From Dehalococcoidia bacterium (GTDB lineage: Bacteria; Chloroflexota; Dehalococcoidia; UBA3495), in contig JASMCQ010000017.1 of assembly GCA_030753265.1 (NCBI GenBank), positions 1 to 36,061 of the forward strand: 36,061 nt of DNA, in the 5' to 3' direction. The position numbers were made by a program, and so were the translations under genes. A model generated the notes under the pieces. The model had not been told where the DNA came from. It made no database searches and worked only from the letters and a program-made list of their open reading frames with translations. Shown in pieces: positions 1 through 36,061 of the stretch; positions within the stretch are counted from its first letter, which is position 1, and the number at the start of each line of letters is the position of its first letter.

Positions 1-519
1 GAAAGCGGCTTGATCAACCGTGTCTTCCCCGACTACGAAACCCTGGAGAGGGAGACGCTGGCCTATGCGGAAAGAGTTGCCAGCGAGGTCCCAACCCACC
101 TGCAGCGGGTCAAGCAGGCCTATCTGCAGACGCTGGACTGCCAGGGTTACACGGCGGCTTATGAGGCGAACCGTACCCCGTATGCCCAGTACTGGCGAGA
201 CCTTGCGGTGGACGGGCACGCGATGAGATACCAAGGAAGGGGCATGGCTCGAACCCCCGTGGCTTTGTTCGCCCTGGCGACGAAGCTGGTGTCGGAGGGG
301 GCGGAGGTGCCCACGATCCTCCTTGAAGCGCTCGCCAGAGCCGCTGCCAGGGATGATAAGGCAGCGTGGCAGAGAGCGCTCCATCAAGAGTGGAGGGAGC
401 CGGAGCGATTGGCGCGTGCCGATGCTGACGCGAAGGCCTGGGAGGAGCAGAGGGCGAAAGAGGGTGGTAAAGATATCAAGGAGAAGATCGTAGATCTGCT
501 GGAAAGCCTGAAAAAATGA
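1..519 (+). CDS. Enoyl-CoA hydratase/isomerase (crotonase), C-terminal part
   Basis: The reading frame is open from the first base, so the 5' end lies outside the window. The first residues read ESGLINRVFPDYETLE, the usual crotonase segment 'GLVNRVVP' that follows the catalytic core, and the rest is the alpha-helical C-terminal trimerisation region. The active-site and oxyanion residues are not in the window, so activity cannot be judged. The tail after about residue 130 is rich in Ala, Glu, Arg and Lys and ends in a Lys-rich helix, somewhat longer than in typical 260-aa crotonases. The TTG at base 10 is internal to the family alignment and not a credible start. The family identification is fairly sure; the substrate is unknown. 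Confidence 0.75.
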   Translation, partial: ESGLINRVFPDYETLERETLAYAERVASEVPTHLQRVKQAYLQTLDCQGYTAAYEANRTPYAQYWRDLAVDGHAMRYQGRGMARTPVALFALATKLVSEGAEVPTILLEALARAAARDDKAAWQRALHQEWREPERLARADADAKAWEEQRAKEGGKDIKEKIVDLLESLKK

Positions 520-645
520 ACGCTTGAACTCAGAAAACCCAGCAGCCCAAGAAGAGGGTGGGGTTGAGGGTAACCCCGAGGGTATCGGGCAGAACGCCTC
601 GGAGCTAGATACTTGGGAGGTTTGGCACAGGGGATGGGTGGCGGC

Positions 646-2520
646 CTAGCCGCCCCACTGCACCAACCTCTCGTCTAGCTGCGCTTTGGTGCTGACATAC
701 TCCTCGCCAATACGGGCAATCGCCTCCAGGTCGCGTTGCTCCGAGGCTTCCTCCAGCTCCAGTTGGATCTCTATCAGGCGGTTTTCGAGGCCGTCGATGA
801 TCCGAATCAAGTGCTCGTCGAGCGCTGGAGATGGCGGTTTATTGGCGTGGGCCGGCCGCCTGGTGATCTTGAGCTTCCCCTTGAGCTTCTGTGGAGTCAC
901 CGGCTCCTCCGGGGTTTCCCTGGTGCTTTGCAACCACGACTCAAGGGTGCCGGCGAACCGATGGACCGCTCCCTGGTCGACCACCCACAGCTCCTGAGCC
1001 AGCAGCGAGGCGAATTGCCGGTCATGGGAGACAAACAGCAGCGTGCCTTGGAAGGCTAAAAGCACCTGTTCTAGCGCCTCACGGCTGGGGATATCGAGGT
1101 GGGTGGTAGGTTCGTCCAGGATGAGTAGATTGGGCTCTGTGACCAAGAGCCGGGCGAGGGCCAGCCTGCTGCGCTCGCCACCGCTACAGGCGCCGACCAG
1201 CCGGAATACGTCTTCGCCCATAAACAGGAAGCGGGCTAGATAAGACCGCGTCTCTCCGGGGGGCATCTCTTTGGCTTCCAGGAGGGATTCAAGGACCGTG
1301 GAGTCCGCGTCGAGGTCATCCAGCCCCTGCCGATGGTATCCCACCGCCAGCTTGCCGCTCAAGGCTACCTGGCCCCGGACCGGCGGCGTCAGACCGAGGA
1401 GGGTCCTGAGGAGGGTTGTCTTACCGGTTCCGTTGGCTCCGATGACGGCAGTGCGAGAGCCGCGCTCCAGTTTCATATCCGGAACCGAAAGCAGCTCAGT
1501 GGGTGCTCGATCCCCGGGGAATCCCACCGTCAGCCCACGGGTGCTCAAGACCATTTGGTCCGATCGCTTGGCGGTCAAACTGGATAGGGCAATCGCCCGG
1601 TCTGTCTCCGGCCTCTCCACTTTGCTCAGCCGGCGCAGCCGGGTCTCCCGGCCCCGGGCCTGCCGGGCTTTTTGGCCCGCACGGTAGCGCTGGATAAACG
1701 CCTCTTCCTTGGCTATGTATTCCTGCTGTTTTACGTACTCCCGCTGTTGAGTCAGCAGCAGCTCCGCCTTCAGTGCCCGGTATTTGGAATAGTCGCCGGT
1801 GAAGGATTGAATCCTTCCAAAGTCCAACTCCCACACCTGGCTGACCGTCCGGTCTAGGAAATACCGGTCGTGGGAGACCACCACGAAGGCGTACTGAAAG
1901 TGTGCTAGATAGCGCTCGAGCCAGATCAGTCCTTTCAGGTCCAGGTGGTTGGTCGGCTCATCCAATACCAGCAGGTTGGGTTCACCAAGCAGGGCTTGGG
2001 CCAAAGCGGCCCGGGCTCGCTCCCCTCCGCTGGCCCGCGCCGCCGGTGTCTGCAAGGCCCGCCTGGAGAGGCCCAGGCCCTCCACCATCCGGTCCATCCT
2101 GTTCTCGTAGGTGTAACCGCCCAGCGACTCAAATTCATCCAGCAGCGCGGTATAATGTCTCCCCGCTTGGTCCTCCTGGCCCGTATCCGTCCGGCCAAGC
2201 TGCCGTCCCCCGGCTTCCAGCTCGTGTTCCAACTGGCGCACCCGGTCGAATGCGGTCATGATCTCGTCTTTCAGGGAGCCGCTGGTGGTGGTCTCCGGGG
2301 ACTGGGGAACATAGCCGACCCGGATTCCCCGGGCCAACTGCACCGTGCCGGCGCTGGGCTCGAGTTCCCCGACTAGAATCTTGAGTAGAGAGGTTTTGCC
2401 GCCGCCATTGGGGCCGACGATACCGATGCGCGCCCGTTCGTGGATTTCCAGGTTCAAGTTCCCGAATATCACGTCAACGCCAAAGGTGATCCCCACATCT
2501 GAGGTCGAAACGAGAGGCAT
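646..2520 (-). CDS. ABC-F family ATP-binding protein
   Basis: This is a soluble tandem ATPase of the ABC-F family, whose members act on the ribosome (translation factors or antibiotic-protection proteins) rather than in transport. There are two ABC domains: Walker A GPNGGGKT at about residues 36-43 and GANGTGKT near 360; signatures SGGER near 163 and 444; Walker B LLVLDEPTNHLD and LLILDEPTTHLD. Between them is a basic helical linker of the kind that contacts P-site tRNA in this family, and the C-terminus is a coiled coil. No membrane segment is present. The ATG at 2520 (MPLVSTSDVG) matches where family members begin. A TTG at 2556 would add 12 residues, and an AGGAG lies between the two starts. 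Resistance versus housekeeping function cannot be told from sequence alone. Confidence 0.92.
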   Translation of the reverse strand: MPLVSTSDVGITFGVDVIFGNLNLEIHERARIGIVGPNGGGKTSLLKILVGELEPSAGTVQLARGIRVGYVPQSPETTTSGSLKDEIMTAFDRVRQLEHELEAGGRQLGRTDTGQEDQAGRHYTALLDEFESLGGYTYENRMDRMVEGLGLSRRALQTPAARASGGERARAALAQALLGEPNLLVLDEPTNHLDLKGLIWLERYLAHFQYAFVVVSHDRYFLDRTVSQVWELDFGRIQSFTGDYSKYRALKAELLLTQQREYVKQQEYIAKEEAFIQRYRAGQKARQARGRETRLRRLSKVERPETDRAIALSSLTAKRSDQMVLSTRGLTVGFPGDRAPTELLSVPDMKLERGSRTAVIGANGTGKTTLLRTLLGLTPPVRGQVALSGKLAVGYHRQGLDDLDADSTVLESLLEAKEMPPGETRSYLARFLFMGEDVFRLVGACSGGERSRLALARLLVTEPNLLILDEPTTHLDIPSREALEQVLLAFQGTLLFVSHDRQFASLLAQELWVVDQGAVHRFAGTLESWLQSTRETPEEPVTPQKLKGKLKITRRPAHANKPPSPALDEHLIRIIDGLENRLIEIQLELEEASEQRDLEAIARIGEEYVSTKAQLDERLVQWGG

Positions 2521-2556
2521 GTGCCGGTCAGTTCTCCTTGGGCCGGTGTTAATCAA

Positions 2557-3126
2557 CTGGGTACTGTCGACTGACTCTCCGCGGATTGTCGACAGCGAAA
2601 GCTCCTACCCATGTTAATTCAGATACCGGCTTAGTGGTAGCCTTGATTGATCCGGTCTTTGCCGATCTCCCCGGCGGAATGGGTCAGCTCCCCGGGGCCG
2701 GCATGAGGGAATCAGGGAACGGTGCCCCCGTGGCATCCCCGGGCGACACGCCCGAAAACGCCTATCAAGCCGAGTCGAAGGTACCGACGACGATGCCGCC
2801 TCGGAGATGCGCGACCGTTGGATTGTGAGAAAACGCAGGGATGGGGGTCTACCGGGGCAAGGTTGAGGCAGTGGCGGCGGCAGACGCAGCAGGGTTGAGA
2901 TTCGCGGCGGATGTAAGAATCGGGGTCTAAGTGCGCGGGAGGGTAGCGACGGGTCTCAGAATTGTGGCGGAAATGGTGGTGGTGGGGTCTTTAGACAGGC
3001 GGAAGAACCCGCGCCTGCCGTCCGGCGTCACCACACGCGGGACGGCAGGCCGCGACGCCACGATCGGAGGGCTCGATCTAGCTTCCGTATCGAACCCTCC
3101 GCGCGAGGGCCGAGCCCGCTTGGCCG
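2557..3126. other. Intergenic region without a convincing gene
   Basis: These 570 bases lie between the divergent ABC-F gene and the end of the small zinc-ribbon gene. Open frames here have unnatural composition and no recognisable domain. The stretch from about 2840 to 2990 is G-rich, with repeated short words such as ggcgg and ggggtct. The only clear structure is the hairpin at 3013-3050. Confidence 0.6.
3013..3050. terminator. Perfect 11-bp hairpin downstream of the small zinc-ribbon gene
   Basis: Arms gcctgccgtcc (3013-3023) and ggacggcaggc (3040-3050) are exact reverse complements around a 16-nt loop. The hairpin lies about 75 nt beyond the stop of the minus-strand gene at 3127. There is no run of U on either strand, so it is a weak terminator candidate; it may be an RNA 3'-end structure or a repeat. 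Confidence 0.35.
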
Positions 3127-3318
3127 CTACTCTTCGGGTGAAGAATCCAAGTTGTTCTGGTCGCGGCGGGGATCAATGAAGGCCCAGTCGTCCGTGGAGT
3201 TCTTGAACTCTCTCGACTCACTGCAGTTTCGGCATACTCCCATGCTGACCGGGCCGTTGGCCGTCTGAATGTCCCAATGGTGGCAGCACGTGTTCAAGAG
3301 GGGTTGCTGGATTAGCAT
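3127..3318 (-). CDS. Small CHHW zinc-ribbon-like protein (63 aa)
   Basis: The protein has CCHHW at residues 11-15, then NGPVSMG, then CRNC at 29-32 and REFKN. Two Cys/His pairs separated by about 15 residues look like a one-zinc ribbon. As I recall, proteins with this pattern (CxHxW, GPxSxGxC, CxxREFxN) are widespread short hypothetical proteins in Chloroflexota and Actinomycetota; no function is known to me. The tail after residue 45 is acidic and probably disordered. The ATG at 3318 has a ttggaga ribosome-binding site just upstream. It stands alone on the minus strand. Confidence 0.75.
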   Translation of the reverse strand: MLIQQPLLNTCCHHWDIQTANGPVSMGVCRNCSESREFKNSTDDWAFIDPRRDQNNLDSSPEE

Positions 3319-3420
3319 CGTCTGTCTCCAAGGTGATTCATACGTTCTTCATGGGCATTACTTAAACGTTACTCCGGAAGACCGTTCGCTTGCAGGGCGG
3401 ATACCCCCTGATTACGCTGG

Positions 3421-3714
3421 GTGAAATACCCCTATCCGAGGGCGAGGATCGGCAGGGTCCGGGCCCTTGGCGGCTGGCCGGCGCCGGAACTGTCTGAGAT
3501 TACCGCAGGGATGGTGGCGGACCAGGCCAGCAGGCAGGGCGTATCCAACGCCGAGGTGGAGCGTCGAATGGCGGCAGGCAACTCGGTGCGCCGGGTTATC
3601 GATGCCCGTGATATTGCCTACATTGTCGCCTTCTTGACCTCACCCAAGTCTAGGGCGATCAACGGAGACGCAATCGCCGCCGGAGGTGGGGTGGGCCGGG
3701 CGATACACTACTAG
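3421..3714 (+). pseudogene. Short-chain dehydrogenase/reductase remnant (C-terminal third)
   Basis: Only the last part of an SDR is present. Residues from about 30 on (SNAEVERRMAAGNSVRRVIDARDIA, here split as SNAEVERR and the later VIDARDIAYIVAFLTSPK) match the substrate-loop helix and the final 'DIAxxVxFLxSPxSRxxNGxxIxxGGG' strand-helix of the fold. The cofactor-binding GxxxGxG and the Ser-Tyr-Lys catalytic residues are missing, and the 100 bases upstream hold no SDR sequence. The first 30 residues are low-quality (RARIGRVRALGGWPAP). The GTG at 3421 has no good ribosome-binding site. It is most likely a decayed gene left after deletion of its 5' part. Confidence 0.7.
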
Positions 3715-3890
3715 GGCTCAGTCAGCATGGTTGTGGAAAGATGTCATTCCGAGTTGCCAGGCCCGGTGGGGCGCCACCGGCAGGTGAAAAAATCGCGTCG
3801 CCCGCGGGGTTCGCTGAGTCCGTCCCGTAGAGTGGTGAGCGCCATTTCTCGGGGTGATGGCCCTCGCCGAATCTTATTCTTGCCGATGTA

Positions 3891-5219
3891 CTAGCCGGCG
3901 TTCTCTGCCACCTTGGCCGGGTCCCAGGTGAGCTGGGGTGGTTTCTGAATCATCAGGAAGCACACACTGGCCGCGGCGGCGATGACTATCGCAGCTATCA
4001 GGGCCGGACTGTGGGTACCGTACCGGTCCTTCACCCAGCCGGTGAACAGGGGCGATCCCACCTGGGCCCAGCTATGGGAAAAGGTAATGATGCCGCGCAG
4101 GCTGGCGAACCGGTCCCGGCCGTAGAACTCGCCCAGGGCCGCCCAGATGATGACCCCGGCGCCGTCCCCCAATCCTTCCAGCAGAATAAACAGCATCACC
4201 AGGGAAATCCCCGGACCATCCCAGGAGCCCATCAAGAGGCACAGGAACGCCACGCTCTCCAGGGCCAGCGTCGCGGCCAGAATCCGGGCCTTGGACCACC
4301 GGTCCCCCAGGTACCCCATCACGAGACGCGCGACAAAGTTGATGCCGAACATCAGGCCGAGGAGATTGGCGGCGGTCTGATCGCCGACTCCCTTGCTCTC
4401 CACCAGGATGGGGACGATGTTTACCTGGATACCCATGGTGGCAACCTGTTTCAGCCCGGCGCCCAGGAGCAGCATCCAGAAAGCCTGGGTGCGGACGGCT
4501 TCGGGTACCGTGTAGTCCCGGATTTCGGCGTAACGTCCCGGCCGGCCCGGTCCGCTGACGGCCACCATCGGAGGCGTGGCGTCACCGTCGGGGAGCAACC
4601 CCATGTCCTCCGGCCGGTTGCGAAAGATCAACGTTAGAGGCAGGATGCCAAACAGATACGCCAAGCCGGCGGCGAGGACCGCCCACTGCCAGCCGATATT
4701 CAAGATGATCAGGGAGACCAGGGGCACCAGCACCAGCCCACCCAGGGATGAGACAGCCGCCATCGTCGAAATTGCCAGGGAGCGCCGGCGGCGGAACCAG
4801 TTATTCATCCCCGCGAACATGGCGTGTTGGAAGGCGAAGGTGTTGCCCAGGGAGATCATGCCCAGGTAGACGAGCCCAAAGCTCCAGAAGCTGTTGACGA
4901 ACCGGGAGAAAATAAGGTAGCCGGCGGCGGCGAGGATGACGCCGGCCACCAGCAGTTTTCGGTTGCCGAAGCGGTCGATGGCCCAACCCGCCGCCGGCCC
5001 TTCCAGGCCTCCCTCGGCCCTGGCGACGGAGAACACCAGGGCGGTCTGGGCGTCGCTCAGGTCCAGGTGATCCCGGACCGGCCTGAAAAAGACGGCGAAG
5101 CCCCGGAAGAAAATCCCGCTGGCGAAAAAGACCATGGCGGAGGAGGCCGCCACCACCCACCAGCCATAGAATATTCCAGAACTCCGGCCCTTGCCGGTGT
5201 CAGACTCTACGTGAGCCAA
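3891..5219 (-). CDS. MFS transporter (12 TM, monocarboxylate/OFA-like)
   Basis: This is a 442-aa integral membrane protein of the major facilitator superfamily. It begins with a short cytoplasmic tail and FYGWWVV at about residue 17, a hallmark of the OFA/monocarboxylate-porter-like branch. A motif-A-like loop (GWAIDRFGNRK) follows TM2, and a second one (GYLGDRWSKAR) begins the C-terminal half. About twelve hydrophobic segments are visible, with a hydrophilic loop after TM6 (NRPEDMGLLPDG). The substrate is probably an organic acid, by family only. The start is uncertain: TTG at 5219 follows a ggagaggag ribosome-binding site very closely. It lies 188 bases downstream of the frameshifted TPP-enzyme gene on the same strand, so uptake and decarboxylation of one substrate is possible. 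Confidence 0.88.
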   Translation of the reverse strand: MAHVESDTGKGRSSGIFYGWWVVAASSAMVFFASGIFFRGFAVFFRPVRDHLDLSDAQTALVFSVARAEGGLEGPAAGWAIDRFGNRKLLVAGVILAAAGYLIFSRFVNSFWSFGLVYLGMISLGNTFAFQHAMFAGMNNWFRRRRSLAISTMAAVSSLGGLVLVPLVSLIILNIGWQWAVLAAGLAYLFGILPLTLIFRNRPEDMGLLPDGDATPPMVAVSGPGRPGRYAEIRDYTVPEAVRTQAFWMLLLGAGLKQVATMGIQVNIVPILVESKGVGDQTAANLLGLMFGINFVARLVMGYLGDRWSKARILAATLALESVAFLCLLMGSWDGPGISLVMLFILLEGLGDGAGVIIWAALGEFYGRDRFASLRGIITFSHSWAQVGSPLFTGWVKDRYGTHSPALIAAIVIAAAASVCFLMIQKPPQLTWDPAKVAENAG

Positions 5220-5407
5220 TCTCCTCTCCGAAAAAAGGCCCGCTCCGGTGCGGGCTGGGCATCAAGCGCGACTGCTGGCCGATAGAGGTGAGGCCGGCCG
5301 GGCCATCGCCGGATCAAGCTTACCTTGATGGGAGGGGTCGCGCAACGTTTGCCAACATTCCGGTGACAGGTTTCGTAGACCCAAGCGATGGAGGGGGTTC
5401 GGCTAGG

Positions 5408-6020
5408 CTACCGGTCCTGTTCTTGCTTGGCCCCGAACTGCTCCAGCAGATCGATAATGGGCTTTGGAACCTGCTGGGTTAGGTCTCCCGAGGAGCGCTC
5501 TTCAGGGGTGCAGATGTCGGGAACAGTCTTGATGCACACAAATATCGGCCCGTCCTGGTTCAGAATCTCGTCGATCCGGACGGCGAACTCCTCCAGGTCG
5601 TCAAACTCGTAGGTCTGGGCGTAGCCGGCGACTCTCGCCAGGGCCCTATAGGAACTGGCGTCGCGCCCCGGAATCTCCTGGCCTCCCGTGGTGGCGTAAA
5701 CGCCGTTGTCCATGACGAAATGGCAGAGGTTCTTGGGCCCTTGGTTGGCGATGGTGACCAGGCTGCCCAAACTCATCAGCAAGCCGCCGTCGCCGTCGAA
5801 CAGTATTACTTTGACCGACGGTTGGGCCAGGGCAAAATCCCAGGGCAAACGACGATGCTTTGCTCATGGCGAAGGGAAATTCGTTGGTCCCCATGGGCAC
5901 ATCCCGCTTCGGATTCCGGGTTATCCGGGACCAAGGGGCCGCGGTGCGGAATACCGGCATCACCACGGCATCCCTGCGACGCTTCTCCAGAAGCCGCAAC
6001 ATCTCCGTCTGCTCTATCAA
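5408..6020 (-). pseudogene. TPP-binding decarboxylase subunit (sulfopyruvate decarboxylase beta-like), frameshifted
   Basis: Two overlapping frames together make one family member. The 5' frame (TTG at 6020, with ggaggtg just upstream) gives MIEQTEMLRLLEKRR through MSKASSFALGF. The 3' frame continues with ALAQPSVKVILFDGDGG and runs to 5408. The join is at an A4 run (5834-5837 on the plus strand); removing one base restores an uninterrupted frame of about 203 codons. The TPP/Mg motif is GDGGLLMSLGSL to MDNGVYATTGGQ. Small beta subunits of this kind (ComE of sulfopyruvate decarboxylase, C-terminal half of phosphonopyruvate decarboxylase) normally sit next to an alpha subunit. None is present here, so the enzyme would be an orphan. 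This is either recent inactivation or a homopolymer sequencing error. Confidence 0.75.
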
Positions 6021-6377
6021 CTCGCACCTCCATCAGACACGGCGAGAGCGGCATCGTGCCAGCCGCACTCCAATTAGTATCGTCCCTATCCACGGTGGCA
6101 GGCCTTTTCTCGGCTCCGCGGAGCTTGGTTGGCCCCGTATTGAGTGGTAAATTCAGGGTAAGCTCGTTCGATCCATTGTGCAAATATACCCAATTTAAGC
6201 CTGGGACGTATTCCCAATTTAACGCTGCGGAGGTCGAGCTGGATGTGGACCGGCCAGGCGTCATTGAATGGGCGGGCCTAACAATCGACACCACCGGCCC
6301 AACAAGGTATCATAATCTCTGGCGTTTCGAGTAAACCGCCGGTTCTCATCCACCACGAGTTTACGAAGGAGTAAGTC
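6021..6377. other. Divergent intergenic region upstream of the thiolase gene
   Basis: This AT-richer stretch separates the minus-strand TPP enzyme from the plus-strand thiolase. No coding frame is credible. It holds a likely promoter near 6285-6313; nothing else was recognised. Confidence 0.5.
6285..6313 (+). promoter_or_regulatory. Sigma70-type promoter for the thiolase gene
   Basis: TCGACA (6285-6290), a 17-nt spacer and TATCAT (6308-6313) each match the consensus at five of six positions. Transcription would start near 6320, about 58 nt before the thiolase ATG. This is a pattern match only. Confidence 0.5.
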
Positions 6378-7574
6378 ATGCGAGAAGTTGCCATAGTTTC
6401 ACCCGTGCGTACCCCCGTGGGCAGCTTCGGCGGCAGCCTGAAAGGCCTTACCGCCGTCGACCTGGCCAGCCTGGTGATAAAAGCCGCGCTGGACCGGAGC
6501 GGGTTGGACCCGGCCAAGGTTGACGATGTGATTCTGGGCCACGGCTACCCCAGCGGCGAGAATCCGGCCATGGGCCGGCTTGCCTCCCTCAAGGCGGGAC
6601 TGCCCATCGAGGTCCCCGGCTATCAACTGGACCGCCGTTGTTCCTCGGGCTTGCAGTCTATCCTCAACGCCGCGATGCTGATCCAGACGGACAACGCCGA
6701 TGTCGTCATCGCCGGCGGCGTTGAGAGCATGAGTAACGTGGAGTTTTATGTAAACGAGGCCCGGTGGGGAGCGCGGTTCGGGTCGCTCAACTTCCACGAC
6801 AGGCTCGTCCGGGCTCGGGCAACCATCCAGCCCGAGGAGCGTTTCGGCTTCATCGACGGGATGATCGAGACGGCGGAGAATCTGGCGAAACAGTACGAGA
6901 TCCCCCGTCAGGAGCAGGACGAGTTTGCCCTCCAGAGCCACCAGCGGGCGGTTGCCGCCGTCAGCGAAGGCAAGTTCAGCGATGAAATCGTGGGCGTGCC
7001 CATTCCCCAGCGCCGGGGCGACCCCGTCATCTTCGACAAGGATGAAGGCCCTCGGGCTGACACCTCAATGGAAGTCATGACCAAGTTGCGCCCGGTTATG
7101 AAGGATGGCACCGTGACGGCCGGCAACGCCAGCAGCCAGAACGACGCCGCGTCGGTGTGCCTCGTGGTGGCCGGCGACAAGCTGGATGAGCTTGGCCTGA
7201 AGCCCATGGCCTTCCTGAGGGGCTGGGCCGCGACCGGCTGCCACCCGGCATACATGGGCATCGGCCCGGTCGCCGCGGTGGCCAAGGTGATGGATAAGGT
7301 GGGTGTGTCCCTGGAGGATATGGACCTCATCGAGCTGAACGAGGCCTTCGCCGCCCAAGTGCTGGCGGTGCTGCGGGAATGGAAGCTGCCCAACCAGGAC
7401 AATCTGAACGTGAACGGTTCCGGTATCTCCCTGGGCCACCCCATCGCCGCCACCGGGGCTCGCATATTGACCACTATGCTGCACGAAATGGAGCGCCGGG
7501 AAGCCCAGTTTGGGTTGGAGACCATGTGCGTCGGTGGTGGACAGGGAGTCGCCGCAGTGTTCGAGCGCCGCTAG
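6378..7574 (+). CDS. Thiolase (acetyl-CoA C-acyltransferase)
   Basis: This 398-aa thiolase cleaves 3-ketoacyl-CoA with CoA, or runs the reverse condensation, in fatty-acid-type or aromatic degradation. All catalytic elements are present: nucleophile Cys88 in RRCSSGLQS, the GGVESMSN loop, NEAFA, catalytic His354 in GISLGHPIAATGAR, and Cys384 in CVGGGQG. Length and N-terminus (REVAIVSPVRTPVG) are standard. The ATG at 6378 follows gaaggag at good spacing. It is the first gene of a plus-strand series that runs to the selenoprotein at 11.7 kb, but a 221-base gap with a hairpin follows it, so it may be its own transcript. Degradative versus biosynthetic type cannot be separated here. Confidence 0.95.
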   Translation: MREVAIVSPVRTPVGSFGGSLKGLTAVDLASLVIKAALDRSGLDPAKVDDVILGHGYPSGENPAMGRLASLKAGLPIEVPGYQLDRRCSSGLQSILNAAMLIQTDNADVVIAGGVESMSNVEFYVNEARWGARFGSLNFHDRLVRARATIQPEERFGFIDGMIETAENLAKQYEIPRQEQDEFALQSHQRAVAAVSEGKFSDEIVGVPIPQRRGDPVIFDKDEGPRADTSMEVMTKLRPVMKDGTVTAGNASSQNDAASVCLVVAGDKLDELGLKPMAFLRGWAATGCHPAYMGIGPVAAVAKVMDKVGVSLEDMDLIELNEAFAAQVLAVLREWKLPNQDNLNVNGSGISLGHPIAATGARILTTMLHEMERREAQFGLETMCVGGGQGVAAVFERR

Positions 7575-7672
7575 GCTCTCCCGTTGGCCACAGAGACACG
7601 GAGAAGGGGGCGAGAAACTCGGCGGCCGGTTTCGTGGAGCGGCACTAGTTGAGGTGCGGTCCCCCTCCTGTA

Positions 7673-7699
7673 ACTCCCCCCTTTCGCAAAGGGGGGAGT
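7673..7699. repeat. Perfect 12-bp hairpin (C6/G6 palindrome) after thiolase
   Basis: Arms actccccccttt (7673-7684) and aaaggggggagt (7688-7699) pair exactly around a 3-nt loop (cgc). It lies about 100 nt beyond the thiolase stop and could terminate or attenuate transcription. This kind of ccccctttcgcaaagggg palindrome is also a common dispersed element in bacteria. The preceding segment near 7589 (cacagagacacggagaa) resembles one arm of the repeat at 11764. Confidence 0.6.
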
Positions 7700-7795
7700 A
7701 CTGGTTCCTTCCAACTCGCTGGAGAAGGTAGGGGTTCATTCGTTTTCAGCAAGGTTACGCTACATGGGGTACTAGACGGTTGATGAGGATGGGTT

Positions 7796-8164
7796 ATGCC
7801 CAGGGTAGTGCATTTCGAGATACATGCCGACGACGTGCAAAGGGCAGTCAAATTCTACGGCGACCTGTTCGGATGGAAGATCAAAGGCTGGGACGGCCCC
7901 GTGGAGTACTGGCTCGTAAACACCGGCGAGGACCAGGAGCCGGGAATTGACGGCGCGATAATGAAGCGCCCCGACCCGGCTGCCACCGGCATCAACTACG
8001 TGGACGTGCCGTCGGTGGACGAGTTCGCCCAGAAGGCGGTGGAGGGCGGCGGAAGCTTGTGGATGCCCAAGATGGCGATTCCGGGTATGGGCTACGTCGC
8101 CGTCTGCCGGGACACCGAGGGTAATGCCTTCGGCCTGTATCAGGATGACCCATCGGCCGCATAG
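7796..8164 (+). CDS. VOC superfamily (glyoxalase/bleomycin-resistance-like) protein
   Basis: This 122-aa protein has the single-module betaalphabetabetabeta repeats of the vicinal-oxygen-chelate fold: VVHFEIHADDVQRAVKFYGDLFGW at the start, and GMGYVAVCRDTEGNAFGLYQDD at the end. His6 and Glu8 of the first strand and the Glu of 'DTEGN' sit where metal ligands are found in related enzymes. It is close to the type annotated as glyoxalase-like or antibiotic-resistance-like, but the substrate cannot be inferred. The ATG at 7796 follows gatgagg. Neighbours are thiolase upstream and the PAL-like lyase downstream, each separated by about 200 bases. Confidence 0.85.
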   Translation: MPRVVHFEIHADDVQRAVKFYGDLFGWKIKGWDGPVEYWLVNTGEDQEPGIDGAIMKRPDPAATGINYVDVPSVDEFAQKAVEGGGSLWMPKMAIPGMGYVAVCRDTEGNAFGLYQDDPSAA

Positions 8165-8203
8165 AGCCGGGGCACTCCGACGGGCCACCCTCCCTAGGTC
8201 CCA

Positions 8204-8232
8204 TTGACACTTCATTTGAGACACTCTAGGAT
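8204..8232 (+). promoter_or_regulatory. Sigma70-type promoter for the PAL-like gene
   Basis: A perfect TTGACA (8204-8209), a 17-nt spacer and TAGGAT (8227-8232, four of six) lie about 110 nt upstream of the ATG at 8350. If real, it could drive the series that runs through partner B and DUF1326 to the UGSC selenoprotein. Confidence 0.5.
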
Positions 8233-8349
8233 AATCTTCACCTGCCATGAAGGTTATCCTCAGTTAGCTTCGGCCCGCGATCTCCGCGCATTTCCACTCT
8301 GACGCCGAGCGACTGGGGACGCGGCGAAAACGGATTATTAGGGGGAGTA

Positions 8350-9294
8350 ATGGCTAATACCTACGGCGGCGGCGACTTTCAATACAAGTTTGTTGATGAC
8401 TGGGCCAAATTGCCCGCGGGCACTACCTTCCACGAGTGCCCCGGCGTGGCGGTCGACTCCAAGGACAACGTGTACGTCCTCACCCGGGGAGAGCATCCCA
8501 TTATTGTCCTGGACCGGGAAGGGAACTTCGTCCGGACCTTCGGTGAGGGCTACTTCAGCAATCGGACCCACGGGCTGTACATCGCCCACGACGACTCGTT
8601 GCTGATAGCCGACGACGGGATCCACACCATCCAGAAGTTCAGCCCCGATGGGGAAAAATTGATGGAGATCGGGGAGCGCAACAACCCAGCCCCCAGGTGG
8701 AGCGGCCAGCCCTTCAACCGCCCGACCTCCGCGGCGATCATGCCCAGCAACGGCGATATCTACGTCTCCGACGGCTACGGCAACTCCCGAATCCACGTGT
8801 ACACGTCGTCCGGGGAATACAAGCTCTCCTGGGGCAGCCCCGGAATCGACGCCGGCCAGTTCATTCGGCCCCACAACATCGCCGTGGACAGCAACGACCG
8901 GGTCTACGTGGTGGACCGGGAGTGCCACCGGATTCAGATATTCGACCCCAAGGGCAACTTCATCACCATGTGGAACAATATCCACCGGCCGGATGCCATG
9001 GTGCTGTGGCAGGACCATATCTACGTGGGAGAACTCAACGGAATGGGCGGAGTCGACGACGCCCCCGGCCTGGGCCACCGCGTCACCGTCTACGACCTGA
9101 ACGGCAAGAGGGTGTGTATCTTCGGCGCCCAAGAGGAGGGCGAAGGAGCGGGCCAGTTCATCGCGCCCCACAGCGTCGCGGTGGACTCCAAGGGCGCCAT
9201 CTACGTGGGCGAGGTGTCTTTCACCATCCGCGGCTCCAAGATGGACCCGCCCAAGGAGCTGCGCAGCCTGTCCAAGTACGACCGCAACTGGTAG
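8350..9294 (+). CDS. NHL-repeat protein, peptidyl-hydroxyglycine alpha-amidating lyase (PAL)-like
   Basis: This 314-aa protein is a predicted six-bladed beta-propeller of NHL repeats. The blade with YVSDGYGNSRIHVY (residues 138-151) and the following RPHNIAVD closely resemble the PAL domain of peptidylglycine alpha-amidating monooxygenase. Three His at matching blade positions, His74 (NRTHGLY), His175 (RPHNIAVD) and His274 (APHSVAVD), correspond to the zinc ligands of PAL, and Tyr143 and Arg147 to catalytic residues. There is no signal peptide, so a cytoplasmic role is likely. Bacterial members are common in this type of organism and their substrates are unknown; N-dealkylation-type lyase chemistry is only an inference. 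The ATG at 8350 follows ggggga. It is 96 bases upstream of partner B. Confidence 0.85.
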   Translation: MANTYGGGDFQYKFVDDWAKLPAGTTFHECPGVAVDSKDNVYVLTRGEHPIIVLDREGNFVRTFGEGYFSNRTHGLYIAHDDSLLIADDGIHTIQKFSPDGEKLMEIGERNNPAPRWSGQPFNRPTSAAIMPSNGDIYVSDGYGNSRIHVYTSSGEYKLSWGSPGIDAGQFIRPHNIAVDSNDRVYVVDRECHRIQIFDPKGNFITMWNNIHRPDAMVLWQDHIYVGELNGMGGVDDAPGLGHRVTVYDLNGKRVCIFGAQEEGEGAGQFIAPHSVAVDSKGAIYVGEVSFTIRGSKMDPPKELRSLSKYDRNW

Positions 9295-9337
9295 GGTAGC
9301 GGCCGGCCATCGGCTAACAGCTATCAGCGAACAGCAG

Positions 9338-9373
9338 TGAGCCATCGGCGTCGATCCGCGAGCCGATGGCTCA
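9338..9373. repeat. Perfect 12-bp inverted repeat between PAL-like gene and partner B
   Basis: Arms tgagccatcggc (9338-9349) and gccgatggctca (9362-9373) pair exactly around 12 nt. The preceding 9311-9332 (ctaacagctatcagcgaacagc) resembles the repeats at 12058 and 24056. It ends 18 nt before the partner B start, so it could influence that gene's translation or act as an attenuator. It also argues against the upstream GTG at 9337 as the start. Confidence 0.6.
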
Positions 9374-9390
9374 TCCTCAAGGGGGGCACG

Positions 9391-10455
9391 AGTTTGAGCG
9401 ATCTTGGGGAAACCACCACCGTCCGTTGGGATAGCGCCCTGGAGGCCATCGAGCGCTGCCACGAGTTGGGCTGGACCGATGGCCTTCCCGTGGCGCCTCC
9501 CACCGAACACCGGGTCGGCCAGTTCGTGGAATCCGTGGGACGCCCCGCCTCAGAGGTGGTGGGGGAGCTTCCGGAGCGCCGCCGCGAGATAACCATCGGT
9601 AAGGTCGCCGCCAACGCGGTGATGGCCGGGTGTCTCCCGGAACATCTGCCGGTGCTCATTGCCACCACCGAGGCGATGCTGGACCCCGTGTTTAACCTGG
9701 TAGGGCCTTCATCCAGTATGGGCGGGTCGGCGATCCTGGTCATCGTCAACGGCCCGGTGGTTCAAGAGCTGAACATCAACACCAGGAACAACCTCTTCGG
9801 TCCCGGCAACCGGGCCAACATGACCATCGGCCGGGCGGTTCGTCTGATCCTGATGAACGCCTGCGCCGCCATCCCCGGCCTGTTCGACCGCTCGGTGCTC
9901 GGCCATCCGGGCAAGCTCTCCTATTGCATCGCCGAGGCGGAAACCGAGACCCATTGGACCCCATTGCACGTGGAGCGTGGCTTTGCTCCCGGCCAGAGCG
10001 CGGTGACCGTGTTCGCCTCCGAGGCCCCCCGGCAGGTCCGGGCCCGTGGGGAGCCAGAGGCCATCCTGCACTCTGTCGCCGACGTGGCCTCCAGCCTGGG
10101 TACCAGCATGTCCACCTCCGGCTCCGTGGGCGATCCCAGCGTCCGGATACGCCAGGGAGAGATCGTGGTGACCATCGCCGGCAACTCTACCCTCTGGCGC
10201 GACTGGACCAAAAAGCAGGTCCGCAACTATCTTCACACCCGAATCCGCCGGTCGGTGGCCGATTTGAAAAACGCGTGGGTGTTGCCTGAGCCGGTTGAGC
10301 CGGGAGACGACGGGAGGTTCCTGTCTCTGGTGCCGGAGCCGGAGGACATCCTCCTGGTGTTCGCCGGAGGCGTGGAGGCCAACATGTCCTCGGTCATCCC
10401 CAGTTGGGGACCGAAGGTCGGTTCCACCGCGGTGACCAAGGCGGTCGCAAATTGA
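9391..10455 (+). CDS. Partner B: conserved protein of unknown function, homologous to the C-terminal domain of the 26.9-kb selenoprotein
   Basis: I do not recognise a named family. The 354-aa product aligns along its length with residues ~195-547 of the fused selenoprotein at 26896-28539. Shared landmarks are GWTDG followed by P and PPT (residues 26-37), AANA-MAGC, NGP, GPG---NM---RA-RLI-MN, the Trp-x-Pro-x-His segment (W-T-P-L-H here) followed by RG, and VTVF. No signal peptide or membrane segment is visible. The start is taken as TTG 9391, preceded by aaggggg at good spacing; the GTG at 9337 lies inside a repeat. It is 40 bases upstream of the DUF1326 gene and in the same run as the UGSC selenoprotein, so a joint function is likely. 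No catalytic motif is evident to me. Confidence 0.85.
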   Translation, partial: SLSDLGETTTVRWDSALEAIERCHELGWTDGLPVAPPTEHRVGQFVESVGRPASEVVGELPERRREITIGKVAANAVMAGCLPEHLPVLIATTEAMLDPVFNLVGPSSSMGGSAILVIVNGPVVQELNINTRNNLFGPGNRANMTIGRAVRLILMNACAAIPGLFDRSVLGHPGKLSYCIAEAETETHWTPLHVERGFAPGQSAVTVFASEAPRQVRARGEPEAILHSVADVASSLGTSMSTSGSVGDPSVRIRQGEIVVTIAGNSTLWRDWTKKQVRNYLHTRIRRSVADLKNAWVLPEPVEPGDDGRFLSLVPEPEDILLVFAGGVEANMSSVIPSWGPKVGSTAVTKAVAN

Positions 10456-10495
10456 GGGCATCCGGGCGGGCGCCCCACACTGAAGCGAGGCACGC

Positions 10496-11104
10496 TTGGC
10501 TGAGAAAAAGACGTACCTGCTGAAGGGGACCCTGTTGGGGGCCTGTAACTGCGGCTGGGGTTGCCCCTGCAACTTCGAGGAGCCGCCCACGCCGGGATAC
10601 TGCGAGGGCAACTATGTATGGCACGTGGAGCATGGCCACTACGCCGGGACCGCGTTGGACGGGAGCACTTTTGCCATATACAACAAATTCCCCGGCGCCG
10701 TCCACGAGGGAAATGCCACAACGGTGGTCATGATCGACGACCAGGTACCTCTGAAGCAGCGGACCACCGTAGAAGCCTTGATCCAAGAAGTCCCGCCTTT
10801 CAGCGTCTTCATGGACCTCACTTCCGACTTTCGAGGTTTTCGCTACCTGCCCATTAACCTTCGATTGGACGGAATCCGCAGCAGAGTAACTATCCCCGGC
10901 GTCCTGGAATTGCAGTTCGGGCCGATGAAGAATCCCGTGACCGGCGAAGACGAGCTGGCAACCTTGAACAAGCCGACGGGGTTCACGTCGAATGTCCAAG
11001 AGCTATGCTCCGCCGATACCCACCGGTTCAACGTCGAGGGCATGACCTTCGACTACAGCGGAAAATACGGGGAGTTCTCTCCCTTCGTCTATTCTCCCGC
11101 GTAG
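10496..11104 (+). CDS. DUF1326 domain protein with CxCx3CxC motif
   Basis: The 202-aa protein opens with a Cys-rich motif: Cys17, Cys19, Cys23 and Cys25 in GACNCGWGCPCNF, then Cys36. This is the signature of DUF1326, a family of unknown function in which the Cys cluster is thought to bind metal or take part in redox chemistry. The rest (VIDDQVPLKQR, GVLELQFGPMKNP) looks like beta-rich sandwich sequence. The TTG start at 10496 lies 40 bases after partner B; the region upstream has a weak gaagcgagg ribosome-binding site. It is sandwiched between partner B and the UGSC selenoprotein, which suggests a shared redox or metal-dependent task. That role is inference. Confidence 0.88.
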   Translation: MAEKKTYLLKGTLLGACNCGWGCPCNFEEPPTPGYCEGNYVWHVEHGHYAGTALDGSTFAIYNKFPGAVHEGNATTVVMIDDQVPLKQRTTVEALIQEVPPFSVFMDLTSDFRGFRYLPINLRLDGIRSRVTIPGVLELQFGPMKNPVTGEDELATLNKPTGFTSNVQELCSADTHRFNVEGMTFDYSGKYGEFSPFVYSPA

Positions 11105-11172
11105 CGCCGAATCGATCATCTGCCGGCGAACCGGAGTTTGAAGCAGTTGTCCCACGGCCGAAGGAGGAAATC

Positions 11173-11718
11173 ATGCCTGAAGGAACCGAACACATATTGG
11201 TCAACCCGACCACCGAAGCCATCATCGCGCCTTTCGACGGCGCGCCCCGGCTGCCCACCCTGGCGGGGACCCGGCTGGGTGTCATTGACGATAGCAAACG
11301 GAACGCCGACGTGCTGCTGGAGGAGCTGGTGGACCTTCTCCGGACCCGGTACGAGATCTCCGACGTCAAGTGGCACCGGAAGCCCAGCGCTTCCAAACCG
11401 GCGGACCCGGAGGTGATCCGGGAGCTGGCGGAGAGCTGCGACTCGGTGATCGTCGCCGTCGGCGATTGAGGCTCCTGCAGCGCGTGCAGTGTGCACGACG
11501 GCATCCACGTGGAGAACGCCGGCATACCCTCGGCCACCATCTGTACCGATCGCTTCCATCCAACCGCGGCGGGCATGGCCAAGATGTGGGGCGCGCCCGA
11601 CTACCCCACCCTGTTCACCGAGCATCCCATCGAGAACCTCACCCGGGAGCAGCTGCGCCTCCGGGCCGAGGAATTGGCGCCACAGGTGGTCCGGGTCCTG
11701 GTCGGCGACGGGCGTTAG
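11173..11718 (+). CDS. UGSC-family selenoprotein (in-frame TGA = selenocysteine)
   Basis: The gene is 181 codons long with a TGA at 11467-11469 that is best read as selenocysteine, residue 99. The sequence around it is VIVAVGD-U-GSCSACSVHDG, the exact motif after which the UGSC family of (seleno)proteins is named. Cys102 and Cys105 follow Sec99 closely and could form a selenenylsulfide, as in other redox selenoproteins. After the TGA the frame stays open for 82 more codons, with convincing protein (IPSATICTDRFHPTAAGMAK). The ATG at 11173 follows aggagg. Without recoding, an annotator would report a 98-aa protein and a separate 75-aa open frame at 11491. A hairpin just 3' of the TGA may be the SECIS element. 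Substrate and reaction are unknown. The selenium machinery (selA, selB, selC, selD) is not in the window. Confidence 0.92.
11483..11497 (+). promoter_or_regulatory. Candidate bacterial SECIS hairpin, UGSC gene
   Basis: Downstream of the TGA, cgtgca (11483-11488) pairs perfectly with tgcacg (11492-11497) around the loop gtg, so the loop begins 19 nt after the TGA. Bacterial SECIS elements are hairpins in the coding region shortly after UGA, with a G in the apical loop. An alternative stem ctgca/tgcag (11475-11489) overlaps it. Confidence 0.55.
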
Positions 11719-11763
11719 GGTCCCGCCAAGGCACGTGCCCTTAAGGCGACTCACGGGAAGATG

Positions 11764-11825
11764 GCCACAGAGGCACAGAGACACAGAGTTATTACGTCTT
11801 ATTTATGTCTCTGTGCCTCTGTGGC
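11764..11825. repeat. 20-bp perfect palindromic repeat between UGSC and Trm112 genes
   Basis: Arms 11764-11783 and 11806-11825 are exact reverse complements (first half begins gccacagaggcacagag) around a 22-nt loop. It belongs to the 'cacagag...ctctgtg' family also seen at 15416-15458 and in part at 7589. It lies between convergent genes and could serve as a two-way terminator. Confidence 0.75.
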
Positions 11826-11858
11826 TAACTCCACTCCGGCCGCTTCCCGTGTGCGTGT

Positions 11859-12041
11859 TCAGCTACGCATGTCGGGCGGCAACAGGTTGGGGATGGTATC
11901 TTCGATGGGATAGGTCTCGTTGCACTGGTGGCAGATCAGCGACCCGGTGACCACCTCATCCCCTTCCTCGGTTTCCACCTTCAGTTCCAGCTCGCCCTTG
12001 CACACCGGGCAGGCCAGGATTTCCATAAGCGCCTTTTTCAA
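11859..12041 (-). CDS. Trm112-like zinc-ribbon protein (60 aa)
   Basis: The protein begins MKKALMEILACPVCKGEL and carries Cys11-x2-Cys14 and Cys37-x2-Cys40 (CHQC), followed by YPIEDTIPNLLPPD. This is the Trm112/UPF0434 pattern: in eukaryotes and archaea Trm112 is the small activating partner of methyltransferases, while the bacterial proteins are of less certain function. Length is typical. It is last in a minus-strand run after the TlpA-like and CopD-like genes, with a short repeat in the gap upstream. No partner methyltransferase is nearby. Confidence 0.9.
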   Translation of the reverse strand: MKKALMEILACPVCKGELELKVETEEGDEVVTGSLICHQCNETYPIEDTIPNLLPPDMRS

Positions 12042-12057
12042 TGGCCCTCCATTTGGC

Positions 12058-12078
12058 GGTCAGCTTTCAGCTATCAGC
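12058..12078. repeat. Short dispersed repeat (cagctttcagctatcagc type)
   Basis: The core tcagctttcagctatcagc also appears in similar form in the element at 24056-24175 and, in part, at 9311-9332. It lies between the CopD-like and Trm112-like genes and has no coding role. Confidence 0.45.
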
Positions 12079-12147
12079 CCAGCCGGCGGAATGGTGATGG
12101 CCGGCCTGCTGATACGAGGATAACCCTCCGGTCCGGCGGTCCCCCGG

Positions 12148-12627
12148 CTACGCCAGTCCCTGCTCGAACAGGGCGGAGAGGATGTCGGCCAGGCCAAAGA
12201 CCACCAGTCCAATTATCAGTACGGCGGTTGTACCGGTCAGACGGCCACGGGTCCGGGCCCACCAGCCCCGCTCCGGGGCCGCCTCCTCCGGGTAGCTCTG
12301 CCGGTGCAGAAACCGAACGATATAGAACATGTACATCGCCAGGACTATTTTCACGGCCAGGACGGCCACATAGGCCACGCTTACTGCGTCCTCGGTTAGC
12401 CTGGCCGCCGAGAGAATGACGCCGGTGATCAGCAACACCCCGATGGCGGTGCCAATCAGCCCTCGAAACTCGACGCCGAGGGTCCGTCCGGTCTCCAGTG
12501 GGAGGGGAGACCGCCGGATGCTCGGGCGCAACACCATCAGGTAGAAGAGGCCTCCGCCCACCCAAGCCACGGCGGCCAGGGCATGGCCCCAACGGATGAC
12601 TACCAGAATCCAGTCCAGGACACTCAT
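12148..12627 (-). CDS. CopD-like/DUF membrane protein (4 TM)
   Basis: This 159-aa integral membrane protein has four predicted transmembrane helices: residues ~5-30 (WILVVIRWGHALAAVAWVGG), ~55-75, ~83-105 (VAVLAVKIVLAMYMFYIVRF) and ~132-152. The RWGHALAAVAWVGGGLFY start resembles the CopD family and related small membrane proteins, where a membrane His can bind copper or heme. The loop at 110-128 is charged. It starts 53 bases after the TlpA-like gene on the same strand, so the pair may work together in thiol or metal handling of the envelope. CopD assignment is by similarity of the first helix, not certain. Confidence 0.7.
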   Translation of the reverse strand: MSVLDWILVVIRWGHALAAVAWVGGGLFYLMVLRPSIRRSPLPLETGRTLGVEFRGLIGTAIGVLLITGVILSAARLTEDAVSVAYVAVLAVKIVLAMYMFYIVRFLHRQSYPEEAAPERGWWARTRGRLTGTTAVLIIGLVVFGLADILSALFEQGLA

Positions 12628-12680
12628 GCTCGAGGGCCGTCCATAACCGTCGGCTGCAATTCCCGCGTAGCCACGTGGAA

Positions 12681-13235
12681 CTAACCCTGGGCCATTTCGC
12701 GCACGATGCGGACTATTCCATCCTCGTCGAGGGTGCTGATGTGCTTCTTGAAGATCCGCCCCGATTTGTCGATGAAGTAAGTCGTGGGGAAGTGCTCCAG
12801 TTGGTACGAATAGGCGATCCGGCCCCCCTGGTCGGTGGCGAACTGGTAGGTCAACCCCAACTCGTCGATGAAATCCTTCGCGTCCTGCTCGGAATCGAAG
12901 CCCTGGGGCACGAACATTCCCAGGAACCGGACCTCTTCATCCTTTAGCTGCTGCCAGGCTTTCTCGAAGGCAGGCATTTCCGCCCGGCAAGGCGGGCAGG
13001 TGGGGTACCAGAAGTTGAGCACCACCGCGTTGCGGCCTTCTTGGGCCGATAGCTTGAACTCCGCGCCGTCGAAGCTGGTCACCAGGAAGTCCGGGGCCTT
13101 CTCCGCTTGCGGGCCGCGGCTGCAGGCAAGCAGGAGCAGCAGCAATATGGGGAATATTATCCGGGCGGCGGCCCTCTGCCACCGGCGCACCGCCGGGCGG
13201 GTGACGGGAGAAGGCGGACATATTTCCGGAGTCAT
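12681..13235 (-). CDS. TlpA-like thioredoxin-fold lipoprotein
   Basis: The mature part is a thioredoxin fold of the TlpA/ResA/AhpC-TSA type: VVLNFWYPTCPPCRAEMPAFEKAW, with the redox pair Cys80-Pro-Pro-Cys83, then HFPTTYFIDKSGRIF with the cis-Pro loop. A signal sequence (basic start, IIFPILLLLLLAC) ends in a lipobox with Cys38, so the protein is tethered outside the membrane as a lipoprotein. The extra segment FVPQGFDSEQDAKDFIDELGL is typical of TlpA-like proteins. The ATG at 13235 gives a normal signal peptide; a longer frame upstream (to 13373) adds an Arg-rich stretch with no signal features. It probably reduces disulfides, for example in cytochrome or copper-site maturation. It is the first gene of a run with CopD-like and Trm112-like genes. 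Confidence 0.88.
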   Translation of the reverse strand: MTPEICPPSPVTRPAVRRWQRAAARIIFPILLLLLLACSRGPQAEKAPDFLVTSFDGAEFKLSAQEGRNAVVLNFWYPTCPPCRAEMPAFEKAWQQLKDEEVRFLGMFVPQGFDSEQDAKDFIDELGLTYQFATDQGGRIAYSYQLEHFPTTYFIDKSGRIFKKHISTLDEDGIVRIVREMAQG

Positions 13236-13666
13236 GGCCAAAGGCTTCAAGCCTCTTCTCGTCTCGCGGCGGGCGGGAAAATCTGCCCGCGGGGCATTCA
13301 GCACCCGGCGGCGGGCGATGACTTTTCCTGGATGTACTCTTATCAGTCTATAGACGGCGCCACGCAGGGTCAATTATCTCGCGTCCGGTGTTTCGCGAAT
13401 GGGCCGATTCCCGGTCCGTCATTCCGTGGGCCGCCTGGATTCAGCACGCTTCTCTGGGTTCCGGCCTTCGCCGGAAAGACCATGGCGGGGAGGGGACCGA
13501 GCGCAATGGAGCCTGAGTAAGCCTTGTTGGCCACGCAGTCCATCGGCAGGGTAGGCAGATTCGAGTGGCCCTCCGAAGGCAGGCTGGGGAGCCGTCGGCG
13601 GCATACCCTTGACTTCGGCTCTCAAGGTACTAGAATCGACGCAGGCGACCCGGTGGAGGCACCGCA
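13236..13666. other. Intergenic region with a palindromic-repeat remnant and a promoter
   Basis: There is no convincing gene. From 13420 to 13482 it holds a degenerate copy of the 'gtcattccggcgaaggccgg' family (gggttccggccttcgccgga near 13457), as at 22908 and 23049. A good promoter precedes the SDR at 13667. Confidence 0.55.
13609..13636 (+). promoter_or_regulatory. Sigma70-type promoter for the first tandem SDR
   Basis: TTGACT (13609-13614), a 16-nt spacer and TAGAAT (13631-13636) each match consensus at five of six positions. The start site would be near 13643, about 24 nt before the ATG. Confidence 0.6.
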
Positions 13667-14419
13667 ATGCGGCTGGAGAACAAGGTTGCTCTGATCAGCG
13701 GCGGGGCCAGGGGTATGGGCGCTGCAGAAGCCAGGCTGTTCGCCCGCGAAGGAGCCAGCCTGGTCATTGGCGACATCCTGGAGGAAGAAGGCCGGCAGAC
13801 CGAGGCCCAAATCAACGAAAGCGGCGGCAAGTGCCTGTTCGTCAGGCTCGACGTCACCAGCGAGGACGACTGGCGGCGGGCCGTCGGCGCTACGGTAGCC
13901 CGGTTCGGCAAGCTGGACGTTCTGGTCAACAATGCCGGGATCTTCCCCTTGGGAAGGGTCGAGGAGACTAGCCCGGAGATGTGGGATCAGGTGATGGCGA
14001 TCAACGCCAAAGGCGTCTTCCTGGGCACGAAGTATGTCATCCCCGAGATGCGAACCGTCGGTGGCGGCTCGATCATAAACATCTCATCAATCGCCGGGCT
14101 GGTCGGTAGCGCCCTGGCGGCGGCCTATAGTGCGTCAAAGGGGGCCGTGCGTCTGTTCACCAAGGCCACGGCCATCCAGTGTGCCCGCTACGGCATCCGG
14201 GCGAACTCGGTCCATCCGGGGGTCGTTGAGACCTTGATGACGGCCGGCACCTTGCTTCCCGACGAGGCCGGCCGCCAGACTCATATCGCCAGGGCTCCTC
14301 TCGGCCGGCTGGGGCAACCGGTGGATGTGGCCAACGGCGTGCTTTACCTGGCCTCCGATGAGTCCTCTTTCGTCACCGGAAGCGAGTTGGTTATAGATGG
14401 CGGCCTGACGGCCCAGTAG
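13667..14419 (+). CDS. Short-chain dehydrogenase/reductase, tandem copy 1
   Basis: This 250-aa classical SDR has the nucleotide-binding SGGARGMG (residues 11-18), LDV (61-63), NNAG (88-91) and the tetrad Asn113, Ser141, Tyr154, Lys158 (YSASK). The last strand is GSELVIDGGLTAQ. The acidic residue at the end of beta2 (IGDILEEE) favours NAD over NADP. Sequence is of the 3-oxoacyl-reductase / glucose-1-dehydrogenase / cyclopentanol-dehydrogenase type; the substrate is unknown, probably a secondary alcohol. The ATG at 13667 lies close behind a clear promoter, with ggaggc as the ribosome-binding site. A second, highly similar but frameshifted copy follows 227 bases later. Confidence 0.93.
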   Translation: MRLENKVALISGGARGMGAAEARLFAREGASLVIGDILEEEGRQTEAQINESGGKCLFVRLDVTSEDDWRRAVGATVARFGKLDVLVNNAGIFPLGRVEETSPEMWDQVMAINAKGVFLGTKYVIPEMRTVGGGSIINISSIAGLVGSALAAAYSASKGAVRLFTKATAIQCARYGIRANSVHPGVVETLMTAGTLLPDEAGRQTHIARAPLGRLGQPVDVANGVLYLASDESSFVTGSELVIDGGLTAQ

Positions 14420-14458
14420 GCCCGTCACAGGCCGGGGATACCCCAAGACGTTTTGGCT

Positions 14459-14474
14459 GGCGGCCGCGGCCGCC
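14459..14474. repeat. 16-bp perfect palindrome (GC-rich)
   Basis: ggcggccgcggccgcc reads the same on both strands. It lies between the tandem SDR copies, about 40 bases after the first stop. It could be a terminator-like stem without a U run. Confidence 0.35.
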
Positions 14475-14646
14475 TCGGTATCTGGAGCGGTGGACACCAG
14501 TGCCCCGTCTCTGAATTGCTCGCAACTCGTATTGCGCTCTAGACCCTGTATTTCCTTGCGGCTCCGCCCGGATGGCCCGACAGGGAATATCCAGGGTCGA
14601 AGGAGTATCGAGTGAGAAAGCAGTTATCCATGAAGGAGGTAGCACA

Positions 14647-15395
14647 GTGCGGCTGGAGAACAAAGTTGTCCTTATCAGCGGAGGCGCCAGAGGGATGGGC
14701 GCCGCGGAGGCCAAGCTATTTGCCGGTGAAGGCGCCAAGGTGGTCATCGGCGACGTCCTAGAGGAAGAGGGCCGCCGCACGGAGGCCGAGATCGGAGAGA
14801 GCGGCGGCGAGTGCTTATTCGTCCGGCTGGACGTTTCCAGTGAGTCAGATTGGATCAAGGCCGTCGCCGCCACGGTGGAGCGGTTCGGCAAACTGGACGT
14901 GCTGGTCAACAACGCCGGCATCTACCGCACCGAGAGGGTGGAGGAGACCAGCGGAGAGTGTGGGACCAGGTGATGGAGATCAACGCCAAGGGCGTATTCC
15001 TGGGCACGAAGTACGCCATCCCCGAGATGCGGAAGGCCGGAGGCGGGTCGATAGTCAATATCTCCTCGACGGCAGGCCTGGTCGGCAACCCGACCTCGGC
15101 GGCCTACAGTGCGTCGAAGGGCGCCGTGCGTCTATTCACCAAAGCCACCGCCATTCAGTACGCTGGCGAGGGCACCCGGGCCAACTCCGTCCACCCGGGC
15201 ACCATCGAGACGCTGATGACGGCCCCACTGCTGGCCACCGAAGCCTACCGCCGGAACCGCCTGGAACGGACCCCCTTGGCCAGGATCGGCCGCCCCGAGG
15301 ACGTGGCCTACGGCGCCCTTTACCTGGCCTCCGACGAGTCGTCATTCGTGACCGGAAGCGAGCTGGTAATCGATGGCGGCCGGACCGCCCACTAA
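14647..15395 (+). pseudogene. Short-chain dehydrogenase/reductase, tandem copy 2, frameshifted
   Basis: It aligns with copy 1 throughout, with the same start (V/M-RLENKV) and the same end (GSELVIDGG). The first frame runs to ERVEETSGE, then breaks: copy 1 has gag-atg-tgg where this copy has gag-tg-tgg. One A is missing between 14958 and 14959. The second frame resumes with WDQVMEINAKGVFLGTK and carries intact Ser, YSASK and the C-terminus. Restoring the base gives 249-250 residues. The GTG start at 14647 follows aaggaggt. All catalytic residues survive, so the frameshift is recent or a sequencing error. The duplication itself is real. Confidence 0.85.
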
Positions 15396-15415
15396 CCGGC
15401 GACAAGCCACCAACA

Positions 15416-15458
15416 CACGGAGAACACAGAGGCTCTTAGCCGTTCTGTGTTCTCTGTG
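15416..15458. repeat. Hairpin repeat after the tandem SDRs (cacagag family)
   Basis: cacggagaacacag (15416-15429) pairs with ctgtgttctctgtg (15445-15458) with one G-T wobble. It is the same family as the element at 11764-11825 and again lies between convergent genes. Confidence 0.65.
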
Positions 15459-15492
15459 CCTCAGTGGCGGACAATGGTCTTGCTTCGCCGGG

Positions 15493-17235
15493 TTACCTGC
15501 CCATGGCGTAGGCGTCGCGACGAGGATCGGCGCCGGCGCTCAGTCCGCCCCGCTCCCGGTCAACCTGGATGCCGCACAGGTTACCCACCTTCACCGTCCA
15601 TTCATCCCATACCTCCACCTTGTGGCCGCGCCGCTCCAGTTCCGCCAGGGTGTCGGACGGGATTCGGCCCTCGGCCCCCACCGCCCCAGGGGTGTAGGCG
15701 TGGGGCCAGAAGGAGTTGGGAAAGCTCCAGGTGGAAATCCGGGGAGCTTCAATCGCCTGCTGCAGGTCCATCCTGAACTCGGCCACATTCAGGAACAGCT
15801 GGACCATCGACTGACATTGCACGTCCCCGCCGGGAGTGCCGAAGGGCATCCACACCTTGCCGTCCCGCATTGCCAGCGCGGGGTTCGGGGTGAGCCGCGG
15901 CCGTTTGCCCGCGACCAGGGCGCACGGGTGGTCCGGGTCCAGCCAGGTCTGGGAGCCGCGGGATGAGACCGTGAAACCAAGCCCCCGGGCCACGGGCGTG
16001 TTGCCCATGCTGTCGCTGGGGGTCGCGGAAAAGGCGTTGCCCCAACGGTCGATCACGCACAAGTAGCTGGTATCCGCCTCCATAACGCCGGCAAGCGCCT
16101 TCGGGTGGGCCACTCGGGTGGCGGGACCATCGCCGTTCTGGAAGGCCCACGGATTCCCGGCAAGGGGCATCTCGGGGGTGGCCAGCCGCGGGTCGATGGC
16201 GCCGCGCCGGTCGGCCGCGTAAGCTTTGGACATCAGCCCGTCCATGGGGACGTTCACGAAGTCCGGGTCTCCGTAGTAGCTGTGGCGGTCGGAGAAGGCG
16301 ATCTTCAGGGCTTCCAGAAGCGTGTGCAGGTAGTCCGGGCTGTTGTGGCCCATACCCTTGAGGTCATATCCTTCAAGGATTTGAAGGGTCTCGATGCTCA
16401 CCGGGCCCTGGCACCAGGGTCCGCAGGTATAAACATCTATGCCCTTGTAGCTCCCGGCGGCCGGCTTCTCCAACTTCACGTGGAAATCAGCCAGGTCCTC
16501 CATGGTCAGGAGGCCGCCCCCTTCCTGGACGAAGCGTACCATCTCCTCGCCGATATCACCCAGGTAGAAGAAGTCCCGCGCTGCCTGGATCGCGGCCTCC
16601 CGGCCCCTGGAAGCGTTATCCCGCTCCACCTCGATCAGGCGACGGAAGGTCCTCGCCAAGTCCGGCTGCACCAGCACATCGCCGATGTCCGGCACCTTTC
16701 CCCCGGGGTAATAGGCCTCCATGCTGGTCGGCCAGCCCGAGATGGGTGAATTCTCCAGGTTGTTCACCAGGGCGCGGTGGAGGGTCGCCGGGATGGGGAA
16801 CCCACCTTCGGCCAACTCCAGCGCCGGAGTGACCACCTGCTCGAAGCTCATGGTGCCGTACAGCTTGATGGCCGTCAGCCAAGCATCGGCGGCCGCCGGG
16901 GTAACCGTTCGCATGACCCCTTTAGGCAGGTCGCCGTTGACGTGGTTGTTGTAGTAGTCGATGCTGGCGGCCTTGGGCCAAACGCCCAGTCCGCTGATGG
17001 TCACCGTTTCCCCTCGCTGGGCGTCGTGCAGGATGATGGGAGCCACCCCGCCGAAACTCGTGTATTGGGGCAACGTCACGTTGATTACAATCCCGGCGGC
17101 TACCCCGGCGTCGGTGGCGTTTCCGCCCTGCTCCAGGATGCGGTAGCCCGCGGCCGTGGCCAGGTAATGTCCCGCCGAGACCATGTGGGTGGTGCCGGTT
17201 ATCAGGGGCCGGTAGCTTCTGAGTCCGATAGCCAC
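15493..17235 (-). CDS. Gamma-glutamyltransferase family protein (Ntn hydrolase)
   Basis: This 580-aa protein is a gamma-glutamyltranspeptidase homologue. The family is made as one chain that cleaves itself before a Thr, which then becomes the catalytic N-terminus of the small subunit. The candidate is Thr389 in EADTSYLCVIDRWGNAFSAT. The large-subunit landmarks GGNATDAGVAAGIVINVT and FGGVAP and the small-subunit TPNPALAMRDGK and GTPGGDVQCQSMVQ are all present. Family members usually have TTH around the nucleophile; here it is DTSY, so the substrate may differ from glutathione. There is no signal peptide, unlike periplasmic Ggt of enterics. It follows the glutamate dehydrogenase gene by 255 bases on the same strand. 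The ATG at 17235 is preceded by aggaggtg. Confidence 0.92.
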   Translation of the reverse strand: MAIGLRSYRPLITGTTHMVSAGHYLATAAGYRILEQGGNATDAGVAAGIVINVTLPQYTSFGGVAPIILHDAQRGETVTISGLGVWPKAASIDYYNNHVNGDLPKGVMRTVTPAAADAWLTAIKLYGTMSFEQVVTPALELAEGGFPIPATLHRALVNNLENSPISGWPTSMEAYYPGGKVPDIGDVLVQPDLARTFRRLIEVERDNASRGREAAIQAARDFFYLGDIGEEMVRFVQEGGGLLTMEDLADFHVKLEKPAAGSYKGIDVYTCGPWCQGPVSIETLQILEGYDLKGMGHNSPDYLHTLLEALKIAFSDRHSYYGDPDFVNVPMDGLMSKAYAADRRGAIDPRLATPEMPLAGNPWAFQNGDGPATRVAHPKALAGVMEADTSYLCVIDRWGNAFSATPSDSMGNTPVARGLGFTVSSRGSQTWLDPDHPCALVAGKRPRLTPNPALAMRDGKVWMPFGTPGGDVQCQSMVQLFLNVAEFRMDLQQAIEAPRISTWSFPNSFWPHAYTPGAVGAEGRIPSDTLAELERRGHKVEVWDEWTVKVGNLCGIQVDRERGGLSAGADPRRDAYAMGR

Positions 17236-17490
17236 AATACACCTCCTGTGAGGGTATCCTTAGATTTGGTTCCGCGCCATGGCCGCTGCGGCCCGGAGTC
17301 TGCCCGGCTGGTCCCCTGCCTCTTCTTTCGGGACAGAAGAATCAAGGGGTTTGAGGAAACACCAGACGGGGAGTTCGGAGCGGCCCGGCATCGTTGGACG
17401 AAATGATACCGTCGGCGTGGCCCGGTGTCAACGGAGGCCGGCCCGCGGCGTAGCTAGGGCGGACCGAGGCGGGACGAATGGGGCCCAAAT

Positions 17491-18741
17491 CTACACGAAC
17501 CCCCGAAGCTCCACCGCCCTGGCCACCCGTTCCACGGCGATCTCGAAAGCGGCCTGCCTGTAGGTAATGCGATCGGCGGAGACCCGCTTCCTCACCTGAT
17601 GGAACGCCTTCGTTATGGTCTTGCGCAGCTCTTCGTTGACCCGTTCCTCCTCCCAGTGGAATTCCTGCAGGTTCTGGGTCCACTCGAAATAGGAGACGAT
17701 GACCCCCCCGGCGTTGACCAGGATGTCAGGTAGGACCACCACGCCGCGATCGTTGAGGATCTCGTCCGCCACCGCGGTCATGGGGCGGTTGGCCCCCTCC
17801 AGAATGTAGGATGCCTTCACCCGGGGAGCGTTTTCAGAGGTGATGACGTTGTCGATGGCGGCGGGGACCAGTACCTCGCACTCCAGCTCCAGCAGCTCGG
17901 CGTTGGTAATACGCTCCCCGCCGGGGAAATCCGCCACCGCGCCGCCGGCCTGTCTGTGTCCCAGCAGCTCGGTGATATCCAGCCCATTTGGCGCGTAAAC
18001 CCCTCCCTGGACGTCACTCGTCGCGACTACCTTGCAACCCATGGCGTGAACCAGCCGGGCCGCCCAGGACCCGACGTTCCCGAACCCTTGTATAGCAATC
18101 CGGGCGCCGGCGGTGTCCAGGCCGTAGACCTTGGCAGCCTCCTCCAGCACGTAGGCAACGCCGCGGCCGGTCGCCGGCTCCCGGCCCAGCGAGCCGCCGA
18201 GTTCCACGGGTTTGCCCGTGACGATGGCGGGGGAATGGCCGTGGAGCTGACCGTAGGCGTCCATCATCCAGGCCATCGTTTGAGCGTTGGTACCCAGGTC
18301 CGGTGCGGGAATATCACGGTTGGGCGCCAAGAGGTGCGCGATGTTCAGGGTGTAGCGGCGAGTGAGCCGGTTCAGCTCCCTGATGCTCAGGCTGCCAGGG
18401 TCGCACTGAACGCCGCCCTTGGCGCCTCCGTAGGGAAGCTCCACCAGGGCCGTTTTCCAGGTCATCAGCGCGGCCAAGGCCCGCACCTCGTCCAGGTCCG
18501 CCGCGGGATGATACCGCACGCCCCCTTTGTATGGCCCGCGGGCGCCGTTGTGCTGAACCCGGTACCCGCTGAACACCTTAATTCGCCCATCGTCCATCCG
18601 AATTGGGACCTGTACCTGAAGCTCGCGCCAGGGCCGCCGCAGCATATCTCGGAGGCCACCGGACAGATTGAGCCGTTCGGCAGCCCGGTCAAAAAAGAGG
18701 TTCACCTGTTCGAAGGGAGTCATTGCCTCTTTCAATTCCAT
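17491..18741 (-). CDS. Glutamate dehydrogenase (Glu/Leu/Phe/Val dehydrogenase family)
   Basis: This 416-aa enzyme catalyses oxidative deamination of glutamate to 2-oxoglutarate (or the reverse). Substrate and catalytic lysines are visible: Lys72 in GPYKGGVRYHP, Lys96 in WKTAL, Lys108 in YGGAKGGV; the dinucleotide fold is in IQGFGNVGSWAA. Length and order match hexameric GDH. The ATG at 18741 (MELKEAMTPFEQV) follows gaggagg 8 nt upstream; the longer frame to 18783 adds only 14 unlikely residues. Together with the gamma-glutamyltransferase homologue it could feed glutamate nitrogen and carbon into central metabolism. NAD versus NADP preference was not resolved. Confidence 0.95.
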   Translation of the reverse strand: MELKEAMTPFEQVNLFFDRAAERLNLSGGLRDMLRRPWRELQVQVPIRMDDGRIKVFSGYRVQHNGARGPYKGGVRYHPAADLDEVRALAALMTWKTALVELPYGGAKGGVQCDPGSLSIRELNRLTRRYTLNIAHLLAPNRDIPAPDLGTNAQTMAWMMDAYGQLHGHSPAIVTGKPVELGGSLGREPATGRGVAYVLEEAAKVYGLDTAGARIAIQGFGNVGSWAARLVHAMGCKVVATSDVQGGVYAPNGLDITELLGHRQAGGAVADFPGGERITNAELLELECEVLVPAAIDNVITSENAPRVKASYILEGANRPMTAVADEILNDRGVVVLPDILVNAGGVIVSYFEWTQNLQEFHWEEERVNEELRKTITKAFHQVRKRVSADRITYRQAAFEIAVERVARAVELRGFV

Positions 18742-18888
18742 CGGCGGGGCCTCCTCAAGTGCGCACCAAATAGCGGGGGACACGGCTTCCCACTATCTCA
18801 GGATAACCGAATTGGGCGCTAATTACGCGTTCGTTCAATCTGATGTTTGATGGGTAAAAACGGTAGCGCCTTCTGGCCACCAGCCGGG

Positions 18889-21513
18889 TCACGGCTGGCA
18901 ACGGCCGGGCCGCAGTCGTCCGGTCGAAGTCTTCCGCCTGCCCACCACCAACAACAGGGAAGGCAAGACCAGCAGGGCGGCCCCCGCGGCCATAAGAATC
19001 ATCGTGGCGGTGATGATCCCGTAGGTTGAGAACATGGGCATGGGCGCGAAGCTCATCACCGCGAAACCGGCCACGCTGGAGGCCGCGGAGCCGGCCAGGG
19101 CCACGCCCGTGCCGCCGGCGGCAGCCCGGAGGGCGGCAACCGGGTCGGGGTCCCGCCGCCATTCCTCCCTGAAGCGCTGGGTCATATGGATAGAGTAGTC
19201 GATGCCCACGCCGATGGACACGGCGGCGACGGTGGCCGTGACGAAGTTCAAATGGAAGCCGGCCAGGTACATGAAAGCGTAAAGCCATGAGACCACCAGG
19301 CCGACCGGAATTATGGTCACCAGGGCAAAGGCGAATGAACGCATCCAGATGACCAGAATCACGAAGCAGGCCACCACCGCCAATGGCAGGGAGGTACTCA
19401 TAGCACGGGTGGTGGCCTGGAGCATCGATTCCCGGGTGAAAGGGGAGCCGGTCAGCCCGGCGAAGGACACGGTGGGCAGCTCCCGCAGGGGCGCCAGGTC
19501 CCTCTCCAGGGCCTCCCGGGCAACGCCCACCCTGGCCTGCTGCCGGGTACCTAGGATACCCAGGACGATGATGGTCCCCTGGTCCTGGTTCGTGGCGGGG
19601 TTATGGAAAAGGGTCTCCCGGACCTGGTCGGAGTCGTACGCCAGAGTGTCCGCGTCCAGGGGAACCCCTGCCGCCACCATGTAATCGTAGGCGGCCCGCA
19701 CCTGGGCCGGGGTGTCGGGAATCCGGTCTCCGTCGGCGTCGGTGATGGCCACGCCGGTGCCGGCCAGCACCCTGGAGCTGGCGTACTCGTTGGTGGTGAT
19801 GCGCGAGAGCAGGGTGAGGACCGTCCGGAGGTACAATGACACTTCCCCATCCTCGGTCTGCCCAACCGCCTCGTTGTCGCCCAACCGGTCCAGCAAGGCC
19901 TGGATTCCGGCCAGCGGCTCCAGGGCCGTCAGGTCTCCTTCGATGTACAGCACCGCCGGCTCGCCGGACAGGGCCGGGACGGTGTGCTGGTCCAGCTTGT
20001 CGAGGCTGACCACGAAGTCCGAATCGGCGTCGAAAAACTCCTTGACGTCCATCTCCGGCTCGAGCTGGAACGCCAGGTAAGTGGCGGCTACGGTCAGGAG
20101 AGCGACGGCGGGCAAGACGGCCCAACGGTGGCGGGCGAACAGCACCACCAGGCCACGGACAATGTCTCGGGCCAGGAGGCCGTACCTGGATGAAGGATTG
20201 GGCCGGCTTCCGGCGGGGGCCCCGGGGTTGGACGAGGCGTCTCCGGCGGCCGTCGCGATGCGCTCACGGCGCTGGTCCAGCCGCATGATCACCAGGGGGA
20301 GGAACATTCCCATGATGATATAGCTGGCGAACACGGCGACGCCGGCGGCGATGCCGAAACCGATCACGGTCTCGATGCCCGAGGTTGCGTTAGCCAGGAA
20401 GGCAACGCCGTCGGACAGCATGGCCAGGGTCAGCGCCCCCAGCACGCCGGCGAACCCGGACACCAACGCCAGGGAGGGCTGGTGGACCCGCCGGCGCTCT
20501 TCCTGGTAGCGGGCCACGGCGTGAATGACGAAGTCCACCCCCAGGGAGATCATGGCGATGGGGACGATGAGGTCCAGCGTCAAGGACGACTTGAGTCCCA
20601 GCAGGTTCGACCCCCCCCTGAGCCAGACCAGGAGCATGATCAGCGCCAGGAAGGTGAGGCCCACGACCCGAACCGAGCGCAGGGTCAGGCCCACCACCGC
20701 CAGCACCAGCACCACGGTGGCGGCGATGAAGGGGACCGCGGTACGGCCCTGCTCCTCCGACTCCAGGTTGATATCGATGGCAATGCCCCACAACCGGAAG
20801 CTGGACTGGTCTCCCCGGAGGATCTCCTGGACCCGGCGGTTGAATCGCTCCTTGCCCAGGGTAACCTCGTCGCCGGCCGGGCTGATGGTGAGGGGGCCGC
20901 CACCCAGCTTCTGATTGTCCGAGGCCACGAAGGCCGACAGCGCCTCCGCCCGCCAGTACTTGATCTCCCGGCCATCAACCAACCGCAGCTCGAAGGATGC
21001 GTCCTTGGATAGAGAGTCACGCATCGGCTCGCCGGTGGGGCTCTCCAGGATTCGATGAATGGCCTGCTTCACCTGGCCGTCGGTGGCCGTCTCCAGGGTG
21101 GCCCGGACCGAAGGGTCCAGCCGGAGCACGCCCTGCACCGCATCGGCGATGGTGAAGACGCCGAATATCTGGCGTTCATTGTCGGGGTCGTAGCCGTTGT
21201 AGAGGAGCGGCCCCAACTCGGACCGGCGCAGCGCTTCCTCGTTCAGGTACAGCTCCCAAAGGGGTTCCTGGCGCAGGATGTCCCGCTCCCGATCCTCGAT
21301 GATGACGCTGGTGATGTGGATCCGGGGCCGGAAGCGGTCGTTCACCTTCTTCTGAAGGTCGAAAACCGGTCCGCCCGGTTCTTGGGACGCCTGTTCCTCC
21401 GGGGCCATCAACACCAGAGGCACGGCCAGGAGGCCGGTGACCACCAGAACCGCGGCGATGAACCACCCGGAGTGCCGCGTCAGAAGTTCCCCGATACGTT
21501 GCCCGGTGCTTAT
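18889..21513 (-). CDS. MMPL/RND-family transporter
   Basis: This large membrane protein has two copies of the RND/MMPL unit, each with a periplasmic loop and a bundle of hydrophobic helices (e.g. LDLIVPIAMISLGVDFVIHA and ATVAAVSIGVGIDYSIHMT, both with the GxDF/GIDY motif). Related proteins export lipids or hydrophobic compounds by proton motive force. The start is unusual. A GTG at 21444 would begin in the middle of the first helix. The frame continues 23 codons further to an ATA at 21511-21513, giving STGQRIGELLTRHSGWF before the helix. The ATA overlaps the upstream gene's TAA as 'ATAA', as in the common ATGA coupling, and gaggtgg precedes it. With ATA the product is 874 aa, with GTG 851 aa. 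It is translationally coupled to the AMACR-like gene. Confidence 0.85.
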   Translation of the reverse strand: MSTGQRIGELLTRHSGWFIAAVLVVTGLLAVPLVLMAPEEQASQEPGGPVFDLQKKVNDRFRPRIHITSVIIEDRERDILRQEPLWELYLNEEALRRSELGPLLYNGYDPDNERQIFGVFTIADAVQGVLRLDPSVRATLETATDGQVKQAIHRILESPTGEPMRDSLSKDASFELRLVDGREIKYWRAEALSAFVASDNQKLGGGPLTISPAGDEVTLGKERFNRRVQEILRGDQSSFRLWGIAIDINLESEEQGRTAVPFIAATVVLVLAVVGLTLRSVRVVGLTFLALIMLLVWLRGGSNLLGLKSSLTLDLIVPIAMISLGVDFVIHAVARYQEERRRVHQPSLALVSGFAGVLGALTLAMLSDGVAFLANATSGIETVIGFGIAAGVAVFASYIIMGMFLPLVIMRLDQRRERIATAAGDASSNPGAPAGSRPNPSSRYGLLARDIVRGLVVLFARHRWAVLPAVALLTVAATYLAFQLEPEMDVKEFFDADSDFVVSLDKLDQHTVPALSGEPAVLYIEGDLTALEPLAGIQALLDRLGDNEAVGQTEDGEVSLYLRTVLTLLSRITTNEYASSRVLAGTGVAITDADGDRIPDTPAQVRAAYDYMVAAGVPLDADTLAYDSDQVRETLFHNPATNQDQGTIIVLGILGTRQQARVGVAREALERDLAPLRELPTVSFAGLTGSPFTRESMLQATTRAMSTSLPLAVVACFVILVIWMRSFAFALVTIIPVGLVVSWLYAFMYLAGFHLNFVTATVAAVSIGVGIDYSIHMTQRFREEWRRDPDPVAALRAAAGGTGVALAGSAASSVAGFAVMSFAPMPMFSTYGIITATMILMAAGAALLVLPSLLLVVGRRKTSTGRLRPGRCQP

Positions 21514-22718
21514 TGCACCACCTCACGGCTTCGCAGGTCCTCAACCTGCTCCAGGGAATATCCCATGCCGAGCAAGACTTCCTCCGTGTGCTGGCCGGTG
21601 ACGGAACCGACGAAGCGTATCTGCCCCGGCGTCTCGGACATGCGCAGGGGGATACCCACCTGGGATACCTTGCCCTCGGGAAGGCCCGGCGCCTCCACCT
21701 CCACCACCATGCCTCGATGGGCCACCTGGGGGTCCGCCAGGGCTTCCTCGATGCTGTACACCTTACCCACGGAGATGTTCTGGTCTCTCAAGAGTTCGAA
21801 CCATTCATCCCGGGTCCGGGTGCGGAAGGTGTCTTGCAGGAAGCCGAGGATTTCCTGCCGTTGTGGACCCCGGGCGCGTTGCTGCGGGACCAGGTCTTCC
21901 CGCCCCATGGTCCGGCAAAGGTTTTCCCAGAACCAGGGTTCGATGGCGGCGACGGACAGGTATTTGCCGTCACTGGTCTCGTAGACGTTATAGTAGGGAG
22001 CGGCCCCGTTCAGCATGCTCCCTCCCCGTTGGGGCGCCCGGTTCCAGGCCAGCATGTTCGATATGACGCCCTCCAGCATGTACAGCACGCCGTCGGTCAT
22101 GGCGATGTCGAGGTACTGTCCTCTTCCCGTGCGCTCTCGAGCCATCAGGGCCGCCAGGATGGTCACCGCCGCGCACAGGCCTCCCCCGGCGTAGTCCGCC
22201 ATCAGGTTGAGGGGGATTGACGGCTTTTCCTCTTCCGAGGGACCGATCAAGCCCAACGCTCCGGCCAGGGAGATGTAGTTGATGTCATGTCCCGCCAAAT
22301 GTTTGTAGGGCCCATCCTGTCCGTAGCCGGAGATGGAGCAGTAAACGATGCGCGGGTTGATCTCCTTAACCTTCTCGTAACCCACCCCCAGGCGTTCCAT
22401 CACTCCTGGACGGAACCCTTCGATCACGACGTCGGCGTCCCGGATCAGGTGGTAGAACAGCTCCAGGGCCTCGGGCTCCTTCAGGTTCAAGCCAATACTC
22501 TGTTTGTTCCGCCGTAGCGAGTTGTAGGCGGCGTGCCTTCTCTCATCCTCGGGGCTGTCGATGTGGTTCACCACCCGCTCGTACGCCACCCGGTCGCCCG
22601 TCATCGGCCGCTCCAGCATCAGCACTTCGGCGCCCAGGTCGCCCAGGATCATGGTGCAAAACATACCGGGTGTGTTCCGGCAGAAGTCCAAGACCTTGAT
22701 TCCTTCGAGAGCTTGCAT
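21510..22718 (-). CDS. CaiB/BaiF CoA-transferase family, alpha-methylacyl-CoA racemase-like
   Basis: This 402-aa protein belongs to the class III CoA-transferase fold. The residues His144 (AGHDINYIS), Asp175 (NLMADYAGGG) and Glu260 (AAIEPWFW) match the His126, Asp156 and Glu241 triad of the Mycobacterium alpha-methylacyl-CoA racemase in position and spacing, which favours racemase over transferase, though the families overlap. CoA-site elements are DLGAEVLMLERP and LNLKEPEA. The ATG at 22718 follows ggaggag by 8 nt; the open frame upstream to 23432 runs through repeats and is not coding. The downstream MMPL gene overlaps its stop. It may act on branched 2-methylacyl-CoA. Confidence 0.9.
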   Translation of the reverse strand: MQALEGIKVLDFCRNTPGMFCTMILGDLGAEVLMLERPMTGDRVAYERVVNHIDSPEDERRHAAYNSLRRNKQSIGLNLKEPEALELFYHLIRDADVVIEGFRPGVMERLGVGYEKVKEINPRIVYCSISGYGQDGPYKHLAGHDINYISLAGALGLIGPSEEEKPSIPLNLMADYAGGGLCAAVTILAALMARERTGRGQYLDIAMTDGVLYMLEGVISNMLAWNRAPQRGGSMLNGAAPYYNVYETSDGKYLSVAAIEPWFWENLCRTMGREDLVPQQRARGPQRQEILGFLQDTFRTRTRDEWFELLRDQNISVGKVYSIEEALADPQVAHRGMVVEVEAPGLPEGKVSQVGIPLRMSETPGQIRFVGSVTGQHTEEVLLGMGYSLEQVEDLRSREVVQ

Positions 22719-22754
22719 TCGCTGACTCCTCCGCCAATCAGTAAGTCCCCGCCA

Positions 22755-22760
22755 ATTATA
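22755..22760 (-). promoter_or_regulatory. Candidate -10 box (TATAAT) upstream of the AMACR-like gene
   Basis: On the minus strand the perfect TATAAT lies about 37 nt upstream of the ATG at 22718. No good -35 box sits at 16-18 nt, so the call is tentative. Confidence 0.35.
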
Positions 22761-22907
22761 GCCGACATCGGCCGGCAACCAGCGGCCCACGGATCTATTC
22801 GCGGTGGACCGGGCTTTTCGAGCGACAATATTCTTTCTGGCCAGGACCGCCGACGGCAACGGTTGCGAAAATGCGCCGCTGCCCACGAAGGGAGGCCACC
22901 CCACCAT

Positions 22908-22973
22908 CGTCATCCCGGCGAAGGCCGGGGTCCAGTCTTGCCTCCCTGGATTCCGGCCTTCGCCGGGATGACG
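22908..22973. repeat. 21-bp perfect palindrome, copy 1 (cattccggcgaaggccgg family)
   Basis: Arms 22908-22928 and 22953-22973 are exact reverse complements; the core is ccggcgaaggccgg. The inner tccag/ctgga adds 5 more pairs after a mismatch. It is a REP-like dispersed element of a kind found in many bacteria. Confidence 0.8.
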
Positions 22974-23048
22974 GAGGGGCTTCGCCGGTCTGCGGGCCGG
23001 GTAACAAGCCATTTGCGAGACTCTAGGCCAAGGCACCCTCCCCATCAT

Positions 23049-23115
23049 CGTCATTCCGGCGAAGGCCGGAATCCAGAGATGCATTGGCTGGACCCCGGCC
23101 TTCGCCGGAATGACG
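23049..23115. repeat. 21-bp perfect palindrome, copy 2
   Basis: Arms 23049-23069 and 23095-23115 pair exactly; the core again is ccggcgaaggccgg. Copy 2 starts 141 bases after copy 1, in the same orientation. A degenerate third copy lies near 13420-13482. Confidence 0.8.
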
Positions 23116-23277
23116 GACCGGGTATCTAGCCGTTTGCAAGACGTTGGACTCGTGCCGCTTCCAAGTAGCCCGGATGCTTTAGGTGGGGGGACCCCATCCT
23201 CGCCTCCCCGCGCGCGGCGGTGTAAATTGCGATAGACTTTCGTTGACTCGGGCACTCGACGAAGGCAGGAGGTGACC

Positions 23278-24054
23278 ATGGACCTGGGGCTGAACGGCAA
23301 GGTGGCAATGATAACCGGCGGGAGCCGGGGCCTGGGGAAACAGGCGGCAACGAGCCTGGCCCGAGAAGGCTGCAAGATATCGATCTGTGCCCGCGGCTCG
23401 GAGACCCTCGACGCCGCCGTGGCCGAGTTCAAGGCCCAGGGTTACCAGGTCCACGGCGTACCGGCCGACGTTACCAGTGATGACGACGCCGCCCGGTTCT
23501 ACAGCGAGACGGTCGCCAACCTGGGGTACCCCGACATCCTGGTGAACAACGTGGGCGGCCGCCGCGGCTCGGTGATCTTCGAGGAGACCAGCCTGGAACA
23601 GTTCCGCGAAGGGCTGGAGGTCAACCTGGTCAGCGCGTTCCGCATGGTGGGCCTGGTACTGCCCCACATGAAGGCCCAGGGCTGGGGACGCATCGTCAAT
23701 ATCTCCTCGATCTTCGGCCGGGAGCACGGTGGCTCCATCGATTACATGACGGCCAAAGCCGGGCTCATCGCTTTCTCCAAGCACCTGGCCCTGCAACTAG
23801 CGCCTCTCAACATCCGGGTCAACAGCGTGGCTCCAGGCTCCATCGACTTTCCCGGCGGGAGTTGGGACCGCTTCCAAAAGACCAACACCCCGGAGGTGGT
23901 GGCCGAGTTCATCGCCCGGAACCTCCCCGCGGGCCGGTTTGGCTGGCCTGAACCCATCGGCGAGACCGTGGCCTTTCTGGCGTCGGACCGGTCCGATCTG
24001 ATTACCGGCGCCTGCATCAATGTGGACGGCGGCCAGTCCCGGTCGTTGTTCTGA
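23278..24054 (+). CDS. Short-chain dehydrogenase/reductase
   Basis: This 258-aa SDR has TGGSRGLG (residues 13-20), NNVGG (90-94) and the catalytic Asn116, Ser143/144, Tyr156 and Lys160 (YMTAK). The Arg at the end of beta2 (ICARGSE) suggests NADP. The end INVDGGQSRSLF is typical. It is related to 3-oxoacyl-reductase-like enzymes and differs clearly from the tandem pair at 13.7-15.4 kb. The ATG at 23278 is preceded by aggaggtg; a GTG two codons earlier is less likely. The neighbour on the other strand is the alpha/beta hydrolase gene, with a repeat between. The substrate is unknown. Confidence 0.93.
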   Translation: MDLGLNGKVAMITGGSRGLGKQAATSLAREGCKISICARGSETLDAAVAEFKAQGYQVHGVPADVTSDDDAARFYSETVANLGYPDILVNNVGGRRGSVIFEETSLEQFREGLEVNLVSAFRMVGLVLPHMKAQGWGRIVNISSIFGREHGGSIDYMTAKAGLIAFSKHLALQLAPLNIRVNSVAPGSIDFPGGSWDRFQKTNTPEVVAEFIARNLPAGRFGWPEPIGETVAFLASDRSDLITGACINVDGGQSRSLF

Positions 24055-24055
24055 C

Positions 24056-24175
24056 AGCGGTCAGCACTCAGCTTTCAGCGATCAGCGGACGACTGTAAGC
24101 CACGGGGTTGCTGCCGGTCAGCAGATTCGAGTCGGACCACTTCTTCTTACAGCTGACAGTTGAGCGCTGACCGCT
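24056..24175. repeat. 120-bp element with 10-bp terminal inverted repeats
   Basis: agcggtcagc (24056-24065) and gctgaccgct (24166-24175) are exact inverted repeats at the ends of a non-coding stretch that fills the gap between convergent genes. The left end (cactcagctttcagcgatcagc) resembles the repeats at 12058 and 9311. It has a small MITE- or REP-like layout without a coding sequence. Confidence 0.6.
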
Positions 24176-24980
24176 ACCGGTGACTCAGCCCCCCCAGGAA
24201 CTCCCGCCAGGCGGCGGCGCACTTCTCGGGCGCCGAGTGCTGCACGTAGCCGCTGGTGCCGGGAATAACCAGCATCTGCCCGTTGGGCATCAGATCAGCT
24301 ACGCCCCGCGTGCGGCCCGGAGTGTTGGCATGGCTGTGCTCGGCCACCAGGGCCAGCGTCGGCGTTTGAATCTTGGGCATTATGTCAGATAAATCCTGGG
24401 TGGCCAGATAAGCCAGGGTCTCCAGCACCACCCGCTGCGGCGTTTGGGACATCTGCTGAATGTACCACTCGTGGTGGGCCGCCGACTCGGTTGGGTCCAC
24501 CCGTTGGTTGGCCGTCTTACGGATCCAGGCCTCCACCCCCTCCTCCTGCACCAGCCGGTAGTACTCCAGGTAGGTGGCCACCCCGGCAAACTTGTAGGGC
24601 GAAGTACAGACCATCAGGGAATTGAGCCGCTCCGGGTGGTCGTAGGCGAATTGCAGGCCAATCGTCCCGCCAATGGTCTCCCCGATGAGGTGCACCCTCT
24701 CCAACCCCAGGTGATCGAGCAGGCGGAGCAGGTCGGTCCCAAAATTGCTCAACGACCAGTCGTAGCCCTCCGGGGGGACCGAGGACTGGCCGAAGCCCCT
24801 GGCATCCAGGCGAATCACCCGGTACTGGCGGGCCAGCAGGGGGACCCAAGCGTACCAGAGGCGGGAACTCTTGGCGTTGCCGTGGTGCAGCACCACTGTC
24901 TCGGGCGTCCTCCACGGGTCGGTGTAGTCGTCGTCCTCGTAGTACATCTCCAGGGTATCGTCCAACCGGACCGTTGGCAT
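24174..24980 (-). CDS. Alpha/beta-fold hydrolase homologue with atypical catalytic residues
   Basis: The 268-aa protein has the alpha/beta-hydrolase layout: LHHGNAKSSRLW (oxyanion loop, 31-42), VIRLDARGFGQSS (55-67) and the elbow VHLIGETIGGTIGL (96-109). The nucleophile position of GxSxG is Thr102 (G-E-T-I-G) rather than Ser. The usual acid segment ('GxxD') reads VAEHSHAN and has no Asp, and the usual His segment reads IPGTSGYVQHSAPE, where His is displaced. The rest of the fold is intact. It may be inactive, use a Thr or another residue, or have a non-hydrolytic role. The ATG at 24980 follows aaggaggtg. It is convergent with the SDR gene. Confidence 0.82.
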   Translation of the reverse strand: MPTVRLDDTLEMYYEDDDYTDPWRTPETVVLHHGNAKSSRLWYAWVPLLARQYRVIRLDARGFGQSSVPPEGYDWSLSNFGTDLLRLLDHLGLERVHLIGETIGGTIGLQFAYDHPERLNSLMVCTSPYKFAGVATYLEYYRLVQEEGVEAWIRKTANQRVDPTESAAHHEWYIQQMSQTPQRVVLETLAYLATQDLSDIMPKIQTPTLALVAEHSHANTPGRTRGVADLMPNGQMLVIPGTSGYVQHSAPEKCAAAWREFLGGLSHR

Positions 24981-25106
24981 AGTTCACCTCCTTGTGGTGC
25001 CCGTGTCGGTGGCCCTTCTCCTGCTAGGAAAGAGCGGTGCCGGCCGATGCTTTTGACCCTCTCGCCAATGCTAATGGGTGAGAACTACGAACGTTGGAAG
25101 GCGGGC

Positions 25107-25457
25107 TCAGTCCACCAGGGGAATGGCGATGGAGACCCGGGGCTTGCTGCCAGCGACCTTGGTAGTATGGCCGCGCCCGGTCTGGTCGTCGGCCAGGAGC
25201 ACGTCGCCGGGATTGAAGATCCGTTTGCTTCCGTCGCCCAGGCCGATCTCCATCTGCCCTTCCAGGGTGATGACGTACTGGCGGCGCGGCGCGGTGTGCC
25301 AGCCCGACAACGTCCCTGGCGCCACGCGGCGGAACAGGATCCCGGTCGCGGATTGCATCGCGGTCAGCTCGAAATCGGCCATCTGCTCGTATGACAACTC
25401 CAGCTCCTCGAAGTGGGACTCCCCATCCTCTCCGGAATAGACCCTGACCACTTGCAT
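25107..25457 (-). CDS. Small single-domain cupin protein
   Basis: This 116-aa protein carries one cupin barrel: GWHTAPRRQYVITLEGQMEIGLGDG, then FNPGDVLLADDQTGRGHTT. A His in the first motif and a His in the second (RGH) could bind a metal, but the first motif lacks the usual HxH. The ATG at 25457 (MQVVRVYSGED) has gggaga upstream; the longer frame to 25565 adds an Arg-rich leader with no family match. It is divergent from the double-cupin gene at 25979. Small cupins of this type are found as hypothetical proteins near catabolic genes; function is unknown. Confidence 0.8.
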   Translation of the reverse strand: MQVVRVYSGEDGESHFEELELSYEQMADFELTAMQSATGILFRRVAPGTLSGWHTAPRRQYVITLEGQMEIGLGDGSKRIFNPGDVLLADDQTGRGHTTKVAGSKPRVSIAIPLVD

Positions 25458-25978
25458 CGCGATTCTCCCCGCTGGTGCCGGCTCCCCGGTGCCGGCACTA
25501 AGTGCTCGAATGCGGCTGGAAAGTGCTGCCCGGACCGGCCGGCCGGACCGGCGCAATAATAACAACTGGCCCCAGGGGCGTCAATAACAGAGCGTGACCC
25601 GGTAGCCTGACCCATCCCGTCACCAGCGATGAAAGGGACCGGGATCGGCTCCTCTCGCATTCAACCCACCCATATTCCCCTCAAAGAAAGCAGGCACTCA
25701 TACCTGAATTGCCAGGGTCATATTGACCCAGCCAGCGGTATCGGCCATATAATAGCTCATCGTGGCCCAGGAAGAAGGAACCGGGATGAAGAAACAGTTG
25801 AATCAACCTGGAAGAGGAGACGCTGGGCTACACACCGCCGGACCGGGTCCGCGTCTTGACGCCCCGCATGCGCGAGGCGGGCGGGAGTCGTGACGGGCCC
25901 ATCCCGGCCGCGAATCGGTATGGGACGCCAGCGTCTCAGACCCGATCACAGACCCGATCAATTGAGGAGGTGCACGAT
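25458..25978. other. Divergent intergenic region between cupin genes
   Basis: No convincing gene was found in these 521 bases. A candidate promoter for the double-cupin gene lies at 25723-25753. The short repeated 'cagacccgatca' at 25938-25961 is a minor direct repeat. Confidence 0.5.
25723..25753 (+). promoter_or_regulatory. Candidate promoter for the double-cupin gene
   Basis: TTGACC (25723-25728) and a perfect TATAAT (25748-25753) are separated by 19 nt, slightly longer than optimal. The transcript would have a leader of about 220 nt. Confidence 0.45.
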
Positions 25979-26695
25979 TTGGAACCCATGATCAGGAACA
26001 TCAGCAGCTTCGGCACGCCGCTAACCTCGTCAGCCCGGCTGGTTTGGCTGGACGATAACCCCCCAACCTGCACAATGACCTACTCGGAGATCAAGCCCGG
26101 CAAGACCAGCATTCACCATATCCATCCCTGGGAGCACGAAGTCTACATCATCAGCGGGTCGGGAACCTTGGTGTGTGACGGCAAGGAGTACCCGGTAAGG
26201 GACGGTGACGCCCTCTACATACCGCCCAACGTGGACCACTATACCCTGAACAACGGGGGCCGGGAGGACATTCATCGTATCGAGGTCAACCACCTGATCG
26301 CCGCCCAGAGCGGCGGCGCGCAGAACGAAGGTGGGACCGGGACCGGTCAGCCCCCGGTGATACGCAACTACCGGGACTTGAATAAGGAAACAGGGCACGA
26401 AATCCTCGGCTCCAGAGACGGCGCGCCCAACTATTTGATGCTCTACAACGGCGCGATGGCGCCCGGCGCGGTCTCGCATCCCGACACCGGCGGGCACAAC
26501 CATCCTTGGGAACACACGGTGTTTGTCCTGGACGGGCAGGCCACTCTGGTCTGCGGCGGAAAGGAGTACACTGTTTCCCAAGGTGACGCCATTCTGGTGC
26601 CCCCTAACGTTCACCACCAGTGGCGCAACAACAGCGACGCGCCCATGAACCGGGTGACCTTCAATCCGCTGTCGTCGGAAGGGCACGGCGGATAG
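25979..26695 (+). CDS. Double-domain cupin protein
   Basis: The 238-aa protein has two similar cupin barrels. Domain 1 has HHIHPWEHEVYIISG (residues 46-60) and IPPNVDHYTLNN. Domain 2 has GHNHPWEHTVFVLDG and VPPNVHHQWRNN. Both keep the HxH...E and later His metal ligands, so each can bind a metal. The pattern HPWEH is repeated, showing the domains arose by duplication. It could be a bicupin dioxygenase or isomerase; no substrate can be named. The TTG at 25979 is preceded by gaggagg 8 nt upstream; the open frame continues back to 25856 without family-like sequence. It lies 200 bases upstream of the fused selenoprotein on the same strand. Confidence 0.87.
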   Translation: MEPMIRNISSFGTPLTSSARLVWLDDNPPTCTMTYSEIKPGKTSIHHIHPWEHEVYIISGSGTLVCDGKEYPVRDGDALYIPPNVDHYTLNNGGREDIHRIEVNHLIAAQSGGAQNEGGTGTGQPPVIRNYRDLNKETGHEILGSRDGAPNYLMLYNGAMAPGAVSHPDTGGHNHPWEHTVFVLDGQATLVCGGKEYTVSQGDAILVPPNVHHQWRNNSDAPMNRVTFNPLSSEGHGG

Positions 26696-26895
26696 GCCCT
26701 CGGCCCGGCTGCGTGGGGCCACGAATTCCAGGCGATGGCGGCCCTGGTTCGGGCGGCCCTTCGTTGGGCCGGGCGCATCGGCGACTTGACCGTTTGAAAC
26801 CCGGCGGCCTCCCGCTCGGATGATGAGAAGCGTGCGGCGTGTCCGCGCGTCTGAGAAACATGGAAGATGCAGACCACCGCATCAGGAGAAGGCAG

Positions 26896-28539
26896 ATGGC
26901 GAAGCTAGAGGTTTACATTCCCCAGGCGCCCACTGTGGGAACGGAACACCAGACACCGGCAGCACCCCGCATCGTTACCCTGGCAGGCATGCGGGTGGGG
27001 CTTCTTTGGAACCACAAGGCCCGCGGCGACGTCGGCCTGGCCGCAGTGGGCGAAGAACTCCAACGCCGCTTCAAGGGCGTCAAGCTGGTCCAGATCCGGG
27101 GCACCAACCCGACCAACGACCATGTGCTAGCGAAGGCGGTGGAGGAGTGCGACGCCGTAATCGGGGCCACCGCCGATTGAGGGGGCGGAACGTCGAGCCT
27201 GGTGCTCGACCAGCACAAACTGGAGCGGATGGGCCTCCCCTGCGTTATCATCGTGGCCGAAAAGTTCCGGGCCAGCGCCGAGACCCACGCCCGGGCTTTC
27301 GGCGCCGGCTCCTTGGCTTTTGCCTTCGTTCCCGATTGCTTCACCAGCATTCCGGATGATCAGGTGAGGGTCCAGGCCCTGGCTGCCTTCGAAGCAATAA
27401 TCGAGGGCCTCACCAGCCCCAGGATCGCCCCCTACACCGCGCCTGAGGCCCCGGCGCCGGAAACGGAGACATTTGAAGCAGAAGACCTTCTGGCCTGCTT
27501 CCACAAGATGAACCGGGTGTTCACCGAGCGGGGTTGGACCGACGGCTTCCCCTTGCTCCCACCTACTCGGGAAGCGGTGGATGATCTGGTCCGGGGCTCC
27601 GGGCGCGACCCCTCCGAAGTCGTTACAATCCTGCCGCCCGCCAGCGGCATCGCCACGGTCCTGCACATCGCCGCCAACGCGGCCATGGCGGGCTGTGTCG
27701 CGGAAGAGATGCCGGTCGTCCTGGCGGCGGTCAGGGCGTTGACGACGTACCCGTTTCCCAGCCGGACGGCGCTGGTGTCGACCGGGGGGTATGGCCAGCT
27801 CTACCTGGTAAACGGTCCCATCGGGAAGGCCCTCGAGATGAACTCCGGAACCGCGGCCCTGGTGCCGGGAGCGCCGTCTCGGGTGAACATGCGCCTCGCC
27901 AGGGCAATGCGGCTGATTGTCATGAACGTGGGGCGCGCCTATCCCACGCTGCTGGACGCGTCGACCGTCGGATCCCCCAGGAAATTCAACATGTTCGTCG
28001 CGGAGAACGTCGAGGCCAGCCCCTGGGTGCCCTTCCACGCCGACCGTGGCTATTCCCCCGAAGACAATACCGTTACGGTCTTCAATACCCTGAGCGACGT
28101 GGACATTCTGGATGTCTTCAACTCAGCGGCGGACGGCATCGCCAGGACCCTGGCCGCCTATTCGACCTATCCCAGCGGCGAGTTCCTGGGATGGGAAGAG
28201 AGGTGGGGGAAGGACACCAACCACTCCGCCAGGGTGCTGCTGCTTGTGGGTCCGGAACACGCCCAGATGCTGGCTGGGTCCGGGTGGACCAGGGACGGCT
28301 TGAAGAGATTCCTGCACGAGAACGCCCGCATCCCCGCCGCGTGGTTCAAGAACATCCATCGCAATCACCCGGAGCGCAACGCCCCGGAATACCGGTGGGT
28401 CATGGACGCGCCCGACGACCGGCTCATACTGGCGACGGAGTCACCGGAGATGTTCCACATCGCCGTGGTCGGGGGCACCGCGGGGCGAAGCCTCTCCCTA
28501 AAGTGCTACGGTTACCCGGTGACCGTCCGCGTCGACTAA
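26896..28539 (+). CDS. Fused selenoprotein: UGSC-like domain plus partner B domain (in-frame TGA)
   Basis: The gene encodes 547 residues with TGA at 27178-27180 read as Sec95. The first domain (residues ~25-175) is UGSC-like: EECDAVIGATAD-U-GGGTSSLVLDQ aligns with ESCDSVIVAVGD-U-GSCSACSVHDG of the 11.2-kb protein, with Cys85 matching Cys89. It lacks the SC and second Cys that follow Sec there. A Pro/Glu-rich linker (~177-194) leads to a C-terminal domain homologous to partner B (GWTDGFPLLPPT at 213-224, AANAAMAGC, LIVMN, RGYSPED, VTVF). The ATG at 26896 follows caggaga. Normal annotation would split it into a truncated 94-aa protein and a 445-aa open frame beginning near 27202. The function is unknown. 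Confidence 0.88.
27192..27210 (+). promoter_or_regulatory. Candidate bacterial SECIS hairpin, fused selenoprotein
   Basis: gtcgagc (27192-27198) pairs perfectly with gctcgac (27204-27210) around the loop ctggt. The loop begins 18 nt after the TGA and contains GGT, as in the loop of the E. coli fdhF SECIS. It lies in coding sequence (SSLVLD). Confidence 0.7.
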
Positions 28540-28720
28540 GGCCCGGCCGCTTACGAGCCGGCTCCCAGGGACGGCTGGTACCCCTTTCAGACAATCACAC
28601 ATTCGCAGATAATCGGCGTTACAGTGTAGACCGGCAGCAATAATGGGACGCATTGGGGTGTAAGAAAGCCCGAGAAAGTGGAGGTGGCGTGAGCTCCTGG
28701 AATGAAGGTAAATTACTTCC

Positions 28721-28733
28721 AGAAAGGAGGTGA
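28721..28733 (+). promoter_or_regulatory. Extended Shine-Dalgarno-like sequence without a gene
   Basis: agaaaggaggtga matches the complement of the bacterial 16S rRNA 3' end over 13 bases, longer than any other ribosome-binding site in the window. No start codon with a credible reading frame follows at the usual distance. It may be a relic of a lost gene. Confidence 0.35.
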
Positions 28734-28761
28734 AGGCTCAGACGATCGATAGGCGAAGACT

Positions 28762-29031
28762 TCATAACCGGACCCCCGGGGAGATCACTCGAGCTCTTCC
28801 ACACCCCTGATCTCTCGGGTCCCAAACTGTCCCATTTGTGCTGGTTGCCAACAATTCAGCATTAGGATCGGCCCCGTGAGCGAGGAGCAGTTCAGCTAGC
28901 TTTCTATTCTGCTTCTTGCATGCCGCGCAAAGCACAGGAACCCACGCCGTTACCTTGGGATTGTAGACCGCCAAACCGAAATGACATTCGACCTTGGCGG
29001 GCCCACGTGTGCCCAGAACTTGCTTAAGCAT
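28762..29031 (-). pseudogene. Ankyrin-repeat protein fragment
   Basis: The segment VPVLCAACKKQNRKLAELLLAHGADPNAE is a clear ankyrin repeat (helix-turn-helix ending in GADPN). It is preceded by HFGLAVYNPKVTAW, perhaps part of a previous repeat. After NGTVWDPR the frame goes on with low-quality sequence to 28762, whereas an alternative frame gives REIRGVEELE and a stop, which looks more natural; a frameshift is possible. The ATG at 29031 (MLKQVLGTRG) is only a guess, and the frame is open well upstream without a domain. A fragment or remnant is more likely than a working gene. Confidence 0.5.
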
Positions 29032-29395
29032 AGGGTGTGCTTGTATCTTGTACTCGTCAAAGCAGCGAAGCTTGACCAGCCAACGTCTCTTGTTGCGGGG
29101 GTTGCGGGTCCGGTTCGAGCACGTCCCACTAGTTTCAGGTGCGTCAGCGAGCACTTGTCGTCCCCGGACTTTCTCTTGCCTCACCTCCTCGCGGCCCTGC
29201 GGTTCAGGGGCCTGTAGTTCAACTGGGACGGCACAGGAGAATAACTGGGTGCTGCTCCCTTTCTGATGCTCCATTCGCCGGAATCGGCGGGAACCCGGAA
29301 ACCGGCGGGGACCGCGGCAGCGGGACGGTCTTTCCGCAACAGTGTCGCGATGGTGCACGCGATGGTATGCCAGTCCATCACTTGGGAGGAAATCC

Positions 29396-31138
29396 GTGAC
29401 GACAACGATTGATCCTATCCGCATGGAGGTCATCCGGAACGCACTGGAAAGCATTGCCGACGGCATGGCGCTCACCGTGGTGAGGACCTCGCGTTCTTCC
29501 GTGGTTCGTACCAGCCTGGACTTCTCCACCGGCGTCCTCGACTCCAACGGTGTGCTTGTGGGGCAAAGCATGTGCTCTCCCATCCACCTGGGCGGGATGA
29601 ACCCCGCGCTGATGGCCTGTGTTAACCATTTCAAAGGACGCATCTACCCCGAGGACATCCTGGTCACCAACGATCCTTACGAAGGCGGGAGCCACCTCCC
29701 CGACATCTTCCTGTTCAAGCCCGTCTGGATTGGCGACCGTATCGTGGCCTCCCTGTGCGCCATGTCGCATCAGACTGACATCGGGGGCCGCGTTCCCGGG
29801 GGGAACGCCTGCGACAGCACCGAGATATACCAGGAGGGTCTCCGCATCCCTCCCGTCAAGCTGCAAGAACGCGGCGAGCCCAACGAGACACTCATGCGCA
29901 TCCTGGAGAAGGCGGTGCGGGTGCCCGACAAAGTATTGGGCGACATCAAAGGCCAAGTTGCGGCCCTCTACTACGGTGAAAGGGAGTACATGAAGCTGGT
30001 GAACCAATACGGTATTGAGGGGCTGGAGTCTTTCGTGAGTGAACTTCTGGACTACACGGAGGTGCTAACCCGGAAATCCATCGCCTCCATGCCCGACGGC
30101 ACCTGGTCGTTCACCGATGTCGTGGACAACGACGGTTTCAGCGACGAACCTATCGAAATAGCGGTCACCTTGACCAAGAAGGGCGATGAAATCCTGGTGG
30201 ACTTCGAAGGCACGTCGCCCCAATGTAAAGGCGCGATTCAGCCGGTGTTTGCCACCACCAAGGCGATGGTGTATGCCATCTTACGCGCGGTCATGCCGAG
30301 AGACATCCCGAATACCGCCGGCTATTTCCGCCCCGTGACAATCAAAGCTCCCGAAGGTACTTTCGTCAACCCTTTGCCTCCCGCTCCGGTGGCCGCCCGG
30401 GCGTTGGGGCTCAAGCGTATCTCCCACGCGCTCATTGGCGCCGTCGCCCAGATGCTCCCTGACCGGGTCTTCGCGTGCCCCGGCGGTGGCGAGGTCGGCG
30501 TGGGCGCCGGGGGATACGATAAGAGCAAGACACCCTGGAAAGCCTGGGTCATGTTGGAGTTTCATAACGAGACCTCCTGTGGAGGGCGGCCGACCATGGA
30601 CGGCATCGACGGCCAGGGGTCCAACACATCCAACCTTGCGAATATTCCGGCTGAAACTATCGAAGCCGAGCAGCCCATCCGCATCGAAGAATACGCCCTG
30701 GTCCCCGACACCGACGGCGCCGGATTGTACCGTGGTGGACTGGGCATGGTCCGTACCTACCGCTACCTGCTCGACGATACCGTGGTACAGGTGCGCGCCG
30801 ACCGGGAGAAGTCGGCTCCCTGGGGCCTTCAGGGGGGGCTGTCTTCTACAAACACCAAGGTCACCGTTGCCAAGGGGGGAGAGACCAAGGCCATGCCGAC
30901 CAAATTCTTGGAAACGCTGAACGCCGGAGACTCCCTTCGCATCAGCTGGCCGGGAGCGGGTGGCTGGGGTGATCCCCTGAAAAGGGACCCGGAGGCAGTG
31001 CTCTGGGATGTCATAGAGGACAAAGTGGGGGTTCAGCGGGCCCGAGACGTGTATGGCGTGGCCATTGACATTGAGCATCGCGCCATCGATTGGGACGGTA
31101 CGCGGCGCTTGCGAGACGACCTGAGGGGAACCCGCTGA
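29396..31138 (+). CDS. hyuB: Hydantoinase B/oxoprolinase family protein
   Basis: The 580-aa protein has the landmarks of the HyuB subunit of N-methylhydantoinase/5-oxoprolinase/acetone-carboxylase-like complexes: GVLVGQSMCSPIHLGG, ILVTNDPYEGGSHLPDIFLF, GNACDSTEIYQEG and RGGLGMVRTYRYLLDD. HyuB normally works with HyuA, a large ATPase subunit, in ATP-dependent opening of cyclic amides. No HyuA is present in the window. The GTG at 29396 follows tgggagga with ideal spacing; an earlier start at 29342 gives a Trp/Arg-rich leader without family match. The substrate is unknown; the DUF5679-like gene ends 160 bases downstream on the other strand. Confidence 0.9.
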   Translation: MTTTIDPIRMEVIRNALESIADGMALTVVRTSRSSVVRTSLDFSTGVLDSNGVLVGQSMCSPIHLGGMNPALMACVNHFKGRIYPEDILVTNDPYEGGSHLPDIFLFKPVWIGDRIVASLCAMSHQTDIGGRVPGGNACDSTEIYQEGLRIPPVKLQERGEPNETLMRILEKAVRVPDKVLGDIKGQVAALYYGEREYMKLVNQYGIEGLESFVSELLDYTEVLTRKSIASMPDGTWSFTDVVDNDGFSDEPIEIAVTLTKKGDEILVDFEGTSPQCKGAIQPVFATTKAMVYAILRAVMPRDIPNTAGYFRPVTIKAPEGTFVNPLPPAPVAARALGLKRISHALIGAVAQMLPDRVFACPGGGEVGVGAGGYDKSKTPWKAWVMLEFHNETSCGGRPTMDGIDGQGSNTSNLANIPAETIEAEQPIRIEEYALVPDTDGAGLYRGGLGMVRTYRYLLDDTVVQVRADREKSAPWGLQGGLSSTNTKVTVAKGGETKAMPTKFLETLNAGDSLRISWPGAGGWGDPLKRDPEAVLWDVIEDKVGVQRARDVYGVAIDIEHRAIDWDGTRRLRDDLRGTR

Positions 31139-31298
31139 GGGGACCGGAGGCCTGGCCGGCCCCCGGCCGCAACCACAGTCGTGAATGTCGAATAGGCTCG
31201 GGTTTGCCGCCTAGCAGGGGAGTGCCCATGCTATCATCCAGGCTTGTTGGGATGCTGCTCTCTTCAGCCTGCGACCCAGGTCATGGTGGTCGGCCGTT

Positions 31299-31439
31299 TT
31301 ACCCCTTGCGTATTCGGAACATCTTGGTCCCACAGGATGAGCAGACTCCTTGTGTAGCTGGTCTCGAGTCCTTGAGGGCCACCTGCTTTGGGCAATTGAT
31401 CTCCTTCATTGCCCTGCACTTAAAGCAATATGCGTCCAT
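31299..31439 (-). CDS. DUF5679-like small zinc-ribbon protein (46 aa)
   Basis: On the minus strand, an ATG at 31437-31439 with ggagg six bases upstream opens a 46-codon frame: MDAYCFKCRAMKEINCPKQV, then ALKDSRPATQGVCSSCGTKM and FRIRKG. Cys5-x2-Cys8 and Cys33-x2-Cys36 form a one-zinc ribbon. The pattern AYCxKCR...PATQGxCxxCGTKxFRI is that of the DUF5679 family, as I recall common in Chloroflexota and Actinomycetota, with an unknown role. The gene is too short for many ORF finders. It lies convergent to hydantoinase B. Confidence 0.85.
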   Translation of the reverse strand: MDAYCFKCRAMKEINCPKQVALKDSRPATQGVCSSCGTKMFRIRKG

Positions 31440-31593
31440 CAAAACCTCCGGCCTGGAACGTTGGGCAATACTTAGGCCAGGAAGGAGGAAAACGCAAGGG
31501 TGACCTGAAGGGATGCCATGGGCGGAGAAAAGACGCGCAAGACTCTAGCAATACATCTCCACTCCACCCTTGACAGGAGCCAGAAGGCAAAGG

Positions 31594-31622
31594 TTGACAG
31601 GCATCCAAGGGCGTCACATACT
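31594..31622 (+). promoter_or_regulatory. Candidate promoter for the 31.8-kb crotonase gene
   Basis: A perfect TTGACA (31594-31599), a 17-nt spacer and CATACT (31617-31622, four of six) lie about 140 nt upstream of the ATG at 31764. Confidence 0.4.
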
Positions 31623-31763
31623 TTCTCCGCCGCGTTGGGGTGCCAATGAAGATTCTGGCTCATGTCAAATGGGGAATCTCGGATTATGCCTTACACATCG
31701 GCCTAGCCATGGACATAGTACCGTTCGCGGGTCTACGTCGAGAGAAGAAAGAGGGAAACAGAG

Positions 31764-32567
31764 ATGACTGAATACCCGGACCTCCTGTACACAAAAGAGC
31801 ACAATATCGCCGTCATTACATTGAACCGCCCTGAGGTGTTGAACGCCTTCAGCACGGAGATGCTCCATAGCTGGCTTGCGGCCCTACAAGATGCAAAAGA
31901 TGACGGTGATGTCAGGGTCGTGATGGTTACGGGAGCTGGTAGGGGCTTTTGTTCCGGCGCTGATGTGAAGGCCCGTGCGGCTCGCCAACTGGCTGGCGAC
32001 AAAACCCCGTACGGCGACCCCCACTACATAAAACACGATATACACCCTATACCCAAATTGCTTCAAACCCTGGACAAGCCGTACATCGCGGCCATCAATG
32101 GTGCGTGCGCCGGGGCTGGCATGGACATGGCCTCCATGTGCGACATACGTATTGCTTCGGACAACGCCAAGTTTGTCATGGCCTATGTGCGGCGGGCCAC
32201 TGTGCCCGGGGATGGAGGCTGCTACCTACTGCCAAGGATCGTGGGGCTCACAAATGCCTTGGATCTCATGTGGACTGGTCGAGCCATGGATGCCCAAGAG
32301 GCACTGCGCATCGGGTATGTAAGTAGGGTTGTCTCCCAGGAAGAGTTGATGCAGCAGACCATGGAGTATGCCAAAGAGTTAGCTTCAGGCCCGCCGTTGG
32401 CTATCCAGCTCATAAAGCGGCTCACATACGACTCTCTGGCCATGAACCTGGAGAGCGCTCTCGACTTGGCAGGAGATGCTGCACTCACTGTGCACAGCAG
32501 CCAGGACTACAAGGAGGGAGCCTTGGCGTTCGTTGAGAAAAGGCCCCCCACGTGGCTCGGTCGTTAG
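31764..32567 (+). CDS. Enoyl-CoA hydratase/isomerase (crotonase family)
   Basis: This 267-aa crotonase has the usual start (IAVITLNRPEVLNAFSTEM), the first oxyanion segment GFCSGADVKAR (61-71) and the second, NGACAGAGMDMA (112-123). In the catalytic loop, VRRATVPGDGGCYLLPRIVG, the position of the second acid of hydratases is not clearly a Glu, so isomerase, dehalogenase or hydrolase activity is also possible. The C-terminal helix ends EKRPPTWLGR. The ATG at 31764 has a weak gaaacag upstream. Codon use is visibly less GC-rich than in the first 28 kb. It stands alone on its strand. Confidence 0.92.
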   Translation: MTEYPDLLYTKEHNIAVITLNRPEVLNAFSTEMLHSWLAALQDAKDDGDVRVVMVTGAGRGFCSGADVKARAARQLAGDKTPYGDPHYIKHDIHPIPKLLQTLDKPYIAAINGACAGAGMDMASMCDIRIASDNAKFVMAYVRRATVPGDGGCYLLPRIVGLTNALDLMWTGRAMDAQEALRIGYVSRVVSQEELMQQTMEYAKELASGPPLAIQLIKRLTYDSLAMNLESALDLAGDAALTVHSSQDYKEGALAFVEKRPPTWLGR

Positions 32568-33162
32568 CTGGACTCTGAAAATTCAAGCTTCATAAGGCGC
32601 TCTAACATTGGCGCCGAGACTGTTCTGATGCCGGGTTTTTCCGGCAGCCTGGAAAGAGGGCCAGAGGCGTGCCACAACGGTCGCCGGGCAATTGCGATGG
32701 CATCGGCAATGATTGGCACTGCCTCACCCTTGGCCGCCCTTCGCCTCCTTGCGCAGCGACGACCTTGGCCTCGGACCATGACGGTCGGTAGAATCCGTTG
32801 GGAGCAGCCTGTTTCCAGGTGCATTGAGGTGGACCCGGTCGGTCGGACAAGTAGCTGAGCGAGAATCCTGCTCCCGGAATACTGGCAGTTGTTGCGGTCA
32901 AAACCAATGCGGCTTTGGGCGACGCTCTGCAGTCTCCACCGAAATAGGCATTCGGCCTCCAACGGACCGAGCGCTCGCATGGCAGGAGATACTTGGAGCT
33001 TCGTCTCTTGATATCGGAGGAGGCAGGTTTCAAGACCCTATGAAACATTAGTGCGCGTCGCCGGTCCGGAGCATCGGTTCAGTAGTACGGCAAGTTCTCT
33101 AACCAGATGTCTTCGCCAGCCACCTCCGAGGTGTATAGGCCGGAGTAATAATTGAGCCGACT
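32568..33162. other. Intergenic region without a credible gene
   Basis: These 595 bases separate the convergent crotonase and aldo/keto reductase genes. Open frames on both strands have no domain and unnatural composition. The segment gtggacccggtcgg at 32829-32842 recurs at 35992-36005. Confidence 0.5.
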
Positions 33163-34104
33163 TTACTCCCCACCGTTGAGGATACCGTCGATCTCGTGTA
33201 GATCCTCCGGAGTGAGTTGCCAGTCGATGGCCTTGACGTTGTCCACCACCTGCCCCGGCAGCCTTGCACCGGCAATGACGCTGCCCACTGAAGGATTGGC
33301 CAGCAGCCAAGCGATGGCCAGCTCCAGCGTCGAGTGTCCACGCTCCGCGGCAAAGACTTTCAGTCGATCCAACAGGTCGAAGTTCCGGTCGGTCAGGTTG
33401 TTCCGGACTTTGGCGAAGTCATAGAGCCGTGTCCCCTCTGGGAGAGACTCGCCTTGCCGGTATTTCCCCGTGAGGAACCCGCTGGCCAAAGGGAAGTATG
33501 GCAGAATACCGATGCCGTATGCCTGGCAGCAGGGGATCAGCTCTCTCTCAACCTCGCGTTCAAGCATGTTATACGGGGGCTGGGCGCTGATGAAGGCCTC
33601 CAAATGCAGCGTATGGGAGGCCAAGACGGCTTCGGCCACTTGCCATGCGGCGTAGTTGGAGCAGCCGATGTACCGCACTTTACCCTGCCGAACCAGATCG
33701 TCTAGGGTGCGCAGCGTCTCTTCTATCGGGGTGCCTGAATCTGGGTAGTGCATCTGGTAAAGGTCAATGTGGTCGGTTTGCAGCCTCCGCAGGCTCAACT
33801 CCACCTGCTCCATGATGTGCTTGCGTGAGGCCCCGCCCTGGTTCGGCCCTTCTCCCGTCGGCCCTGCCACCTTGGTAGCCAGCAGCACCTGTCCGCGAAT
33901 ACCTTTGGTGGACTTCCCTATGTATTCCTCTGACAAGGTTTTTCCGTAGATATTAGCCGTATCTATGAGATTGACACCAATGTCCACGGCCTGATGGATC
34001 ACCCGGTCAGTTTGCTGGTAGTCGATGCGGGCGCCGAAGTTGTTGGTCCCTAGTCCAACTGCTGACACCTCAAGCCCCGACCTACCCAAACAGCGGTATT
34101 CCAT
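33163..34104 (-). CDS. Aldo/keto reductase
   Basis: The 313-aa TIM-barrel oxidoreductase has all four catalytic residues: Asp48 and Tyr53 in NLIDTANIYG, Lys78 in LLATKVAG and His119 in DLYQMHYPD. The pyridine-nucleotide site follows the usual pattern (GCSNYAAW, later SVGSVIAGARLPGQVVDN). It most resembles the Tas/YajO/potassium-channel-beta-like group, which acts on small aldehydes with NADPH. The ATG at 34104 (MEYRCLGRSGLEVS) is preceded by gaagaggag. A frame extending to 34137 adds 11 residues. It is convergent with the crotonase gene; the substrate is unknown. Confidence 0.94.
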   Translation of the reverse strand: MEYRCLGRSGLEVSAVGLGTNNFGARIDYQQTDRVIHQAVDIGVNLIDTANIYGKTLSEEYIGKSTKGIRGQVLLATKVAGPTGEGPNQGGASRKHIMEQVELSLRRLQTDHIDLYQMHYPDSGTPIEETLRTLDDLVRQGKVRYIGCSNYAAWQVAEAVLASHTLHLEAFISAQPPYNMLEREVERELIPCCQAYGIGILPYFPLASGFLTGKYRQGESLPEGTRLYDFAKVRNNLTDRNFDLLDRLKVFAAERGHSTLELAIAWLLANPSVGSVIAGARLPGQVVDNVKAIDWQLTPEDLHEIDGILNGGE

Positions 34105-34318
34105 GGAAACTCCTCTTCCCCAGAGATGCATTTTCAACAGCCGCTACTTTAACCGCATGCACGCGGACCTGACAACCCCTGCCAGCAAATCGGCACCACA
34201 AATCGCTTATAGTGTCAGTGCAGACGTTCAATGCCACCTCTTTGCGATTAGTCTCACCGATTAGCAATTTACGCCCGTCATCTTGCAGGCAAACGGGTCT
34301 TGAATTAATATCCGTCCC

Positions 34319-34618
34319 ATGACCCGCATCATTCTTCTAAACACTATAAAGCCAATGCTCGGCCGGTTAGCTCAAAACACCTTCGAATCCCCGGATCACT
34401 TTTTCGAGTTGAAATGGGACGGCATGCGCGCAGTTGCTTTCTTTGAGGGCGACGCGGTCAAGATATTCAGCCGAAACGGAAGAGATATTATATCTAACCT
34501 TCCCGAGTTGGCCGAGTTGCCCTCCAACATAAGGCCGGCACCGATGATAATAGGCGGCGATATGGTTTGCCTGGATGAACACAACAAACCGAGCTTTTCA
34601 CGCCTTCAACAATATTGA
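34319..34618 (+). pseudogene. ATP-dependent DNA ligase N-terminal fragment
   Basis: The frame gives FELKWDGMRAVAFFEGDAV, with the ligase motif I Lys32-Trp-Asp-Gly (adenylation lysine), then SRNGRDI (the usual S-R-x-G) and PMIIGGDMVCLDEHNKPSFSRLQQ. The last segment resembles motif III, but the normal Asp-Gly-Glu is Gly-Gly-Asp. After 99 residues the frame ends in TGA and no ligase-like sequence follows in any frame, so the nucleotidyl-transfer and OB domains are missing. The start is uncertain (ATG 34319 or ATG 34352). It is a truncated remnant of a LigD- or LigB/C-like gene. Confidence 0.75.
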
Positions 34619-34727
34619 GGGAGCTTTCGCTGGACTCGTTTCAACCATTATCGACGGATGGGGCAGGTTCCCAAGCAGGGGTAATCGGTTGGACTGAGAA
34701 ATACAGTTCAAAAGCTCCGAATAGGGA

Positions 34728-35990
34728 ATGAAGATTAGGCCATCATCCTCCTCTAACTGGGTTAGCCGTGACGCTCGGTTGATCATCATTGCCCGGGCGA
34801 TACGGACATTTGCCCAGAGTTATGTTGCCGTCCTTCTTGCTTTGTACTTGGCCGAACTGGGATTCAGCTTGGTTCAAGTTGGGTCGGTGCTCAGCGCGGG
34901 GGTCATCGGAGTTGCCGCATTCGCCTTTGTGGTGGGCCTAATCTCGGATAGGGTTGGACGCCGCAACTTGCTTGTCACTTTCTCCTTGGTGTCGGCGGCA
35001 TCGGGATTGGCCCTGTTCTTCGTAGACGAGTTCATCCCCATGTTGTTGATCGCCTTCGTAGGCAGCTTATCAACAAGCGGAAGCGGCGCAGGTGAGAGCC
35101 CCGCCCAGCCATTGGAGCTCGCCATCCTGCCCGATACGGTGCCCGCCGAACGTCGTACGGACCTATTCGCGGTCTATGGAATTTTGGCCAGAACCGGCAC
35201 GGCGCTCGGGGCATTGGCTGCCGGACTTCCGACGATTTACCAGGATTTTTTCGGCGTAAGCACTCTCTCGTCATTCAAGCTGATGTTTGTCGGATTCGCC
35301 GTTTTACAGATCGCCGGGGCGATTTTGTACAGCTTGCTATCTTCCAGAGTTGAGAGTCCTGTGGAGCGAAGGGGCTGGACCAACCCGTTGAAGCTCCCGT
35401 CTCGCCGGCGAATCTTTACCCTCACTGCCTTGTTCAGCGTGGATACATTTACCACGTCGATGGTAATCCAAAGCCTGGTCGCCTTTTGGTTTTCCACCAA
35501 GTTTGACCTTGAGGTAAGTTCACTGGCCTTCGTCTTCTTCTTCTCCCACCTACTCACCGCGGTATCGCTTTGGCTGGCGGCCAAGATCTCCAATCGGTTT
35601 GGACTCCTCAACACCATGGTTTTCACCCACATTCCCTCCAGCTTCTTCCTCATTGCCGCCGCTTTCGCGCCGACGGCATGGGCTGCCATCCTGTTCTGGC
35701 AACTTCGTTCGTTCCTCGGGCAAATGGACACCCCTGCGCGGGATTCCTATACCATGGCGGTGGTCGGTCCGGAGGAGAGGGTCGCCATGGCCAGTATCCA
35801 TATGGTGGGTCGGAGCGCGACCGGCGCTGTCGGACCTTCCGCCACCGCCGCCCTTTGGAGTGTGTTCTCGGCCGGAGTGCCGCTGGTTTCTGCAGCGGTA
35901 CTGAAGATAGCCTACGATCTATCTCTATACGCCATGTTCCGCAACGTGAGGCCTCCTGAGGAAATTGAACGACTCAAGAAGGAAGATTGA
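34728..35990 (+). CDS. MFS transporter (12 TM)
   Basis: The 420-aa protein has about twelve hydrophobic helices and the MFS motif A GLISDRVGRRNLL between TM2 and TM3. The middle loop (SRVESPVERRGWTNPLKLPSRRR) is basic and cytoplasmic. The second half has AKISNRFGLLN as a weaker motif. The TM4 area (GSLSTSGSGAGESPAQPLELA) has an unusual Ser/Gly-rich stretch. The type of transported compound cannot be inferred; drug-efflux-like is the default. The ATG at 34728 has tagggaa upstream, a weak site. It is unrelated at sequence level to the MFS protein at 3891-5219. Confidence 0.9.
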   Translation: MKIRPSSSSNWVSRDARLIIIARAIRTFAQSYVAVLLALYLAELGFSLVQVGSVLSAGVIGVAAFAFVVGLISDRVGRRNLLVTFSLVSAASGLALFFVDEFIPMLLIAFVGSLSTSGSGAGESPAQPLELAILPDTVPAERRTDLFAVYGILARTGTALGALAAGLPTIYQDFFGVSTLSSFKLMFVGFAVLQIAGAILYSLLSSRVESPVERRGWTNPLKLPSRRRIFTLTALFSVDTFTTSMVIQSLVAFWFSTKFDLEVSSLAFVFFFSHLLTAVSLWLAAKISNRFGLLNTMVFTHIPSSFFLIAAAFAPTAWAAILFWQLRSFLGQMDTPARDSYTMAVVGPEERVAMASIHMVGRSATGAVGPSATAALWSVFSAGVPLVSAAVLKIAYDLSLYAMFRNVRPPEEIERLKKED

Positions 35991-35991
35991 T

Positions 35992-36005
35992 GTGGACCCG
36001 GTCGG
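35992..36005. repeat. Second copy of a 14-bp direct repeat
   Basis: gtggacccggtcgg occurs here and at 32829-32842, about 3.16 kb apart. The next bases also agree in part (cggaca versus tggaca). It flanks the aldo/keto reductase, ligase fragment and MFS genes. It may be chance or the trace of an insertion. Confidence 0.3.
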
Positions 36006-36061
36006 CTGGACAGGATCTGGGCGACATCACGCGAGGGTTCTGCGGTGCTCCCAGCGTTCCG

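Follow-up and report, generated by a model that had tools for sequence, protein, structure and literature searches.

A fused UGSC-family selenoprotein without the motif cysteine, and a possible link of the family to GrdB-type chemistry

The gene at 26896..28539 almost certainly encodes a real selenoprotein, with selenocysteine (Sec) at residue 95, in which a UGSC domain is fused to a second domain, referred to here as partner B, and in which the cysteine three residues after Sec (U+3) is replaced by glycine. The window, that is, the whole stretch of DNA that was analysed, is 36,061 nt long, and both UGSC genes, the stand-alone partner-B gene and the DUF1326 gene described below, with their sites and hairpins, lie on its forward strand. 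In our opinion, the best explanation taken as a whole is that the in-frame TGA is decoded as Sec within a flavodoxin-like domain, and that this domain and its partner form a paired, GrdB-like enzyme; we give this a probability of roughly 0.6. The portions of the literature on UGSC selenoproteins covered by our search contain no mention of a loss of the motif cysteine, nor of a link between UGSC and GrdB. Hence we regard the window protein as a new variant of a known family.

The gene begins with ATG 26896, preceded at a distance of 7 nt by a Shine-Dalgarno-like AGGAG (26884..26888). Between 26824 and 28537 the frame of this ATG contains only two stops, TGA 27178..27180 and the terminal TAA 28537. 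Read with TGA as Sec, the gene specifies 547 amino acids with U95 followed by 452 codons, just as the first-pass annotation had placed them; the chance that random sequence of equal GC content would stay open for 452 codons is about 2e-6. The G+C content by codon position is 0.73/0.45/0.78 before TGA 27178 and 0.65/0.52/0.78 in the next 300 bases, which looks like coding sequence on either side of it.

The affiliation of the protein is clear from its match to the UGSC profile PF24696 (amino acids 12-173; 26929..27414). Model positions 5-92 are matched upstream of the TGA (46.4 bits) and positions 94-171 downstream of it (39 bits), thus the TGA fills the missing model position; joined, they reach 106.5 bits, compared with a Pfam gathering cut-off of 25. 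The window contains another member of the family, a stand-alone U-G-S-C selenoprotein at 11173..11718 (TGA 11467-11469; PF24696, 198.7 bits). The Sec sites of the two proteins fall in one common profile column, so the correspondence proposed between U95 and the Sec of the 11.2-kb protein holds, as does the earlier description of 26896-28539 as the second UGSC-family selenoprotein of the window. With UGSC selenoproteins in general (PF24696, NF041046) it shares the profile match, the place of Sec, the fusion to a second domain and a SECIS-like hairpin. It differs in having Gly for Cys at U+3 and in its score against NCBIfam NF041046, which at 94.1 bits is below the equivalog cut-off of 125 (it was the only fused member scored). 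The family-naming U-x-x-C motif is absent, with U-G-G-G in its place; hence it is a variant rather than a canonical UGSC selenoprotein.

Homologues bear directly on the nature of the TGA. A protein search, in which 7998 candidates were scored, yielded 43 relatives of the fusion protein. The nine full-length fused ones (551-596 amino acids, 34-39% identical) all carry Cys at the U95 site and Cys at U+3. The three closest relatives (92, 72 and 70% identical) are proteins of 445-447 amino acids that begin eight residues after the TGA site, and a search with the N-terminal half found nine ORFs, known from proteins alone, whose last residue is the one before the TGA (62-90% identical, four of them 85-90%). 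One N-terminal half (P0048) and one C-terminal half (P0003) come from the same source and from contigs of equal length (9208), hence probably from one contig, and are therefore probably two annotated halves of one gene. The first-pass annotation had held that homologues ending at the TGA, or starting only after it, would speak against selenocysteine. Such ORFs do exist, but they are complementary halves of a single PF24696 profile. It had also called for an alignment of homologues. A genome-contig scan (80 loci) was extended by 40 loci from whole genomes and by the window. From 118 of these 120 loci and the window came 147 distinct UGSC domains, of which 138 have Sec at the site, five Cys, two Asn and two Leu; Sec-type TGA or Cys therefore occupies it in 143 of 147. 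Sec-type TGA is found there in 136 distinct related domains, and all Sec sites read in the related loci use TGA as the recoded codon. Two fused relatives (L049:8001-9620 and L056:391-2013), whose two source MAGs bear similar isolate names, have Asn-Gly-Met-Gly replacing Sec-Gly-x-Cys and are possibly a non-redox offshoot.

Just 3' of the TGA lies a SECIS-like hairpin, GTCGAGC-CTGGT-GCTCGAC (27192..27210), with a perfect 7-bp stem and the apical loop CTGGT starting at +21 nt; the 11.2-kb gene has its own at 11483..11497, with the loop GTG from +22 nt. We folded nucleotides 7-48 counted from the T of the TGA and scored a hairpin when its apical loop lay at +20 to +23 and its stem had at least 4 bp. 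Of the family's 207 distinct TGA sites, 77% have such a hairpin, versus 24% (sd 2.8) of synonymous-codon shuffles; for the individual sites, an equivalent hairpin arises in 2% of 500 synonymous shuffles of the 27178 site and in 8.6% of shuffles of the 11.2-kb site. The mean energy z at family TGA sites is -0.99 (sem 0.07), whereas five other places in family genes (119-138 sites each) give values from -0.02 to -0.36; five Cys sites gave 0.87, -2.34, -0.38, 0.71 and 0.29. The folding energy of the two window sites is ordinary: 117 of 200 dinucleotide shuffles of the 27178 site and 190 of 200 of the 11.2-kb site fold as well, z at 27178 is -0.15 against synonymous shuffles, and a 63-nt fold there prefers a structure other than the 27192..27210 hairpin. 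The window hairpin is thus unusual in position and ordinary in overall energy.

The machinery for Sec insertion accompanies the family. Of 33 genomes with the UGSC family, 31 have a SelB match over the cut-off, versus 2 of 14 controls, and 28 have a tRNA-Sec match over the cut-off, versus 5 of 14 (92 candidates per genome scored), although a few low-scoring tRNA-Sec matches may be tRNA-Ser. No tRNA genes were found within the window itself. The conservation of TGA or Cys, the truncated ORFs of relatives and the family-typical placement of the hairpin together make it very probable that 26896-28539 is a real selenoprotein gene. UGA 27178 would be decoded as Sec with the aid of the hairpin just downstream.

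We now turn to the missing cysteine. The residues after U95 are G-G-G-T-S-S, and U+3 is encoded by GGA (27187..27189), whereas 141 of the 147 distinct family domains have Cys there; the loss of the U+3 Cys, as first noticed, can be read directly from the sequence. Of the 138 distinct Sec domains, 134 carry Cys at U+3. The other four are the window protein (U-G-G-G), two domains with U-G-T-S-C (L047 and L074) and a copy with U-G-C-A (L041). L047 and L074 thus carry a Cys at U+4. The window protein alone of the 138 lacks any Cys within U+4, and every one of the 83 Sec domains in 735 kb of G001, the genome with the most UGSC copies, keeps the U+3 Cys. The window protein genuinely stands out at this position, yet it is a single sequence, and the subtype proposed in the first-pass annotation is a candidate.

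In canonical members the U+3 Cys would free Sec through a selenenylsulfide. What might take over this role here? The idea that Cys85 is a special replacement did not survive the comparison, because Cys occupies that position in 81 of 143 distinct Sec or Cys domains, only four of which lack the U+3 Cys; it is an ordinary family residue. By contrast, Cys148, Cys201 and Cys537 are common to the window protein and its three relatives at 70-92% and rare elsewhere (7/60, 7/60 and 4/53 aligned rows, respectively, with the window protein and the three relatives counted in). The alignments therefore suggest them, though unproven, as better candidate stand-ins than Cys85. We rate Cys148 as the best candidate, as in the structure model it follows strand 5 and so should share a sheet edge with the Sec loop. 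Cys148, Cys201, Cys537, Cys267 of the partner domain or an external thiol may free Sec in the window protein, or this step may not be needed. A protein that by nature lacks the presumed resolving Cys offers a test of whether the U+3 Cys is needed at all.

The model of all 547 residues has a mean pLDDT of 93.7 and a pTM of 0.93. In it, strands and helices of the Sec domain alternate as in flavodoxins and receiver domains, and Sec95 immediately follows the third strand (87-93) and stands at the start of helix 96-111. Hence the N-terminal domain is predicted to adopt a flavodoxin-like alpha/beta fold, and the dipole of helix 96-111 could stabilise the Sec95 selenolate. The modelled order of strands and helices makes the thioredoxin-like fold that the Global Ocean Sampling (GOS) selenoproteome study put forward in 2008 (PMC2398784) look less likely, and none of the 50 structure matches listed for the Sec domain is a thioredoxin.

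How do these observations weigh against other explanations? If TGA 27178 were a true stop, the locus would be a broken gene or two genes, encoding 94 amino acids and 445 amino acids from GTG 27202, and the database proteins of close relatives are indeed exactly such halves. However, the TGA or Cys conserved in 143 of 147 distinct domains and the position-specific hairpin 3' of the TGA argue against a stop, which would furthermore split the modelled domain by separating strand 3 from the helix that belongs to it; we consider it extremely improbable. Still less credible is a genome-wide reassignment of TGA, for which no support was found: 6 of the 22 other ORFs taken as window genes end in TGA, so it is not reassigned throughout. 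It is another matter to ask whether U-G-G-G is simply a decaying or mis-sequenced U-G-S-C without functional meaning. That it is known from one sequence only fits such a view, but at least two bases must change to turn TGC or TGT into GGA, the frame of 26896-28539 is unbroken, and there are database relatives, one of them 92% identical in the C-terminal part and four at 85-90% in the N-terminal part. Moreover, Cys148, Cys201 and Cys537 are common to the relatives at 70-92% and rare elsewhere. We find decay or error unlikely.

Concerning chemistry, an alternative is that the protein is a thioredoxin-like thiol/disulfide oxidoreductase in which Sec has the U+3 Cys as its redox partner, with another Cys substituting for the latter in the window protein. 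In the text of the 2008 study such a pair was proposed from a presumed thioredoxin-like fold (PMC2398784), and the near-universality of UxxC (134 of 138 distinct Sec domains) speaks for it. In our opinion this deserves somewhat more credit than decay or error, but it remains the less probable account. The flavodoxin-like model and the Sec-on-Sec profile alignment with GrdB/PrdB described below favour a nucleophilic Sec instead.

Before that alignment, the partner domain needs to be considered. It spans amino acids 190-547 (27463..28536) and matches no Pfam family; its structure matches are weak only. As reported in the GOS selenoproteome study of 2008, UGSC occurs fused to a conserved domain called Unknown_1 (PMC2398784). 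Partner B is probably this Unknown_1, judged by its description in the main text of that study, so the fusion, which is common, is not itself new. The partner's Cys267 (27694..27696) is invariant in alignments A1 and A2, present in at least 90% of the 58 rows of A4 and in 48 of the 60 rows of A3. The window holds both forms of the pair: fused at 26896-28539, and unfused at 9337-11718, where a stand-alone partner-B gene (9337..10455) is separated from the UGSC gene by one for a DUF1326 protein (10496..11104; PF07040). The fused partner domain and the product of 9337-10455 are 31% identical in alignment A4, which bears out the proposal that a UGSC-like domain is fused here to partner B. In G001, 735 kb were read for pairing, comprising one whole 359-kb contig and 19 pieces picked for matches. 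Of the 84 UGSC domains in them, 59 are fused to the partner, and for another 23 it is encoded on the same strand no more than 1.5 kb away; one of the remaining two lies at a piece edge and the other has no partner. In the parts of this one genome that were read the pairing is near-obligate (82/84). Given that the two are so regularly fused or adjoining, UGSC and partner would be parts of one enzyme.

In glycine reductase, the Sec of GrdB acts as a nucleophile. PF07355 (GrdB/PrdB) matches in UGSC-bearing genomes end just before Sec. We read GrdB/PrdB relatives through their own TGA and compared their profiles with that of UGSC using hhalign. These are small alignments; UGSC is placed on them Sec on Sec with a probability of 91% for six long relatives, 83% for a set of six short ones and 95% for all twelve, and the alignment extends over the helix and strand after the Sec loop. 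In 30 column shuffles each, the hhalign maximum was 0.7% (versus the 91% set) and 2.6% (versus the 95% set). When Sec, U+1 and U+3 are masked, the value falls to 24% with the six long relatives and to 81% with the twelve, so the match rests partly on the motif. The apparent likeness to GrdB/PrdB lies in the order of elements: a strand leads into the Sec loop, after which come a helix and a strand resembling E-x-x-G-I-P-T-V. The likeness also includes absence of the U+3 Cys in three of the six long relatives (UGTST, UGTST and UGTGT, two of them nearly identical), which suggests that GrdB-type chemistry may tolerate its loss. Six short GrdB-like proteins (L125-L130), with frames through TGA and U-P-x-C motifs, may constitute a separate selenoprotein group.

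There are also differences. Ten fused members searched at E up to 1 gave no PF07355 match, whereas UGSC was matched in 10 of 10; the same search returned one weak match each to Acanthaporin and HD_assoc. The window partner is not PF09338, the GrdE/PrdA partner, and carries no sign of pyruvoyl chemistry. PF09338 had no match above cut-off in G001, G012, G019 and G356, and is present in G002, G003, G007 and G008.

UGSC and partner would act as one enzyme, with Sec as nucleophile as in GrdB and PrdB. The partner domain would help to bind a small organic acid, in which Sec would reductively break a bond. For comparison, the available text of a 2026 review describes GrdB of glycine reductase as binding the substrate and freeing ammonia (PMC13188914). 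The gene neighbourhoods point in a similar direction. The neighbours of 19 fused genes, 130 ORFs in all, include matches to nine BPD permeases (ABC type), eight TctC receptors (tripartite carboxylate type), four MmgE/PrpD proteins and four SDR dehydrogenases, as raw counts without a background set; the window also encodes cupins, a thiolase, an enoyl-CoA hydratase and a hydantoinase B-like gene. A double-cupin protein is encoded at 25856-26695, directly upstream of the fusion gene. The GrdB alignment and these genes favour reductive cleavage of small organic acids by a nucleophilic Sec, although taken alone this mechanism is, to us, somewhat short of an even bet. Nevertheless, the profile link to GrdB/PrdB provides a concrete chemical hypothesis for the UGSC family, to which no reaction is assigned in the portions of the literature we searched.

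It is tempting to go one step further. Together with its partner, UGSC could represent a large group of Sec enzymes, GrdB-like in kind, for the reductive cleavage of varied small carboxylic compounds, amplified in individual genomes to well above 100 copies and with the resolving Cys lost in some members. We offer this as speculation that is rather unlikely to hold in full. If it is true, members without the U+3 Cys remain catalytically active through Sec by itself or through a thiol at another place.

As to abundance, the GOS study, in its main text, places UGSC among the most abundant selenoprotein families of its samples (PMC2398784). G001, a Chloroflexi MAG (NC_groundwater_644, about 5.0 Mb; the genome of locus L001, with loci L141-L158 and L163-L181), gave 208 first-look candidates, 150 of which were scored; all 150 are over the cut-off and 146 have an in-frame TGA inside the match. 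In the 735 kb described above, partly picked for matches, TGA stands at the motif in 83 of 84 UGSC domains. The median identity of the copies to their closest sibling is 68%, with only one pair above 90%. SelB is present in G001 and tRNA-Sec was not found in it; this MAG may be mixed. The copy number exceeds the 63 genes given as the largest bacterial selenoproteome in the available text of the 2026 review (PMC13188914), though likewise in a MAG. Two MAGs labelled Betaproteobacteria have 58 (G002, locus L002) and 29 (G007, locus L008) UGSC matches, with one TGA each among the matches listed.
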